The notes: generated from the letters alone by a model not told the origin. A stretch of 64,000 nt of DNA from Flavobacteriales bacterium (GCA_023251095.1 JAHEZL010000008.1:1-64000); one strand, 5' to 3'; counted from the first letter of the stretch, positions 1 to 64,000 are shown. Numbers and translations: made by a program.

Positions 1-167
1 AAAACTCCCGTAAATCAACTATTTCAGCACTATCAAGCAAATGAAAAAGGGAAAGAAAATCACAATCAACTGATTCTCTTTTAATTATGTTAGGACGCTA
101 GTGCGCTTCGCTAAACTTGGCGAGGCGGGGGCATTATTCATCGCGATTGAAAATCGCTGAAATAAGG

Positions 168-198
168 ATTTCAAATTACGCTTCGCTAAATTTGAAAT
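168..198. repeat. Hairpin with conserved 11-nt loop, copy 1
   Basis: Ten-base arms (168-177 and 189-198) are perfectly complementary and enclose the loop ACGCTTCGCTA at 178-188. The same loop occurs on this strand at 439-449 and on the opposite strand at 290-300, each time with a different stem sequence. Confidence 0.75.
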
Positions 199-278
199 TA
201 CCATACTTGAAATTACTGGATAGAAGGAAAAGTTGGGCGCTGAAATTCGTTAGTTTTTATGAGAATGAATGAGTGCGC

Positions 279-311
279 TCCGTTAAGTTTAGCGAAGCGT
301 AACTTGACGGA
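279..311. repeat. Hairpin with conserved 11-nt loop, copy 2 (inverted)
   Basis: Eleven-base arms (279-289 and 301-311) pair with one mismatch around the loop at 290-300. Read on the minus strand the loop is ACGCTTCGCTA, identical to the loops at 178-188 and 439-449. Confidence 0.75.
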
Positions 312-327
312 ATAACGCATCTACGTG

Positions 328-411
328 GAAGTTTTCAACTTCCTTTTTCCGCAGGAAAAACAATAAGAATTTATGAGATGTTCCTCTTCGAGGAAAGAAG
401 TTGAAAACTTC
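328..411. repeat. 15-bp inverted repeat pair
   Basis: GAAGTTTTCAACTTC at 328-342 is the exact reverse complement of 397-411. Between the arms lie two smaller perfect hairpins: 344-350 with 354-360, and 381-386 with 390-395. The block could fold as a branched structure in RNA. Confidence 0.7.
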
Positions 412-430
412 TAAGCGCTAACGTAAAATC

Positions 431-457
431 ACCAAGTTACGCTTCGCTAAACTTGGT
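431..457. repeat. Hairpin with conserved 11-nt loop, copy 3
   Basis: Arms ACCAAGTT (431-438) and AACTTGGT (450-457) are perfectly complementary around the loop ACGCTTCGCTA (439-449). The right arm and loop belong to the 27-bp direct repeat shared with 104-130. In that earlier copy the left arm is missing and the loop starts with G. Confidence 0.75.
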
Positions 458-468
458 GAGGCGGGGAA

Positions 469-485
469 GAAGGAAGGACCTATCG
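469..485. repeat. Dispersed 17-bp repeat, copy 1
   Basis: GAAGGAAGGACCTATCG here is identical to 57906-57922. The following bases remain similar (CCACTAC against TCATTAT). Both copies lie beside the stop codon of a minus-strand gene. Confidence 0.55.
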
Positions 486-522
486 CCACTACTCATAAAA
501 AAGCCGCTAATCAGAATTAAGC

Positions 523-918
523 TTATTTATCCCACTTTATCAAACTATCATTTGGTAGATCATATTCATAGAACTCTTTATTCAGCGTATCCAAATAAAC
601 CCATGCATCTGTCGTAAAACGCAAATTAGTAGAATCGGCATCCATTACATCGTGTCCAATATGATATACAAGATATTTTGTGTTGTTGAGTTCTTCTTCA
701 CGGTCAAATAACCATTCAATATTTACCTTTTCTTGAAGCGCATCCTTTACCAATTGATTTTGGGTTTTATGGATATAGTTTTTAATTGTTGTGTCAGTCC
801 AGTTTTCTTTCGAAGAATTTCCTACAACATTCGTCGTTTTCACTTTTTCTTTTTGGCTATTGTCATCACAACTTTGAAAGAGAAATAAGAATAAAAAAGG
901 AAATAATTTTTTCATCAT
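523..918 (-). CDS. Small putative lipoprotein, unknown function
   Basis: A 131-residue protein with a hydrophobic N-terminus rich in Phe and Leu, followed by a lipobox-like FQSC at about residues 14-17. This predicts a lipid-anchored envelope protein. The mature part is acidic and polar and matches no domain I recognise. A Met doublet at the start (918 or 915) leaves the exact initiation codon open. It lies 51 bases downstream of sucB on the same strand, but a strong terminator separates the two, so it is probably transcribed on its own. No transfer signs are visible. Confidence 0.65.
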   Translation of the reverse strand: MMKKLFPFLFLFLFQSCDDNSQKEKVKTTNVVGNSSKENWTDTTIKNYIHKTQNQLVKDALQEKVNIEWLFDREEELNNTKYLVYHIGHDVMDADSTNLRFTTDAWVYLDTLNKEFYEYDLPNDSLIKWDK

Positions 919-922
919 ATAG

Positions 923-951
923 TAATAAAAAAGCCCGCATTGCGCGGGCTT
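923..951 (-). terminator. Rho-independent terminator of sucAB
   Basis: An 8-bp GC-rich stem (AAGCCCGC at 931-938, GCGGGCTT at 944-951) with a 5-nt loop. On the minus strand it is followed by a run of T. It lies just past the sucB stop codon. Confidence 0.85.
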
Positions 952-969
952 TGCTTTTTAGAATTTATT

Positions 970-2223
970 TTACAACCCCAACAAAATCTCTTCCGCACTT
1001 TTACTTCCCAACAACATTTTACCTGGATTCTCTAACATCTCTTTTACTTTAACTAAGAATCCAACAGATTCTTTTCCATCAATGATTCTATGGTCGTAGC
1101 TTAAAGCAACGTACATGATCGGACGAATTACTACCTGACCGTCAACAGCTACCGGACGCTCAACGATGTTGTGCATGCCTAAGATCGCTGATTGTGGAGG
1201 ATTGATGATTGGTGTAGATAACATGGAACCGAATACACCACCGTTAGTGATGGTGAAAGTACCACCCGTCATATCATCGATGGTTAATTTTCCATCGCGT
1301 GCTTTCAAGGCCAATCTTTTGATTTCGGCTTCAATTTGCGCTAAGCTCATTTGTTCTGCATTTCTCAATACAGGAACCATTAAACCTTTTGGAGAACTTA
1401 CTGCGATAGCTACGTCAGCATAATTGTGTGTAATGATATCTGTTCCATCGATCATGGCGTTAACACCAGGATACAAGCGCAAAGCCTCAGTAACCGCTTT
1501 AGTGAAGAAACTCATGAATCCTAAATTCACATCGTGTTTTTTCGCGAAAGCGTCTTTGTATTTTTTACGGATGTCCATGATAGGTTTCATGTCTACCTCG
1601 TTGAAAGTAGTGAGCATTGCAGTTTCCTGTTTAACGCTCACCAATCTTTCAGATAATTTTTTACGGAGAGCAGTCATTTTGGTGCGTTCTGCATCACGTG
1701 TTCCACCCCATCCACCGCCAACAGCAGCAGAGTCAACGCCTGATGTGATATAATCAACTACATCTGATTTTGTAACTCTTCCACCTTTACCGGAACCATT
1801 TACTTTTCCGGCACCCACACCGTTTTCATCCATTATTTTTTTTGCAGATACAGAAGGATGACCGGCAGCATAAGAGGCTTCTACTTTCGCAGCAGCTTTA
1901 GGAGCTTCTTCTTTTTTAGCAGCAGGAGCAGCGGCAACCGCAGCTTCTTTCTTAGGAGCAGCAGGAGCACCAGCTGGTTTTGCAGCAGCGGTATCAATCT
2001 GACAAACTACAGCGCCAACTTTTACAGTTGTTCCTGCAGGAACCAATATTTTAACGGCTCCGGCTTCTTCAGCCACCAATTCCAATGTCGCTTTATCAGA
2101 ATCAATTTCACCAATTACTTCATCTTTTTCTACCCAGTCGCCATCGGCTTTTACCCAGTTTGCGATTTCTACTTCAGTGATGGATTCACCTGGACTAGGA
2201 ACTTTAACATCTTTAATTGCCAT
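970..2223 (-). CDS. sucB: Dihydrolipoyllysine-residue succinyltransferase (E2 of 2-oxoglutarate dehydrogenase)
   Basis: The E2 core of the 2-oxoglutarate dehydrogenase complex transfers the succinyl group from lipoate to CoA in the TCA cycle. The 417 residues show one lipoyl domain (about 1-76) with the lipoylated lysine in DSDKA at K44. An Ala/Pro/Lys-rich linker follows, then a peripheral-subunit-binding domain around 120-160 ([14 protein letters not shown]) and the catalytic acyltransferase domain. The active-site HxxxDG is in YDHRIIDGK, with H378 and D382. Length and single lipoyl domain are normal for SucB. It starts at ATG 2223, 32 bases after the sucA stop, so the two form one transcript. 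Confidence 0.97.
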
Positions 2224-2255
2224 GTGTGTGCTTTTTTACGTGTTTTAATTTTGTA

Positions 2256-4997
2256 CTATTTCGCTAAAATTTTAGCGTATGAAAATATTTTGTCGAACAA
2301 TGCTTTTGTACGTGCTTCGTGACGTTTGTAAGATCCCGTTGCAGGAGAAGCCGATTCCGGAATAGAAATCAAATCCAGCTTAACATCTCGGAATTTGCGT
2401 AACATGAATGACCATGCGCCCATGTTTTCAGGTTCTTCCTGGATCCAGAAATATTTGTCGGCTTTTTTGTATTTCGCTACAATAGCTTTCAATTGTTTAT
2501 CAGGGAAAGGATACATCTGCTCAATTCTCACCAATGCAATGTTGTTGAACTCTCCATAAGTTTTTCTTTTCTCCTGATATTCATAGAAGATTTTTCCTGA
2601 GCAGAACATTACTGCATCCACGTCGTTTGCTTTTACATCAGCATCGTCGATCACTTCTTGGAATCTTCCTTTGATTAAATCTTCCACAGGAGAAACGCAA
2701 GCTGGATATCTGAGTAATTTTTTAGGAGTAAATACGATCAATGGTTTGCGGAATTCGCGTGCCAATTGTCGGCGTAAAGCGTGGTAGAAGTTAGCAGGAG
2801 TTGAACAGTTTACAATCTGCATGTTGTTACGCGCAGAGAGCTGTAAAAATCTTTCCAGTCTTGCGGAAGAGTGCTCGGCACCCTGACCTTCATAACCGTG
2901 AGGCATCAGCATTACCAAGCCATTTTGGCATTTCCATTTGTCTTCGCTGGCGCTGATAAACTGGTCGATAATGATTTGCGCACCGTTGTTAAAGTCGCCG
3001 AATTGCGCTTCCCAAATCGTTAACCAATTCGGAGTGGTTAACGCAAAACCGTATTCAAAACCTAATACAGCGTATTCAGAAAGTAATGAATTTTTTATCA
3101 TCAATTGCGCCGGTTGATCAGGCGCAATGTTGTTTAACGGACAATATTCTTCTTCCGATTCTTCCACTTTTAAAATGGCGTGACGGTGAGAGAAAGTTCC
3201 TCTTTCAACATCTTGCCCTGTGAAACGAACAGGATGTCCTTCCATCATCAAAGTACCGTAAGCCAAGAGTTCGCACATCCCCCAATCCAACTGATTGGAT
3301 TCTTCGATCATCGCCTTTCTTTTCTCTAATTCTTTGTCGATTTTCTTGATGAACTTCAATCCTTTCGGATTTTCGTAAAGTGCTTTCGCCACTTTTAAAA
3401 GCGTTTTTTTATCTACACCTGTTTCAGGAGATTGGTCGAAATCGGCATCGGTTGATTTGCGGAAACCTTCCCAGTAGTCCTTAAGGAAAGAAGTGATTTT
3501 TGATTTTTCAATTTCTTTGGCCTCCGTCAAACGCTCGTTCAATTCATTTTGGAATGCCTGCTCCATTTCCTTTGCCATAGCGGCTTCCACAACACCTTGC
3601 TGCATTAGTTTTTCAACGTAAATGGCGCGAGGGTCAGGATGGGTAGCGATGAGTTTGTACAACAATGGTTGCGTGTAGCGAGGTTCATCACCTTCGTTGT
3701 GACCGTGTTTACGGTAGCACAGCATATCAATAAAAACGTCTCTTTTGTATTTCTGACGGTATTCCATCGCAAGGTTAATGGTGTGCGTCATTGCTTCGGC
3801 ATCGTCACCATTCACGTGGAAAACCGGACACAGCGTTACTTTCGCGATGTCGGTGCAATAGGTAGAGGAACGTGCATCCAGGTAGTTGGTAGTAAATCCA
3901 ACCTGATTGTTGATCACGATATGAATGGTTCCACCTAATTTATAAGCTTTCAATTGCGCCATTTGCAATACCTCGTAAACGATGCCTTGTCCGGCAACAG
4001 CAGCGTCTCCGTGAATCAATATCGGACAAACTTTATTCAAATCATTGTTGAATAAAGTATCCAGTTTTGCTTTGGCAATACCACCTACCACAGGATCTAC
4101 CGCCTCTAAGTGAGAAGGGTTTGGAGATAAAGTCAGTCGTACATTTTTACCGATATCGGTTTTGATGTCACAGGTGTAGCCCATATGGTACTTCACATCG
4201 CCATCAAACAAGCTGTCGTCATCGTAATCCTTGTGTTCAAATTCTGAGAAAATTTCTTTGTATGTTTTGTAGAAGATGTTCGCCAAAACGTTCAATCGTC
4301 CGCGATGCGCCATACCTACCACAAATTCCTCAATGCCTAATTCAGCACCTTTTTCAATTACTGAATCCATAGCAGGAATCAATACCTCTGCTCCTTGAAG
4401 AGAGAAGCGTTTTTGCCCTACATATTTTTTATCCAAGAAAGATTCAAAAACCACAGCCTGATTCAATTTTTTAAGAATCTGACGTTTTTGATCAACCGTA
4501 AATTTTGTTTTGTTTTTACTGCTTTCAACTTTTTCTTTCAGCCAGTTGAACATCTCCAAGTTACGGATGTAAGTATACTCAATACCAATAGATTCACAGT
4601 AAGTTTCCTCGAGGTGAGCAACGATGTCTTTTAATTTTGCATTACCTAAGCCCAGCTGATTACCGGCTTGAAATACGGTTTCCAGATCCTTTTCAGTGAA
4701 ACCGAAATTTTCAACGGCAAGGGTAGGGGAGTATTGGCGACGGGCCCGAACAGGATTGGTTTTGGTGAAAAGATGACCACTTTTGCGGTAGGCACCAATG
4801 AGCTCAATCACTTTAAATTCCTTGGCTACATTTTCAGGAACCGCTCCACCTGAGCTGAAATTACTGGTATAGAAATCAAATCCTGCGAAAAATTGCTTCC
4901 AGCTGGCGTCTACAGAATCGGGATTTTTAAGATATTGTTGGTATAAATTCTCAATCGCGTTTACATCCGCGTTCCCTACGTATGAAAAATCACTCAT
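2256..4997 (-). CDS. sucA: 2-oxoglutarate dehydrogenase E1 component
   Basis: A thiamine-diphosphate-dependent E1 subunit that decarboxylates 2-oxoglutarate and succinylates the E2 lipoyl group. It has 913 residues, the usual length. The N-terminus (YVGNADVNAIENLYQQYLKNPDSV region) is the short E2-interacting helix typical of OGDH E1. MAHRGRLNVLANI and HGDAAVAGQGIVYE belong to the ThDP-binding domain, and YRKHGHNEGDEPRYTQP follows. GTFSHRHAIL and the C-terminal transketolase-like region complete the enzyme. It heads the sucAB transcript, and a perfect -7 box lies 23 bases upstream of the ATG. Confidence 0.97.
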   Translation of the reverse strand: MSDFSYVGNADVNAIENLYQQYLKNPDSVDASWKQFFAGFDFYTSNFSSGGAVPENVAKEFKVIELIGAYRKSGHLFTKTNPVRARRQYSPTLAVENFGFTEKDLETVFQAGNQLGLGNAKLKDIVAHLEETYCESIGIEYTYIRNLEMFNWLKEKVESSKNKTKFTVDQKRQILKKLNQAVVFESFLDKKYVGQKRFSLQGAEVLIPAMDSVIEKGAELGIEEFVVGMAHRGRLNVLANIFYKTYKEIFSEFEHKDYDDDSLFDGDVKYHMGYTCDIKTDIGKNVRLTLSPNPSHLEAVDPVVGGIAKAKLDTLFNNDLNKVCPILIHGDAAVAGQGIVYEVLQMAQLKAYKLGGTIHIVINNQVGFTTNYLDARSSTYCTDIAKVTLCPVFHVNGDDAEAMTHTINLAMEYRQKYKRDVFIDMLCYRKHGHNEGDEPRYTQPLLYKLIATHPDPRAIYVEKLMQQGVVEAAMAKEMEQAFQNELNERLTEAKEIEKSKITSFLKDYWEGFRKSTDADFDQSPETGVDKKTLLKVAKALYENPKGLKFIKKIDKELEKRKAMIEESNQLDWGMCELLAYGTLMMEGHPVRFTGQDVERGTFSHRHAILKVEESEEEYCPLNNIAPDQPAQLMIKNSLLSEYAVLGFEYGFALTTPNWLTIWEAQFGDFNNGAQIIIDQFISASEDKWKCQNGLVMLMPHGYEGQGAEHSSARLERFLQLSARNNMQIVNCSTPANFYHALRRQLAREFRKPLIVFTPKKLLRYPACVSPVEDLIKGRFQEVIDDADVKANDVDAVMFCSGKIFYEYQEKRKTYGEFNNIALVRIEQMYPFPDKQLKAIVAKYKKADKYFWIQEEPENMGAWSFMLRKFRDVKLDLISIPESASPATGSYKRHEARTKALFDKIFSYAKILAK

Positions 4998-5020
4998 AAA
5001 GTTTGTTTGTGGTTAACAGC

Positions 5021-5028
5021 CAAATTTA
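5021..5028 (-). promoter_or_regulatory. Putative -7 promoter box for sucAB
   Basis: Read on the minus strand this is TAAATTTG, an exact match to the Bacteroidota TAnnTTTG consensus, 23 bases before the sucA ATG. No clear TTG was found at the -33 position. Confidence 0.5.
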
Positions 5029-5121
5029 ACTTTATTTTTAATAAAACCCTACCCGGAAGCCTTTTGCTTGGTAAAATACTTCATCTTTTTACAATGCACT
5101 TAAAAATTGTGATATGAAAAA

Positions 5122-5152
5122 TTGTCTGTTTAAGGGTTGTGAATTACTTTTA
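5122..5152 (+). promoter_or_regulatory. Putative promoter of the secreted protein at 5183
   Basis: TTG at 5122-5124 and TACTTTTA at 5145-5152 are separated by 20 bases. The -7 box has one mismatch to TAnnTTTG. The ATG follows 30 bases later. Confidence 0.45.
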
Positions 5153-5182
5153 AGCGCTCTTCATTAAAAAAACAGAAAGCGT

Positions 5183-5800
5183 ATGAAAAAATATTTTCTT
5201 GCCGGAATAGTCTTAGTTGTACTTCTTACCAGTGCGGTGACTACAAGCACTATTATCTTTGAGGATCATTTTGTTGAAAATGAAAATGGATGGTCGCTGG
5301 GAACCGATGATTGGTGTACCTCTAAAATTACCAACGGCAAGCTCTATTATGAAGGCACTGCTTACATAAAGAATGAAGGAGGATCAACGTGGCTCACGGT
5401 GCCCGATTTAAAATTGCCAATGACAGGATTTACTGTTAAATGCAATACTAAATGGGTGAAGCATACAGAAAAGGACGACACTTATTATGGCTATGGCTTT
5501 GCGATAGGAGAATATTATTTTCTATTGTATGGATACGGTGATCGTCGTTTACTTTTTTACAATACTACCGAGGAGAAATACGAAACTATAGTGGATTGGG
5601 GTGAAACAACTTTTGTAAAAAAATACACTGAGGCAAATGACATTAAAATTGTTTACAAAGACGGTAAAGCAGCGTTTTATTGCAATGGAGAAATGTTGTA
5701 CAAGAAAGAGATTAAAATTACCGAAGCAGACAAACTGAAAATTTATGTAGAAGAGTCGGAAGCAGTAGAGTTTGATGATCTTATAGTGACAAAAGACTAG
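5183..5800 (+). CDS. Secreted protein, probable concanavalin-like lectin fold
   Basis: A 205-residue protein with a Sec signal peptide (KKYFLAGIVLVVLLTSAVTTS). The mature part begins with an IIFEDHFVENENGWSLG motif. This is how many exported beta-sandwich (LamG/ConA-like, DUF1080-like) domains start. It is rich in aromatic residues and ends with FDDLIVTKD, the typical final strand of such folds. A role in carbohydrate binding is an inference from the fold; no catalytic residues are identified. It stands alone on the plus strand, with its stop three bases from the stop of the convergent minus operon. Confidence 0.7.
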   Translation: MKKYFLAGIVLVVLLTSAVTTSTIIFEDHFVENENGWSLGTDDWCTSKITNGKLYYEGTAYIKNEGGSTWLTVPDLKLPMTGFTVKCNTKWVKHTEKDDTYYGYGFAIGEYYFLLYGYGDRRLLFYNTTEEKYETIVDWGETTFVKKYTEANDIKIVYKDGKAAFYCNGEMLYKKEIKITEADKLKIYVEESEAVEFDDLIVTKD

Positions 5801-5803
5801 GGT

Positions 5804-6151
5804 TTATTTGTAATATTCTCTGATCACTACTTTTTTCAGTTCTCTTTGTAAAATCATATCTGTCAGTAGTTCTATGGGATTGTCATTTTGCAGTGCCTTT
5901 CGGGTTTGATTTTCATCAAGATCAATGCGGTAAAGTATATTCCAGAAATTATCTTGTTGTTTTTCCCAAAGTGAAGACATGTGCATTAAAACCTGCTCAT
6001 ACAATTCCTCATAAGCAGTTTCTGTATTGCCTGAAAAAGAAATTTCATGATTGAAGGTCCCGAAATCCTTTTGCACCTGTGCAGCAGTTTTTTCAATAAT
6101 ATCGAGGCGTTTTTGGTAGGGGCTAAGGTCTTTTAAACTGAGCTCTTCCAT
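5804..6151 (-). CDS. Small conserved-context protein, unknown function
   Basis: A 115-residue acidic, helical, cytoplasmic-looking protein. I do not recognise the family. It contains no Cys cluster, membrane segment or signal peptide. ATG at 6151 overlaps the stop of the polyprenyl synthase by one base (TGATG). A GTG one codon upstream (6154) is an alternative start. The overlap implies translational coupling and a shared transcript, so a role linked to isoprenoid or sugar-nucleotide metabolism is possible but unproven. Confidence 0.65.
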   Translation of the reverse strand: MEELSLKDLSPYQKRLDIIEKTAAQVQKDFGTFNHEISFSGNTETAYEELYEQVLMHMSSLWEKQQDNFWNILYRIDLDENQTRKALQNDNPIELLTDMILQRELKKVVIREYYK

Positions 6152-7128
6152 CACTGAATTCGTTTGGAAAGCAGGTCGGCGAAATCCTTGAGCTGACTTT
6201 TTTTATGTTCCGGTACATGAATTTCTTCCAGAAGTGCGTAAGCCTTGTTGTAATAGTCATTCATTTTTTTCAATGACAACTGATCAATTCCGCTGCGGGT
6301 ATAAATTTCGGTGATGGCTTTTACTTTGGCTTTGTTATCAGGATTTTTAGCAGAAATCCATTGATCCAGTTCAGCCTTATCAGCAGTATTCGCCTTATCC
6401 AGAGCGGAAAGCAATAAATAAGTTTTTTTGTTGCTGATGATATCACCGCCGATTTGTTTGCCAAATTTTTCAGGATCGCCGTATACATCTAGGTAATCGT
6501 CCATGAGCTGGAAGCCCATTCCTAAATTTTCTCCGAAGAGGTATATTTTTTTGCAGTTTTCGTCGGAAGCATCACCGAGGATAGCGCCTATTTTCAGGCT
6601 TCCGGCTAGTAAAACTGCAGTTTTCAAACGAATCATTTCCAGATAATCATCAATGCTTACGGCATCCTGATTTTCATAATTCATATCAAACTGCTGACCT
6701 TCGCAAACCTCTATGGCAGTAGTGTTGAATACATCATAAATTTCGCGGATGCGGGCCGATTTTATCTTGTTTATTTGAGCGAAAGCCACCACCAGCATAG
6801 CATCTCCGGAGAGAATGCCTGTATTGATGTTCCATTTTTCATGTACAGTTGGATTGCCGCGACGCAAGGGAGCATTGTCCATAATATCGTCGTGAATCAA
6901 AGTGAAATTATGGAAGAGCTCTACGGCCAGTGCGGCATAGGCGCAGTCTTCGATGTTTTCTTCGAATAAAGCGTTGGCAATAAAAATCAGCTGCGGACGC
7001 AATCTTTTTCCGCCGATTGATAAAATATAGCGCAAAGGCTCATATAGTTGTCCGGGAGCTTTGTCAATAGCCAGTTCGGCAATTTTTTGCTCTATTATTT
7101 TTTCATATGTCAAGGAGGAAACTTCCAT
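6151..7128 (-). CDS. Polyprenyl (isoprenyl) diphosphate synthase
   Basis: A trans-isoprenyl diphosphate synthase that extends an allylic diphosphate with isopentenyl diphosphate. It has 325 residues. First aspartate-rich motif DDIMD (residues 80-84, in LIHDDIMDNAPLRRG); second motif DDYLD (210-214, in GFQLMDDYLDVYGD). GGKRLRP at about 39-45 binds diphosphate. The chain-length class (geranylgeranyl, farnesyl or longer for quinones) cannot be fixed by eye. Its ATG directly follows the stop of the upstream SDR gene, so it is cotranscribed. Confidence 0.93.
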   Translation of the reverse strand: MEVSSLTYEKIIEQKIAELAIDKAPGQLYEPLRYILSIGGKRLRPQLIFIANALFEENIEDCAYAALAVELFHNFTLIHDDIMDNAPLRRGNPTVHEKWNINTGILSGDAMLVVAFAQINKIKSARIREIYDVFNTTAIEVCEGQQFDMNYENQDAVSIDDYLEMIRLKTAVLLAGSLKIGAILGDASDENCKKIYLFGENLGMGFQLMDDYLDVYGDPEKFGKQIGGDIISNKKTYLLLSALDKANTADKAELDQWISAKNPDNKAKVKAITEIYTRSGIDQLSLKKMNDYYNKAYALLEEIHVPEHKKSQLKDFADLLSKRIQ

Positions 7129-8076
7129 TTAGTGGGTTACTGCGAAATGATTGCTTTCCAATAATTTAAGAATACCTTCTTTTAGTGGCAGCATTTCACG
7201 ACCGAGCAATTCTTTCATTTTTGAATTGTCCGGACATCTGCGTGTCATATCGCCTTCCTTCAATTTAGGAACATGAATGATTTTAGAAGAAGAACCGGTT
7301 AATTCTATCACTAATTTGGCCAGTTCCAGCATGGTGATTTCGCTTTCTCCTCCGATGTTGATTACGTCATTCACCACTTTGTTTTCATAAAAGGCTTTTA
7401 AGCAGGCCCCTACATTGTCGTCAACGTAGCAGAAAGTACGCGTCTGACTGCCGTCGCCGTATATATTGATGTCTTTGTTATTTAAAGCGGCATACAAAAA
7501 TTTCGACATTACGAAATCCTTGCTTTGCTTAGCGCCATATGTGTTGAAGAAACGGAAGATGGTGTATTCCAATCCGAATTCAAACTGGTAAGATCTTAAG
7601 AAAGCCTCGCCCACATTTTTCACAACAGCGTAAGGAACACGGGAGTTCAAAGGAGTAGTTAATTCATGTTGCGGCAATTCTACCGGTTCGCCGTACACTT
7701 CTGATGAGGATGAGAAAAACACACGTTTAACACCTGTGCTTTTTGCGATATTTAAAATGTTTTTAATGCCTTCAATGTCGCGCAATACTTTAACAGGATG
7801 CGCCTGAGTTCTGATAACGCCCACCAGTGCAGCGTAGTGGAACACGTAATCAAACTTATGTCCGAACATAATTTCAGAGATGTCTCTGTATTCGTTCACA
7901 TCGGCTTTAATGAAAACCCAGTTGTCCTTGGATTTTTTAGGAAGATTTTCCTTTTTTCCTGTAGAGAGGTTGTCTACAATCACAACAAAATTGTCTTTGT
8001 CTTCAATCAATTTTTCAGCAAGATGACTGCCTACAAATCCTGCTCCGCCGGTGATTAAAATTTTTCTCATGGTCAT
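7129..8076 (-). CDS. NAD-dependent epimerase/dehydratase (extended SDR)
   Basis: A 315-residue nucleotide-sugar-modifying SDR. The Rossmann motif GGAGFVGS has glycines at 10, 13 and 16. The catalytic set is the serine cluster FSSSSEVYGEP (about 121-131) and YAVVK (Y149, K153). [15 protein letters not shown]-like sequence (here YGDGSQTRTFCYVDD) is shared with UDP-glucuronate decarboxylases and related epimerases. The substrate is uncertain: UDP-glucose/glucuronate-type epimerase or dehydratase. It lies two bases after rmlA, in the same operon. An alternative ATG two codons downstream (8070) is possible. Confidence 0.85.
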   Translation of the reverse strand: MTMRKILITGGAGFVGSHLAEKLIEDKDNFVVIVDNLSTGKKENLPKKSKDNWVFIKADVNEYRDISEIMFGHKFDYVFHYAALVGVIRTQAHPVKVLRDIEGIKNILNIAKSTGVKRVFFSSSSEVYGEPVELPQHELTTPLNSRVPYAVVKNVGEAFLRSYQFEFGLEYTIFRFFNTYGAKQSKDFVMSKFLYAALNNKDINIYGDGSQTRTFCYVDDNVGACLKAFYENKVVNDVINIGGESEITMLELAKLVIELTGSSSKIIHVPKLKEGDMTRRCPDNSKMKELLGREMLPLKEGILKLLESNHFAVTH

Positions 8077-8078
8077 TT

Positions 8079-8945
8079 CTATTTTTCTGATAAAAGGTTC
8101 TTCAAGTATAGTCCGTAGCCGCTTTTAAGCAAAGGAGTAGCAATTTCAAGCAATTGCTCGGCGTTGATGAAGCCCTGCTGATAAGCAATTTCTTCAATGC
8201 AACCGATTTTTAATCCCTGACGTTCTTCAATCACCTGAACATATTGTCCCGCTTGCATTAGCGAAGCAAAAGTTCCTGTGTCGAGCCATGCAGTTCCTCT
8301 GTCTAAAATTTCAACTTTAAGTTTTCTACGTTCTAAATAATTTTTGTTTACATCGGTGATCTCATATTCCCCTCTGGCGCTTGGTTTAAGGGATTTAGCG
8401 ATTTCTACCACATCATTGTCGTAAAAATACAAGCCAGGAACAGCGTAATTCGATTTTGGAATTTTTGGTTTTTCTTCCAGAGAGATGGCAATTTTGTTTT
8501 TATCAAACTCCACCACACCTGAGCGTTCCGGATCAGAAACATGATAAGCAAATACAATGGCGCCATCGGGATCAGAGCAGTTAGGAAGTACTTTTTCTAC
8601 TGTAGAGCCATAAAATATATTGTCGCCCAATATCAAAGAAACTTTGTCTTTTCCGATAAATTTTTCTCCTAAAACAAAGGCCTGAGCGAGTCCGTTGGGA
8701 ACTTCCTGAACAACATAAGAAAATGAGCAGCCTACGCGTGAACCGTCGCCCAATAGTTTTTTAAAAGCAGCCTGATCTTCGGGAGTAGTAATGATTAATA
8801 TTTCTCTGATTCCGGCTTTCATTAAAGTGGCCAGAGGGTAGTAAATCATTGGTTTGTCATAGATGGGCATGAGTTGCTTGCTCACCACCTGAGTCAATGG
8901 ATAAAGTCGTGTTCCTGATCCGCCGGCTAGTATAATTCCTTTCAT
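8079..8945 (-). CDS. rmlA: Glucose-1-phosphate thymidylyltransferase
   Basis: Makes dTDP-glucose from glucose-1-phosphate and dTTP, the first step towards dTDP-deoxysugars. 288 residues, the usual length. The N-terminal nucleotide-binding signature [11 protein letters not shown] is followed by [17 protein letters not shown]. Further down, LGDNIFYG and GTAWLDTG are characteristic of RmlA. It is the first gene of the operon that continues to the SDR, polyprenyl synthase and the small protein. No rmlC or rmlD is nearby; the rfbB partner lies 38 kb away at 47419. Confidence 0.95.
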
Positions 8946-9021
8946 TTGGCCTTGTTTATTTTTTTATTGTCAAATGTTATACAAATCATCATTTAATTTT
9001 TCTTGAAAAAGATTTAGTATT

Positions 9022-11373
9022 TCATTTTCCTTGTAAATTTTCAGCTTTCCATTTTTCTTTTTCTGCTTTTGAAATGATGCTTTTTTCCAAAGTTAATAAT
9101 GTTGCAGGTAAAATTATGATGTTGCACAACATTCCTGTGAGTAAGGTAAGGGATATGAGGAAGCCCAGCGCTACCGTTCCTCCGAAGTTGGAAGATGTGA
9201 AAATAAAAAACCCGAAGAATAAAACCAGTGAGGTGTAGAAAATGCTGATTCCTGTAGCATTCAGCGTTTTAGTAACTGCGATATTAATGTTGTAATGGTT
9301 GAGTTCCAGTTCATGTTTGTAGCGATCCAGGAAGTGAATGGTGTTGTCTACCGTAATTCCAAAGGCAATGCTGAAGGTAAGCAGGGTAGAAATTTTAAGT
9401 GGAATCCCGAAATAACCCATTACGCCTGCGGTGATCAGCAAAGGAATGATATTAGGAATAAGCGCGATGATCACCATTTTAAACGACTTGAAAGTATAGG
9501 CGATAAAAGCAGCAATTACGGCAATGGCAAAGAGGATGGAAGAGAAAAGATTTTCAATCAGCAATTCCGTCGCCCGGGCATACATGATACTTGGTCCCGT
9601 AACATTTACGGTGTAGTTTTTCTTTTCAAATATTTTATTGATTTTAGGCAGGATGTCCGCTTTAATTTCATTTACACGAAGGGAAGCTACGTCGTGCATC
9701 GGTACGCTTACTCTTAAAATTTGCCTGTCCTTATCCACAAAGCGGTTCAGCATATTTTGTTTTTTGCCTGTGGAAGCAGCCGCCATGGTGAGTATGAATC
9801 CTTTGTCGTAATCGTCGGGCAATCCGTATTCATCAGGATTTCCGTTGTAGTAAGCCTGACGTGCATACTTAATCGCATCTACGATAGAAACAGGTTTTGA
9901 AAATTCGGGATACTGCTTAAAAACCAAATAGAGTTCTTCAATTTTTTTGAGGGTTTTTTCGTTAACAGCCCTTCCTTTCTTTTTGGTGTCGATGACCACT
10001 TCAAAAGGCACAATGCCCGAGAAGTTTTGTTCAAAGAAGTGGAGGTCCACTTTAATAGGATTGTCCTCCGGGATTTCGTCCACAATTCTTCCTTTGGTTT
10101 CAATTAAGGAAATACCGTACAGCGATATTCCGGTAATGATAAGTGTGATGGTATAAATCAGCCATCTTCTTTTGGCAGCAACAATAAAGTTGACTTTGTT
10201 GATGAGAGTTTTCAGCCATTTTTTTTCATGGCGACGAAAATCTTTTTCGGTAGGTTCGGCCATGTAGCTGTAGGCAATTGGCACAATAAGAATACACAAC
10301 AGATACAGAACCATAATGTTGAGGGCGGCAATAATTCCAAATTCAACAAGGATAGCACATTTTGTAAGGGCAAAGGTGGCAAAGCCGATGGCTGTAGTAA
10401 AATTGATCATGAAAATGGCGGTACCGATTTTTGAAATAACATTGTGAATGCCTTTCATTTTGTCGCCATGGTTTTTGTATTCCTCAAAATATTTTTCCAG
10501 CATGAAAATGCAGTTGGGAATTCCCAGTACCACTATTAAAGCCGGAATCAAACTGGAGAGGAGCGTTAATTTATAACCGAAAAGAGCAATAGTTCCAAAG
10601 GAAACAACCACGGCAACGGCCACAATGAGCATGGAAAGAATAACGGCTTTTAAGGATCTTACAAAAAAGAAGAGGATACCTGCCGTAATTAAAGCCGATA
10701 AAAGAAGAAAAATATTGATTTCTTTTTCTACCTGAGCGCCTATCATTCCTCGTACATAGGGCAATCCCGAATATCTGTATTTAATGTTGTTGGCCTTTGC
10801 AAAAACCTCTATCTGGTGTACCACATGCAAAATGAAATCATTTCTTCGGGGAGTATCCAGTGAATCAGGATTAAGCGAAACTGCCGTAACAGAAATGGAG
10901 GAGCCTGATTTCCATAACAATCCGTCGTAAAATTTTTCATTGTACAGCAGAGTTTTGATGCTGTCCACTTCCGCTAGCGATTGCGGAAGTTGAGGAACTG
11001 CTTTCTTAAAAATGAATTTAGTGCCGCTCGTATCCCTTCTCAACATATAAAAGTTGCTGGCCGAAAACACACTGTCGACAGCAATTTCTGCGTTTAAGCT
11101 ATGATTGAATTTATAAAGAGCTTGAAATTTTTGTAGCGTGAATAAATCCTTATCGTCGGTAGCAACAATGATTACATTGTCGTTGGCGCCGTAGGTTTTT
11201 TTGAAGTTTTGAAAAACAATGGCTGTGGAGTCGTCTTCGGGTAAAAGGTTATTAAAGTTGTAGGAGATTTCGCACTTCCTTCCTTCGTAAGCCATGAAGA
11301 TGGTGAACAGGACAATGACAATCAGGATGACCAGTCTGTTTTTTAAAATGCTCCGTGCTATGAAATTCCACAT
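9022..11373 (-). CDS. RND-superfamily (MMPL/HAE3-type) exporter
   Basis: A 783-residue inner-membrane transporter. It shows the two-fold RND arrangement. There is a membrane helix near residues 12-30, a first periplasmic domain, and a cluster of helices from about 215 to 370. A second single helix at about 405-425 precedes a second periplasmic domain. The final helix cluster is at about 610-765. This layout matches hydrophobe/lipid exporters of the MMPL/HAE3 type. The cargo (lipid, hopanoid or sterol-like, or other) is unknown. It is monocistronic and divergent from the radical SAM gene. Its promoter box ends only five bases before the ATG. Confidence 0.88.
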   Translation of the reverse strand: MWNFIARSILKNRLVILIVIVLFTIFMAYEGRKCEISYNFNNLLPEDDSTAIVFQNFKKTYGANDNVIIVATDDKDLFTLQKFQALYKFNHSLNAEIAVDSVFSASNFYMLRRDTSGTKFIFKKAVPQLPQSLAEVDSIKTLLYNEKFYDGLLWKSGSSISVTAVSLNPDSLDTPRRNDFILHVVHQIEVFAKANNIKYRYSGLPYVRGMIGAQVEKEINIFLLLSALITAGILFFFVRSLKAVILSMLIVAVAVVVSFGTIALFGYKLTLLSSLIPALIVVLGIPNCIFMLEKYFEEYKNHGDKMKGIHNVISKIGTAIFMINFTTAIGFATFALTKCAILVEFGIIAALNIMVLYLLCILIVPIAYSYMAEPTEKDFRRHEKKWLKTLINKVNFIVAAKRRWLIYTITLIITGISLYGISLIETKGRIVDEIPEDNPIKVDLHFFEQNFSGIVPFEVVIDTKKKGRAVNEKTLKKIEELYLVFKQYPEFSKPVSIVDAIKYARQAYYNGNPDEYGLPDDYDKGFILTMAAASTGKKQNMLNRFVDKDRQILRVSVPMHDVASLRVNEIKADILPKINKIFEKKNYTVNVTGPSIMYARATELLIENLFSSILFAIAVIAAFIAYTFKSFKMVIIALIPNIIPLLITAGVMGYFGIPLKISTLLTFSIAFGITVDNTIHFLDRYKHELELNHYNINIAVTKTLNATGISIFYTSLVLFFGFFIFTSSNFGGTVALGFLISLTLLTGMLCNIIILPATLLTLEKSIISKAEKEKWKAENLQGK

Positions 11374-11378
11374 GCGGC

Positions 11379-11408
11379 CAAAAATAAGAACTATATATGG
11401 AGTTCCAA
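11379..11408 (-). promoter_or_regulatory. Promoter of the RND exporter, possibly leaderless
   Basis: On the minus strand, TTG (11408-11406), 19 bases, then TATTTTTG (11386-11379), a perfect match to TAnnTTTG. Only five bases separate the box from the ATG at 11373, so transcription should begin at or next to the start codon. Confidence 0.6.
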
Positions 11409-11465
11409 AGGTAGAAGTTCAGCTAATTCTTAATTTGTTTGTACTTTAGCCCACAATTCAGCGAA

Positions 11466-12491
11466 ATGCCTAAAATATATTGGAACGATAGCATCAATTT
11501 ATTTAAGAAGTTAACTCTTCGGAGGGTTTGGAATTACAACAAGCTGATGATGAGTTATTACTTGTCGAAATGGACGGGTAAGCTTACCATTTGGGGAAAA
11601 CCTTTCAGTATTTCTGTTGAACCTACCACTTCCTGTAATTTAAGATGTCCCGAATGTCCCAGTGGCTTGCGGGCTTTCACCCGGGATACCGGAATGCTGG
11701 AAAAAGAATTTTTCAAAACCACCATTGATGAGTTGTCGAAAGACTTATTGTACCTCATTTTTTATTTTCAGGGAGAACCTTACCTCAATCCGAAGTTTTT
11801 GGATATGGTGAGTTATGCTTCTCAAAAAGGAATTTATACCGCAACGTCTACCAATGCGCATTATCTTACGGATGAGGTATGTGAAAAAACCATTCGTTCG
11901 GGTTTAGACAGGATGATCATTTCCATTGACGGTACTACGCAGGAGACTTATCAATCCTACCGCATAGGAGGTAAGCTGGATAAAGTAATTGAAGGTGCAA
12001 AGCGCATGGCTGAATGGAAGAAAAAAATGAAAAGCACCACACCACATTTGATTTTTCAGTTTCTGGTGGTGCGTCACAATGAGCATCAGATTGACGAAGT
12101 ATACAAACTGGCTGAAGATATTGGTATTGATGAAGTGCGCTTGAAAACTGCTCAAGTATATGAATATGAAAATGGTAACGATTTAATTCCGCATCAGGAG
12201 AAATATTCGCGTTATAAAAAGAATTCCGACGGAACTTTTTCCATCAAAAATAAAATGGTGAACAGCTGCTGGCGCATGTGGCATGGCTGTGTGATCACCT
12301 GGGACGGGATAGTGGTTCCTTGTTGTTTTGATAAAGATGCCACACATAAATTAGGCAGTTTAAAAGAACAAACTTTCCATCAGTTATGGAAGGGACCTGT
12401 TTATACCAAGTTCAGAAAAAGTTTATTGAAATCCCGCTCGGAGATTGATATCTGTAAGAATTGTACAGAGGGCACAAAAGTTTGGGCGTAA
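11466..12491 (+). CDS. Radical SAM protein with SPASM domain
   Basis: A 341-residue radical S-adenosylmethionine enzyme. The 4Fe-4S motif CxxxCxxC is in SCNLRCPECPSG (C57, C61, C64). A SPASM-type C-terminal region has further cysteines in SCWRMWHGCVITWDGIVVPCCFD and DICKNC, which probably bind auxiliary clusters. The family modifies peptides, proteins or small molecules; the substrate here is unknown. The ATG at 11466 is preferred to an upstream TTG at 11439. No small peptide gene is visible beside it. A bidirectional terminator follows immediately. Confidence 0.9.
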   Translation: MPKIYWNDSINLFKKLTLRRVWNYNKLMMSYYLSKWTGKLTIWGKPFSISVEPTTSCNLRCPECPSGLRAFTRDTGMLEKEFFKTTIDELSKDLLYLIFYFQGEPYLNPKFLDMVSYASQKGIYTATSTNAHYLTDEVCEKTIRSGLDRMIISIDGTTQETYQSYRIGGKLDKVIEGAKRMAEWKKKMKSTTPHLIFQFLVVRHNEHQIDEVYKLAEDIGIDEVRLKTAQVYEYENGNDLIPHQEKYSRYKKNSDGTFSIKNKMVNSCWRMWHGCVITWDGIVVPCCFDKDATHKLGSLKEQTFHQLWKGPVYTKFRKSLLKSRSEIDICKNCTEGTKVWA

Positions 12492-12521
12492 AAAAGGGCT
12501 GAGGTTCAACTCAGCCCTTTT
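12492..12521. terminator. Bidirectional terminator
   Basis: A perfect 11-bp stem (12493-12503 with 12510-12520), a 6-nt loop and A/T runs on both sides. It sits between the convergent radical SAM and DoxX genes. Confidence 0.85.
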
Positions 12522-12540
12522 ACATAAAATCAAGTGATTA

Positions 12541-12942
12541 TTATTTTGCCGTTAAAAGAGTTTTGTATTTCTCTTTATGCAACCATGCTTGGTATCCAAG
12601 TAAAGCAATAATTACAATACTCATTACATTTCCGTCCGGCGCAAGAGCAAGATGGAACAGTAAAATGTTCAATGCAATAGGGGTTAATACCACTAAAGCC
12701 AATGCAGTATAGCGGTTTGCCAAAAGAGCTATTCCTATCAGCACCTCAGTTCCTTTAAGGAAGGGGAAGAAGTAACCAGTTTGAAAGAGTCCGCCCATAA
12801 AGGCTGCTATTTTAGGATCCGTAGGAGCTTCATGAGGTATAAAGTTTAAGAATCCATTCAATCCGAATACGAAAAAGATTAATCCTAACAGGATTCTCGT
12901 TACAATGCCTGCTATTTTCTTTGTTTTATTTTCTGTTTCCAT
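12541..12942 (-). CDS. DoxX family membrane protein
   Basis: A 133-residue integral membrane protein with four hydrophobic segments (about 10-30, 48-70, 75-95, 103-122). The RILLGLIFFVFGLNGF start is typical of DoxX/DoxD-like proteins. Members often act with redox or thiol-stress functions, but no specific reaction can be assigned. It lies downstream of the MarR gene, with a MarR-like operator in the 53-base gap (12961-12981). It is therefore probably repressed together with the YceI gene. Confidence 0.85.
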   Translation of the reverse strand: METENKTKKIAGIVTRILLGLIFFVFGLNGFLNFIPHEAPTDPKIAAFMGGLFQTGYFFPFLKGTEVLIGIALLANRYTALALVVLTPIALNILLFHLALAPDGNVMSIVIIALLGYQAWLHKEKYKTLLTAK

Positions 12943-12960
12943 TTTTAATAAGTTTATACA

Positions 12961-12981
12961 ATTAATGTATGTACAATTAAT
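12961..12981. promoter_or_regulatory. MarR-type operator before the DoxX gene
   Basis: An imperfect palindrome that resembles the perfect operator at 14049-14070, one base shorter. The half-site TACAATTAA also occurs as a direct repeat at 12957-12965 and 12972-12980. It lies between the marR stop and the DoxX start. Confidence 0.6.
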
Positions 12982-12995
12982 TTAGTAAATTTTTT

Positions 12996-13448
12996 TTAAC
13001 CTCTTATCTTATCTAAAAGATCATTGATTTGTTGTGCTTCTTTTACAGAAATAGCGTTTTTCATTATTTCCATATCACTACTTTTGTCATCGATACTTTC
13101 CAAAAGATCCAGCCCTTTTTTGGTGATAGAAATATCGACATGTCGTCTGTCGTTTTTGTTTTCCTTTCTTTCCACCAAACCTTTCTGTTTCAGTTTCTCT
13201 ACAATTCGGGAAGAGTTGGACGATTTATCTATCATTCTATCACTGATCAACTGGTTATTGGCGCAGTTGGGATGCTGACCTCTGAGGATGCGCAATACAT
13301 TGAATTGTTCGGGCGAAATTCCAAAAGATTTTAAAAACTGAGCATGTATTCTATACAGCCAGCTGCTTGTAAAACCAATGTTAACAGCTAGTTTATGGTA
13401 CTCGCTTTTAAACTTTTTGTTTTGTTTTATTTCGTCTTCAATCTTCAT
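12996..13448 (-). CDS. MarR family transcriptional regulator
   Basis: A 150-residue winged-helix dimer of the MarR family. The core runs through ISPEQFNVLRILRG, NNQLISDRMIDKSSNSSRIVEKLKQKGLVER (recognition region) and NDRRHVDISITKKG (wing). ATG 13448 is chosen because the alternative GTG (13463) lies inside a perfect -7 promoter box. It is flanked by DoxX and YceI genes that each carry a matching palindrome upstream, so it most likely represses both. The ligand is unknown; the genes suggest an oxidative, electrophile or quinone-type signal. Confidence 0.9.
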   Translation of the reverse strand: MKIEDEIKQNKKFKSEYHKLAVNIGFTSSWLYRIHAQFLKSFGISPEQFNVLRILRGQHPNCANNQLISDRMIDKSSNSSRIVEKLKQKGLVERKENKNDRRHVDISITKKGLDLLESIDDKSSDMEIMKNAISVKEAQQINDLLDKIRG

Positions 13449-13462
13449 ATAGTGTATTGACA

Positions 13463-13493
13463 CAAAAATAGAATTATTAAGCAGCTTTCACAA
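13463..13493 (-). promoter_or_regulatory. Promoter of the MarR gene
   Basis: On the minus strand, TTG (13493-13491), 20 bases, then TATTTTTG (13470-13463). The -33 element lies inside the 3' end of the YceI gene. The box ends 14 bases before the ATG and rules out the longer GTG start. Confidence 0.65.
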
Positions 13494-14004
13494 GTTGAAT
13501 GTTCAGAGCCAATTTGATGTCGGCACTCACCATAGCGCCTCCGGCTTCTGTCAATGCATTCCATTTCAAATCATAGTCGAAACGATTTACAGATCCTGTA
13601 AGTTCAAATCCTACTTTGGCATTTCCCCATGGATCAACGGCAGTACCTCCGTATTCCACCTTCAGTTCAATACTTTTGGTAATGTTGCGGATGGTTAAAT
13701 CACCAATTAGTTTGTAGTTAGCTCCCGATACTTTTTTCAATTCCTTAGAGATGAAAGTAAGAGTAGGATATTTTTCTGCGTTGAAAAAATCATCCGATTT
13801 CAAATGTCCGTCTCTTTGTTCGTTGTTGGTGTCGATGCTGTTCACATCTGCCGTGAAGTTGATTTCTGCATCAGAAAAATCTCCTTTTTCCGAAAGCATG
13901 CTGCCTTCAAATTTTTTGAAGTGGCCGGTCACCGTTGTGATTACAAGGTGTTTTACTTTGAATTGCACTTCTGAGTGCGCTGTGTCGATGTTAAAAGTTG
14001 CCAT
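13477..14004 (-). CDS. YceI family protein
   Basis: A 175-residue lipocalin-like YceI protein. It starts TFNIDTAHSEVQFKVKHLVITTVTGHFKKFEG, the usual YceI signature, and ends with the typical ALNIQL strand. YceI proteins bind isoprenoid-type ligands such as polyisoprenes and are often stress-induced. There is no signal peptide here, so the protein is probably cytoplasmic. It is the first gene of the MarR-linked module, with a perfect promoter and operator directly upstream. Confidence 0.92.
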   Translation of the reverse strand: MATFNIDTAHSEVQFKVKHLVITTVTGHFKKFEGSMLSEKGDFSDAEINFTADVNSIDTNNEQRDGHLKSDDFFNAEKYPTLTFISKELKKVSGANYKLIGDLTIRNITKSIELKVEYGGTAVDPWGNAKVGFELTGSVNRFDYDLKWNALTEAGGAMVSADIKLALNIQLVKAA

Positions 14005-14035
14005 AAATTTTAGTTTTAAATATTAAGTGTTGATA

Positions 14036-14065
14036 CAAATGTATAAACATTAATTGTATATACAA
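14036..14065 (-). promoter_or_regulatory. Promoter of the YceI gene
   Basis: On the minus strand, TTG (14065-14063), 19 bases, then TACATTTG (14043-14036), a perfect -7 box. The operator palindrome at 14049-14070 covers the -33 element and most of the spacer. Confidence 0.7.
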
Positions 14066-14070
14066 TTAAT
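14049..14070. promoter_or_regulatory. Perfect palindromic MarR operator
   Basis: A 22-bp perfect palindrome centred on GTATATAC, with TTAATT/AATTAA arms. It overlaps the -33 element of the YceI promoter, the classic position for repression. A similar imperfect site precedes the DoxX gene. Confidence 0.75.
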
Positions 14071-14120
14071 TTAACCAAAATTAATTTTTAGGCTTGCTGA
14101 TAATGGCTGGAGTGTATTTT

Positions 14121-14148
14121 TTTGATGAACTTTAAATTATTAACTTCG
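14121..14148 (+). promoter_or_regulatory. Putative promoter of tig-clpP-clpX
   Basis: TTTG at 14121-14124, 16 bases, then TAACTTCG at 14141-14148, one mismatch from TAnnTTTG. The ATG of tig is 33 bases downstream. Confidence 0.4.
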
Positions 14149-14180
14149 TCCCTCTTTTTTAAAATTTAAAATACAGCACA

Positions 14181-15536
14181 ATGAATATCACACAGCAAAA
14201 GATTGACGACCTCAATGCGGTTCTAAATGTTGAAGTGCAACTGGCCGATTATCAGGAAAAAGTAGAAGGCGCTTTGAGAAAGCACCAAAAGAATGCTAAA
14301 ATGCAAGGTTTCCGTCCCGGAAAAGTGCCGATGGGCCTCGTTAAAAAAATGTATGAGCCTGCAGTGAAAGTGGAGGAAATCAACCGTTTGGTAAGCAAAT
14401 CACTGGAACAATATATTGTCGACAATAAAATTGAAATCATCGGTCAGCCTTTACCTAAGGAAAACGCCGGAAATAGCTACGACTGGAACAATCAAAATGA
14501 TTTCAAATTCACTTATGAACTGGGAATCTCTCCGAAATTTGAAATTCCTTTGAGTACAAAAATCGCTTTCACTCAATATAAAGTGGCCGTTGACGATGTA
14601 ATGGCTGATAAATTCATCAAGGACATTACCAGAAGATACGGTAAAATGACTACGCCTGAAACGGCTTCTGCTGATGATATGTTGTATGTTGATATTTCTG
14701 AGTTAGACGCTGCCGGCGTTGAAAAAGAAGGTGGTGTGCACAAAATGACTGTTCTTCCTTTGGAGGAAATCAACAAAAAAGCAGCTGATCTTTTCGTAGG
14801 AAAGAAAAAAGATGAAGAATTGACTTTGGATCCTTCCACTTTATATGATGACAAAGCAAAAGTGGCTGTACTGTTGGGAATTGATAAAGCTGCGGTTGAC
14901 TCTTTGGGTAAATCATTCAAAGTGAAAATTATAAACGTGAGCAAACTCGAATCTGCTGAAATGAATCAGGAGTTGTTTGATAAAATATATGGAGTAGGTG
15001 TTGTGACTTCTGTAGAGCTCTTCCGTGAAAAAGTAAAAGAAGAAACTTCAGGAATGTTGAGCGAACAGGTTTTGGCAAAATTGAAAAACGATGTGATCAA
15101 CTATTTGTTGGAAAACGTGACTTTGACTTTGCCGGATGATTTTCTGAAAAGATGGTTGGTAGCGGCTTCTCAAAAACCAACTACTCTGGAGCAAATTGAA
15201 AAAGAATACGATCACTATAAAAAAGGAGTGAAATGGCAGTTGATTGAAAACAAGCTCATCAAAGAAAATGACTTGAAAGTGGAGTTTGCCGAATTACAGG
15301 AAAAAACCAAAGAATTGGTGAGAGCCAATTTCAAACAATACGGTCAGGAAGTGGATGACGAGCAATTGGCTTCTATCGTTGTGAACGTACTGCAAAAAGA
15401 GGAAGAACGCAGAAATATTTATGATGCTTTGTACTCTGAAAAAATAGTAAATGTTGTTAAGTCAAAATGCAAAGTGGAAGAAAAATCCATTTCTTATGAT
15501 GATTTTCTTAAATTAGTTTCGGAACAAAAAAATTAA
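14181..15536 (+). CDS. tig: Trigger factor
   Basis: A ribosome-bound chaperone that shields nascent chains. It has 451 residues. The N-terminal ribosome-docking signature GFRPGKVP is at residues 43-50. The middle part corresponds to the PPIase-like region but is diverged, as is common in Bacteroidota. The C-terminal half is the helical chaperone domain. It is the first gene of tig-clpP-clpX, 13 bases before clpP, so nascent-chain folding and degradation genes are transcribed together. Confidence 0.93.
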   Translation: MNITQQKIDDLNAVLNVEVQLADYQEKVEGALRKHQKNAKMQGFRPGKVPMGLVKKMYEPAVKVEEINRLVSKSLEQYIVDNKIEIIGQPLPKENAGNSYDWNNQNDFKFTYELGISPKFEIPLSTKIAFTQYKVAVDDVMADKFIKDITRRYGKMTTPETASADDMLYVDISELDAAGVEKEGGVHKMTVLPLEEINKKAADLFVGKKKDEELTLDPSTLYDDKAKVAVLLGIDKAAVDSLGKSFKVKIINVSKLESAEMNQELFDKIYGVGVVTSVELFREKVKEETSGMLSEQVLAKLKNDVINYLLENVTLTLPDDFLKRWLVAASQKPTTLEQIEKEYDHYKKGVKWQLIENKLIKENDLKVEFAELQEKTKELVRANFKQYGQEVDDEQLASIVVNVLQKEEERRNIYDALYSEKIVNVVKSKCKVEEKSISYDDFLKLVSEQKN

Positions 15537-15549
15537 TCCAATATAAATT

Positions 15550-16233
15550 ATGCAAATGGACGGTAAAGAATTCAGAAAATATGCTACCAAACACGTTGGT
15601 ATCAGCAGCATGCACTTAGATAAATACATCGAGTCTTCCATGACTCCTTACATCATAGAAGAGCGTCAGTTAAACGTTGCTCAAATGGACGTTTTTTCCC
15701 GTTTGATGATGGACAGAATTATTTTCCTGGGAACAGGAATCGATGATCATATCGCAAACATTATTCAGGCTCAGTTACTTTTCCTTGAATCAGCAGATTC
15801 AGTGAAAGACATTCAAATTTATCTGAACTCTCCTGGAGGATCTGTTTATGCAGGTTTAGGAATTTATGACACTATGCAATACATCAATCCTGATGTAGCT
15901 ACTATCTGTACAGGTATGGCCGCTTCTATGGGCGCTGTATTGTTGTGTGCCGGTGCAAAAGGAAAACGTACTGCTTTGAAACACTCCCGTGTGATGATTC
16001 ACCAGCCAATGGGTGGTGCGCAAGGACAAGCTACTGACATCGAAATCACTGCGAAAGAAATTCAAAAATTGAAAAAGGAATTGTACGATATTATCGCTAT
16101 ACATTCCGGTCAGACTTACGAAAAAGTATGGGCGGATAGCGACCGTGACTACTGGATGACTTCTCAGGAAGCTAAGGAGTATGGTATGATTGACGAGGTG
16201 TTGTTTAAAAACGCAAACACCACCAAAAAATAA
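15550..16233 (+). CDS. clpP: ATP-dependent Clp protease proteolytic subunit
   Basis: The serine protease subunit that degrades unfolded proteins delivered by ClpX. It has 227 residues. The catalytic triad is visible: S126 in GMAASMGA, H151 in MIHQPMGG, and probably D200 in DRDYWM. The N-terminus is about 30 residues longer than the E. coli mature enzyme, as in other Bacteroidota. It lies between tig and clpX with short gaps (13 and 16 bases). Confidence 0.97.
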
Positions 16234-16249
16234 TTTGAAATAAAAGAAT

Positions 16250-17494
16250 ATGGCCAAGTCGATAAAAGAAGAAATACGTTGTTCATTTTGCGGTAGAAGC
16301 AAAGTGGATACTAATGTTCTGATTGCAGGGATCAGTGGCCATATTTGCGATAAATGTATTGAACAGGCTCACCAGATTTCCAAAGATGAACTGGCTTCTA
16401 AAAGCGGCCAATCCATTAATACCAGCATTAATTTGCTGAAACCGCAGGAAATCAAAAAGTATCTGGATCAATATGTTATCGGACAAGATGAGGCTAAAAA
16501 AGTTTTGTCGGTAGCGGTTTACAATCACTTTAAAAGATTAGGACAAAACAATATCGCTGATGATAATGTGGAGATTGAAAAATCAAACATCATCTTAGTG
16601 GGTGAAACCGGTACCGGTAAAACTTTAATGGCCAAAACCATTGCGCAATTATTAAATGTTCCTTTCTGTATTGCCGATGCTACTGTTTTAACAGAGGCCG
16701 GTTATGTGGGGGAGGATGTTGAAAGTATCTTGTCGCGATTGTTACAAGCTGCCGATTTTGATGTTACGGCTGCTGAACGTGGAATTGTATTCATTGATGA
16801 GATTGATAAAATTGCACGCAAAGGCGACAATGCTTCTATCACGCGTGATGTGTCGGGTGAAGGTGTTCAACAGGCTTTGTTGAAATTACTGGAGGGCTCA
16901 GTAGTAGGTGTTCCGCCGCAGGGAGGAAGAAAACATCCTGAGCAAAAACTGGTGCAGGTAAATACTAAAAACATACTATTCATTTGCGGTGGTGCCTTTG
17001 ATGGTTTGGATCGCCTCATTGAAAAAAGAATGAAGTCGCAAACTTTAGGATTCAGCGCCAGCAAGCAAATGCGACAATTGGATAGAAAAAATCTGTTGCA
17101 GCATGTTACTCCGCAAGACATTAAATCTTTTGGATTGATTCCTGAGCTCATCGGTCGTTTGCCAATACTTTCTTACTTGCTTCCATTAGACAGAGATGCT
17201 TTGCGAAGAATTCTCACCGAACCTAAAAATGCCATTATCAAACAATATGTTAAGTTGTTTGAGATTGATAAAATCAAACTTTCCTTAGATAAAGAGGTGT
17301 TGGATTACATCGTTGACAAAGCGATGATTCATAAATTGGGTGCACGTGGCTTGCGTTCTATTTGCGAGGCCATCATGCTGGATGCCATGTTTGATATGCC
17401 TTCTGCAAAAGATGCTAAAGAATTCAGGGTTACTCTGGAGTATGCTCAGGAGAAAATCGACAATTCAAAAAGCGAAGGCTTAAAGGTGGCTTAA
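16250..17494 (+). CDS. clpX: ATP-dependent Clp protease ATP-binding subunit
   Basis: An AAA+ unfoldase that recognises and threads substrates into ClpP. It has 414 residues. The N-terminal zinc-binding domain uses C11, C14, C33 and C36 (CSFCGRS and CDKC). Walker A is GETGTGKT (118-125) and Walker B is FIDEIDKI (181-188). [17 protein letters not shown] and the sensor-2 GARGLRSI motif are intact. It ends the tig-clpP-clpX transcript. Confidence 0.97.
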
Positions 17495-17503
17495 CTTTCC
17501 GGA

Positions 17504-18367
17504 ATGAATAAAATCATTATTGTTTTATTACTGTTAGTTGGAAAAATGTCTTTTTCCCAGAAGATAGTTTATTATGACTATTTTGGGGACAAACTAAAAG
17601 ACAAAGGGGGTGCCTATTATTACAGTGTAGATAGCATGTTTCCAGAAATCATTTATACTGTGTAAGAGAGTATTACATTACGGGAGCTTCTAAAAGTGTG
17701 ATTCATTACAAGGATTCCAGGAAGAAAAACAAACAAGGGCTGTGTCAATATTTTGATGAAAAAGGTTTGCTGGCAAGGGATTTTTATTACGAAAACAATA
17801 AAAAGGAAGGCATTGCTCATTCTTATTATTTTAGCGGTAAAACATCGGCTCAAACTCCGTATAAAAATGATTTGAAGGATGGTGAGCAAATTAGCTATGA
17901 TGACAGTTCAAGGGTTAAATACAAGCAAATTTTTGTAGAGAATAAAGTCAAGTCTTTTACTTCTTTTTACAATGATGGAGTCATTAGGAGAGTAGAGGCA
18001 TATACCAATGGAAAGATGACCCATGGTGTGTGTTATGCTCACAACGGAGATACTGTTCCTTATCACCAATATTACATTAAGCCGGAGCCAATAGTAGGGA
18101 TGGATAGTTTAATTAAAGGCGTAAGAGATGCTTTTGATCCATATAATAAATGATATTGATGAAGCAGGAGGTGCAATAATTGTTTCTCTTATGGTGTTTC
18201 CTGATGGGTCAATAGATAAAGTAAAAATTATTATTTCTACTTTGCCGAACTTAGATAAAAAAGCTGTCAGCATTGTGAAAAAATATAATCATTGGAAGCC
18301 TGCGGTATTTGAAGGAAAGGCAATAGAGCAAGAGGTTTACGTCCCTTTGTGTTTTCCACGGATGTAG
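17504..18367 (+). pseudogene. Frameshifted MORN/YwqK-repeat protein with TonB-like C-terminus
   Basis: Three reading frames together read as one exported protein. The first part (17504-17664) has a signal peptide (NKIIIVLLLLVGKMSFSQ) and stops at TAA 17663. The middle part, read in the next frame from about 17662 to 18150, carries YwqK/MORN-type repeats (KQGLCQYFDEKG, KEGIAHSYYFSG, KDGEQISYDDS). The last part (18152-18367), back in the first frame, is a TonB C-terminal-like domain (MVFPDGSIDKVKI, then YNHWKPAVFEGKAIEQEVYVPLCF). The first break fits an extra GT in ACTGTGTAAGA, the second an extra T in AAATGAT. The net frame is restored. It could be decay or a sequence error. Confidence 0.75.
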
Positions 18368-18379
18368 ATACAATTTTAA

Positions 18380-18604
18380 TCACTTCATTTCCATCAACAC
18401 CAACGCCGCAATCACCGCAATCAAAATAATGTACATTACTATCTTGTAATTTCTTGCTGAGTGTCTTTGAAAACGATGCCAGCGGGTTCTATAAGCCCAG
18501 TGGGTATAAGTGTCAAGGGCTTTATCGAAATTCATGTGCTTTTCAATGTCCTTTTCCGAAATGGGGCGGGGATTCGTTTTTATATCGTAATTACTTTTTT
18601 TCAC
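18380..18604 (-). CDS. Small single-pass membrane protein cotranscribed with an ECF sigma factor
   Basis: 74 residues: a basic, polar N-terminal part (about 1-52, with several Trp, His and Arg) and one C-terminal transmembrane helix (YKIVMYIILIAVIAALVLMEM). The start overlaps the sigma factor gene by 14 bases. I do not recognise the family. The placement is that of an anti-sigma factor, but it lacks the zinc-binding HxxxCxxC motif, so that role is only a possibility. Confidence 0.65.
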   Translation of the reverse strand: MKKSNYDIKTNPRPISEKDIEKHMNFDKALDTYTHWAYRTRWHRFQRHSARNYKIVMYIILIAVIAALVLMEMK

Positions 18605-19175
18605 CTGTCAACGATTGCATTTTTTTTAGTAAAACTACTTTTAATTTTCTCAAAATACGGTGGACCTTTACTTTGGCGTTACTTTCGGAGATACCCAAAA
18701 TTTCGCTCAGTTCCTTGAAAGATCGTTTTTCAAAATACCGCATCTCTATCAACTGCACTACCTCTTCATCCTGTTCACTTAAAGTTAATTTCAGTGCCTG
18801 TAATTTAATGTCACTATAATCATCATCTATCTCCTCAATGAACGATTTTACCACCTGCTCATCAATGCTTACGGTTCTTGTTTTAGAAGTGTTTCGATAA
18901 TGGAGGTTGATTTCATTAAGTGCAATTCTGTACAACCATGCTATGAAAGGAACGCCTCTGTATTCATAACGGTGGATGTTGAGCATTGCCTTCACAAACG
19001 CTTGTTGCGTGAGGTCGGCGCTTAAATCTTCATCATTCCCGGCGCGTGTGTACACAAAACGGAACACGGTTTTAAAGTGCCGTTTGTACAGCTCCCTGAA
19101 GAATGTGATATCCTTCTGGGCGGCTTGAATGATTGTTAATTCATCCGCGTTATTACTTAATTTTTGTTCGCTCAC
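18591..19175 (-). CDS. ECF-type RNA polymerase sigma factor
   Basis: A 194-residue sigma-70 family protein with regions 2 and 4 only. Region 2 covers about 25-95 (FFRELYKRHFKTVFRFVYTR, DLTQQAFVKAMLNIHRY, FIAWLYRIALNEI). Region 4 covers about 135-185 (VVQLIEMRYFEKRSFKELSEILG and AKVKVHRILRKLK). It begins with GTG at 19175, as no suitable ATG is in frame. It is transcribed with the small membrane protein at 18380. The regulon is unknown. Confidence 0.92.
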   Translation of the reverse strand: MSEQKLSNNADELTIIQAAQKDITFFRELYKRHFKTVFRFVYTRAGNDEDLSADLTQQAFVKAMLNIHRYEYRGVPFIAWLYRIALNEINLHYRNTSKTRTVSIDEQVVKSFIEEIDDDYSDIKLQALKLTLSEQDEEVVQLIEMRYFEKRSFKELSEILGISESNAKVKVHRILRKLKVVLLKKMQSLTGEKK

Positions 19176-19311
19176 TCTTCCCGGAGTTTAAGTATAAAAT
19201 ACAAAGGATATAAAAAGTTACAGATTGTCCCGAAGTATTTTTTCAACGCGTTAAATATTTGAAATATTGTTCAACTTTTAAATTTTGCCTTTTATCACCT
19301 ACCTTAGGTGC

Positions 19312-19761
19312 ATGAAATACTTTGTAAGTATAATCCTAATTTCCTTGTTTTTTTCTTGTGCTACCGATGTGTGCAATCAAAGAACAGCCTGGCCTGCACA
19401 AGCGGGGTTTTATAAAATTTCTTCTTTAGGAAAGGACAGCGTCGTGACTGCCGATAGTTTGAGTTTGTGGGGTTTGAATAACGATAGTCTTATATACACC
19501 AATCTCAATAAAAAAACCATTGAATTCCCTTTAGCCATAGCTAATTCATCCAGTACTTTTGTATTTAAAATAAAATCGAAATACGATACCATTACTGTAT
19601 ATCACACCAACACTCCTTATCTTATTTCCAAACAATGCGGGTATGGCTATCAACAGGAAATTGATTCGGTTGTGTATACTCAGCATCTATTCACTAAAAT
19701 AACCTGGAAAGTTCCTCAGGCAGATAAAAATGACAAAGAAAACATTCAGATATATTATTAG
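19312..19761 (+). CDS. DUF6452-like lipoprotein
   Basis: 149 residues with a lipoprotein signal (KYFVSIILISLFFSC). ATG 19312 is preferred to a TTG 27 bases upstream. The conserved features are the N-terminal C-x-x-x pattern after the lipid cysteine (ATDVCNQ), LSLWGLNNDSLIYTN, and the SKQCGYGYQQEID segment near the end. These resemble the Bacteroidota DUF6452 family as I remember it. Its last 32 bases overlap the next gene, which encodes the usual partner of the family. Function unknown; envelope-located. Confidence 0.75.
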   Translation: MKYFVSIILISLFFSCATDVCNQRTAWPAQAGFYKISSLGKDSVVTADSLSLWGLNNDSLIYTNLNKKTIEFPLAIANSSSTFVFKIKSKYDTITVYHTNTPYLISKQCGYGYQQEIDSVVYTQHLFTKITWKVPQADKNDKENIQIYY

Positions 19762-20398
19762 TGCTTTGATAGTAATGATGGCGTTTACCAATGTAAATGC
19801 CCAGGATACTATTCCCCGCAAACATTTTTTGCGGATCAACTTGGATTTAGCATCGCCAACCTATTCTTATTTTTTCGATAAAGCGCATCAACGAATGGGC
19901 TATGAAGCAATGGCTGAATATTCCTACAATGACACTTTGTTTTTTGTGGCAGAAGGTGGATTTCATCAATTGACTGATACCTTGGGTACATTATATCAAA
20001 CTACATCAAACGGTGAGTTTTTACGTTTAGGCGTCAATATTAACCTGATGAAGTATTACAATAAAAAGGACAGGGATATATTTTACGTTGGTGCCCGTTT
20101 GTCGGGAGCTGCATACAATATGAATTATGCCCACATCAATATTAATCAGAGTTATTGGGGAAATACATCACTTGTTGTTCCACCGGCTAAAAACTATATG
20201 GGTTTTTGGGGTGAACTGGTAGTGGGAATGCGTATTGAAACAGTGAGAAATTTGTTTGTCGGCTGGGATATCCGCGGAGCTTTTAAGTTTTATGATACCA
20301 ATCAATCCACTTATAAAACCTTGTTCATTCCGGGCTATGGCAATCCGCAAAACAATGTAAGTTTGTGGATGAATTATTCTATTGGATATGCTTTTTAG
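19730..20398 (+). CDS. DUF6048-like outer-membrane beta-barrel protein
   Basis: 222 residues with a signal peptide ending at VNAQ (about residue 24). The mature part has alternating amphipathic strands ending with an aromatic residue (WMNYSIGYAF), typical of an outer-membrane barrel. The pattern LRINLDLASPTYSYFFD, FLRLGVNINL, FWGELVVGMRIE, NLFVGWDIRG and KTLFIPGYG resembles the DUF6048 family. It overlaps the DUF6452-like lipoprotein, so the two are translationally coupled and probably act together in the outer membrane. Function unknown. Confidence 0.75.
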   Translation: MTKKTFRYIISALIVMMAFTNVNAQDTIPRKHFLRINLDLASPTYSYFFDKAHQRMGYEAMAEYSYNDTLFFVAEGGFHQLTDTLGTLYQTTSNGEFLRLGVNINLMKYYNKKDRDIFYVGARLSGAAYNMNYAHININQSYWGNTSLVVPPAKNYMGFWGELVVGMRIETVRNLFVGWDIRGAFKFYDTNQSTYKTLFIPGYGNPQNNVSLWMNYSIGYAF

Positions 20399-20401
20399 AA
20401 A

Positions 20402-20476
20402 TTTCCCACAGATTTCACAGATCACCACAGATTTGTAAGATAAAAATCTGTGGTGATCTGTGAAATCTGTGGGAAA
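20402..20476. repeat. Long perfect palindrome (33-bp arms)
   Basis: Arms 20402-20434 and 20444-20476 are perfectly complementary, with a 9-nt loop at 20435-20443. Within each arm the unit CACAGAT recurs (CACAGATTT, CACAGATCAC, CACAGATTT). It lies four bases past one stop codon and four bases before the convergent one, so it may also stop transcription from both sides. No second copy was seen in this window. Confidence 0.9.
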
Positions 20477-20479
20477 ATA

Positions 20480-21442
20480 TTATTTCGCCAACCCAATCTC
20501 CCTCAACCTCTGCATTAAAAATTCTTCCACCGTAGCGTCTTCAAATTTCTTTGGATGAGCTTCATCAACACAAGAATCCAGCACTTTCAAACTCATATCC
20601 GGATTGCCATGCATGAAGAAAGGGATCGAGTAACGCGGCATTCCCGCTTTTGCACTTGGAGGATTTACCACGCGATGATGAGTAGATCGTAATTTTCCGT
20701 TGGTTAGTCGCTCCAGCATATCTCCAACATTTACTACCAATTGTTCAGGAACTGCAGTAATAGGAATCCATTTTCCATCCTGACGTTTTACTTCTAACCC
20801 TTCGGCACTGGCTCCCATTAAAATAGTAATCAAATTGATGTCGCCGTGTTCCGCTGCGCGCACTGCGCCTGAAACCGCTTCATCCTGAGTTAAGGGATAG
20901 TAATGAATAGGGCGGAGGATGCTGATGCCTTTATCGACTTTGTTTTCAAAATAATTTTCGTCTTGTTCCAAGTAAATGGCCATTGCTTTTAAAAGTGTTC
21001 TTCCTACTTTTTCCAGCTGTTGATAGGCTTCCAGCGTGTATTTGCAAAAATCCGGACTTTCAGCAGGGATAATATTTTCCTGATAATGAGAGCTTTCGTT
21101 GTTGGGAAGATGTCGACCTATATGATAAAATTCTTTTAAATCACCGATTTTTCTTCCCGCTGCATGCTCTCTCATTTTGCCTGTGTAACCACGTTGTCCG
21201 TGAGTTTTAACGCCATCGTATTTTTCTTTAACAGCTTGCGGCAGCGCAAAAAATTCTTTGATGCTTTTGTATAAATTGTCCTGAAGGTCATCACTGAAAC
21301 CATGATTTTTCACTGCTATGAATCCTATGTTGTGATAAGCTTCGCCAATGGCTTGCGCAAAGGCTTTTTTGCTTGCGGCATCTCCTTTGGTAAAATCATT
21401 TAAGTCGAAGGAAGGTATGGTGTCGTATAATATTTCTGGCAT
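20480..21442 (-). CDS. 2-oxoglutarate/Fe(II)-dependent dioxygenase, isopenicillin N synthase-like
   Basis: A 320-residue non-haem iron oxygenase. The DIOX N-terminal part (about 8-115) begins with IPSFDLNDFTKGD and contains AYHNIGFIAVKNHG. The catalytic jelly roll has the iron ligands H199 and D201 (EHGDIN) and H256 (STHHRVVNP). R270 and S272 (PRYS) bind the 2-oxoglutarate carboxylate. The substrate is unknown; bacterial members act on small molecules and amino acids. It is transcribed alone, convergent with the DUF6048-like gene. Confidence 0.92.
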   Translation of the reverse strand: MPEILYDTIPSFDLNDFTKGDAASKKAFAQAIGEAYHNIGFIAVKNHGFSDDLQDNLYKSIKEFFALPQAVKEKYDGVKTHGQRGYTGKMREHAAGRKIGDLKEFYHIGRHLPNNESSHYQENIIPAESPDFCKYTLEAYQQLEKVGRTLLKAMAIYLEQDENYFENKVDKGISILRPIHYYPLTQDEAVSGAVRAAEHGDINLITILMGASAEGLEVKRQDGKWIPITAVPEQLVVNVGDMLERLTNGKLRSTHHRVVNPPSAKAGMPRYSIPFFMHGNPDMSLKVLDSCVDEAHPKKFEDATVEEFLMQRLREIGLAK

Positions 21443-21477
21443 TTTGATTTATATTTATTCCGAAGTTAGAAATTTTT

Positions 21478-22065
21478 ATGAAGTACAATTTAAGCGAGCT
21501 CCGCGAAATCATCAGAAACAGGCGAACCATCAAGCCTGAAGATTATTCCACAAGGAAAGTCCACAAGGAAATAGTGGTGGAAATATTAAACAATGCTTTA
21601 TGGGCTCCTACCCATGGAATGACGCAGCCCTGGTTTTTTAAGGTGTTTACGAATGAGGGAATTCCCCGTTTGGCTGATTTTTTAGCCGATACTTATAAAA
21701 CGCAGACGGCTCCCGAACATTTTTTACAAAAAAAATTCGAGATGTTGAGTTCCCGTCCCAGATTAGCAACCGTGGCCATTGCAATTTGCATGAAGCGTCA
21801 GGAAATTGAAAAAATTGCCGAAATAGAAGAGGTAGAAGCGGTAGCCTGTGCTGTTCAAAACATGCATCTTACCGCCACTGCATATGGTTTGGGAGGATAC
21901 TGGAGCAGTCCGGAAGTCATTTATTCCAATCACATGAAATCCTTTTTAAACATAGGCGACAAAGACCGTTGTTTGGGTATATTTTATCTTGGATATCCAA
22001 AGGGTGATTGGCCCGCCAGTCATCGCCGTCCATTAGAGTATCAGAGTGAATGGATAGAAAAATAG
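21478..22065 (+). CDS. Nitroreductase family protein
   Basis: A 195-residue FMN-dependent oxidoreductase. The N-terminal IRNRRTIKPEDYSTRKV and LNNALWAPTHGMTQPWFFKVF form the flavin-binding signature of the family. The C-terminal part has ACAVQNMHLTATAYGLGGYW and LGIFYLGYPKGDWP. Members reduce nitro compounds, quinones or related electrophiles with NAD(P)H; the natural substrate is not evident. It is divergent from the dioxygenase, 35 bases apart. A TATATTTA box at 21449-21456 could drive it. Confidence 0.92.
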   Translation: MKYNLSELREIIRNRRTIKPEDYSTRKVHKEIVVEILNNALWAPTHGMTQPWFFKVFTNEGIPRLADFLADTYKTQTAPEHFLQKKFEMLSSRPRLATVAIAICMKRQEIEKIAEIEEVEAVACAVQNMHLTATAYGLGGYWSSPEVIYSNHMKSFLNIGDKDRCLGIFYLGYPKGDWPASHRRPLEYQSEWIEK

Positions 22066-22067
22066 AC

Positions 22068-22096
22068 TTGAAAAAGGATTTTTTTTACTAAATTCG
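22068..22096 (+). promoter_or_regulatory. Putative promoter of the phosphatidylserine decarboxylase gene
   Basis: TTG at 22068-22070, 18 bases, then TAAATTCG at 22089-22096, one mismatch from TAnnTTTG. About 70 bases of leader follow. Confidence 0.45.
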
Positions 22097-22100
22097 TACT

Positions 22101-22154
22101 CCCTTAAAAAAGCGGGCAGCGGAACCTTAAGGGAACTATTACAGTTAAAGGTTC
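22101..22154 (+). promoter_or_regulatory. Structured leader before psd
   Basis: CCCTTAA at 22101-22107 can pair with TTAAGGG at 22127-22133. GAACCTT at 22122-22128 can pair with AAGGTTC at 22148-22154. The two stems share bases 22127-22128 and so compete in part. Whether this regulates anything is unknown. Confidence 0.3.
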
Positions 22155-22172
22155 TATCACAAACGAGAAGTT

Positions 22173-22988
22173 ATGAAGAGTAACAGAACAGGAAAAGGTT
22201 TTAAAGCAGGTACATTCAGATTTATTTCCATAAGTCTGTGGGGTATTTTACCCGGAGTTGCACAAAGAAAAATTTCCAGAACTTATGCCAATATTTACAA
22301 TAAGAAATGGACCAAACATTTGATCAAACCATATTGTAAGGCACATTACGACGATCCGAATTATTTAGATAACTATCTTCCTGCAAGCAGATCTACCGAT
22401 TACAGAAGCTTTCAGGATTTTTTCACCCGTATTTTAAAATCTCCGCCACAAATTGTCAGTGAAGCTATCTGGGCTTGTGAAGGCTTGCTTTGTGAATATG
22501 GGATGGTGAAAGAATTGAGTTTGGTAAAAGTAAAAGGAGAGAAACGTCATCTTCGCGCCGTATTTGGTAAAGAAGGACATGCTATTCCTGATGATTACTA
22601 TTTCTCAAATGTATTTTTACACAACAACAACTATCATAGAATTCATGCTCCTATTACAGGAACAGTAAAAAGAATTGAACATATTCCGGGCGACCTGGTT
22701 TTATTACGACCATGGGCTTATAAAGAACCTTCTTTGCCTGCGTTAAGAAATGAGCGCATCAATGTTGACATTGAAGACAGTAAAGGCAGAAAGTGGTATA
22801 TGAGTATTGTAGGTGGTCCGGGTGTAGGCAGTATTGTACTGGCCAGTTCCACTTTTGTTGGTGCTTCTGTTATGATAGGAACTGAAGTGGCTACTTTTCT
22901 TTTAGGTTCAACTTGTTGTATTGCGTCGCCGGATCCATGTGTTACAGCCAAAGTAGGCGATCAGGTAGAAATGGGCGAACCTTTATAA
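22173..22988 (+). CDS. psd: Phosphatidylserine decarboxylase
   Basis: Makes phosphatidylethanolamine from phosphatidylserine using a pyruvoyl group formed by self-cleavage. It has 271 residues. Family motifs are NNYHRIHAPITGTV (about 150-163), VGGPGVGSIVLASS (about 213-226) and the cleavage site LGST near residue 246, where serine becomes the pyruvoyl group. The N-terminus (RSFQDFFTR) also fits. It is followed after one base by the LysE-type gene, so the two are cotranscribed. Confidence 0.9.
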   Translation: MKSNRTGKGFKAGTFRFISISLWGILPGVAQRKISRTYANIYNKKWTKHLIKPYCKAHYDDPNYLDNYLPASRSTDYRSFQDFFTRILKSPPQIVSEAIWACEGLLCEYGMVKELSLVKVKGEKRHLRAVFGKEGHAIPDDYYFSNVFLHNNNYHRIHAPITGTVKRIEHIPGDLVLLRPWAYKEPSLPALRNERINVDIEDSKGRKWYMSIVGGPGVGSIVLASSTFVGASVMIGTEVATFLLGSTCCIASPDPCVTAKVGDQVEMGEPL

Positions 22989-22989
22989 A

Positions 22990-23673
22990 ATGCTGACATT
23001 AATCGGGCTAATTATAATTTTATTTGTTTTTGGAATTGGCTCCGGTTTTATTTCTTCTACGCCTCTGGGCCCCATTAATCTTTTAATTGCCGATCATTAT
23101 TTAGCCCGTCCGCGATTGGCCGTTATCCCTTTTATTATTGGAATTATTTTGGCCGACATAGTCATTGCCTTTTTGGCTTTTTGGGGTTATCATACCTTTG
23201 TAGAAGATGCCAGTGTAAGTTCTTATGTTGCGGTGATAGGTGGAATTATTGTAGTTGCTTTGGGAGTAATTGGATTGACAGGAGCTCTTAAGTCAAAACA
23301 AAATGCCATTGAAGTACATGAAGACCTCCCAAAAACAGCAGGTAAAAAATCATTCGATTTTATAAAGGGGATAATACTTTGCGTTTTAAATCCGGGTTTA
23401 TGGGCCTGGTGGTTTTTAATGGCGGGCTTTTTACAAAGTATCATCGATAAATTTTTTGGCATCGACTATGATTTTCACAGCTATTTTTACTTATTGGTAT
23501 TGTTGGGCGTTTTGCTGGGAGAGATATTATGGTTTATTTTTTTCATTCGTTTGCTCAAAATAGGCGCCCAAAAGTTCAGCAACAAAATTCTTTTTTACAT
23601 TCGTTTCAGTATCTCTGTTATCATTGTGCTGATTGGTCTCTACCTCATTTTAATAGAAGGAAAACTCCTTTAA
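22990..23673 (+). CDS. LysE family exporter
   Basis: A 227-residue inner-membrane protein with about six transmembrane helices. GSGFISSTPLGPINLLIADHYLARP matches the start of LysE/RhtB exporters. A cytoplasmic loop at about 95-115 is followed by KSFDFIKGIILCVLNPGLWAWWFLMAG, the second repeat signature. Members export amino acids or other small metabolites; the substrate is not known. Its position next to psd has no obvious functional meaning. Confidence 0.85.
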   Translation: MLTLIGLIIILFVFGIGSGFISSTPLGPINLLIADHYLARPRLAVIPFIIGIILADIVIAFLAFWGYHTFVEDASVSSYVAVIGGIIVVALGVIGLTGALKSKQNAIEVHEDLPKTAGKKSFDFIKGIILCVLNPGLWAWWFLMAGFLQSIIDKFFGIDYDFHSYFYLLVLLGVLLGEILWFIFFIRLLKIGAQKFSNKILFYIRFSISVIIVLIGLYLILIEGKLL

Positions 23674-23750
23674 TTACATTTTTATTTTAAAAATTTCGGA
23701 ACTTCTTTAAGTACTTGTGCGTACTTATGCTTGTATTTAATTTTTAGATT

Positions 23751-23978
23751 ATGAAGATGAAAATGAAAATTGAAAATAGCTTCCAGTACAATGAAGTTTT
23801 AAAAAAGATAGATGATTTATTAGATAAAGATATGTTGAATGATCGCCAGTCGGATATGTTGAAAACACTTTTATCGGCTGTTGATCTTTACCAAATGAAA
23901 TTGTATAAAAATCGCTTACCGGCGGTAATAAAACTGGTAAATGATTTTATGAAATCACAACAGATATTGAAGAACTAG
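23751..23978 (+). CDS. Orphan HigA-like N-terminal domain
   Basis: 75 residues, mostly helical. The pattern FQYNEVLKKIDDLLDKDMLNDRQSDMLKTLLSAVDLYQ corresponds to the N-terminal region that precedes the helix-turn-helix in HigA-type antitoxins. Here the HTH is missing; the protein ends after a further helix. No HigB toxin lies next to it. It could be a degenerate antitoxin or a stand-alone helical protein. Alternative ATGs at 23757 and 23763 are possible. A strong terminator follows. Confidence 0.6.
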   Translation: MKMKMKIENSFQYNEVLKKIDDLLDKDMLNDRQSDMLKTLLSAVDLYQMKLYKNRLPAVIKLVNDFMKSQQILKN

Positions 23979-24004
23979 GGGAGTGTATTAAGCTAACAGG
24001 CTTA

Positions 24005-24037
24005 AAGCCATCAGTTAAGAGAACTGATGGCTTTTTT
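24005..24037 (+). terminator. Rho-independent terminator
   Basis: A perfect 12-bp stem (24005-24016 with 24022-24033), a 5-nt loop and a T run. It ends the transcript of the gene at 23751. The convergent gene stops at 24056. Confidence 0.88.
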
Positions 24038-24055
24038 ATTGTTCTTTATTTGTCT

Positions 24056-27000
24056 TTATTTGATCAGGGTTACTCTCCCCACTTCTTCTCTGATCTTTCC
24101 TTTGTTTTTCCAGTCGGACCAGTATTTGTAGTTGATTTTCCATACATACACATCCACCTGAGCATCGTGCATATCATTGTATTTTTTTCCATTCCAGCCT
24201 TCGTTCATATCTTTTGAATGGAAAATCACTTCTCCCCAGCGATTGAAAATGAACAATTCGAAATCGTATATATTTTCTCCTTTTACATAGAACTTATCAT
24301 TGGTGCCGTCATTGTTTGGAGTAAAGGCAGTAGGCGCATAGATAGAAGAAGGACAATCCTCGGAAATAGTAACGGCATCCGTTGATTTGCAACCGTAAGT
24401 ACTGATCAGATCTACGGTATATCTTCCGTCTTTTGTAATGGTGATGCTTTGGCCGCTCTGTCCGTCGCTCCAGTTATATTGTGTTGCGCTTGGCCCGGCA
24501 TCAATTGTCAACTCATGTACGCTGAGGAAGCAAACAGTGGTATCCTTGATTCCGGTCACTTTTGGTGCGTCATGAATAAATACTTCCAAAGAATCTTTTG
24601 CCGAACATATTCCACCGTTGTTGGCGTTTGCGTAAACCATTCCGCCTGTTGAAGCGGTATAGGATAAGGTATTGGTGCTACTATTTCCCCATGTTACTAT
24701 TGAAGAAGAAGGATTAACAACGGCCGTTATCACTTTACTTTCTCCTGCACAAAGGTTTACATCCGCACCGATTTCCAGTGTAGGCACAGGAATAAAGGTG
24801 GCCTGTACGGTATCATATCCTTTACAGTTGTTGGCACTACTTATAATGACAGAATAAACTCCGTCAGTAGTCACCGAAATAGTCTGACCTGTAGAGGCAT
24901 CGCTCCATAAATAGGTAGATCCTGTATTTGCCGCATCAAAGGTAGCGCTTGTTCCTCCGCAACCTGTGTAATCCAAACCTAAATTAACGGTAGGATTGAC
25001 ATTGATAGTCAAGGTGGCGCTCGTCGTATTGGAGCAATTGTTGGCATCTTTAACACTTACATTATAAGTGCCGCCTGTATTTACACTAATAGGGTTTGAT
25101 GTGCTGGTAAATCCATTCGGACCGGTCCAGCTGTAAGAAGTATAGTTTCCTGCGTTGAAGGAATAAGATTGTCCCTGACAAACCTGACCGTTAGTAACGC
25201 TTGGAGTAGGTAAAGCATTAACGGTTAAAACCACATCATCATCTCCCTGACAGCCCATAGGATCCACAACATGTACATGGTAAGATCCTGCATCGCTAAC
25301 ATTAACAGGATTAATGGAATTAGTATATCCATTCGGACCGGTCCATGCGTAAGTAACGCCTGTTCCTGAATAATTAGCGGTGAAAGTCATGGATTGTCCC
25401 TGACAAATTGCAGTATCGTTACCAAGATTTATAGTAAGATTAGCATTCACATTTACATTGATTATATCGGAGGCAGTACAAGAAAATGAGTTGGTCACTA
25501 CAACTGTATAGCTTCCGCCATTACTTACTGTTATTGGGTTTGAGCTGCTGGTGTAATTGCTCGGGCCTGTCCATGCGAAAGTCGCGCCCGCATTGCCTGC
25601 ATCTAAAGAAGTAGTTCCTCCCGGACAAATGGTTTTGTCTAATCCAAGATTAACAGTTGGTTTAGGATTCACTTTTTGATTGGCAGCAGCTGAATTGATA
25701 CATCCATTTCCATCGGTGTAAGTGTAAGTTACGGCAGTTGTTCCTGCGGTAGTCGGATTAAAAGTAGCACCTGTGATTCCTGTTCCTGAGTAAGTACCAT
25801 TTGCTGGATTTCCATTGAAAGTGATAGCAGCATCTCCTGCACAGGCATCAGTGGTAGAGAAAGTAACCGTTGGTTTAGGATTCACTTTTTGATTGGCAGC
25901 AGCAGAATTAATACATCCATTTCCATCTGTATAAGTATAGGTCACAGCAGTGGTTCCTGCAGTAGAAGGATTAAAAGTAGCACCTGTGATTCCTGTTCCT
26001 GAATAAACTCCATTGGTCGGGCTACCATTAAATGTAATAGTTGAAGTGCCTTCGCAAACATCAGTAGTAGTGAAAGTCACTGTTGGTTTAGGATTCACTT
26101 TTTGATTGGCAGTAGCTGAATTGACACATCCGTTGCCATCGGTATAAGTGTAAGTCACGGCAGTTGTTCCAGCAGCAGATGGAGTGAAAGTAGCGCCTGT
26201 AATTCCTGTTCCTGAATAAACCCCACTGGCCGGACTACCATTAAAAGTAATGTTGGCAGCGCCTTCACAGACATCAGTAGTAGTGAAAGTTACTGTTGGT
26301 TTAGGATTCACTTTTTGATTGGCAGCAGCAGAATTAATACATCCATTTCCATCTGTATAAGTATAGGTCACAGCAGTGGTTCCTGCAGTAGAAGGATTAA
26401 AAGTAGCACCTGTGATTCCTGTTCCTGAATAAACTCCATTGGTCGGGCTACCATTAAATGTAATAGTTGAAGTGCCTTCGCAAACATCAGTAGTAGTGAA
26501 AGTCACTGTTGGTTTAGGATTCACTTTTTGATTGGCTGTAGCTGAATTGACACATCCGTTGCCATCGGTATAAGTGTAAGTCACGGCAGTTGTTCCTGCA
26601 GCAGACGGAGTGAAAGTAGCGCCTGTAATTCCTGTTCCTGAATAAACCCCACTGGCCGGACTACCATTAAAAGTAATGTTGGCAGCACCTTCACAGACAT
26701 CAGTAGTAGTGAAAGTCACTGTTGGTTTAGGATTCACTTTTTGATTAGCAGCAGCTGAATTGATACATCCATTGCCATCGGTGTAGGTATAAGTTACGGC
26801 AGTTGTTCCTGCGGTAGTCGGATTAAAAGTTGCGCCTGTTATGCCTGTTCCAGAGTAAGTTCCATTGGCCGGACTACCATTAAATGTAATAGTTGCAGCG
26901 CCTTCACAAACATCAGTGGTTGTAAAAGTAAGAGTAGGTTTAGCATTAACAATAATTGTTCTTTCGGAATATTTAGGACAGCTTGGATCAGCAGGTGCCG

Positions 27001-28675
27001 GACTCAAAGTATGGCGCACTACATACGAACCTGCAATAGTATTGGTGTTAGCAGCACTGAAAGTAGTTCCTGTAATTGTTGCAGGAGTAGCACCTGCCGG
27101 AGCAGTTGTGATGGACCAGGTTCCCGGAGATGAGGTTCCGGTGAGCATCGTTGTTAAATCCAAAGTTGCGCCAACGCAAATCGGTCCGCCATTTTTTAAA
27201 GTAGTATCTAAACAGGTAACAGCACATGAAGTAACATCTATAAATATAGTATCATCTACGCTGCATTTGGTGAAAATAACCTGATGATGACCTACGCCTG
27301 CAGTAGTGGGATTGAATAAACCACTGGTGGCATTAATACAAGCGCCGCATGAAGAGGTGTAAACACTAGCTGGTGCTACGGTACTTTCAGCATCTAATCC
27401 GCTGCACAACCATTTTGTACTTAAGTCGACAGCTGCATCGCAGGTTTTCATTGCAGGTACTTCCTGAATATCCGGTTCTTCTTGAGGAGGAAGGAACATA
27501 TTAGGAAGGCCAAGAGAAGATTGTGTCCCTGCAATAGTTGAAAAAGTGAAAGGTCCACCAGCGTTTAAATTTCCAGTTACTTTTCCTAATAGGCCCGTTC
27601 CTGCAACACCTGCAGCAATGTACATGTTTCCGTCTGGACCAATTTCTATAGATGGATACACTCCCTGACTAACTCCTGCAATAAATTGTCGGGTAGTTTT
27701 AATAGTTGTTGTATTCCAGGAAGAAAGATCATAGAAGCCTATTTGCCCTGTGGCCGTACTGTAATATATTTTTGATCCATCAGGAGAAAAGTTAACATCG
27801 CAAGCTGCTTCGTTAGCTGCTACATCTGAAATGTTTCTTGCATTGCTAATGACACCCGTAGTGTTGTTGAAGTCGTATACAGAAACTTCCTTGTCACTAT
27901 TTCCTCCTGTAGCGTTAGAGTGAGCTTGCGCAAAGTGAGTTCCGTCATAAGAAAAAGCCAATCCCCCTCTTAATTCATTGCCTGAAAATGGTGTTGCAAC
28001 AGATGACACTACCGGGGTTGTCACCAGTCCGGTACATTTGAGAAGATAAGAATTATAATTAGCTGTTCCTGCTTCGTAGCAAGTGATCCAGATATCTACC
28101 CCATTGGAATGAAAAGTTGCTGCTACTCCTTCGCTGGTGTTATAAGTTCCAAGTCTTGTAGGGCCGGCAATTAAAGTGCCTGTAGTAGAAATTTTAAAAT
28201 AGTTGAATCCAAGATTAGCACCCATCCCAATAACGTCATCTGTTGTAAAAACATGATAAGTGGTGGGGTCAAGTGGGTGTCTTACTACAATAATTCCTTG
28301 TACAGCACTACCTGTAGCACCTGCTCCGCCCTCATTACCTTCAAGTAATCCGGAGTATTTTAGAGTAGTTCCGGCACCACTGCCAGTCCATATTCTACGT
28401 CCATTAGTATAAAATAAAAGATTGCCTTTGTCGTCGCTAACAGTAGAAGATCCTTCATAGGTGGTAACCGCAACACCAGTACCTGCATTTCCTACAACTG
28501 TGATTGCACCAGTCGACATATTTCTGATTTGTCCAGTCCAGTCATTAGAGGGAGCCATCAACCAATTACGATGCGATGGCCATTGGTATGGTAGTTTGCT
28601 CGTGGTTGCACACGATTGGGAATAAGAGATTGAGTACAATAATCCCAATAAGGTTATAAGTAGTAATCTTTTCAT
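24056..28675 (-). CDS. Large secreted repeat protein with gliding-motility-associated (T9SS type B) C-terminus
   Basis: 1539 residues with a signal peptide (KRLLLITLLGLLYSISYSQS). Residues about 20-400 read as a beta-propeller-like region (SPDGSKIYYST, IGPDGNMYIAAG). Next come Ig/PKD-like modules, with six tandem 71-residue repeats beginning at about residue 579 (TVTFTTTDVCEG ... NQKVNPKP). Several cysteine-poor Ig-like units follow. The C-terminus (IYAPTAFTPNNDGTNDKFYVKG, FNRWGEVIFHSKD, VYVWKINY) is the CHU_C/type B sorting domain, so it is exported by the type IX system and held on or released from the surface. It is probably an adhesin. Confidence 0.92.
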   Translation of the reverse strand: MKRLLLITLLGLLYSISYSQSCATTSKLPYQWPSHRNWLMAPSNDWTGQIRNMSTGAITVVGNAGTGVAVTTYEGSSTVSDDKGNLLFYTNGRRIWTGSGAGTTLKYSGLLEGNEGGAGATGSAVQGIIVVRHPLDPTTYHVFTTDDVIGMGANLGFNYFKISTTGTLIAGPTRLGTYNTSEGVAATFHSNGVDIWITCYEAGTANYNSYLLKCTGLVTTPVVSSVATPFSGNELRGGLAFSYDGTHFAQAHSNATGGNSDKEVSVYDFNNTTGVISNARNISDVAANEAACDVNFSPDGSKIYYSTATGQIGFYDLSSWNTTTIKTTRQFIAGVSQGVYPSIEIGPDGNMYIAAGVAGTGLLGKVTGNLNAGGPFTFSTIAGTQSSLGLPNMFLPPQEEPDIQEVPAMKTCDAAVDLSTKWLCSGLDAESTVAPASVYTSSCGACINATSGLFNPTTAGVGHHQVIFTKCSVDDTIFIDVTSCAVTCLDTTLKNGGPICVGATLDLTTMLTGTSSPGTWSITTAPAGATPATITGTTFSAANTNTIAGSYVVRHTLSPAPADPSCPKYSERTIIVNAKPTLTFTTTDVCEGAATITFNGSPANGTYSGTGITGATFNPTTAGTTAVTYTYTDGNGCINSAAANQKVNPKPTVTFTTTDVCEGAANITFNGSPASGVYSGTGITGATFTPSAAGTTAVTYTYTDGNGCVNSATANQKVNPKPTVTFTTTDVCEGTSTITFNGSPTNGVYSGTGITGATFNPSTAGTTAVTYTYTDGNGCINSAAANQKVNPKPTVTFTTTDVCEGAANITFNGSPASGVYSGTGITGATFTPSAAGTTAVTYTYTDGNGCVNSATANQKVNPKPTVTFTTTDVCEGTSTITFNGSPTNGVYSGTGITGATFNPSTAGTTAVTYTYTDGNGCINSAAANQKVNPKPTVTFSTTDACAGDAAITFNGNPANGTYSGTGITGATFNPTTAGTTAVTYTYTDGNGCINSAAANQKVNPKPTVNLGLDKTICPGGTTSLDAGNAGATFAWTGPSNYTSSSNPITVSNGGSYTVVVTNSFSCTASDIINVNVNANLTINLGNDTAICQGQSMTFTANYSGTGVTYAWTGPNGYTNSINPVNVSDAGSYHVHVVDPMGCQGDDDVVLTVNALPTPSVTNGQVCQGQSYSFNAGNYTSYSWTGPNGFTSTSNPISVNTGGTYNVSVKDANNCSNTTSATLTINVNPTVNLGLDYTGCGGTSATFDAANTGSTYLWSDASTGQTISVTTDGVYSVIISSANNCKGYDTVQATFIPVPTLEIGADVNLCAGESKVITAVVNPSSSIVTWGNSSTNTLSYTASTGGMVYANANNGGICSAKDSLEVFIHDAPKVTGIKDTTVCFLSVHELTIDAGPSATQYNWSDGQSGQSITITKDGRYTVDLISTYGCKSTDAVTISEDCPSSIYAPTAFTPNNDGTNDKFYVKGENIYDFELFIFNRWGEVIFHSKDMNEGWNGKKYNDMHDAQVDVYVWKINYKYWSDWKNKGKIREEVGRVTLIK
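25661..26938 (-). repeat. Six tandem 213-bp repeats inside the secreted protein gene
   Basis: A landmark (TTTAGGATTC or its variant) recurs at 25661, 25874, 26087, 26300, 26513, 26726 and, degenerate, 26939, always 213 bases apart. Each unit encodes 71 residues. In coding order, units 4 and 5 encode the same residues as units 2 and 3. At the DNA level 25874-26086 and 26300-26512 appear identical, and 26087-26299 and 26513-26725 differ at about five positions. This points to a recent duplication of a two-unit, 426-bp block. Confidence 0.92.
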
Positions 28676-28790
28676 AAATTGCCGTTAGTAGTATTCTATT
28701 GACCCCTCGTCTAAATATACAACAAATTCGTCAGATAAAACGTTACATTAAAAACATTTTTTTTTGAAAATTACGACTAATCCCGTAGGG

Positions 28791-30377
28791 CTATACGTCG
28801 AATTCCGAGGTGAAATGGAAGAGGATATCCGGGTATTTTTCTTTGGAAATATCAATGGAATAGGCAGAATCCGCCAGAAAAACATCTTTACCGTCTTTAT
28901 CCCTCGCCATATAAGGCGCTTTTCTCATTTTGAAATCAATGAGTTGTTCTTTATTGGTGCTGGAGATCCAGCAGGCTTTATGTAATTGCAGAGGTTCGTA
29001 TGCACAGAGAGCACCATATTCATGTTCCAAACGGTATTGAATCACCTCAAATTGCAGCTGACCAACGGTACCAATGATTTTACGGTTGTTTTGTACGCGG
29101 ATAAATAATTGAGCAACGCCTTCGTCCATCAATTGATCAATACCTTTGGCTAATTGCTTGGCTTTCATCGGATCGGCATTTTCAATGTACTGGAACAATT
29201 CGGGAGAGAAGCTCGGAATACCTTTGAAATCCAGTTTTTCTCCTTCTGTAAGGGCATCACCTATTTTAAAATTACCACTGTCGTATAAACCAACGATATC
29301 TCCGGGGAAAGCATCATCAATCACTTCCTTCTTTTGTGCCATGAACGAAGTAGGGTTAGAGAATTTCAATTGTTTGTTCAATCGAACATGGTAGTAATTG
29401 GTATTTCTTTGAAATTGTCCCGAGCAAATTTTAACAAAGGCAATCCTGTCGCGGTGCTTAGGATCCATGTTGGCGTGGATCTTAAAGATGAAGCCTGTAA
29501 ATTTTTCTTCAAAAGGATTGATTACCCTTTGTTCTGTAGCTTTTGGTTTAGGTGTTGGTGCTATTCTTATAAAGCAATCGAGCAACTCTTTAATTCCGAA
29601 ATTATTCAAAGCACTACCAAACATTACAGGAGAAATTTCTCCGGATAAATAAGTCTCAACATTGAATTCAGGGTAAACGCCATTGATCAGGTCGAGGTCG
29701 TCCCGTAAGAGCATTGCCGGTTCTTCGCCTATATTTTTATCCAGTTCTTCTGAATCGAGATCATTAATCTCAACACTTTCTTTGGCGATTTTTTGTTTGT
29801 CGGCTTCAAAAATATTGAGTTTTTTCTCGAAGATATTGTACACGCCTTTTAACTGTTGTCCCATACCGATCGGCCAGCTCAGCGGGTGAACCTTAACGTT
29901 TAATTTTTTTTCAATTTCATCTAAAAGATCGAAGGCATCTTTCCCGGGACGGTCGATTTTATTAATAAAAATCAACATCGGAGTAGCGCGCATTTTGCAA
30001 ACTTCTACCAGTTTTTCGGTTTGAGGCTCAACCCCTTTGGCAACGTCAACTACTACAATCACGCTATCCACGGCCGTGAGCGTGCGGTAAGTATCTTCTG
30101 CGAAGTCTTTATGACCGGGAGTATCTAGGATATTTATTTTTACGCCTGAATATTCAAAACCCATTACCGATGTAGCAACAGAGATACCTCTTTGCTTTTC
30201 AATTTCCATCCAGTCGGAAGTAGCCGTTTTTTTAATTTTATTTGATTTAACAGCTCCTGCTGTTTGAATGGCCCCACCAAATAACAATAATTTCTCGGTC
30301 AATGTGGTTTTCCCCGCATCGGGGTGACTGATAATGGCGAATGTTCTGCGCTTTTCAATTTCTTCTTTAATGCTCAT
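28791..30377 (-). CDS. prfC: Peptide chain release factor 3
   Basis: A translational GTPase that recycles class I release factors. It has 528 residues, the usual length. The P-loop is SHPDAGKTT (about 18-26). DTPGHKDF is G3, and [16 protein letters not shown] includes G4. The C-terminal domains contain [18 protein letters not shown], typical of RF3 rather than EF-G. A perfect -7 box ends five bases before the ATG, which suggests a leaderless transcript. It is transcribed alone. Confidence 0.96.
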
Positions 30378-30382
30378 GGGTG

Positions 30383-30390
30383 CAAATATA
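30383..30390 (-). promoter_or_regulatory. -7 box of prfC, possibly leaderless
   Basis: TATATTTG on the minus strand, followed by CACCC and then the ATG at 30377. No TTG was seen at the usual -33 distance. Confidence 0.55.
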
Positions 30391-30463
30391 GGTTACACAG
30401 ATGAGTTCATCATTCATAGTTTAGCACGAAATTTGATTTTTACCATAATTGAGTAAATATTTT

Positions 30464-30493
30464 TTGTAAACCCAAGCTTAGGGGTTATATTTG
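30464..30493 (+). promoter_or_regulatory. Promoter of the SPOR-domain gene
   Basis: TTG at 30464-30466, 19 bases, then TATATTTG at 30486-30493, a perfect consensus. Transcription should begin near 30498-30500. This argues for the ATG at 30523 rather than a TTG at 30505. Confidence 0.7.
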
Positions 30494-30522
30494 AGGTTCC
30501 CCTATTGCTAAAATGTAAAACT

Positions 30523-31257
30523 ATGATGCGATTATTTTTTTCTTTATTAATGCTTGTTGGATTTAACTCTGTGGTCTTTTCAGCAAGTGTCACTTCCTGC
30601 AAACGAACATTTTCTTCTTATCAGTTAACTGAAGGAGGAGAAATTGTAGTGACAGTTGAAATTAATAAGGGATCGGCAACAGGGATTGCTAAATTGGTGG
30701 AAGACATCCCTTTCGGTTTAAAGGCTTTTGAAGGAGAGAGTGTTGGTGGTGTTTTTTCTTTTGAGCAACAAAAATTAAAAATTGTTTGGCTGGATATTCC
30801 GGCAAAACAAATTTTTACTGTAAGCTATAAGTTGAAGCCAACCGGTGAATTGGGTAAAGATTATCATATCGTTGGAAGATTTTTATATGTTGTTGCCGAC
30901 AAAAGAGAAGAGTTTGTTTTACCCGATGCATTATTGTTTGGTAAAGCTTCTACTGCTGTGGCCGTTGAAAATGTAAATGGAGTTTCTGATAAAAAAGATA
31001 CAGCAGCACCGGATGAAAGCACACAAAACTATACTTACAAAGTTCAGCTGGGCGCTTACAGTGTTAAAAAAGACGATGCTCTTTTTAACGGCTTACAGGA
31101 CATTACAGTTGAACAAGGAAATGGTGTGTACAGATATTTTACAGGATCTTTTAATTCAAAAGAAGAAGCGTTAAAAAGAGCGCAGGAGGCTAAAGACAAA
31201 GGATTTCCCGGTGCCCATATAAAACCATTTAAAGATGGTAAGATGGTATTGAATTAA
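30523..31257 (+). CDS. Exported protein with SPOR-like C-terminal domain
   Basis: 244 residues with a signal peptide (RLFFSLLMLVGFNSVVFSA). Residues about 20-130 form a beta-rich domain (YQLTEGGEIVVTVEINKG, KLVEDIPFGLKAFEGE). The C-terminus (YKVQLGAYSVKKDD, YRYFTGSFNSKEEALKRAQEAKDKGFPGAHIKPFKDGK) is a SPOR-type domain. Such domains bind denuded peptidoglycan or occur in Bacteroidota envelope proteins. It is probably periplasmic. ATG 30523 is chosen by the promoter position. It is followed by a hairpin and then arfB. Confidence 0.82.
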   Translation: MMRLFFSLLMLVGFNSVVFSASVTSCKRTFSSYQLTEGGEIVVTVEINKGSATGIAKLVEDIPFGLKAFEGESVGGVFSFEQQKLKIVWLDIPAKQIFTVSYKLKPTGELGKDYHIVGRFLYVVADKREEFVLPDALLFGKASTAVAVENVNGVSDKKDTAAPDESTQNYTYKVQLGAYSVKKDDALFNGLQDITVEQGNGVYRYFTGSFNSKEEALKRAQEAKDKGFPGAHIKPFKDGKMVLN

Positions 31258-31277
31258 AAAACAAAAAGTATTCGGAG

Positions 31278-31310
31278 AGCTACATTGTTGAATAAACGGT
31301 GTAGCTTTCT
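31278..31310 (+). terminator. Probable terminator
   Basis: AGCTACA at 31278-31284 pairs with TGTAGCT at 31300-31306 across a 15-nt loop, followed by a T-rich stretch. The stem is short, so this is a moderate call. Confidence 0.45.
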
Positions 31311-31330
31311 TCTTTTAGGAAGAAGGGCTT

Positions 31331-31723
31331 ATGCAAGGAATTGAAACGGAAATAAAATTTAAAACTTCGCGCAGTGGTGGCAAGGGCGGACAAAATGTGA
31401 ACAAGGTGGAAACCAAAGTTCAACTGCTGTTTGATGTCAATAACAGTTCTTTTTTAAATGAGGAACAGAAACAGTTGATTCATCATAAAGCTAAAAACCG
31501 CATCAATGAAGAAGGTATTTTAATTGTGAGTGAAGAGAGTGCCCGGTCGCAATTGACCAATAAAGAATTAGTAGTAAAGAAATTTTTGGCATTGATTGCG
31601 CAGTGTTTGATTAAACCGAAAGCAAGAAGAAAAACGAAACCGTCGAGATCTGTCAAAGAAAAGAGATTAAGCAACAAGAAAAATCGAAGTGAGATTAAGA
31701 AATTGAGAAATAAGTTTGATTGA
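31331..31723 (+). CDS. arfB: Alternative ribosome-rescue factor, peptidyl-tRNA hydrolase
   Basis: 130 residues. It releases peptides from stalled ribosomes. The GGQ motif is at G19-G20-Q21 in SRSGGKGGQNVNKVETKV. The C-terminal tail is strongly basic (KPKARRKTKPSRSVKEKRLSNKK), as needed to enter the empty mRNA channel. The length fits ArfB (YaeJ) rather than a full release factor. It sits alone, convergent with the secreted protein at 31745. Confidence 0.93.
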   Translation: MQGIETEIKFKTSRSGGKGGQNVNKVETKVQLLFDVNNSSFLNEEQKQLIHHKAKNRINEEGILIVSEESARSQLTNKELVVKKFLALIAQCLIKPKARRKTKPSRSVKEKRLSNKKNRSEIKKLRNKFD

Positions 31724-31744
31724 CTTCCTATCGCCCTATTCGTT

Positions 31745-34513
31745 TTATCTATGAATAATAATTTTTCCTGTTTCATTGTTGTTGCTTTTGTAAAAGTAAA
31801 TTCCATTGGGAAGTTCGTCTGCAGTAATTTCTTTTCCGATTTCCTGTCCGTTACAATCAAAATAAATTTTTTCTCTGCTTGAAATTTTGGACGGTATAAA
31901 AACCTCAATGGCGGTGTAGTCAAGGAAAGAATTGTAATCAGCACTTTTTATTCTGAAGTATGTTATTGCTTCAGGTAACGATAGATCATATCGGTATCGA
32001 TTAACATAATCACAATTTCCACAGGCATCTATTGAGGCAATGTCTTTAAAATTTATCCCGTCTTCGGATGCTTGAATGATAAATGAATTTGTGTTTTTTT
32101 CTGAAGCGGTTTCCCAAAACAAAGAGAGGGTGTTTTCATTTTTTTTAATGTTAAAACGCAGCCATTTCACAGGAAGAGGATTTTCATGGGCAATGAAGCT
32201 CCAGGTAGAAAAAGAAGAAATATTGCTTGCGGAAATACAGTTGGCAAGGGTGTCCAGAGTGCCGCTAACTTTTTGCCAGTTGGAACTTCCATCTTCTGAT
32301 TTCCATAATTCTAATTTTGATTTTTCGCCACCATGTATTTCGTTGGCCAGGAATTGAAAAACAACATTTACATTCAGATTACTTTTGATACTTGGCGTAA
32401 TTTCATATACTCTGTTGATGGATGAAAATCCGTTGATCGTTACGCTTTGATAGGATCGTGAGATATTTGTTGCACCAAGATTGGTAAAGGGTTCAAAGAT
32501 CAATCCTAAATTCCCCGTTGAATCACGTATTCCTGCGCTTATGGTTTTAGTGATTTGTATTTTTCCGCTGTTTCCGAAAATGTAATTCTTATTATTCTCT
32601 CCGTTGATTTTTGCGGCGGAGGCCAATTGAATATTGTTTTCTCCGATGTTTATTTTTCCTGAATAAACGTTCAGGGAGTGATTGACAGAAACTACTGCAT
32701 TGAAAAAACAAGTTGTATTTTTTTTCTGCATACTCAAATCGTAAAAAATAGTGGTGCCGTTAAGATTTTGATTTTTCAGAGAATCGGAAAAAACGACTTC
32801 ACTTTTTCCTGCGCTGAAAGTTCCCGCATTGCTCCAATTTCCGCTGATGTTAATGCTTGCTGCAGATTTCATAAAGACTTTCCCCGAAGGATTAATGATG
32901 AAATTTTTAAATGTTTTGCTTTGTTTGGTGGAAGTGAAATTAAGTACATCTTCAACTACAATACTGTCATTGATCAGTACTGTTTCATTGCCCATTTCAA
33001 GAGTTCCTTTTTGGAGGCGTAAATTTTTAGCAACTTCTAAAATATGGTCGTTGCCTTTCAACACGGCTTTGCCTGAATTTTTGTTGATGTTAAGATAATA
33101 GTAAGTTCCTACCTTGATGGTTTGATCAATGTTTCCGTTGTAAATGACAGTGCTTTTGCCGGGATAAAAAATACCATTGTTGTTGCCGTTTCCCTTGAAA
33201 TAAAAAAGGCCTTCATTCATTTTTAAATTGCCAACGCCCTCCCAATCTCCATCTATCTTAAGCAAGCAATGGTTGCATTGTAAAGTCAGGGAACTTTCTT
33301 CGAGCGTAAGATTTCCTTTTACATTTAATTGATCGTTATTGATTGATTTTATGCTTTGCGCCACACTTCCGTCGTCAATATTTAAATTGCCATAAACTAC
33401 AGCAGATTCAATAATTTCATCGCCCATGGCCATGTATCTCACAGTAGAGGATTTGTGTAAATTAACAGAGGTGAATTCTTTTGGGAAGCCTGGTGAAAAT
33501 TTATTTTCATTGTTCCCGATCCACAGTGTTGCCAGAGAATCCATTTGCAATAACGCACTTCCTGTTGCAGCAATTTTAAAGGTGTCGCTTTTTAAAACAC
33601 AGGTACTTTTTATTTTCATGGATTGATGAACCAGCAAAGGATTGAGTAGTCTTTTGTTTCCCTTTTCCAGTTCAATGTTTTCATAAAATCCGTTGGTCGG
33701 CTTAAAAATAATTTGCTCAGAAGTATCATTGTAAATCACCGTATTTCCGACTGATGAAGCATTGAATTCATTGACATGAAAGGTTAAAGGAGAAAGTGAA
33801 AGTTGTAGTTTTCCTTCGTTAATAATATTGGGATTTCCATTGATGGAGTGGGTGATTTCAACAACGCCTTTATTTGTCAATACACCACTGCTTTCTATAT
33901 GCGAAATAGAAATTAAGGAATCGCCGCTCAAAATATTATTTCCCGAAAAATGATAGGTGCATCCCGAACCTGCGCATGCTTTGAAGCTGCCGTTATTGCA
34001 TATGTTACCAACAATTACAGGATCATCGTTGGTGTTGTTGTGCCATTTTCCGGAAGAAAGAATATTGATGTTTTTAAATTTTTTTGTTCCGCTTTCCGAG
34101 ATGAAAAGCAGTTCTCCTTTTATAGTACAAGTGTTTTTGCTGTTGAGGTTTAAATTAGCAATGGTACACGTTCCGTCATTGATAGTTAAAACAGAATCAA
34201 TATTTATGCTGCCCATAAAAAAACTACTGAAGAGTATGGAGTTGTTGTGCAACAAGAGATGTTTACTTTGCAGGGATTTTGTGTTGGTCCATTTCAAAGA
34301 ACCAAAAACTTCCATGAAAAACACTTGTGCTGAATCTTTATTCATGATGATTTCATGGCCTGAATTCACTACAACAGAATCTGAATTTAGCGGAATACTT
34401 CCCGAATTCCAGGTTGTGTTAGAGTTCCAGTTTCCTGATTGAACAGAATAAATGATGTTGCCGAAAATGAGTCCATGGCAAAGCATGGCGACTGCAATGA
34501 ATAAATTTTTCAC
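31745..34513 (-). CDS. Large secreted protein with probable T9SS sorting tail
   Basis: 922 residues with a signal peptide (KNLFIAVAMLCHGLIFGN). The mature part starts IIYSVQSGNWNSNTTWNSGSIP, a common opening of Bacteroidota surface proteins. It continues as many short beta strands that look like a beta-helix or repeated sandwich. Near the C-terminus NPLPVKWLRFNIKKNENTLSLFWETASEKNTNSF precedes the tail. The last residues (ADELPNGIYFYKSNNNETGKIIIHR) resemble a type A sorting signal. It is probably a cell-surface or secreted adhesin; no enzyme motif is visible. Confidence 0.82.
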   Translation of the reverse strand: MKNLFIAVAMLCHGLIFGNIIYSVQSGNWNSNTTWNSGSIPLNSDSVVVNSGHEIIMNKDSAQVFFMEVFGSLKWTNTKSLQSKHLLLHNNSILFSSFFMGSINIDSVLTINDGTCTIANLNLNSKNTCTIKGELLFISESGTKKFKNINILSSGKWHNNTNDDPVIVGNICNNGSFKACAGSGCTYHFSGNNILSGDSLISISHIESSGVLTNKGVVEITHSINGNPNIINEGKLQLSLSPLTFHVNEFNASSVGNTVIYNDTSEQIIFKPTNGFYENIELEKGNKRLLNPLLVHQSMKIKSTCVLKSDTFKIAATGSALLQMDSLATLWIGNNENKFSPGFPKEFTSVNLHKSSTVRYMAMGDEIIESAVVYGNLNIDDGSVAQSIKSINNDQLNVKGNLTLEESSLTLQCNHCLLKIDGDWEGVGNLKMNEGLFYFKGNGNNNGIFYPGKSTVIYNGNIDQTIKVGTYYYLNINKNSGKAVLKGNDHILEVAKNLRLQKGTLEMGNETVLINDSIVVEDVLNFTSTKQSKTFKNFIINPSGKVFMKSAASINISGNWSNAGTFSAGKSEVVFSDSLKNQNLNGTTIFYDLSMQKKNTTCFFNAVVSVNHSLNVYSGKINIGENNIQLASAAKINGENNKNYIFGNSGKIQITKTISAGIRDSTGNLGLIFEPFTNLGATNISRSYQSVTINGFSSINRVYEITPSIKSNLNVNVVFQFLANEIHGGEKSKLELWKSEDGSSNWQKVSGTLDTLANCISASNISSFSTWSFIAHENPLPVKWLRFNIKKNENTLSLFWETASEKNTNSFIIQASEDGINFKDIASIDACGNCDYVNRYRYDLSLPEAITYFRIKSADYNSFLDYTAIEVFIPSKISSREKIYFDCNGQEIGKEITADELPNGIYFYKSNNNETGKIIIHR

Positions 34514-34620
34514 GATGTATTATTATTTAATTAGGCCCGGCTAAACTAAATAATGAGGAAGAAAATTCAGGGAAGAGTTGTTCACTTTTTGTTCACTAAA
34601 AACACAAAGTAATTTTTGTT

Positions 34621-36114
34621 TTAGTCTTTTTTTACAAATTTTAAAGTAGAAAAAGTGTTGTCGGGAGCGGTCAATCGGATAATATAATTTCCTGCTGTAA
34701 AATCGGTTAGAGAAAGATTAAATCTGTTTTCTCCTATCATCGACGGAACGTGTGCAAAATACAAGGCGTTTCCGTTCATATCGAGAATTTGTAGTTTATA
34801 CAATCCGCCTTTGTCCGAATTAAAATACAGGGTAGTAAGGTCATTTGAAGGATTGGGATAGAGTTCTGAAATTAGATTAAAATCGCTGGTGAAATTTATG
34901 GCTACTATTTTTGATTCCTGTTTCGCTCCGTCTTTGTCGAATTCTTGTAATTTATAGTAGTTGATTCCTTTTTTAGGAGCAGCATCGTTTAAATCATATT
35001 CCACAATACTATTACTTGTTCCGGCAGCATTCACCTTTCCTATACTGGTAAATATATTTCCATCATTTGATTTCAGAATATCGAAATAATCACTGTTTAT
35101 TTCAGATGCCGTTGACCATTTTACCAATACTTTTTCATTTTCCTTATTGGCTGAGAAATCAAGTAATTCAACCGGTAAACCATTGTCAACAGAGGCAGTG
35201 GTGGCCAGAGTAAATTTATCCACACCACTCCAGGAGGTCCATGTGTCGGTATCAATACTTCCTGCGGCAGGTACGCCCAGCAAGTTGTTTTGTCCCGATC
35301 TGGTCCATGTTGGAACAGTGTTGTAATAAGCAGTATTTAAAGAAACCAAAACAGTAACACCGCTTGCTGCATCCCAGGTGAGGGTAACAACTCCGTTGGC
35401 AGTTCCGCTGGTTCTGGCTAGGGTCCAGTATTCAGCGGTAGAAACATGGACTATTGTTCCGTCATTAATATGTGCAAAAGGGTGTTTGGAGAAAAAATAT
35501 TGGCCTTGCCAAACTGTGGCTGCATTGGTAGTAGGAGTGATAGAAGCCGGACGGTATTTTGTGCCATTGCCAATCGGAAAAGTGAATTTTGTTGTAGCAG
35601 CTGTTGTTTTGTTCATGGGGCCGTTCACGTGATTTCCATTGGCTGCACCGGTTGCTGTGGCGGGAGCAGTTAAATTTAAAATGTTTACAGCATCGGTTAC
35701 CAAATCACCACTGCTGAAATTTAAATTGTTAGTTACTGTTGCTGCTCTTGTAAGAGTAACATCGCCACTGGTATTGCTTATTTTCAGGTTGTATAAATTA
35801 TCGCCGCCAAAATCGGCATTTTGGGCTACTGATCCCACAAAGGCAATGGTTCCTACTCCCGCAGTAAGCACCCCTGTGGCGCTATTGGTAAAGTCTCCCC
35901 CAACTTCTAACAGGCTGGATGAAACACCGTCGAATTGCAATGTGGCTCCGGCTTCATTGCTAATGCTTTTATTGCAATGAACAGTGAAATTGGGGCCAAT
36001 GTAAAGAGTATAAGTTGTACCAAGATTGGTCATTGAAGATTGCGCATTCAGGGAAATCATGAATAAATGAAGTCCCGCTATGAGGAAATAATATTTCAAA
36101 TATATTTTTGCCAT
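34621..36114 (-). CDS. Secreted protein with T9SS type A sorting domain
   Basis: 497 residues with a signal peptide (about 1-25, ending LNAQ). The central part is beta-rich with many Thr, Ala and Asn. PVELLDFSANKENEKVLVKWSTASEINSDYFDI precedes a C-terminal sorting domain of the expected form (LYPNPSNDLTTLYFN, LQILDMNGNALY, AGNYIIRLTAPDN, LKFVKKD). It should be exported by the type IX secretion system. Two bases separate it from the upstream gene at 36117, so they form one transcript. Confidence 0.88.
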   Translation of the reverse strand: MAKIYLKYYFLIAGLHLFMISLNAQSSMTNLGTTYTLYIGPNFTVHCNKSISNEAGATLQFDGVSSSLLEVGGDFTNSATGVLTAGVGTIAFVGSVAQNADFGGDNLYNLKISNTSGDVTLTRAATVTNNLNFSSGDLVTDAVNILNLTAPATATGAANGNHVNGPMNKTTAATTKFTFPIGNGTKYRPASITPTTNAATVWQGQYFFSKHPFAHINDGTIVHVSTAEYWTLARTSGTANGVVTLTWDAASGVTVLVSLNTAYYNTVPTWTRSGQNNLLGVPAAGSIDTDTWTSWSGVDKFTLATTASVDNGLPVELLDFSANKENEKVLVKWSTASEINSDYFDILKSNDGNIFTSIGKVNAAGTSNSIVEYDLNDAAPKKGINYYKLQEFDKDGAKQESKIVAINFTSDFNLISELYPNPSNDLTTLYFNSDKGGLYKLQILDMNGNALYFAHVPSMIGENRFNLSLTDFTAGNYIIRLTAPDNTFSTLKFVKKD

Positions 36115-36116
36115 TC

Positions 36117-37196
36117 TTATTTGCTTCCAAGAATAATGTTAGGCTTCAATTCTTCTTGGTTCTTTTTCAATGCTTGAATTTGAAGAAGCAATTCAGCGTA
36201 TTCTTGTTTTTGCGCTTTTTCCAGATCCAGTATTTTTTGTTCGAGCTTGCTGATTTTGTCCGGATTGGTGTAATAACCCAGTCCGTATTGAACAGGAAGT
36301 AAATAATTTTCTCCTGCTTTAAAATTGTAATTCTCCTGAGCATAACCAATGATTACACAAGATGAATCGGCTCTCATGCCAATTCCATCAACTGAAGACG
36401 AAGTTATTGCATCACCGATTTTGATGTTTCCGCCCTGATTGTTTACAAGCAGATGTCCATCGCCAAGTACATACACCTGATGCAGGTTTTTTTGATTTGT
36501 TCTTTTATTGGAATAAGCGCCAAGAATATTGGAGGCGTATTTTTCTTTACACGGACAAACATCGTATTCTAAACTTCTTGCTAAAGAATCGTTGGCCAGT
36601 TTTATTTTTTCAATACAAAGTAAAGTGCCGTAAGCATATCCTTTAGTATTGTCGTGTTCGGGAAGTGAAGCATTGTGTCCGGCAGTGAAGGCATTGTAGG
36701 AAACCGTTCCTGCTGTAAATGTAATATCCCCCTGAGCTGTTCCGTCCCCATCTGCAAAAGATATTGCGATGTTGGTTCCAACCGGATTGTCTTCGCCGCA
36801 TTGTACTGCAATACCTTGTCGGTTTGTATTATTTCCGTCATTGAAAACGGTTAAGGTGCTGTTGGCGGCATTTCCATCCAGTTCCACAGTAGTGTTGGTA
36901 GCATCAACAGTCACAATAGTTCCTGTTTCAGGAGCTGTAGTACCTATTTTAAATTTATCTCCATCGCTATTGTCTACTCCGATAGTATAAACAGCTGTTC
37001 CTGAAAGTTGAAAATGAATGATTGCATCTCCTGCACCGGTACAGTTAATATCGATTGCGGTTTGGATGGCGCTGCTGGATTCCAGATCTAAGATTTCGGT
37101 AGGAGAGGTTGTTCCGATACCAACCTGTGCGAATGTTTTGTGGTGTAGCCCTAAGGTAATAAAGCTGATTATCAATAGTTTGGTAATATGTTTCAT
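36117..37196 (-). CDS. Secreted fibre-like protein with coiled-coil C-terminus
   Basis: 359 residues. A signal peptide ends at TFAQ (about residue 24). The mature start VGIGTTSPTEILDLES is the typical opening of Bacteroidota fibre or head-tail-like surface proteins. Repeated beta strands follow. The C-terminus (ISKLEQKILDLEKAQKQEY, LQIQALKKNQEEL) is a coiled coil, and the FKAGENYLLPVQYGLGYY segment before it may be an intramolecular chaperone-like or trimerisation region. It precedes the type A secreted protein in an operon. Confidence 0.78.
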   Translation of the reverse strand: MKHITKLLIISFITLGLHHKTFAQVGIGTTSPTEILDLESSSAIQTAIDINCTGAGDAIIHFQLSGTAVYTIGVDNSDGDKFKIGTTAPETGTIVTVDATNTTVELDGNAANSTLTVFNDGNNTNRQGIAVQCGEDNPVGTNIAISFADGDGTAQGDITFTAGTVSYNAFTAGHNASLPEHDNTKGYAYGTLLCIEKIKLANDSLARSLEYDVCPCKEKYASNILGAYSNKRTNQKNLHQVYVLGDGHLLVNNQGGNIKIGDAITSSSVDGIGMRADSSCVIIGYAQENYNFKAGENYLLPVQYGLGYYTNPDKISKLEQKILDLEKAQKQEYAELLLQIQALKKNQEELKPNIILGSK

Positions 37197-37330
37197 AGTC
37201 GATGCATTGTAAGCTTATTGTTATTTTCGATACGTAAAAACACGTAGAGCGGAAATAAATACGCGTAATTAATTAAATTGTTTCTAAAATCTTAAGTCTT
37301 TTCTGTGAAAAAGGGAAAATTCTCTGTGAA

Positions 37331-38032
37331 TTATTTCTTCTCTGCAACAGCGAGATTCCCTTTTGCCAATTGAAAATCTGGCTGTATTTTCAAAGCTTGT
37401 TCGAACAGGGATTTTGCACGATCTCTGTCTCCGTTTTCCAATAAAATATATCCGGCCATATTGTATGCGGCAGCTAAGGTGGATACATTTTGATTGAGAT
37501 ATTGTTTACTGCTGTTTTGATAGGTCATGGTCATATTTTCTTTTTTTGATAGAGAATCGGCAATAATGGTTCCCAGATAATTTAATGATTCCTGAAATTT
37601 TTTCTTTTGATACAAAATAGTAGCGATTTGATATTTATTGCCGGCGCTTGGCGCAATTGAATCTAATTGTTGATATACCAAAATGGCTCCTTCGGCATTG
37701 TGGTCTTCCAGATAAGCTGCAGCCAATAAATTGAGTCCTTTTAGGTGTTTGCTGTTTTGCAGAAGAATAAGATTGCAAACATTGATGCATTGGTTGTATT
37801 CTTTTTTTCCGAAATAGAGATTGGCCAGCAAATATAATTTGTCGGTATTGTTCGGAGTTTTCACATTCATTTGATAAAGGGCAGAGATCGCTGCGTTAGT
37901 GTCGCCAACAGACAACGCCATTGTATATGCCAGAGAATCGTGATTGATAACCGTTACGGTTTTATTTTTTTTCTGTCCGAAAACAGAAGCTGTTAATAGT
38001 ACAAAGGCAAAAGTTAAAAGTAAGTTCTTCAT
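37331..38032 (-). CDS. Exported TPR-repeat protein
   Basis: 233 residues with a signal peptide (KNLLLTFAFVLLTASVFGQ). Several helical TPR units follow (DKLYLLANLYFGKKEYNQC, KHLKGLNLLAAAYLEDHNAE, AAYNMAGYILLENGDRDRAKSLFEQALKIQPDF). It probably acts as a periplasmic protein-interaction scaffold. Its ATG overlaps the stop of the large gene at 38029 by four bases (ATGA), so the two are translationally coupled. Confidence 0.82.
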   Translation of the reverse strand: MKNLLLTFAFVLLTASVFGQKKNKTVTVINHDSLAYTMALSVGDTNAAISALYQMNVKTPNNTDKLYLLANLYFGKKEYNQCINVCNLILLQNSKHLKGLNLLAAAYLEDHNAEGAILVYQQLDSIAPSAGNKYQIATILYQKKKFQESLNYLGTIIADSLSKKENMTMTYQNSSKQYLNQNVSTLAAAYNMAGYILLENGDRDRAKSLFEQALKIQPDFQLAKGNLAVAEKK

Positions 38033-39567
38033 AAGAGTTGTTTTTGATATTCGGCGATGGTTTGACTGTGGATTTTTCCTTCCAGCCAGGCAAACACATC
38101 AAAGTATTTATATAGTTTTAAATGTTCCAGTTCAAATTGCCGACTCATCAGGTAATCCCTAAAATCATAGTATTGTCGGCGTACTCTTGCCTTTTCCACT
38201 CCAATTAATTTTATCACCAGATAAATTATTTCGGCATCAATTTCATGATAAACATTTTCTTTATTCAATGATTTTAACCATGATTTCGCTACCGATTTTA
38301 CCAACGAATGTTCTTCAGTTTCATAAAGGCAGAGCAAATATAATATATTGGAGAGATTAAAAATATCGGATTTGACTCCGGTTGATTTATTTTCAATAAT
38401 TTGTTTTAAAATCAGTTTCGATTGAGCGAATTCTCCTAAAGCGAAATAAGAGTAGCCGATGTAATACATCAGCTCCTGTTGCAGTCCGGGGTTGATTTGC
38501 TCGTGATATTCTTCAATGCCTTCCTTGATTTCTTTTTCGTGTTTCAGTATTTCTTTATAGTTGCCTTTGCTTTTGTAATACTCGGCGGTAGCAAGGAAAT
38601 GATAAATGAACAGACTGGTTTGCTGTTCGGGAGAAAGAGCATCTTTTAAGGAATACAAATGCTTTAATTTCAGCAACCACTCCTCCGCTTGCAAGGGTTG
38701 ATTGGTTTCGCCTGCCAGTTCCGTTGCCAGTTGTAGTGTAGATAAATAATCCGAAAAAAGCTCTTCTTTAAAAACCGATATTTCTTCAAATAAATGCAAG
38801 CGTTTTTGAAAATAGGGGAGTGCTTTTTCTTTTTGATGAATCAGTTTGTAATACAAGCCCCAGATGTAATGAAAATTTAGTCGGGCCCTTTGCGACAGGG
38901 CTTTTTCTTCACTTTGCATCAACTCATTTTTCATTAACTCCTCCAGATAGTACAAATCTTTTTTCTGCTGAAACTGCGCGCCTTCAAAATGCAAGCGGGT
39001 AATGGGTAGCAACAGCGAATCGTATTCTTTTATGTTTTCAATGATGATGAGCACTTTTTTTGTTTCGTCCATCAAAGCACGAATACGCTCCTTATAAGAT
39101 TTCAAACTTTTGAACGACATTGCAGAAACCAGTAATTTCTGTTCCATGTTGATGAGCTGCAACAGCGTTTCAAACTGTTCATTCTGCTCGGCTTTTTTCT
39201 TGGTTTGTTCAATTTGTTTGTGTCCTTGTTTGTATAAACCCTTGCGGAATAAAACTTCAATTTCGTTGAGTTTGCTTCGCGTGAACATTCTCGGACTCTT
39301 CTCGGAATACAAAGCCGACAAGCTTTTCAGGATGTTGTTGTACAGCACATTTTTAATCACAAAAAATTCTTTCACATCGGGCAGCTGCGCAATCACTTTT
39401 TCTTCATCGTAGTTTTTGGACTTTTCCAAAATATCAAAGAGTCGGAAAAACTGTTTGTCCTCCGAATTTTTCATGGCGAAAGAGGAATGAAGCTTAAAAT
39501 GCCGTTTCTCCGCTTTGGTAAGCGAATGAATGAGTTCATGTAATTTTGAGGATGACTTACGCGGCAT
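38029..39567 (-). CDS. Helical-repeat protein, paralogue of the gene at 58771
   Basis: 512 residues, all-helical, with no signal peptide. The N-terminal signature SLTKAEKRHFKLHSS matches SLSKSEKRYFKLFSS in the protein at 58771. Both share EVLFRKGLYKQ / RFLYKKGIYAE and a final FAWLEGKI / FESWLEAKI. TPR-like helices fill the middle. I know such proteins as unnamed, Bacteroidota-restricted families; the function is unknown. ATG 39567 is preferred to a TTG at 39615, because a perfect -7 box lies between them. Confidence 0.8.
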   Translation of the reverse strand: MPRKSSSKLHELIHSLTKAEKRHFKLHSSFAMKNSEDKQFFRLFDILEKSKNYDEEKVIAQLPDVKEFFVIKNVLYNNILKSLSALYSEKSPRMFTRSKLNEIEVLFRKGLYKQGHKQIEQTKKKAEQNEQFETLLQLINMEQKLLVSAMSFKSLKSYKERIRALMDETKKVLIIIENIKEYDSLLLPITRLHFEGAQFQQKKDLYYLEELMKNELMQSEEKALSQRARLNFHYIWGLYYKLIHQKEKALPYFQKRLHLFEEISVFKEELFSDYLSTLQLATELAGETNQPLQAEEWLLKLKHLYSLKDALSPEQQTSLFIYHFLATAEYYKSKGNYKEILKHEKEIKEGIEEYHEQINPGLQQELMYYIGYSYFALGEFAQSKLILKQIIENKSTGVKSDIFNLSNILYLLCLYETEEHSLVKSVAKSWLKSLNKENVYHEIDAEIIYLVIKLIGVEKARVRRQYYDFRDYLMSRQFELEHLKLYKYFDVFAWLEGKIHSQTIAEYQKQLL

Positions 39568-39570
39568 AGT

Positions 39571-39578
39571 CAAAAATA
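39571..39578 (-). promoter_or_regulatory. -7 box of the helical-repeat gene, possibly leaderless
   Basis: TATTTTTG on the minus strand, then three bases, then the ATG at 39567. No clear TTG lies at the -33 distance. Confidence 0.5.
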
Positions 39579-39620
39579 GCAAAAGAATTTCCGATATTAG
39601 CGGCACTAAAATCAAAAATC

Positions 39621-41306
39621 ATGTCAGAAGGCAGACAAGTTATATTTTCCATGTCGAAGGTTTCCAAGGTGCTACCTTCAGGAAAAACCATCATTAAAGA
39701 CATTTACCTATCGTTCTTCTATGGAGCGAAAATCGGTATCCTCGGTTTAAACGGTTCGGGTAAATCAACCTTACTTAAAATCATTGCGGGGATTGATAAA
39801 AATTATCAGGGCGATGTAGTTTTTTCACCGGGCTATTCTATCGGATATCTGGAGCAGGAGCCTCAGCTCGACGAAACAAAAACCGTAATGGAAATTGTGC
39901 GTGAAGGCGTGCAGGACGTGATGGATGTGTTGAAAGAGTACGAAGACATCAACAATAAATTCATGGATTCTGAGGTTTTGGAGAATCCTGATAAAATGGA
40001 AAAACTCATTGCGCGTCAGGCCGTGGTGCAGGAAAAAATTGACGCGATGGATGCCTGGGAAATTGATAATAAATTGGAGCGTGCAATGGACGCATTACAA
40101 TGTCCTGAAGGCGATACACCGGTAAATGTGTTATCAGGAGGGGAAAGAAGACGAGTTGCTTTGTGTCGTTTATTATTGAAAAAACCTGATATTCTTTTGT
40201 TAGATGAGCCTACCAATCACTTGGATGCCGAGTCGGTACAATGGTTAGAGATCTTCTTACAACAATACCAGGGAACTGTAATTGCAGTAACGCATGATAG
40301 ATATTTCTTAGACAACGTTGCCGGTTGGATTTTAGAGTTGGATCGTGGTGAAGGTATTCCATGGAAAGGAAATTATTCTGAGTGGTTGGATCAGAAATCG
40401 AAGAGAATGGCGCAAGAGGAGAAAACAGAGAGCAAGCGCAAAAAAATATTGGAGCGTGAGTTGGAGTGGGTGCGTATGGGCGTGAAAGGCCGCGGAACCA
40501 AATCAAAATCGCGTTTGGCGAACTACGATAAAATGTTGGCCGACGAAGGAAAAGAGAAAATGGAGAACTTGGAAATTTATATTCCGAATGGTCCGCGTTT
40601 AGGGAACGATGTGATTGATGCAGTCAATGTGTCGAAAGCATACGGTGATCGTTTGTTGTATGAAAACCTGAACTTCAAATTACCACCTGCAGGTATCGTT
40701 GGAATCATCGGACCGAATGGTGCCGGTAAAACCACCTTGTTCCGAATGATTTTAGGATTGGAAGAACCAACCAGCGGTGAATTTAAAGTAGGTCCGACAG
40801 TGAAAATTTCATATGTAGATCAATCACACAAAGACATTGATCCAAGCAAAACAGTTTATGATGTATTGTCGGGAGGCGCTGAAAATATCAGTCTGGGCGG
40901 AAAAATGATGAATGCCCGCGCTTACTGTTCCCGCTTCAATTTTGGCGGAACCGATCAAGGCAAAAAATGTGAAGTGTTATCAGGTGGAGAAAGAAATCGT
41001 TTGCACTTGGCTATCGCCTTGAAAGAAGGTGGTAACGTACTTTTATTAGATGAGCCTACGAATGACATCGACGTTAATACTTTGCGAGCACTCGAGGAAG
41101 CTTTAGAAAACTTTGCAGGTTGTGCAGTAATCATTTCCCACGACCGTTGGTTCCTCGACCGTGTATGCACGCACATCTTAGCATTTGAAGGTGATTCAAC
41201 TATTTATCCTTTTGAAGGTTCTTTCTCTGAATACGAAGAGAACAAGAAAAAACGATTGGGTAATGTGGAGCCGAGAAGAATGAGGTTTAAGAAGTTGATG
41301 AAGTAG
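39621..41306 (+). CDS. ettA: Energy-dependent translational throttle protein (ABC-F ATPase)
   Basis: 561 residues with two ABC cassettes and no membrane domain, the ABC-F arrangement. EttA gates the ribosomal E site according to ATP/ADP levels. First cassette: GLNGSGKST (about 43-51) and LSGGERRRVALCRLLLKKP, then LLLDEPTNHLD. The arm-linker region follows. Second cassette: GPNGAGKTT, LSGGERNRLHLAIALK and LLLDEPTNDID. Similarity in the linker fits EttA rather than other ABC-F types. It is divergent from the helical-repeat gene. Confidence 0.93.
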   Translation: MSEGRQVIFSMSKVSKVLPSGKTIIKDIYLSFFYGAKIGILGLNGSGKSTLLKIIAGIDKNYQGDVVFSPGYSIGYLEQEPQLDETKTVMEIVREGVQDVMDVLKEYEDINNKFMDSEVLENPDKMEKLIARQAVVQEKIDAMDAWEIDNKLERAMDALQCPEGDTPVNVLSGGERRRVALCRLLLKKPDILLLDEPTNHLDAESVQWLEIFLQQYQGTVIAVTHDRYFLDNVAGWILELDRGEGIPWKGNYSEWLDQKSKRMAQEEKTESKRKKILERELEWVRMGVKGRGTKSKSRLANYDKMLADEGKEKMENLEIYIPNGPRLGNDVIDAVNVSKAYGDRLLYENLNFKLPPAGIVGIIGPNGAGKTTLFRMILGLEEPTSGEFKVGPTVKISYVDQSHKDIDPSKTVYDVLSGGAENISLGGKMMNARAYCSRFNFGGTDQGKKCEVLSGGERNRLHLAIALKEGGNVLLLDEPTNDIDVNTLRALEEALENFAGCAVIISHDRWFLDRVCTHILAFEGDSTIYPFEGSFSEYEENKKKRLGNVEPRRMRFKKLMK

Positions 41307-41314
41307 TAGGTTTT

Positions 41315-41584
41315 ATGGGCAACACAGTTGAGTTTACACTTTATGAAAAAGATGCACCGTTAAATATTCAATTAGAGCCTGAGTGCTTTAATTTTAAAGT
41401 TCTATCTGGTCAAACTATTCGCTTTGTTCAAAAAACTAACGACAAAAAATTTAGATGGGCGATAAGGGTATGTGATGAGGCTTCAAGGTGGATACAGTTA
41501 TTTCCTGAAGGGGAAAGTTCCTATCGAAATTTAGAAGTCTATGTTAACGGAGAGCTTCTCGCTGACTGGGATTTTACAAAATAG
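41315..41584 (+). CDS. Small protein of unknown function
   Basis: 89 residues, beta-rich and acidic, with no signal peptide or membrane segment. SGQTIRFVQKTNDKKFRWAI and RNLEVYVNGELLADWDF suggest a small beta-sandwich. I do not recognise the family. It starts 8 bases after the ettA stop, so it may be cotranscribed with it. Confidence 0.55.
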   Translation: MGNTVEFTLYEKDAPLNIQLEPECFNFKVLSGQTIRFVQKTNDKKFRWAIRVCDEASRWIQLFPEGESSYRNLEVYVNGELLADWDFTK

Positions 41585-41626
41585 AAATTGAAGTAAAAGG
41601 GGTAAATGCAGCTTTACTCCGGCTGG

Positions 41627-41758
41627 CTTAGGCTTCTTTTGCCTAAGCGATTATACCACTCCCAAAGCCTTCGGCTTTTTCTTTTTAAAATATAAAAACG
41701 AGGCGAAGCCTCTAAAGTCGCAAGACCGCTTAAGCAAAAGAAAATGCAGCCTAAGCGG
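41627..41758. repeat. Pair of inverted hairpin modules
   Basis: The left module (CTTAGGC at 41627-41633 with GCCTAAG at 41641-41647) and the right module (CCGCTTA at 41726-41732 with TAAGCGG at 41752-41758) are each self-complementary. They are also imperfect reverse complements of each other. Between them lie a small terminator-like hairpin (41664-41686) and GAGGC-GAA-GCCTC (41700-41712). Confidence 0.6.
41664..41686 (+). terminator. Small terminator after the ettA region
   Basis: AAAGCC (41664-41669) and GGCTTT (41673-41678) with a TTC loop, followed by a T-rich tract. It lies within the larger inverted hairpin pair. Confidence 0.5.
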
Positions 41759-41879
41759 AGCGAGGTAATATTTCTCATTTGCATTTTTTACTAATCGATT
41801 TTCGCGCTTTGTGAAATTCAATTCAAATGCTCTTCTTATTGAGTTCATCTTTGCCTCACAATTTTGAAATCAGGCAAAA

Positions 41880-43151
41880 ATGAAAAAATCTTTCTTTTTA
41901 AAATCGCTACTACTGGCTTGCTGTTTTTTTACAATCTCTTGTAATTCTTCATTAACAGTAGAAAAGAGACAATACAGACAAGGATATTATGTTTCCTTTT
42001 CTACCAAGTACGATCAAAGTAAAATGAAGTCTTCCACACCCAATCATTTTTCTCAAAATCTTAAAGTTCATACAAAGGCTGTTTCGCCAAACAATATTGA
42101 AGCTGTTGAGAGCGTTGATACAACAGCATTTTTTGAAAATCCTGTTGAGACAAAGAATACTATTTTAAAACAGCATGAATCTATAAAGCAAAGTAAACAA
42201 GAAGTAAATAATCAAAAAGTAACGATATCTCCTTCAGTAAAAAATTCCATTACAAAAACGAAAGAGAATAAAAACAATTTCAAATGGGCTATTGCTTTTT
42301 CGGCCATTGCAGGATTGTTTTCGCTGACCTTAGCTTTAAGAAAGGGGAGAAGTAAAAAGATTTCTCGTTGGGCAAATAAAAATAAAACCAAAGCGCGCAT
42401 TGCTTTGGTTTTTTCACATGGATTACTAAGTTCTTGCGCTTATTTCATGGGGAAATTAATGGCCGACAATCATATATTTACTTCAGATTTAATGATGAAA
42501 GCATCTCTGGGATTGGGCATCGCATCTATTGCCGCTTATCCTTTTAAAAAATCTCAAAATAAATTTTTCAAGCATTCTTACTTCAAGCAAAAAATGGCTG
42601 ACAGTTTAATTATACTGTCTACGTTTTTATCGGTGCTTTCTTTTTCAAGTGATCACCATAAAAAAAACATGGAACAGATTTCAAATCCAATGTCACAGCA
42701 GATATCCGGCGTCACAATAAATAATGTAGATGAAACTACATCTGATGAAAAGAAGGAAGGTCATCTTGGAGCTCAGATAGGACTTTTTTTATTGTTGACT
42801 ATAGCGGTGTGCTTTGCTGCAGCGGGAATTTCTGTGTTAAGTTGTAGTTTGGCATGTTCCGGAAACGAATTAGGGGCGCTCGTGTTATTTATGGGTGGAG
42901 GGTATGCGCTCTTATTAACTTACGTTTTGCTGGCTCGATATATATTCTATTATTACGGCAAAAGCAAAGTGGAAAAAGATGAAATGCTAAACAAGAAAGA
43001 AGATTTTTTACCTCTGGTATTTCTATTGCCAGCAGTAGCTTGTGCACTCGTCGCATTTACATTCATACCAGGTATACTTCTATCTTCAATGATGATTCCT
43101 GTCTTTCTTCTTTTCGCATTAGGGCTTTTAATTCTTGCGATGACGCTATAA
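41880..43151 (+). CDS. Putative lipoprotein with transmembrane C-terminal part
   Basis: 423 residues. A lipoprotein signal (LLLACCFFTISC, lipid cysteine at about 21) is followed by EKRQYRQGYYVSFSTK, a motif I have seen at the start of Bacteroidota membrane proteins of unknown role. A polar Lys/Asn-rich stretch extends to about 135. After that come about six hydrophobic segments (IAFSAIAGLFSLTLAL, IALVFSHGLLSSCAYFMG, IGLFLLLTIAVCFAAAGISVL, GALVLFMGGGYALLLTYVLLA and others). The function is unknown. Confidence 0.7.
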   Translation: MKKSFFLKSLLLACCFFTISCNSSLTVEKRQYRQGYYVSFSTKYDQSKMKSSTPNHFSQNLKVHTKAVSPNNIEAVESVDTTAFFENPVETKNTILKQHESIKQSKQEVNNQKVTISPSVKNSITKTKENKNNFKWAIAFSAIAGLFSLTLALRKGRSKKISRWANKNKTKARIALVFSHGLLSSCAYFMGKLMADNHIFTSDLMMKASLGLGIASIAAYPFKKSQNKFFKHSYFKQKMADSLIILSTFLSVLSFSSDHHKKNMEQISNPMSQQISGVTINNVDETTSDEKKEGHLGAQIGLFLLLTIAVCFAAAGISVLSCSLACSGNELGALVLFMGGGYALLLTYVLLARYIFYYYGKSKVEKDEMLNKKEDFLPLVFLLPAVACALVAFTFIPGILLSSMMIPVFLLFALGLLILAMTL

Positions 43152-43185
43152 AATCAAGAAAATAGGCTTAGTCAGTAAATGCTTC

Positions 43186-43214
43186 TTGTTGAGCGAGAAA
43201 AAAACGTATTTTTG
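43186..43214 (+). promoter_or_regulatory. Promoter of hisS
   Basis: TTG at 43186-43188, 18 bases, then TATTTTTG at 43207-43214, a perfect -7 box. Transcription should start near 43219. That excludes a start codon at 43214 and supports ATG 43244. Confidence 0.65.
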
Positions 43215-43243
43215 TGTGTATACACATTTTAAAATACGAGTGC

Positions 43244-44632
43244 ATGTCCAAACCGTCTATCCCCAAAGGAACCCGCGATTTTTTGCCGCAGCAAATGGTA
43301 AAGCGGAATTATCTTTTTGATACACTCAAAAGCATTTTTAAAAAATATGCCTTTTTGCCTATTGAAACTCCGGCGGTGGAGAATCTTTCTACGTTGATGG
43401 GGAAATATGGAGAAGAAGGGGATAGATTGATTTTTAAAATTTTGAACTCAGGAGATTATTTGTCGGGAGTGCAGAATTTAGGGGAACAGAATTCAACGAC
43501 TTTAACCAAAGAAATTTCCGAAAAAGCATTGCGCTACGATCTCACAGTTCCCTTCGCGCGCTTTGTAGTACAAAACCAAAACGAATTGCATTTCCCTTTC
43601 AAGCGTTTTCAAATACAACCTGTTTGGCGCGCTGATCGTCCGCAGAAAGGAAGATACCGTGAATTTTTCCAGTGTGATGTTGATGTGGTAGGAAGTGATT
43701 CATTGCTGTATGAAGTTGAATTGGTGCAAATTTTTAATGAAGCGTTAACCCAATTAAAAGTTCCGGGATTTCAAATTAAAATCAACAACAGAAAAATATT
43801 ATCAGGTATTGCCGAAGTAGTTGGTGCTGCTGATAAAATAGTGGATATTACAGTGGCTATCGATAAGCTGGATAAAATTGGTTTGGAGAAAGTGAACGAA
43901 GAAATGCTGGAAAAGGGAGTGAGCAAAGAAGCAGTTGAAAAACTCCAACCCATCATTCAAATGGCTGGAAGCACAGCAGAAAAATTCGTCACTTTAAGAA
44001 GTGTTTTAGCTACTTCTGCAATAGGAATAAAAGGAGTAGAAGAACTAGAGTTTATTTTTGCATCTTCTGCGCAATTGAGTGTTGACCAAAATTTAAAACT
44101 CGATATTACTTTAGCCCGCGGATTAAATTATTACACCGGAGCAATTTTTGAAGTGAGCGCCGATAATTTCAAAGGAAGTATTTGCGGTGGTGGACGTTAC
44201 GATGACCTCACCGGAATATTCGGATTGAAAGGTGTTTCAGGAGTTGGAATTTCTTTTGGTGCCGATAGAATTTACGATGTGCTGGAAGAAAACAATTTAT
44301 TTCCTGAAAATTTATTGCAAACCACCGATGTGTTGTTTGTGAATTTCGGAGATGCGGAAGCTTTGTATTCCATGAAGGTGATGCAGCAATTGCGCTCGCA
44401 CGGTATTAGCTGCGAGTTGTATCCTTCCAACGCTAAAATGCAAAAGCAAATGACTTATGCCAATAATAAGTCGGTGCGTTTTGTGGCCATGATAGGCACC
44501 AATGAAATGAACGAAAATAAAGTGTCCTTAAAAAACATGAAAACCGGTGAACAGAAAATGGTGAATGTGGATCATTTCTACAACGATTCTGCTTTCACTT
44601 TGGAGTTTTTCAATACCAACGCTGAAGGATAA
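43244..44632 (+). CDS. hisS: Histidine--tRNA ligase
   Basis: 462 residues. It charges tRNA-His. Class II motifs are present: [41 protein letters not shown] (motif 2) and [24 protein letters not shown] and [11 protein letters not shown] (motif 3) follow, then the C-terminal anticodon-binding domain. The start at 43244 gives [15 protein letters not shown], the usual beginning. The glycosyltransferase gene follows after three bases, so they share a transcript. Confidence 0.96.
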
Positions 44633-44635
44633 TAG

Positions 44636-45499
44636 ATGAAAGTTTCCGGCTTCACCATCATTCGCAACGCCATTAAATTCGACTTCCCCGTTGTGGAAGC
44701 TATTTCTTCTGTATTGCCTTTGTGTGATGAGTTTATTGTGGCTGTTGGTGATTGTGAAGATGGAACATTGGAATTGATTCAAAGCATCAATTCTCCCAAA
44801 ATAAAAATCATTCGCACCGTTTGGGAAGAAGAAAAATACCGCTCTAAAAATTTGCAGATTTTAGCTGTTGAAACAGATAAAGCTTTCAAAGCGATTTCTC
44901 CCGACAGCGACTGGGCTTTTTATATTCAAAGTGATGAAGCGCTGCATGAAAAATATTTGGACGTTACTTACAAAGCCATGCAACAATGGAAAGATGATGA
45001 GAAAGTGGAAGGTTTGCTTTTCAACTACAAACATTTTTACGGAAGTTATGATTACCTGGGTGCAGCACCAAGCTGGTACCGACGTGAAGTGCGCATCATA
45101 CGCAATCGCAAGGATATTTTTTCCTACAAAGATGCTCAGGGTTTTCGTAAACTTCCGAACGAGAAATTAAAAGTGAAATTAATTGACGCTGAAATTTTTC
45201 ATTACGGTTATGTGCGCGATCCTAAAAAACTCGCCGAAAAATTGAATTTCAATCAGGCCATGCACAGTGATGATCCAACTAAAACCATTGCCTTTTTTAA
45301 TTATGACGCCGTGGATGCTTTGAGCAAATTTGAAGGAACGCATCCGGCAGTGATGAAAGAGCGCATCAATAAAATGAATTGGATATTCGATTTTGATCCT
45401 TCGTTTAACAAGATGCGATGGAAAGATAAATTCAAATTATTTACCGAGAAATTAACAGGGAAAAGAATAGGGGAGTATAAGAATTATAGGTTGTTTTAA
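44636..45499 (+). CDS. Glycosyltransferase family 2-like protein
   Basis: 287 residues with a GT-A-like N-terminus (SGFTIIRNAIKFDFPVVEAISSVLPLCDEFIVAVGDCEDGT). WAFYIQSDEALHE corresponds to the region carrying the metal-binding motif (here QSDEA). The C-terminal part has aromatic and basic residues and no membrane anchor. The acceptor and sugar donor are unknown. It ends one base before the MITE-like repeat and lies opposite the sugar-nucleotide operon. Confidence 0.82.
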   Translation: MKVSGFTIIRNAIKFDFPVVEAISSVLPLCDEFIVAVGDCEDGTLELIQSINSPKIKIIRTVWEEEKYRSKNLQILAVETDKAFKAISPDSDWAFYIQSDEALHEKYLDVTYKAMQQWKDDEKVEGLLFNYKHFYGSYDYLGAAPSWYRREVRIIRNRKDIFSYKDAQGFRKLPNEKLKVKLIDAEIFHYGYVRDPKKLAEKLNFNQAMHSDDPTKTIAFFNYDAVDALSKFEGTHPAVMKERINKMNWIFDFDPSFNKMRWKDKFKLFTEKLTGKRIGEYKNYRLF

Positions 45500-45667
45500 A
45501 TCCCTCTTGCCTTCGCACATTAATGCCATCGCTCTCTCCCTTTTTCAAAGGGAGAAGCGCAGTACTCATCCATTCTTAAAATATGTGTTTCAGGAAATGC
45601 CAGCTAACTAACTTCCTCCTTTGAAAAAGGAGGAGTGTGAGGGAATTGTGTGTTGGCAAGGAGGATT
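45499..45667. mobile_element. MITE-like dispersed repeat, copy 1
   Basis: About 169 bp with imperfect terminal inverted repeats (AATCCCTCTTGCC and GGCAAGGAGGATT). It has two internal palindromes, CTCCCTTTTTCAAAGGGAG and TCCTCCTTTGAAAAAGGAGGA-like. Its reverse complement recurs at 63621-63786 with most positions the same. It carries no open reading frame. TTAA flanks both ends (45496-45499, 45667-45670), either as a target duplication or as part of the repeat. It fills the gap between two convergent genes. Confidence 0.75.
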
Positions 45668-45670
45668 TAA

Positions 45671-46417
45671 TCACAAACTCTGATTCATCAGTCTTCCCGA
45701 CTCTACCAGCTTGTATAGGTATTCCGAACGCAAAGCGCGTTCCATCACTTCCAGATGACTTTCTTTATGAATATCACTTCCAATAAAATCAACAATATTT
45801 TCGTCGATCATCCAGTGAGCAATATGAGTGGATTCCGGACCGTAGTGATCGGCTAGTGAATTGAGGTTGATTTGAAAATACACTCCGCTCTCACGCAGTT
45901 GTTTCAGTAAATCATGTCGCCCGAAATAAAAAGGATATCTCTCGGGATGTGCGAGTAAAGGTTTATAGCCTAAGTCCTTTATTTTTTGAATAATTGGAAA
46001 AGGATTTTCGGGTTGGTTGATGTAAGAAAATTCAAACAAAAGAAATTCTCCTTTGATGGCCAGAAGATCATTTTTTTCAATAAGTTCAAAAAAATTATGA
46101 TCGAAATAATATTCAGCCGCCGGATGAACAATAGTGTTTCTGTTTTCTTTTTCTAAAAGAGCATTTAATTTTTTTGTGCCTTCAACAATGGTGTTGGTGG
46201 AGTTTCTGTAAAAATCCGACATTACATGAGGAGTGGTCCAGAAGGATTGAAATCCAAATTGCTGCATTCCTTTTACCAAAGCCAGCGATTCTTCATGTGT
46301 TTGCGCACCGTCGTCAATTCCTGCAATCAGGTGTGAATGGATATCAACGCCAATCAGCTTTGCATCCAAAGGAGAACGCAAAACAGGTTTTAGCTTTTTC
46401 TTGAATAATCCAAACAT
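45671..46417 (-). CDS. CpsB/CapC-type tyrosine-protein phosphatase (PHP family)
   Basis: 248 residues. It is probably a metal-dependent protein-tyrosine phosphatase that regulates polysaccharide export kinases. The PHP metal ligands are visible: DIHSHL (H27, H29), TTPHVM, HPAAEYYFD, LAHPERYPF and GSDIHKE. It is the last gene of the ten-gene nucleotide-sugar operon, which fits a role in capsule or exopolysaccharide control. It has no membrane segment, so it is cytoplasmic. Confidence 0.9.
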   Translation of the reverse strand: MFGLFKKKLKPVLRSPLDAKLIGVDIHSHLIAGIDDGAQTHEESLALVKGMQQFGFQSFWTTPHVMSDFYRNSTNTIVEGTKKLNALLEKENRNTIVHPAAEYYFDHNFFELIEKNDLLAIKGEFLLFEFSYINQPENPFPIIQKIKDLGYKPLLAHPERYPFYFGRHDLLKQLRESGVYFQINLNSLADHYGPESTHIAHWMIDENIVDFIGSDIHKESHLEVMERALRSEYLYKLVESGRLMNQSL

Positions 46418-46419
46418 GT

Positions 46420-47406
46420 TTATTTTTTAAAATACTTTTTCTCAAACCACTGAATGGTGTGTGTCAGTCCTTCATTGATGGTAATGGTAGGATTGTATCC
46501 CAACAATTCTTTTGCCTTAGAAATATCAGCCAGAGAATCTTTTACATCACCCGCGCGCGGTGCGGTAAAGGTAGGTTCTACGTTGGATGATATTGCTGCT
46601 TTCAGCATTTTAAATAAATCTAAAACAGAAGTAGATTCCCCGAAAGCAACGTTGAACATTTCTCCCAACGCGCGTTCATCTTTTGTGAAAAGCGCTTTGA
46701 TGTTGGCTTGTACAACGTTATCGATATAAGTGAAGTCTCTTGATTGATCTCCTTCACCGTGAATTACGGGTGATTTTCCCGAGAGCAAAGCATTCATGAA
46801 CATTGGGATCACGGCTGCATACGGGCCATTCGGACTTTGATGCGGACCGAACACATTGAAATATCTCAAACCAATAAAGGGTGCATTGTAAGTTTTGTAA
46901 AAAACGCGTCCGTACAATTCATCCGTTTGTTTTGTAACAGCATAGGGTGAAAGAGGATTTCCGATTTTATTTTCTCTTCTCGGCATTTCTTCCGAATCTC
47001 CGTAAACAGAAGAAGAAGAAGCAAACACCAAACGTTTTACTTTTGCATCTTTTGCCGCAGTGAGTAAATTTAAAAATGCACTAACGTTGGCTTCGTTGGA
47101 GGCAATTGGATTGGCAATAGAACGCGGCACTGAACCCAGCGCAGCCTGATGAATTACATAATCCACACCATGCACTGCTTTTTGGCACAACTCATAATCC
47201 ACCAATGATTCTTTAATGAAAAGCACATTGGGCAATGCTAAAAAGGGTTCAATGTTTTCAATGTATCCGTTGGATAAATTGTCGACAATCCTGATTTCTC
47301 CCGCATTGTGCGCAACAAGATACTTTACAATGTTAGAGCCTATAAATCCCGCTCCGCCTGTGACGAGGAACTTGAACTGACTTAAATCTTCTGAGTGATG
47401 CTTCAT
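46420..47406 (-). CDS. wbpP: UDP-N-acetylglucosamine 4-epimerase-like SDR (WbpP type)
   Basis: 328 residues. It probably interconverts UDP-GlcNAc and UDP-GalNAc, or their uronic acids. GGAGFIGSNI is the NAD-binding motif, FASSSSVYGDSEEMPRREN holds the catalytic serine, and YAVTKQTDELYGRVF holds the YxxxK pair. HQAALGSVPRSIANP is a diagnostic of WbpP-like enzymes. It follows the RfbB-like gene after 12 bases, in the operon. Confidence 0.85.
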   Translation of the reverse strand: MKHHSEDLSQFKFLVTGGAGFIGSNIVKYLVAHNAGEIRIVDNLSNGYIENIEPFLALPNVLFIKESLVDYELCQKAVHGVDYVIHQAALGSVPRSIANPIASNEANVSAFLNLLTAAKDAKVKRLVFASSSSVYGDSEEMPRRENKIGNPLSPYAVTKQTDELYGRVFYKTYNAPFIGLRYFNVFGPHQSPNGPYAAVIPMFMNALLSGKSPVIHGEGDQSRDFTYIDNVVQANIKALFTKDERALGEMFNVAFGESTSVLDLFKMLKAAISSNVEPTFTAPRAGDVKDSLADISKAKELLGYNPTITINEGLTHTIQWFEKKYFKK

Positions 47407-47418
47407 AATATTATTTTT

Positions 47419-48477
47419 CTACCTCGCTATATATTGAGCTTCGTAGTATTTTTTATATTCTCCTGAAATAACTTCTTGTACCCAGCTTTGGTTATCCAAA
47501 TACCACTGTACTGTTTTTTCCAAACCTTCTTCAAATTTTGCTTTTGGTTTCCAGCCCAGTTCCGAATTCAGTTTTGTGAAATCGATGGCGTAGCGCTGAT
47601 CATGGCCCGCACGGTCTTTTACAAAAGTGATTAATTTTTCGGATGTGCCTTTTTCTCTTTCCAGTTTCGCATCCATGATTTTGCAAAGTGCGCGTACCAA
47701 ATCAATATTTTTCCATTCGTTGTCGCCACCAATATTATAAGTGCTTCCCGGTTTTCCTTTGTGAAAAATTAAATCGATGGCATCTACATGATCCTCTACA
47801 TACAGCCAATCGCGCACGTTATCACCTTTTCCATAAACCGGCAAAGGTTTTTCATTTAAAATATTGTTGATGCACAGCGGAATTAATTTTTCGGGAAAAT
47901 GGAAGGGCCCGTAATTGTTAGAGCAATTGCTGATCACCGTTGGCAAATGATACGTTTCATGATAAGCTCTTACAAAATGATCAGAAGAAGCTTTGCTGGA
48001 AGAGTAAGGAGAACGCGGATCGTAGGGTGTTGTTTCTGTAAATTTTCCGGTTTCTCCCAAGCTTCCGTAAACTTCATCTGTTGAAATATGATAGAAGAGA
48101 TGAGGAGCAGTATCGGTCCACGCAGTTTTGCAAACATTCAATAAGGTTACTGTTCCCACCACGTTGGTTTGTACAAATTCCATCGGATTTAAAATGGAGC
48201 GATCCACGTGTGATTCAGCAGCAGTATGGATGACATGATCAATTTTGAAATCGGTAAATATTTTATTGATCGCCGCTGCATCACAAATATCCGCTTTTAC
48301 AAAACGGTAATTCGGCGCATCTTTCACAGTATCTAAATTGGCTAAATTTCCGGCGTAAGTAAGCTTATCTACATTTACGATAAGGTAGTTGGGATATTTC
48401 GTCACCAATTGTCGAACAAGGCAGCTTCCGATAAAACCTGCTCCACCGGTGATCAATATTTTTTTAGCGTAGTTCAT
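47419..48477 (-). CDS. rfbB: dTDP-glucose 4,6-dehydratase
   Basis: 352 residues. It converts dTDP-glucose to dTDP-4-keto-6-deoxyglucose, the branch point for rhamnose and other deoxysugars. GGAGFIGSCLVRQLV, HISTDEVYGSLGE, YSSSKASSDHFVRAYHETY and NNYGPFHFPEKLIPL are RfbB/RmlB signatures. The matching RmlA is at 8079. The gene overlaps galE by 14 bases. No rmlC or rmlD is present in the window. Confidence 0.94.
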   Translation of the reverse strand: MNYAKKILITGGAGFIGSCLVRQLVTKYPNYLIVNVDKLTYAGNLANLDTVKDAPNYRFVKADICDAAAINKIFTDFKIDHVIHTAAESHVDRSILNPMEFVQTNVVGTVTLLNVCKTAWTDTAPHLFYHISTDEVYGSLGETGKFTETTPYDPRSPYSSSKASSDHFVRAYHETYHLPTVISNCSNNYGPFHFPEKLIPLCINNILNEKPLPVYGKGDNVRDWLYVEDHVDAIDLIFHKGKPGSTYNIGGDNEWKNIDLVRALCKIMDAKLEREKGTSEKLITFVKDRAGHDQRYAIDFTKLNSELGWKPKAKFEEGLEKTVQWYLDNQSWVQEVISGEYKKYYEAQYIAR

Positions 48478-49480
48478 TTTTTCTAAAAGTTAGTTCACGA
48501 TTCCATGCCGATGAAAGCATATCGTCCAATGAATACTGAGTTTTCCAATTCAATTTTTCAAGGGCCAGTTTTGAATCCGAATAAATTTCTGCAACATCAC
48601 CATCTCTTCTGCCTTCTATGGTATAAGGTATTTTCACCGAATTGATTTTTTCAAAAGAATGAATCATTTCTAAAACAGAATAACCGGTACCTGATCCAAG
48701 GTTGAATTTTTCAACCTTGTTGTCATTGGATTTTGATTCTAATTTTTTGTAGGCCTTAACGTGCGCACTTGCGAGATCCATCACGTGTATGTAATCACGT
48801 ACACAGGATCCGTCTCTTGTTTTATAATCGTTGCCGTAAACTTTTAATTCTTTTAATTTTCCTGATGCAGCTTTCAATAGCAGTGGCAAAAGGTTATTCA
48901 TGTTCTCGGGATTTTCGCCGAGGAGGCCTGAAGGATGGGCGCCAATTGGATTGAAATACCTCAGACAAATGGAATTTAATTTATCAACGGCAGCAAGATC
49001 TTCAATAATTTCCTCAGCAATTTTTTTTGTATTTCCGTAAGGAGAGTTCGGACGTTGTGTTGGAAAACTCTCATTCACAGGCACTTTTTTTACTTCACCA
49101 TAAACTGTACACGACGAAGAAAAAATAAGATTTTTGCATTGGTTTTGATCCATGAAATTTAAAAGGTTGATCAATCCTGAAATATTATTTTCATAATATT
49201 TTAAGGGCTGTTTCACCGATTCTCCAACGGCCATGTGCGCTGCAAAATGAATAACTCCTTTAAGTGGATATTTTCCAACAATTTTTAAAAGTGCTGCTTT
49301 GTCTTTTAAATCAATAATTTCAAAAGGAACTTTAACGCCCGTGATGCTTTCAATAGAGTCAATGGCTTCGGCACGTGAGGTTGATAAGTCATCCAGTGCA
49401 ACAACATTATATCCGTGATTGATTAACTCAACCACAGTGTGTGAACCGATATACCCTGTTGCGCCGGTGACTAAAATCAT
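48464..49480 (-). CDS. galE: UDP-glucose 4-epimerase
   Basis: 338 residues. It interconverts UDP-glucose and UDP-galactose with bound NAD. GATGYIGSHTVVELINHGYNVVALDDLSTSR is the family N-terminus. The catalytic residues are the serine cluster in FSSSCTVYGE and Y/K in YGNTKKIAEE. It overlaps rfbB by 14 bases and follows the WbpA-like gene after one base. In the operon it could supply UDP-galactose for polymer synthesis. Confidence 0.94.
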   Translation of the reverse strand: MILVTGATGYIGSHTVVELINHGYNVVALDDLSTSRAEAIDSIESITGVKVPFEIIDLKDKAALLKIVGKYPLKGVIHFAAHMAVGESVKQPLKYYENNISGLINLLNFMDQNQCKNLIFSSSCTVYGEVKKVPVNESFPTQRPNSPYGNTKKIAEEIIEDLAAVDKLNSICLRYFNPIGAHPSGLLGENPENMNNLLPLLLKAASGKLKELKVYGNDYKTRDGSCVRDYIHVMDLASAHVKAYKKLESKSNDNKVEKFNLGSGTGYSVLEMIHSFEKINSVKIPYTIEGRRDGDVAEIYSDSKLALEKLNWKTQYSLDDMLSSAWNRELTFRKNELR

Positions 49481-49481
49481 A

Positions 49482-50774
49482 TTACAAACTGATGTAATGT
49501 TCTGTTTTTACAGTATTTCTGTAGATGCCTTTGATATCCACTAAAACTCCATTTGTTGCCAAATGTTTTTTAAAGAAGTCATCTTTCAACGCTACGTACT
49601 CACGGTGATTAACGGCAACGATAATAGCATCGTATTGTCCGCTGATTTCAGGAGTTAATGAATAACCGTATTCTTCGTGAACTTCATGTGAATCGGCATG
49701 AGGATCGTTTACTTCAACGTTGATGGCGAAAGATTTTAACTCGTTCACCACATCAGCCACTTTTGAATTACGGATATCCGTTACGTTTTCCTTGAAGGTA
49801 GTTCCCATTACGAGCACTCTTACTTTTGCGATATCTTTTCCAAGAGTGATCATTTTTTTCACCGCAAGGCGTGCTAAGTAAGGTCCCATAGAGTCGTTGA
49901 TCGCTCTACCTGAAGTAATGATTTTAGAGTGGATACCCAATTCTTCCGCTTTGTAAGTAAGGTAGTAAGGATCAACACCAATACAGTGTCCGCCTACCAA
50001 TCCCGGAGAAAATTTTAAGAAATTCCATTTTGTTCCTGCTGCTTCCAGCACTTCATAAGTATTGATATTCATTTTGCTGAAGATCAATGAAAGTTCATTC
50101 ATCAAAGCAATGTTCACATCACGTTGCGTGTTCTCTATAATTTTTGCAGCTTCGGCAACTTTGATAGAAGAAGCTTTATGCACTCCTGCGTTGATGACCA
50201 TTTTATAAACATTGGCTACTTGCTCTGCCGATTCAGCATCACAGCCCGAAACCACTTTTACAATTTTAGACAGTGTATGTTCTTTATCACCCGGATTTAT
50301 TCTTTCGGGAGAGTAGCCCACTTTAAAATCAATGCCGAATTTCAAACCTGATTCCTGTTCCAGCACCGGAACACAATCTTCTTCGGTGCAACCCGGATAA
50401 ACGGTAGATTCAAAAACAACGTAATCTCCTTTTTTCAAAACTTTTCCAACTGTTCTTGAAGCAGAAAGCAAAGGTTTTAAATCGGGTAAATTGTGTTGAT
50501 CGATTGGCGTGGGAACTGCTACGATGAAAAAATTCACATCACGTAAGTCCTCTATATTGGCGCTAAACTGAATGTCGCAACCGTCGAATTCAGATTTTTC
50601 CAATTCGTTACTAGGGTCAATTCCCTGTTGCATTAATTTAACGCGATCAGCGTTAATATCAAATCCTACCACTTTTACTTTTCTGGCAAACTCCAGAGCA
50701 ATTGGTAATCCTACATAACCTAAGCCTATCAATGCTAGTTTGGCTTCTTTCTTTGCAATTTTTTCGGAAATCAT
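49482..50774 (-). CDS. wbpA: UDP-N-acetylglucosamine 6-dehydrogenase-like (WbpA/TviB family)
   Basis: 430 residues. It probably oxidises a UDP-HexNAc to the uronic acid with two NAD. GLGYVGLPIALEFARK is the Rossmann motif. FESTVYPGCTEEDCVPVLEQESGLKFGIDFKVGYSPERINPGD is the WbpA/TviB signature. GGHCIGVDPYYLTYKAEELG carries the catalytic cysteine. It is distinct from the UDP-glucose dehydrogenase at 53346. Gap of six bases to the WbpB-like gene. Confidence 0.88.
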   Translation of the reverse strand: MISEKIAKKEAKLALIGLGYVGLPIALEFARKVKVVGFDINADRVKLMQQGIDPSNELEKSEFDGCDIQFSANIEDLRDVNFFIVAVPTPIDQHNLPDLKPLLSASRTVGKVLKKGDYVVFESTVYPGCTEEDCVPVLEQESGLKFGIDFKVGYSPERINPGDKEHTLSKIVKVVSGCDAESAEQVANVYKMVINAGVHKASSIKVAEAAKIIENTQRDVNIALMNELSLIFSKMNINTYEVLEAAGTKWNFLKFSPGLVGGHCIGVDPYYLTYKAEELGIHSKIITSGRAINDSMGPYLARLAVKKMITLGKDIAKVRVLVMGTTFKENVTDIRNSKVADVVNELKSFAINVEVNDPHADSHEVHEEYGYSLTPEISGQYDAIIVAVNHREYVALKDDFFKKHLATNGVLVDIKGIYRNTVKTEHYISL

Positions 50775-50780
50775 AACTTT

Positions 50781-51800
50781 TTACTTCTCTTTTAATGAAT
50801 AAATTCTTTCAATTATTTCTACTACTTTCAAGCCTTCCAAAGCATTGGTAGTTACTTTGTCGCCTCTTTTAATGGTGTTGATTACGTTTTGAATAATGTA
50901 ATGGTGATTGGCAGCTGAACCTTTATAATCGCCATAATCATTAGGAGCATTCACCGGCGCCAGTTCAGGCATGGTATAATCTTTAATGTTGCAGTACTCA
51001 ATTTTGTCCATGTACTGTCCACCCACTTTAATGCTTCCTTTGCTTCCTATTATAGTCATGCTGCTTTCCAGATTGGCATTATAAATAGCGGTAGAATAAT
51101 TCAGCGTACCTATACCGCCTTTTACAAAACGGAAATTCACGATACCCGTGTCTTCAAAATCAGTAAGGTCCTGATGACAAAAATCTTCAAAGCGTGCACG
51201 GATATCCGTGATGTCACCGAAGAGCCAGTACATGATATCAATGAAGTGAGAAAACTGAGTGAACAGTGTTCCTCCATCCATATCTTTACTTCCTTTCCAC
51301 GTGCCTTTTTTGTAATATCTCTCGTCTCTGTTCCAGTAGCAATTCAGTTGAACGAGATAAATATCTCCCAGTAATTTATTATCCATTACTTCTTTTAGCC
51401 ATGCAGATGGAGGAGAGTAGCGGTTTTGCATTACGCAAAATACTTTTTTAGAAACGTCGAGTGCTTTTTCAATCACCTTTTCGCATTCTCGTTTGGTGAG
51501 TCCCATCGGTTTTTCACAAACGATGTGTTTGTTGTAACCCAAAGCTTTTAAACTTTGTTTGGCATGCAAGCCATTGGGAGTACAAATATTTACTACTTCA
51601 ACTTCAGGATGCGCTTTCAGCATCTCGTCAATATCAGTGAAATAAGGTTGATTGAATTTTTGGTCGACACCCACAAGAGATTTTTCTTTCACATCGCAGT
51701 AAGCCACTAATTCGGCTTCCGGATCACGGTCGATCATTTCCATGTGACGCTTGCCAATGTGGCCACAACCGATTACTGCAAATTTAATTTTTTCAGCCAT
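50781..51800 (-). CDS. wbpB: Gfo/Idh/MocA oxidoreductase (WbpB-like)
   Basis: 339 residues. In the WbpB family it oxidises C3 of UDP-GlcNAcA to a 3-keto sugar. [15 protein letters not shown] is the NAD-binding motif, and [17 protein letters not shown] with [11 protein letters not shown] forms the catalytic domain. Its neighbours (WbpA-, WbpD- and WbpE-like) make this assignment likely. It overlaps the next gene by eight bases. A different sugar-nucleotide oxidase is possible. Confidence 0.87.
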
Positions 51801-52380
51801 TAGTTAATTTTTTTACGTTGCCGTTTAATAGTAAATATTTCTCGCCCGTAGCTTTGCAGAAAGCTTCGTGTTGTTCATTAAAAATCAATTTTTCTCCCTG
51901 TTCGCTCATCCAGCCGATTTGTTTGGCAGGATTTCCAACCATCATGGAATAGGCTTTTACAGAGCGAATCACCACAGTGCCGGCTCCGATAAAGCAATAT
52001 TCACCCAGTTGAATTCCGCAAACGATAGTGGCGTTGGCACCAATGGTAGCGCCTTTTTTCACAATGGTTTTGCGGTATTCATTTTTTCTGTTGACTGCTG
52101 AACGCGGGTTCATCACATTGGTGAAAACCATTGACGGCCCCAGGAAAACATCGTCTTCGCAAATCACGCCTGTGTACAAAGAAACATTACTTTGTATTTT
52201 TACATTGTTGCCTAAAACAACTTCGGGAGATACCACTACATTCTGACCGATATTGCAGTTTTCACCGATAGTAGAGTTGGGCATCACATGGCTGAAATGC
52301 CATATTTTAGTGCCTTTTCCGATGGTACAACCTTCATCAATGTAGGAAGAAGGATGAACAAAATAATCTTTAGTTTCCAA
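51793..52380 (-). CDS. wbpD: Acetyltransferase of the left-handed beta-helix family (WbpD-like)
   Basis: 195 residues built of hexapeptide repeats ([58 protein letters not shown]). It probably acetylates the 3-amino group of UDP-2-acetamido-3-amino-glucuronate from acetyl-CoA. [19 protein letters not shown] ends the repeat coil as in WbpD. The gene overlaps both neighbours (8 and 11 bases), so the genes are tightly coupled. Confidence 0.88.
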
Positions 52381-53344
52381 AACTTAATTCTTTTTTAAAT
52401 AGTTCGTCTTGAGGAAGCGACTTAAAATAATCCAGTGTTTTTTTCAAACCTTCTGAGCGTTTTATTTTTGGTTCCCAGCCCAGTATTTCCTTTGCCTTTG
52501 TAATATCCGGCTGACGTTGTTTAGGATCATCAACAGGTAAATCTTTGTAAATCACTTTTGATTTTGTGCCGGTGAGTTTTACAATTTCCTCTGCGAAATC
52601 GGCAATGGAAATTTCATCGGGATTACCAATATTAACAGGCATATTGTAATTGCTTAATAATAAGCGGTAAATGCCTTCCACTAAATCATCCACGTAGCAG
52701 AAAGAACGCGTTTGTGACCCATCTCCAAATACTGTGATGTCTTCGCCTCTTAAGGCTTGCCCAACAAATGCAGGTAAAGCGCGTCCGTCGTTCAGGCGCA
52801 TTTTCGGTCCGTAAGTATTGAATATTCTTACAATTCTGGTTTCCAATCCGTGATAGGTATGGTAAGCCATGGTCATTGCTTCCTGAAATCTTTTGGCTTC
52901 ATCGTAAACGCCGCGCGGACCGATAGGATTTACATTTCCCCAATATTCTTCGGTTTGTGGATGAACCGTTGGATCGCCGTATACTTCAGAGGTGGAAGCA
53001 ATCAGCATTCTTGCGTTTTTTGCTTTGGCTAAACCTAAAAGATTATGTGTTCCAAGGGAACCAACTTTTAAAGTTTGAATAGGAATTTTTAAATAGTCAA
53101 TCGGACTGGCAGGTGAAGCGAAATGAAGGATGTAATCCAGTTCTCCCGGAACATGTACAAAAGTACTTACATCATGATGGTAGAATTCGAAATTTGCATC
53201 CTTGAAAAAATCTTCAATGTTTCGCAAATTGCCTGTAATCAGATTGTCCATTCCAATCACTTCATAGCCTTCTTTCAAAAATCTTTCACATAAGTGTGAT
53301 CCTAAAAAACCTGCGGCGCCTGTAATTAATATTCGTTTCTTCAT
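52370..53344 (-). CDS. uxs: UDP-glucuronate decarboxylase (UDP-xylose synthase)
   Basis: 324 residues. It converts UDP-glucuronate to UDP-xylose. [15 protein letters not shown] is the NAD-binding motif. [48 protein letters not shown], the Y/K pair in [13 protein letters not shown], and [19 protein letters not shown] are strongly diagnostic of UXS. It follows the UDP-glucose dehydrogenase by one base, which supplies its substrate. Confidence 0.94.
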
Positions 53345-53345
53345 C

Positions 53346-54674
53346 TTATTTTGAAATCAGTTTGTTCACTATTTGTTTTCTGCCAATGCTGATGTAATCA
53401 AATCCTTTGGCTTCCATACTGTCCAATTCAAATAAATTTCTTCCGTCGAAAATCACCGGATTTTTCAATAATCCTTTCATTTTATCAAAATCGGGAGCGC
53501 GGAAAACCGACCATTCCGTTGCGATGACCAGAGCATCGGCACCTGAAATAGCATCGTATTGATTTTCACAAAACTCAATTTTATTTCCGAAAACTGTTTT
53601 CATATTTTCCATTCCTTCCGGATCGAAGGATTTTACTTTTGCTCCTTTTTTAAGCAATTCTTCTATCACGTAAATAGCAGGTGCTTCGCGAATATCGTCG
53701 GTATTAGGTTTGAAAGCCAATCCCCAGATACCAAAAGTTTTTCCTTTTAAATCTCCGTCGAAATAATTTTCAATTTTAGGAACGATGATCGTTTTTTGAA
53801 CGGCATTTACTTCTTCTACCGAATTGAGTATTTTAAAATCGTAATTCACATCCTGAGAGGATTTGATCAATGCTTTAACATCTTTAGGGAAGCAACTTCC
53901 ACCGTAGCCTATACCGGGAAAAAGAAAGCGTTTTCCGATTCGGGTATCCGAACCGATACCGATTCTGATTTGATCCACATCGGCACCTACCAGTTCGCAC
54001 AGGTTGGCAATTTCATTCATGAAAGAAATTTTTACTGCAAGGAAAGCATTGGCTGCATATTTTGTTAATTCGGCCGAACGCTCATCCATGAAATAGATAG
54101 GATTTCCCTGACGCACGAATGGTTTGTACAATTCTTCCATCACCTTTCTGGCTTTATCGCCACTAACACCAATCACCACACGATCAGGTTTCATAAAGTC
54201 GTTTACTGCGTAACCTTCTCTTAAAAATTCAGGATTGGAAACCACATCGAAATCCACTGTTGCATTTTTAGCGATAACAGCGTGTACCTTTTCTGCTGTT
54301 CCAACGGGAACAGTGCTTTTGTCTACAATCACTTTGTATTCCGTCATTATTTTTCCCAATTGCTCGGCAACGCCAAGGATGTAGGATAAATCTGCCGATC
54401 CGTCTTCTCCCGGAGGAGTAGGAAGAGCAAGAAAAATAATAGATGATTTTTTTACTGCATCAGCCAGATCGGTGGTGAAAACCAAACGATTTTGTTTTGC
54501 ATTCCTTTCGAATAACACATCCAGTTCAGGTTCAAAAATCGGAACGATTCCCTGTTTGAGTTTTTCTACTTTTTCTTTGTTGTTATCGACACAAATCACA
54601 TTGTTGCCACTTTCGGCAAAACATGTTCCTGTGACTAATCCAACATATCCTGTACCAATAACGGCAATGTTCAT
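53346..54674 (-). CDS. ugd: UDP-glucose 6-dehydrogenase
   Basis: 442 residues. It oxidises UDP-glucose to UDP-glucuronate, the substrate of the UXS gene directly downstream. [24 protein letters not shown] is the family N-terminus. The catalytic cysteine is in [30 protein letters not shown] is the C-terminal signature. It is the second gene of the operon, six bases after the aminotransferase gene. Confidence 0.96.
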
Positions 54675-54680
54675 AGGGGA

Positions 54681-55817
54681 TTAATTAAAAAATTCTTTAA
54701 TGGTGGTGCAAATATAATTCAATTGATTTTCGCTCAATTCGGTGTGCATTGGCAATGACAATACAGTTTCTGCTAGTTTTTCGGTGACAGGTAAACTTAA
54801 ATCTTTCATTGCTTTAAAAACTTCTTGTTTGTGTAAAGGCAAAGGATAATAAACCATTGCAGGAATTCCTTTTTTATCCAGAAAGTTTTTCAATTCATCT
54901 CTTTTGCCATTGGTAATTTGCATGGTGTATTGATGAAATACGTGAGTTGAATTTTTACTTCTGAAAGGAGTTTGTAAACCTGCTATGCCTTTAAGATTTT
55001 CATCGTAAAATTTTGCAGCTTTATTTCTTCGGGCGCTGAAGTCGCTGAGGTGTTTCAGTTTTTCATTCAATACCGCCGCTTGCAAAGAATCCAAGCGGGA
55101 GTTGATGCCTATCACATCATGGTAATAACGAACCTTGGATCCGTGATTGGCAATCTGCATGGCTTTTTTTCCAAGTGTTTCATCGTTGGTCATCAGCGCA
55201 CCGCCGTCACCAAAACAACCTAAGTTTTTAGAGGGGAAAAAGCTGGTAGTACCAATATTTCCCATTGTTCCGGCCGATTTTTTATCGCCGTTGCTAAAAG
55301 TATATTCAGCGCCGATGGCTTGGGCAGTGTCTTCCACCACGTATAAATTGTGTTTTTTGGCCAAGGCTAAAATGGCTTCCATGTCGGAACATTGTCCGAA
55401 CAAATGCACCGGTAAAAGCACCTTGGTTTTTGGAGTGATGGCTTTTTCAATGGCTGCCAGATTGATATTGAAATCATCGGCATTCACATCAACAAATATA
55501 GGTTTCAAGCCCAAAAGAACAATAACTTCTGCTGTGGCAATAAAGGTGAACGCGGAAGTGATTACTTCATCGCCCGCTTTTAAATCCAGAGCCATCAATG
55601 CTATTTGCAAAGCATCGGTTCCGTTTGCGCATGGAATCACCTGTTTGGCGTTTATGTGGGTGGCCAGATTGGCCGAAAATTCTTTTACAATGGGCCCGCT
55701 GATGAACGACGTTTCATCCAACACCTTTTGCATGGCTTTATCGATAGAGGGTTGCAACCTTTTATACTGAGTTGCCAGATCTACCATTCTTATAGTTTCT
55801 GCAGCAATTTCCGACAT
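54681..55817 (-). CDS. wbpE: PLP-dependent sugar aminotransferase (DegT/DnrJ family, WbpE-like)
   Basis: 378 residues. It probably transfers an amino group from glutamate to C3 of a 3-keto UDP-sugar made by the WbpB-like enzyme. The N-terminus MVDLATQYKRLQPSIDKAMQ, the central VEDTAQAIGA and FFPSKNLGCFGDGGALMTND (PLP lysine in PSKN) define the family. ATG 55817 is preferred to a GTG at 55850; an ATG ten codons further on is also possible. It is the first gene of the ten-gene operon, divergent from 55877. Confidence 0.9.
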   Translation of the reverse strand: MSEIAAETIRMVDLATQYKRLQPSIDKAMQKVLDETSFISGPIVKEFSANLATHINAKQVIPCANGTDALQIALMALDLKAGDEVITSAFTFIATAEVIVLLGLKPIFVDVNADDFNINLAAIEKAITPKTKVLLPVHLFGQCSDMEAILALAKKHNLYVVEDTAQAIGAEYTFSNGDKKSAGTMGNIGTTSFFPSKNLGCFGDGGALMTNDETLGKKAMQIANHGSKVRYYHDVIGINSRLDSLQAAVLNEKLKHLSDFSARRNKAAKFYDENLKGIAGLQTPFRSKNSTHVFHQYTMQITNGKRDELKNFLDKKGIPAMVYYPLPLHKQEVFKAMKDLSLPVTEKLAETVLSLPMHTELSENQLNYICTTIKEFFN

Positions 55818-55876
55818 ATTAAATATTTCAGGCGAAGATAATAATTTCACCCTAACTTTACCTAGTTTTTTAAGCT

Positions 55877-56602
55877 ATGCGAATATCTCTTGTTTTCCTT
55901 CTTTTTTTCATTGGCTCGTTTTCCCTTGTTAGGTCGCAAACAAAGGGGGATATGCACTTATTTGATGTGTCGTACAGCGGCTCGGGAGGCAACGCCGAAG
56001 TTGGTCAAAAAACCAACTATATCAATAGGATAGGAGTGGGCTATTCTTACCAAAGGAATAAAATGAGCTTCGGACTCCAGTATCATTTTATGTTTGGTGA
56101 TTATTCGGGGAAGGATATATTCGCGGCCATGCGGACTTCAGAGGGTTTGTTCATTGCCTCCGACGGGAGCCTTACCGATATTTCGGTGTTGTTCAGAGGA
56201 AATGGCTTGTATGCCACTGTTGGCAGGGTTTTTCCGCTTACGGCTACTAATAACATTAATTTGAATTTTTGTGCCGGAGCCTTGCAAAACAATCTAGCTA
56301 TTAGGTCTTTAGGCAGTTCTTTGCCTTTTTTATTCCCCGACAATATAAAAGGTTATGATCAGTTTTCTATGGGGCCGTCGGTGAAACAGGAAGTTAGATG
56401 GACGCATTTAGGCGCCGATAAAAGAATAAATTTTTATGTAGGCTTATTTGCCGAAGAAGCCTTTTTAAAAAATTTGAGAAAGTATAATTACTTTAACAAC
56501 GCGGCCGATGAAGCCTGGCATTTTAATTTTATGTTTGGCGTTCAGGCCGGATGGATCATTCCGGTGTATATCGGTGAAAAAGAAGAAGAATATATAGATT
56601 GA
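55877..56602 (+). CDS. Putative outer-membrane beta-barrel protein
   Basis: 241 residues with a signal peptide (RISLVFLLFFIGSFSLVRSQ). The mature part has alternating amphipathic strands ending in aromatic residues (INRIGVGYSYQ, MSFGLQYHFMFGDY, WHFNFMFGVQAGWIIPVY), as in outer-membrane proteins. I do not recognise the family. The stop overlaps the start of the Kdo transferase gene by one base (TGATG), so the two are translationally coupled. Confidence 0.75.
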   Translation: MRISLVFLLFFIGSFSLVRSQTKGDMHLFDVSYSGSGGNAEVGQKTNYINRIGVGYSYQRNKMSFGLQYHFMFGDYSGKDIFAAMRTSEGLFIASDGSLTDISVLFRGNGLYATVGRVFPLTATNNINLNFCAGALQNNLAIRSLGSSLPFLFPDNIKGYDQFSMGPSVKQEVRWTHLGADKRINFYVGLFAEEAFLKNLRKYNYFNNAADEAWHFNFMFGVQAGWIIPVYIGEKEEEYID

Positions 56603-57816
56603 TGAACTTCATTTATACCATAGGGATTTTATTGTACGGATTCAGCATCCGCGTGACTTCCCTGTTCAATTACAAAGCGAAATTATGGGTGCGCGGACGA
56701 AGAAAACTCATTGAAAATTTACCCGATAACAGTAAAAAACAACAAAAGACAAACTGGTTCCATTGTGCGTCATTAGGCGAGTTTGAGCAGGGACGACCGC
56801 TCATTGAAAAAATAAAACAGCTGCATCCCGACGAAAAAATCCTGATCACTTTTTATTCGCCGTCGGGCTATGAAATCCGCAAAAATTATGAATTGGCGGA
56901 TTGGGTCACTTATTTGCCTCTCGATTTAAAAAGTAACATGACTGCTTTTGTTGAAAAGGTGAATCCTCACAAGGTGTTTATCATTAAATATGAATTCTGG
57001 TTCAATTTGTTGGGTGTGTTGCACGAACATAAAATCCAAACTTATCTGATTTCCGGAAAATTCAGAAAAGAACAAATATTTTTCCAGTCGAAGGGCACCT
57101 GGTTTCTCACCAAATTGAAAGAAGGCTTTACCCATTTTTTTGTGCAGGATGAAGCGTCATTAAATACTTTACATGAACATGGAATTCATAATGCAACGAT
57201 TGCCGGAGATACCCGAATCGATAGGGTGATTACCCTTTCGCAGCAGCCTTTGAAATTTCCGAATCTGGAGCTTTTATTACAAAATAAAAAGGTAGTTATT
57301 GCGGGTAGTACCTGGGAAGATGAAAATGCTTTTTTAGCACAAACTTCTTTGGACAAAGAGGTAGTGTTGATTATCGCTCCTCATGAAATTTCGGAAAATG
57401 CTGTTTCTTCCTTGGCCGGGAAATTTAACGATGTTGTTTTGTGGAGTAATATTGAAGAAGTTAAAGAGTGTCCGAAAGTGATCATTATCAACTGCATTGG
57501 TATTTTGTCGTCTTTGTATCAATACGGCCACGTTGCCATTATTGGCGGGGGCTTTGGCTCGGGTATTCATAATATATTAGAGCCGGCTTGTTTTGGTTTG
57601 CCGGTAATTTTCGGACCGAAGTACCACAAGTTTGATGAGGCCGCTGAAATGATCAATATGCAAAGCGGATTTTGTGTGAGCAATTCAGCGGAGTTTCAAA
57701 AGATTTTGAGTGATCTTTTGCTTTCTCCCAATGCTTTGCAAGAGATTAAACGAAATCAATTGAACTGGCTGCAAACACAGGCTGGAGCTACGGATAAGAT
57801 TTTGAGTGGAATTTAA
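56602..57816 (+). CDS. waaA: 3-deoxy-D-manno-octulosonic acid (Kdo) transferase
   Basis: 404 residues. It adds Kdo to lipid A on the inner membrane. One N-terminal hydrophobic segment (about 1-20) anchors it. HCASLGEFEQGRPLIEKI contains the catalytic glutamate. TFYSPSGYEIRKNY, GDTRIDRV, AGSTWEDEN and GGGFGSGIHNILEPACFGLPVIFGPKYHKFDEA are typical GT30 features. ATG 56602 is preferred to TTG 56599. It is divergent from the nucleotide-sugar operon. Confidence 0.95.
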   Translation: MNFIYTIGILLYGFSIRVTSLFNYKAKLWVRGRRKLIENLPDNSKKQQKTNWFHCASLGEFEQGRPLIEKIKQLHPDEKILITFYSPSGYEIRKNYELADWVTYLPLDLKSNMTAFVEKVNPHKVFIIKYEFWFNLLGVLHEHKIQTYLISGKFRKEQIFFQSKGTWFLTKLKEGFTHFFVQDEASLNTLHEHGIHNATIAGDTRIDRVITLSQQPLKFPNLELLLQNKKVVIAGSTWEDENAFLAQTSLDKEVVLIIAPHEISENAVSSLAGKFNDVVLWSNIEEVKECPKVIIINCIGILSSLYQYGHVAIIGGGFGSGIHNILEPACFGLPVIFGPKYHKFDEAAEMINMQSGFCVSNSAEFQKILSDLLLSPNALQEIKRNQLNWLQTQAGATDKILSGI

Positions 57817-57905
57817 TTGATTCCTTTTTCACTGATTTATAAACATGATCATTAAGAATTAAGAATGATTGTGTGAGTATGGATAAGTGTGGTTGTCCTC
57901 CTGAC

Positions 57906-57922
57906 GAAGGAAGGACCTATCG
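57906..57922. repeat. Dispersed 17-bp repeat, copy 2
   Basis: Identical to 469-485. It lies 20 bases downstream of the stop of the minus-strand pirin gene, in the gap between that gene and waaA. Confidence 0.55.
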
Positions 57923-57941
57923 TCATTATCAAAGAAAGGAA

Positions 57942-58658
57942 TTAAACCGCCATCGGTACTTCCATCAACAAAAATTCAGCGTCGCTTTCCGCTTTTATGG
58001 AGATTTTATCAATCTCCCAGATGCCAATAGCATCACGGGATTTCAGCGTTTGATCGGCAATGCTGATTTCTCCGCTCAGAACAAAAAGATAAATACCATT
58101 GTTTTCGGCTTTCAAGGAATACTCTGTATTTACTCCTTTATCAGATTTAGAGAGGTAAAACCATGCGTTTTGATGAATCCAAACACCTGCATCATCGGGG
58201 TTTGGCGACAGTATTTGTTGCAGTTGATTGTGCCGGTCGGCAGGATTGAGCGTAATTTGCTGATAACGCGGTGTTACATTTTGTTTGTTGGGAATCAGCC
58301 ATATTTGCAGCAGTTTCACCGCTTTTTCAGCAGAGGCGTTGAATTCACTGTGCTGAATCCCTGTGCCGGCGCTCATTACCTGTACATCACCATTTTTAAT
58401 GATGGTGCCGTTGCCCATACTGTCTTTGTGTTGCAAATCGCCTTCCAGCGGAATGGTGATGATTTCCATGTTAGCGTGCGGATGTGTGCCGAAGCCTCCT
58501 CCGCCTGCAATATCGTCGTCGTTGAGTACGCGCAATACGCCAAAGTGCATGCGCTGCGGATCATAATAATTAGCAAAACTAAATGAGTGGTGACTCTTCA
58601 GCCAGCCGTGATCAGCGTATCCGCGAGAATCGGCTCTGTGTAAAATTCCTTTGGCCAT
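57942..58658 (-). CDS. Pirin family protein
   Basis: 238 residues, a bicupin. The metal ligands are H59 and H61 in GTHPHANMEI, and H103 and E105 in GIQHSEFN. The start (GILHRADSRGYADHGWLKSHHSFSFANYY) is typical of YhhW-like pirins. Members can act as quercetin 2,3-dioxygenases or as redox-sensing regulators; the role here is unknown. It is transcribed alone and convergent with waaA. Confidence 0.92.
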   Translation of the reverse strand: MAKGILHRADSRGYADHGWLKSHHSFSFANYYDPQRMHFGVLRVLNDDDIAGGGGFGTHPHANMEIITIPLEGDLQHKDSMGNGTIIKNGDVQVMSAGTGIQHSEFNASAEKAVKLLQIWLIPNKQNVTPRYQQITLNPADRHNQLQQILSPNPDDAGVWIHQNAWFYLSKSDKGVNTEYSLKAENNGIYLFVLSGEISIADQTLKSRDAIGIWEIDKISIKAESDAEFLLMEVPMAV

Positions 58659-58710
58659 GGTGTTTCCTTTTTAGGCTGATGAAAATAAGTATTTTTAATT
58701 GCTTCTCTTC

Positions 58711-58744
58711 TTGTTCCTTTTACAATTTATATTTATTAACTTTT
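58711..58744 (+). promoter_or_regulatory. Putative promoter of the helical-repeat gene at 58771
   Basis: TTG at 58711-58713, 23 bases, then TAACTTTT at 58737-58744 (one mismatch to TAnnTTTG). The ATG follows 26 bases later. Confidence 0.4.
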
Positions 58745-58770
58745 AAGCAGGAAATACTTTACGGGGATTT

Positions 58771-60246
58771 ATGGCGAAAATAAGTGATGTTGTTTTATTG
58801 ATTTGTTCCTTATCCAAATCAGAGAAGCGTTATTTTAAATTGTTTTCTTCCATTCAGGAAGGAGATAAATTTTATTTAGTGCTTTTTGATTTAATAGATA
58901 AAGGCAGCGCCGACCGGTCGGAACTCAAAAAAAAATTTGAAGCGCAAGCAAAAAAAGCATCTTTTGATGTTACGCTCAAATATTTGTTTAAGGTGTTGAT
59001 GAAAAGCATGAGGGCTTATGATGCCGAGCAAAATATTGATGCCGTTTTGTTGCGCTTGTTGCAGGAAGCACGCTTCTTATATAAAAAAGGAATTTATGCC
59101 GAATGTTTGTCGCAATTGGAAAAGGTGAAAGTGCTCGCGAAAAAACATGAGAAGAATTATTACTTCCTCGAAGCTGCCAATCTGGAACTGGAATATTACA
59201 CCAGAACCGATTTTTTGAATTTGAGTGAACAGGATCTGATTGAAAAACAAGGCGCCATCAGCACCATCATTGATCATGAAAAACAAATCAGTGCGCACGC
59301 CGATTTGTATCAGCTGCTTCTGCATCGCTTTGTCCAAAAGGGCGTGGTGCGCAGTGAAGAAGAAAAACAAAAGTTTGATGATCTGGTTTTATCCGAAGCC
59401 GGTTTAATTTCCAATCCGCATTACCATTCTTTTCATTCGCAGCAATTGCATCTGTTGTTTCAATCGGTGTATTTCCGTTTGATCGGAACACCTGAACTGA
59501 GTCTGGATATTTATCATGAGCTGGATGCCTTGTTTCAGAAATATTCCTTTCTGTGGGAAGAAAACGCACTCTATTATATATATGTGATGGAAGGGATTTT
59601 AAATAACCTTCAAGCTGTTGGACAATATGAAGGGATTCCGTTTTTTATTGAGAAGCTGAAAAAATTAAATCAGAAAGACAGGGAAGAAGAACAGTTGTGG
59701 GCTTTAATTTATCAGTTTGAAATTATTTTTCACATCGGACAAAAGAATTTCCCTGAAGCAAAAAAAGTGCTTCTTTATCACAAAGAAACTTTGGCAAAAT
59801 GTGCTAAATCCCTATTGTCGGCAGCCAACGCAAAAGTATTTTATTACAATGCCTTGGTTTATTTCGGATTGAAAGAATGGAAAAATTGCTTGCAATCTTT
59901 AAATCTGATTTTGAATAACGATTCTTCTTTGGTGCCCGATGAATATGTGACGATGAGCAGAATGGTGGCACTCATCGTTCATTACGAAATGAAAAACCAC
60001 GAATACATTTCTTATGAAATCAGAGGCTTTGAGCGCAAATTAAAAAAGAAAGGAACTTTGTATCGCCTGGAAAAATTGTTGTTTAAGTTTTTTCGATCGG
60101 CCATAAAATCCAATGATGTCAGGTCGGAGAAGAAATGTCTGGTGGCTTGTCGCAATGATTTTAAATCGCTCACAGATCAGCATTACGAAGAACAATTTTT
60201 AAAATTATTCGATTTTGAATCCTGGCTCGAAGCAAAAATAAAATAG
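58771..60246 (+). CDS. Helical-repeat protein, paralogue of the gene at 38029
   Basis: 491 residues, all-helical, without a signal peptide. It shares the opening SLSKSEKRYFKLFSS, the middle RFLYKKGIYAECLSQLEKVK and the end FESWLEAKIK with the protein at 38029. TPR-like helical pairs occupy most of the chain. It stands alone, unlike its paralogue, which is coupled to an exported TPR protein. The function is unknown; it might be a cytoplasmic scaffold. Confidence 0.8.
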   Translation: MAKISDVVLLICSLSKSEKRYFKLFSSIQEGDKFYLVLFDLIDKGSADRSELKKKFEAQAKKASFDVTLKYLFKVLMKSMRAYDAEQNIDAVLLRLLQEARFLYKKGIYAECLSQLEKVKVLAKKHEKNYYFLEAANLELEYYTRTDFLNLSEQDLIEKQGAISTIIDHEKQISAHADLYQLLLHRFVQKGVVRSEEEKQKFDDLVLSEAGLISNPHYHSFHSQQLHLLFQSVYFRLIGTPELSLDIYHELDALFQKYSFLWEENALYYIYVMEGILNNLQAVGQYEGIPFFIEKLKKLNQKDREEEQLWALIYQFEIIFHIGQKNFPEAKKVLLYHKETLAKCAKSLLSAANAKVFYYNALVYFGLKEWKNCLQSLNLILNNDSSLVPDEYVTMSRMVALIVHYEMKNHEYISYEIRGFERKLKKKGTLYRLEKLLFKFFRSAIKSNDVRSEKKCLVACRNDFKSLTDQHYEEQFLKLFDFESWLEAKIK

Positions 60247-60311
60247 CAATCAGGAGTTTAAGATTGTCTGTTCAGTGTAAAAAATGGTAGGAATTTTTTT
60301 ATTGCTGAAAT

Positions 60312-60319
60312 TATCTTTG
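60312..60319 (+). promoter_or_regulatory. -7 box of the ribokinase operon
   Basis: TATCTTTG, a perfect match to TAnnTTTG, 16 bases before the ATG at 60336. No TTG was found at the usual -33 distance. Confidence 0.5.
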
Positions 60320-60335
60320 AGTAAAGACAAAAATT

Positions 60336-61253
60336 ATGAGCGCAGCAAAAATACTTGTGATAGGCAGCAGCAATTCCGATATGGTGATCCAATCGGAAAA
60401 ACTCCCGAAACCGGGTGAAACCGTGATGGGGAAAAAGTTTTTTATGAATCCGGGAGGCAAAGGCGCCAACCAGGCTGTGGCTGCATCGCGACTCGGCGGA
60501 GCGGTTGTTTTTATTGCCCGGGTGGGAAATGATTTGTTTGGTAAACAAGCGATATTCACCTTTAAAAAAGAAGGAATTGATACTTCTTTTGTGGTGGCCG
60601 ATCCGCAAAATCCATCAGGTGTTGCTTTAATTTCCGTTGACGATAAAGGTGAAAATAGCATTGTGGTTGCGCCGGGCGCCAACAGAGCTTTGAGTGTGGA
60701 GGATATTCAACGTGCGGAAAGTGCTGTTGCCGCTGCTGAAATTGTATTAACGCAATTGGAAATTCCAATGACCACGGTGGAGTTTATTGGGAAAACAGTT
60801 TTTGCTTTGGGCAAAAAATTAATTCTCAATCCGGCGCCTGCAGCAAAATTATCTGATGAATTATTGAAGCATGTTTTCATCATCACTCCCAATGAAACCG
60901 AAGCAGAAATTCTTTCGGGAATTAAGGTGAGTGATGTTGAATCGGCGGAAGTGGCAGCAAAAAAAATTCGTGATCGCGGAGTAAAAAATGTGATCATCAC
61001 TATGGGGGCCAACGGTGCATATATTTTGAGCGCCGATTTTAAAGGAGTAGTTGCTGCACCTCTTGTAAAATCAATTGATACCACAGCGGCAGGCGATGTT
61101 TTTAACGGTGCGTTGGCTGTTGCCTTATCCGAAAAATCAAGCATTAAAGAAGCGGTTGAATTTGCCAATCGCGCAGCAGCTTTATCGGTAACAAAAATGG
61201 GCGCGCAAAGTTCCATTCCTTATAAAAAAGAAATCGGAGAAATAATTCATTAA
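60336..61253 (+). CDS. rbsK: Ribokinase
   Basis: 305 residues, PfkB family. It phosphorylates ribose at C5 with ATP. The first family signature is in MNPGGKGANQAVAASRLGGAVVFIARVG. The second, DTTAAGDVFNGALAVALSE, carries the catalytic aspartate and the anion hole near residue 250. LNPAPAAKL and ITPNETEAEILSG are typical of ribokinase. It is the first gene of a three-gene operon with a sugar transporter (one base gap) and an ADP-ribosylglycohydrolase. Confidence 0.92.
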   Translation: MSAAKILVIGSSNSDMVIQSEKLPKPGETVMGKKFFMNPGGKGANQAVAASRLGGAVVFIARVGNDLFGKQAIFTFKKEGIDTSFVVADPQNPSGVALISVDDKGENSIVVAPGANRALSVEDIQRAESAVAAAEIVLTQLEIPMTTVEFIGKTVFALGKKLILNPAPAAKLSDELLKHVFIITPNETEAEILSGIKVSDVESAEVAAKKIRDRGVKNVIITMGANGAYILSADFKGVVAAPLVKSIDTTAAGDVFNGALAVALSEKSSIKEAVEFANRAAALSVTKMGAQSSIPYKKEIGEIIH

Positions 61254-61254
61254 T

Positions 61255-62247
61255 ATGTTTATAGTAGAAAATTATAGCATTGCTGTTTTGTTTTGTGTGG
61301 TCACCATGCTGTGCTGGGGCTCGTGGGCCAATACGCAAAAACTGGCCGATAAAAACTGGCGCTTCGAATTATTTTACTGGGATTATATTTTAAGCATGTT
61401 TGTTTTTTCTTTGCTATTGGCTTTTACCATGGGTAGCAATGGCGAGCAAGGCAGAAGTTTTATGGAAGATATCCAACAAGCGGATTCTTCTAATTTGATG
61501 TTCGCATTTATCGGTGGCGTAATATTTAATCTCGCCAATATTTTATTGGTGGCTGCTTTAAATTTAGCGGGAATGGCTGTGGCTTTTCCAATAGGAATCG
61601 GCATCGCTTTAATTTTGGGAGTGCTGCTCAATTACATGCTTTCTCCTGTTGGAGATTTCACTTTATTGATCCTTGGAGTAGTATTGGTGATGATTGCGAT
61701 TCTCTTTACTGCAGCAGCTTACAAGAAATCGGGATTGGCAGGAAAAGGTTCGGTTAAAGGTATTGTGGTGGCTATTGTTAGCGGAGTGTTAATGGGCATA
61801 TTTTATCCTTTTGTGGCGAAAGGAATTTCCCCCGATTTTTCTTTTCCCGAAGCAGGAATGTTAACGCCCTACACTGCTTTTGTGGTGATGGTTTTTGGTG
61901 CTTTGATCAGCAATTTTGTATTCAATACCATTTTGATGCAACGTCCTTTTTCCGGATTGCCCGTGACTTACAAAAATTATTTTCAGGGAAGTTTTAAAAG
62001 TCATTTCGCAGGCATCATCGGCGGTATCATCTGGGGCATCGGAACTTCTTTTAACATCATCGCTTCAGGAAAAGCGGGCTTTGCTATCTCTTACGGATTG
62101 GGACAAGGGGCAACTTTGATTGCTGCCATCTGGGGAGTTTTCATCTGGAAAGAATTTAAAAATGCATCGCGCCTTACCAACTTTTTTCTTGCGCTGATGT
62201 TTGTGTTTTATGTGTCGGGATTGCTCGTAATTATTTTATCAAAATAA
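61255..62247 (+). CDS. GRP-type sugar transporter (DMT superfamily)
   Basis: 330 residues with about ten transmembrane helices. LFCVVTMLCWGSWANTQKLA at the N-terminus matches the glucose/ribose porter (GRP) family. It probably imports a sugar by proton symport. It follows ribokinase by one base, so ribose is the likely substrate. NYFQGSFKSHFAGIIGGIIWGIGTSFNIIASGKAGFAISY is the second-repeat signature. Confidence 0.85.
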   Translation: MFIVENYSIAVLFCVVTMLCWGSWANTQKLADKNWRFELFYWDYILSMFVFSLLLAFTMGSNGEQGRSFMEDIQQADSSNLMFAFIGGVIFNLANILLVAALNLAGMAVAFPIGIGIALILGVLLNYMLSPVGDFTLLILGVVLVMIAILFTAAAYKKSGLAGKGSVKGIVVAIVSGVLMGIFYPFVAKGISPDFSFPEAGMLTPYTAFVVMVFGALISNFVFNTILMQRPFSGLPVTYKNYFQGSFKSHFAGIIGGIIWGIGTSFNIIASGKAGFAISYGLGQGATLIAAIWGVFIWKEFKNASRLTNFFLALMFVFYVSGLLVIILSK

Positions 62248-62252
62248 AAGTC

Positions 62253-63602
62253 ATGAGAAAAAATATATTTTTTATTTCTTTCATTTTATTGGTGGCCTGT
62301 TCTTCAGGAGAACATTCAAATTCCTTGGTGAATAAGGATTTTGAATACAAAGAGTATGTTCCTAAATCTACCGACAGAAAAATTTCGCGCTCAAAATATT
62401 TAAATCAATTACAAGGATTTTGGCTCGGGCAATGCATTGCCAACTGGACGGGTTTAGTCACCGAAATGGATAAAATCGGCAACGTTGGAGAAATAAAAAC
62501 CGGAGCTTTTTATACACGCAACGATTGGGGAAAGCCCGATCAGCCAAGTATCTGGGGACAAGGAATACCGAGTGATTTATCGCCCACCATCGATTTTGTT
62601 TTTAAAAATGAAGGAGAGATTTGGGGTGCTGATGACGATACCGATATTGAATATATTTATCAGGAACTTTTGTTTTCAAATAAAACATCTGTGCTGAGTC
62701 CTCAGCAAATAAAGGAGGGTTGGATGAAACACATCAAAGCCGAGGAAGAAAATTATTTGTGGGTTTCCAATCAAAAAGCTTTTGATTTGATGCGTGGCGG
62801 AATGCTTCCTCCCGAAACCGGTGATCCAAAAAATAATCCCGAATTTGAAATGATTGATGCGCAACTGACCACCGAAATTTTTGGTTTGTTTGCTCCTGCT
62901 CGTCCTGATGTTGCATTGAAAATGGCGCATTTGCCTATTCAAACCACAGCACGAAAAAATTCAGAATGGATCTCTGAATTTTATGTGACAATGTATTCTC
63001 TCGCATCTTATGTTGACGAAAAAAAATCAATGAAGGATAAAATTCACTGGATGGCCGATGAAGCACGAAAGCATTTGCCAAACGATTCTTATTCTGCTAA
63101 AATGTTCGATTTTGTGAAAAGTAGATATGCAGCAAACATCCCTTGGGAACAGGCAAGAGATGAAGTATATCAACGCTATCAGGTGGAACAGGCCGATGGT
63201 TATAACATGACTTCACAGAACAAATACGGCAACGGTTGTTTTGCCGCGGGAATTAATTTTGCATCGAGCATTATCAGTCTTTTGTATGGTGAAGGTGATA
63301 TTGTGAATACCATAGAAATCGGAACGCTTGCCGGTTGGGATTCCGATAATCCTACGGCAACATGGGGGGGAATGCTTGGATTTATGCTGGGTAAAGAAGG
63401 TGTGGAAAAAGCTTTCAACAGAAAATTTGCCGATCAGTTTAATATTCACAGGACCAGAATTGGTTTTCCAAATAAGGGCATTGATAATTTTTTAAATATG
63501 GCTACTAGGGGTGTGTTTATTGTGGATAGAGTGGTGCAGGAAGAAATGGGAGGTGGTGTTGATTTGGAAGAGGATGTGTGGTATGTTCCTGAACTGAAAT
63601 AG
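62253..63602 (+). CDS. ADP-ribosylglycohydrolase-family lipoprotein
   Basis: 449 residues with a lipoprotein signal (FFISFILLVACSS, lipid cysteine C16). The glycohydrolase fold is shown by QGFWLGQCIANWTG near the start, WGADDDTDIEYIYQELL (metal-binding aspartates, in place of the usual TDDT motif) and AGWDSDNPTATWGGMLGFMLG near the end. The family cleaves N- or O-glycosidic bonds of ADP-ribose. The lipid anchor places it outside the cytoplasm. It is the third gene of the ribokinase operon, so it may free ribose from ADP-ribose or nucleosides. Confidence 0.85.
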   Translation: MRKNIFFISFILLVACSSGEHSNSLVNKDFEYKEYVPKSTDRKISRSKYLNQLQGFWLGQCIANWTGLVTEMDKIGNVGEIKTGAFYTRNDWGKPDQPSIWGQGIPSDLSPTIDFVFKNEGEIWGADDDTDIEYIYQELLFSNKTSVLSPQQIKEGWMKHIKAEEENYLWVSNQKAFDLMRGGMLPPETGDPKNNPEFEMIDAQLTTEIFGLFAPARPDVALKMAHLPIQTTARKNSEWISEFYVTMYSLASYVDEKKSMKDKIHWMADEARKHLPNDSYSAKMFDFVKSRYAANIPWEQARDEVYQRYQVEQADGYNMTSQNKYGNGCFAAGINFASSIISLLYGEGDIVNTIEIGTLAGWDSDNPTATWGGMLGFMLGKEGVEKAFNRKFADQFNIHRTRIGFPNKGIDNFLNMATRGVFIVDRVVQEEMGGGVDLEEDVWYVPELK

Positions 63603-63620
63603 CAAAGCTGCAAGTTGTAA

Positions 63621-63786
63621 AATCCTCCTTGCCCTCACACAATTCCTTCGCACTCCTCCTTTTTCAAAGGAGGAAGTTAATTAGCTGGCATTTCCTGAAG
63701 TGTATTGTGAAAATGGATGAGTAGCGCACTTCTCCCTTTGTAAAAGGGAGAGAGCGGAGGATTGATGTGTGAGGGCAAGAGGGATT
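63621..63786. mobile_element. MITE-like dispersed repeat, copy 2 (inverted)
   Basis: About 166 bp. Its reverse complement matches copy 1 (45499-45667) over the full length, with best conservation in the centre (TCAGGAAATGCCAGCTA on the copy-1 strand) and in the hairpin TCCTCCTTTGAAAAAGGAGG. Terminal inverted repeats are AATCCTCCTTGCC and GGCAAGAGGGATT. It lies after the stop at 63602 and before the promoter at 63824. Confidence 0.75.
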
Positions 63787-63823
63787 TTTAACTTTGGGAT
63801 TGTCTAAACCCTACCATTTTTGG

Positions 63824-63856
63824 TTGGATTTCTCCCTCCTTACTCCCCTATATTTG
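63824..63856 (+). promoter_or_regulatory. Promoter of the metallophosphoesterase gene
   Basis: TTG at 63824-63826, 22 bases, then TATATTTG at 63849-63856, a perfect -7 box. The ATG is at 63888. The promoter is separate from the ribokinase operon. Confidence 0.55.
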
Positions 63857-63887
63857 AAAGAACACCAAAACATAAACCCATACTGAT

Positions 63888-64000
63888 ATGAAAAAGATAT
63901 TCACCTTTATTTGCTCTTTCTTTTTAGCGATAGCAAATGCTCAGGATTTTACGTTGATGGTTTTGCCCGATACGCAATTTTACATTGTAAGCTGGAGCAC
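63888..64000 (+). CDS. Secreted metallophosphoesterase, 5' part only
   Basis: Only the first 37 codons lie in the window; the gene runs off the right edge. A signal peptide (KKIFTFICSFFLAIANAQ) is followed by DFTLMVLPDTQFYIV. The LPDTQ motif is the first metal-binding segment of calcineurin-like phosphoesterases. The substrate cannot be judged from this fragment. Confidence 0.75.
   Translation, partial: MKKIFTFICSFFLAIANAQDFTLMVLPDTQFYIVSWS

Follow-up and report, generated by a model that had tools for sequence, protein, structure and literature searches.

What compound is handled by an operon that combines a ribokinase, a membrane transporter and a lipid-anchored member of the ADP-ribosylglycohydrolase family (PF03747)? 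This arrangement occurs in a 64,000-nucleotide stretch from a Flavobacteriales bacterium (GCA_023251095.1, JAHEZL010000008.1:1-64000), which is referred to here as the window. Its preliminary description proposed a candidate system that salvages ribose from external ADP-ribose or nucleosides, in which ribose is released outside the cytoplasm, imported and phosphorylated.

Gene content of the operon

The three genes run head to tail on the plus strand, separated by intergenic gaps of 1 and 5 bases; their coordinates and their grouping into one operon were reproduced as first described. By its profile matches, the first gene (60336..61253, 305 aa) is a ribokinase (RusK-like), exceeding two NCBIfam equivalog cut-offs (TIGR02152, 375.6 bits versus a cut-off of 299.7; PRK11142, 356.6 bits versus 341) and matching PF00294 with an E value of 1.7e-72. 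The second gene (61255..62247, 330 aa) encodes a RusT-like transporter of the DMT/GRP superfamily. It was originally called a GRP-type sugar porter, and the superfamily assignment stands, but the family alone names neither a sugar nor another solute: in Pfam, Ureide_permease (PF07168, 77.9 bits) scores highest, followed by Sugar_transport (PF06800, 43.9 bits), and the scores for RhaT/GlcU and RbsU fall under the cut-off. The third gene (62253..63602, 449 aa) encodes a lipoprotein that matches PF03747 with 84.1 bits, has the predicted fold of that family and is presumed to be a riboside hydrolase, taking the place that a PF03747 gene holds in Bacteroides-like ribose loci.

The order of the three genes is kept in two congeners, in which a gene of 503–508 aa lies 5′ of the ribokinase (491 aa in the window). 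Because it is retained in these two further species of the genus, the layout is not a matter of chance. No SusC/SusD pair was found among the open reading frames at 55000–64000, nor within the next 8 kb outside the window. The operon itself contains no other glycan gene.

The secreted phosphoesterase that was reported to follow the operon is present, as a metallophosphoesterase gene that begins 285 bp further on, past a repeat with tens of copies in the genome. This intervening repeat, together with the absence of the gene at the corresponding downstream place in G004, one of the congeners, rules it out as a member of the unit.

A regulator-like gene upstream

The interval 60336–63602, to which the system was first assigned, does contain the three genes, but the unit reaches further left and takes in the gene at 58771..60246 (plus strand), a RusR-like gene and candidate regulator of the locus. 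The AlphaFold model of its 491-aa product is all-helical (pLDDT 81) and TPR-like, and a relative from one of the ribose loci described below (L108) has weak TPR_14 and TPR_2 matches; no PDB fold matched the RusR-like model at E ≤ 0.001.

As the TPR-like family has paralogues in the genome of the window, with eight matches in all, we tested specificity with a hidden Markov model built only from homologues that adjoin ribokinase in four distant ribose loci (L107–L110). The window gene scored 346 bits against this model, versus 129 and 66 bits for two paralogues from the same genome. Genomes G107, G294 and G277, which are Bacteroides-like in our reading of their gene content, each carry one copy of the family, adjoining ribokinase. 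By this profile evidence the gene at 58771–60246 is a specific relative of the TPR-like gene next to ribokinase in L107–L110. By their position, the TPR-like proteins beside ribokinase probably correspond to RusR (BT2802), the regulator named for the ribose locus of B. thetaiotaomicron. The window protein occupies the corresponding position and, by this analogy, is likely to regulate the locus.

Related ribose loci

A survey of co-occurrence, which the preliminary description had suggested, covered 296 genomes of the class. Relatives of the transporter are present in 10 of the 296, and a PF03747 relative accompanies them in 8 of those 10, compared with 6 of the 286 genomes that lack the transporter (one marginal match, G082, was left out). 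The association has a Fisher p of 1e-10, or 5e-7 when the genus of the window is excluded, both uncorrected for relatedness. The co-occurrence counts span at least five families.

Outside the genus, the closest relatives of the transporter mostly belong to loci that also contain ribokinase and a PF03747 lipoprotein and/or nucleoside hydrolases. These comprise L106 and L109 (both ribokinase, PF03747, transporter), L108 (ribokinase, PF03747 lipoprotein, nucleoside hydrolase, transporter), L107 (ribokinase, transporter and three nucleoside hydrolases) and L110 (ribokinase, nucleoside hydrolase, transporter, SusC, SusD, nucleoside hydrolase); in three others (L105, L111 and L112) a transporter relative occurs without ribose genes. 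SusC/SusD was likewise not found in the stretches fetched for L106, L108 and L109, and is not universal among the related loci. The window transporter is 54% identical to those of the Bacteroides-like loci L108–L110 over 327 residues, which is nearly its full length. Enzymes encoded in the related ribose loci start with signal-peptide or lipobox-like sequences.

The rus locus of Bacteroides thetaiotaomicron is the obvious point of comparison. It is annotated with a ribokinase, a TonB receptor (SusC) and SusD, a DUF4969 protein, a nucleoside hydrolase and a DMT permease (PMC10434189), and PMC12596196, citing Glowacki et al. 2020, describes BT2803-09 as required for ribose use and RusT as the proposed ribose transporter. 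The window shares with rus a ribokinase, a DMT-type transporter, a predicted extracytoplasmic enzyme, a regulator-like gene beside ribokinase and, presumably, a role in ribose scavenging. It differs in lacking both SusC/SusD and a nucleoside hydrolase, in carrying a PF03747 enzyme of a different subfamily from those of the Bacteroides-like loci, and in having its regulator-like gene on the same strand as the operon, whereas this gene is divergent in the Bacteroides-like loci. The specific upstream relative, the transporters of about 54% identity and the PF03747 and nucleoside hydrolase partners in those loci together argue for a compact version of rus. Judged through loci of matching architecture and secondary papers, the window cluster is thus most likely a compact rus-type ribose locus.

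The pathway is not a new system: B. thetaiotaomicron has it under the name rus (PMC12596196, PMC10434189). The window locus stands out by its minimal form, which lacks SusC/SusD and nucleoside hydrolase, and by its distinct PF03747 subfamily. The assignment would take rus-type ribose scavenging beyond gut Bacteroides into a flavobacterial lineage, where it is pared down to four genes.

Alternatively, the transporter may carry a nucleoside, a base or a ureide rather than ribose, making the cluster a general locus for nucleoside use. Its top Pfam match to Ureide_permease and the nucleoside hydrolases in sister loci are in keeping with such a role, which we nevertheless regard as very unlikely. 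The kinase is a ribokinase and not a nucleoside kinase, and the signal-peptide or lipobox-like starts of the locus enzymes imply that the sugar is freed before import. RusT, which is annotated as a DMT permease, is moreover proposed to carry ribose (PMC12596196, PMC10434189).

Anchor, fold and active site of the lipoprotein

A lipobox, LVAC, was read from the sequence at residues 13–16 (62289..62300, plus strand), and its Cys16 is invariant in five relatives, which upholds the lipid anchor noted in the preliminary description. In Bacteroidota, an acidic cluster after this cysteine marks surface-exposed lipoproteins. Here the cysteine is followed by SSGEH, with no acidic surface-export signal, which makes a periplasm-facing anchor likelier. 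The protein would thus be anchored outside the cytoplasm, probably facing the periplasm.

Its fold was settled by structure search. A single-sequence search of the PDB yielded chance matches only (E of about 0.5), and a profile search matched only the C-terminal motif of Tri1 (E = 5.5e-4). With the AlphaFold model (pLDDT 87.7), the best PDB matches were ARH3 and DraG (probability 1.00, E = 3e-6), which gives the modelled protein an ARH/DraG fold. The likeness to ARH3, DraG and Tri1 (PDB 6hgz, 2woc and 6dre) lies in the fold (Foldseek probability 1.00, TM score of about 0.5 by query length) and in common acidic metal-ligand positions. The window lipoprotein differs from all three in being secreted, in sharing about 12% identity with them, and in having other residues in place of the NGaaMR motif and of the first Thr of TDDT.

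In an alignment with YegU and Bacteroides-like PF03747 proteins, the metal-ligand positions E71, D128, D129, D363 and D365 are invariant. Glu71 (62463..62465) aligns with the metal-binding or catalytic Glu of the ARH family, Asp128-Asp129 of the ADDDTD motif (62628..62645) with the DD of TDDT, and Asp363-x-Asp365 (63339..63347), the C-terminal metal-ligand pair, with GDDAD of PDB 6dre (all on the plus strand). We take these to be the positions that bind the metal pair in the ARH fold.

The signature motifs TDDT and NGaaMR are not retained; the lipoprotein has DDDT and DAQLTTE (62856..62876, plus strand) instead. The canonical NGaaMR form is present in YegU, MJ1187 and ARH3, whereas the D-x-Q of DAQLTTE is common to the Bacteroides-like PF03747 proteins, and D202 and Q204 are invariant in 52 sequences. 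It had been argued that ADDDTD fits a changed substrate. The Thr of TDDT does differ, but its replacement by Asp is the sole change and the catalytic Asp-Asp is intact, so that this motif is a weak sign on its own. The replacement of NGaaMR is better evidence: judged from the alignment it is the larger change, and the loss of this motif argues against ADP-ribose as the substrate.

These residues bear directly on the possibility that external ADP-ribose, NAD or ADP-ribosylated material is the substrate of the lipoprotein and that the ribose moiety is then salvaged. Membership of PF03747, the ARH3/DraG fold and the conserved metal ligands would all be expected of such an enzyme, but we consider this substrate very improbable. 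The NGaaMR of YegU, MJ1187 and ARH3 has given way to D-x-Q, and ARH-type cleavage yields ADP-ribose rather than ribose, so a pyrophosphatase and a phosphatase would be needed. Neither is encoded in the operon, and the metallophosphoesterase nearby is not a conserved neighbour of it. No locus points to ADP-ribose, and this part of the original proposal is not supported.

Another operon of similar make-up is yegTUV of Escherichia coli (NC_000913 2178821-2182061), in which YegT is a predicted MFS nucleoside:H+ symporter and which has been linked to glycogen accumulation via GgaR (PMC10819704). Like the window operon, it comprises three genes, for a transporter, a PF03747 protein and a PfkB-family kinase. 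In contrast to the window lipoprotein, YegU lacks a lipobox and keeps TDDT and NGAAMR, and YegT is predicted to belong to the MFS rather than to the DMT/GRP superfamily.

Proposed pathway

We favour, with reasonable confidence, a compact rus-type locus for extracytoplasmic riboside hydrolysis, ribose import and phosphorylation. The lipoprotein (62253–63602) would hydrolyse a riboside outside the cytoplasm to free D-ribose, the DMT-type transporter would carry the ribose inward across the inner membrane, and the ribokinase would convert it to ribose-5-phosphate, which would enter the pentose phosphate pathway. The upstream TPR-like protein would regulate the locus. Our best guess at the substrate is nucleosides or another riboside, most likely a nucleoside or a small ribosylated compound resembling one. 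Gene content, operon layout, protein families, fold, metal-ligand residues and the recurrent company of ribose genes in other genomes are shown here, whereas the substrate, the direction of transport, the regulation and the side of the membrane are inferred.

The sequence of release, import and phosphorylation of ribose that was first put forward gains support from the recurrence of the transporter, the kinase and the regulator-like gene with nucleoside hydrolases or PF03747 lipoproteins, as well as from the reshuffled triads described below. No PF01156 nucleoside hydrolase was found in the whole genome of the window, and a search of the genome for a secreted 5′-nucleotidase (PF02872) also found none. 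The lipoprotein is accordingly the only candidate for an extracytoplasmic ribosidase found in this genome.

Distribution and neighbours of the PF03747 subfamily

The subfamily to which the window lipoprotein belongs is 27–29% identical to the PF03747 proteins of Bacteroides-like ribose loci and is set off from them by a very long branch, although D-x-Q is common to both. It is represented by 270 tblastn-confirmed stretches among GTDB representatives, 80 of which were fetched (62–81% identity). The fetched members come from Bacteroidota, KSB1, Fidelibacterota (Marinimicrobia), Ignavibacteriota (Melioribacteraceae) and Gemmatimonadota.

Ribokinase and transporter accompany the subfamily enzyme in the genus of the window, Lutibacter (L029), Marinilabiliaceae (L035), Breznakibacter (L063), L064 and Algoriphagus (L077). 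In Flammeovirga (L087) the enzyme occurs with ribokinase and a nucleoside hydrolase, and in two loci (L032 and L081) a nucleoside hydrolase abuts it without ribokinase or transporter. Among 85 loci, five of the six nucleoside hydrolase matches fall inside the operon of the enzyme, four directly abutting. Overall, about eight lineages link the subfamily to at least one of ribokinase, transporter and nucleoside hydrolase. Gene order is reshuffled among the triad loci, and the linkage label has to change seven times over the tree; well-supported branches compel at least four of these changes. The differing order and the repeated changes point to functional linkage rather than to one inherited arrangement.

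Most loci of the subfamily have neither ribokinase nor transporter nearby, and the enzyme is more often found in glycan loci or alone. At least 24 of the 85 loci contain, instead or as well, GH3, GH16, GH17, GH5/30, GH31, GH9, GH2 or SusC/D genes, and four genomes of the class (G006, G007, G097 and G125) encode the enzyme and lack the transporter. The enzyme therefore does not depend on this uptake route, and could be a broader glycosidase, acting for example on beta-glucan-derived or other glycosides, that some lineages recruited to a place next to a ribose uptake pair and whose product need not be ribose. The glycan neighbours and the many loci without kinase or transporter speak for this explanation, which we judge unlikely but worth keeping in view. 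Against it, those roughly eight lineages have independently brought the enzyme together with ribokinase, transporter or nucleoside hydrolase, in changed order; glycan loci in Bacteroidota are mosaics, which makes them weak evidence of substrate; and the window operon contains no other glycan gene.

A wider suggestion can be made tentatively. The GFWLGQCIANWTG subfamily of PF03747 may consist of unrecognized secreted, metal-dependent hydrolases of ribosides (or other glycosides), in which the ADP-ribosylhydrolase fold has been turned to nutrient acquisition. Such a group would range across Bacteroidota, Fidelibacterota, KSB1, Ignavibacteriota and Gemmatimonadota, and would replace the nucleoside hydrolase in compact ribose loci. 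In any case the locus draws attention to a large and highly conserved branch of secreted PF03747 proteins, at present named after ADP-ribosylation, that is probably catabolic, and an assay of one protein would correct the annotation in hundreds of genomes.

Candidate promoter of the three-gene operon

Scans for sigma-70 promoters and terminators gave matches at chance level. The −7 promoter element of Bacteroidota is TAnnTTTG, and 65 copies occur in the window against 78 expected, so that the element alone is neither rarer nor commoner than chance. One copy, TATCTTTG (60312..60319, plus strand), lies between the TPR-like gene and the ribokinase. All eight of its bases are invariant in three species amid flanks that vary, which makes it a candidate promoter of the three-gene operon and suggests that this operon probably has a promoter of its own.

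Genomic contexts of the PF03747 lipoprotein

The PF03747 lipoprotein, a presumed riboside hydrolase with an ADP-ribosylglycohydrolase fold, occurs in other settings in related genomes. In the sister genus, its genes stand alone (L011, 11675-12979; L012, 3238-4521), without ribokinase or transporter genes nearby. At four Eudoraea loci (L041, L043, L048 and L028), the gene follows a c7-cluster gene that we judged by eye to be ThuA-like; at L041 and L043, genes for a TIM-barrel isomerase-like protein and an MFS-type transporter also precede it. These neighbours suggest that the lipoprotein serves another sugar pathway in Eudoraea. The Escherichia coli yegTUV operon (L128, 2822-6062) is a separate, independent combination of a transporter, a PF03747 protein and a PfkB kinase, and is possibly a functional parallel of the ribose loci.

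Flanking genes and repeats

Beyond the operon lies a calcineurin-like metallophosphoesterase gene (63888-64000, continuing to contig position 65798; L003, 1-1798), the product of which ends in a C-terminal sorting domain for type IX secretion. Congener G003 has a similar gene after its operon; congener G004 has none at this place.

The stretch at 63619-63788 is a repeat of roughly 170 bp that looks like an interspersed palindromic element, such as a MITE; its ends, AAAATCCTCCTTGCC...GGCAAGAGGGATTTT, are inverted. It has tens of copies in its own genome (76 matches, both strands counted) and occupies the same place in G003.

The family of the RusR-like TPR protein encoded upstream of ribokinase, for which we found no clear Pfam model, has a paralogue at 38041-39546 (reverse strand) and is enlarged in certain related genomes, with G055 giving 20 matches and G002 giving 14.
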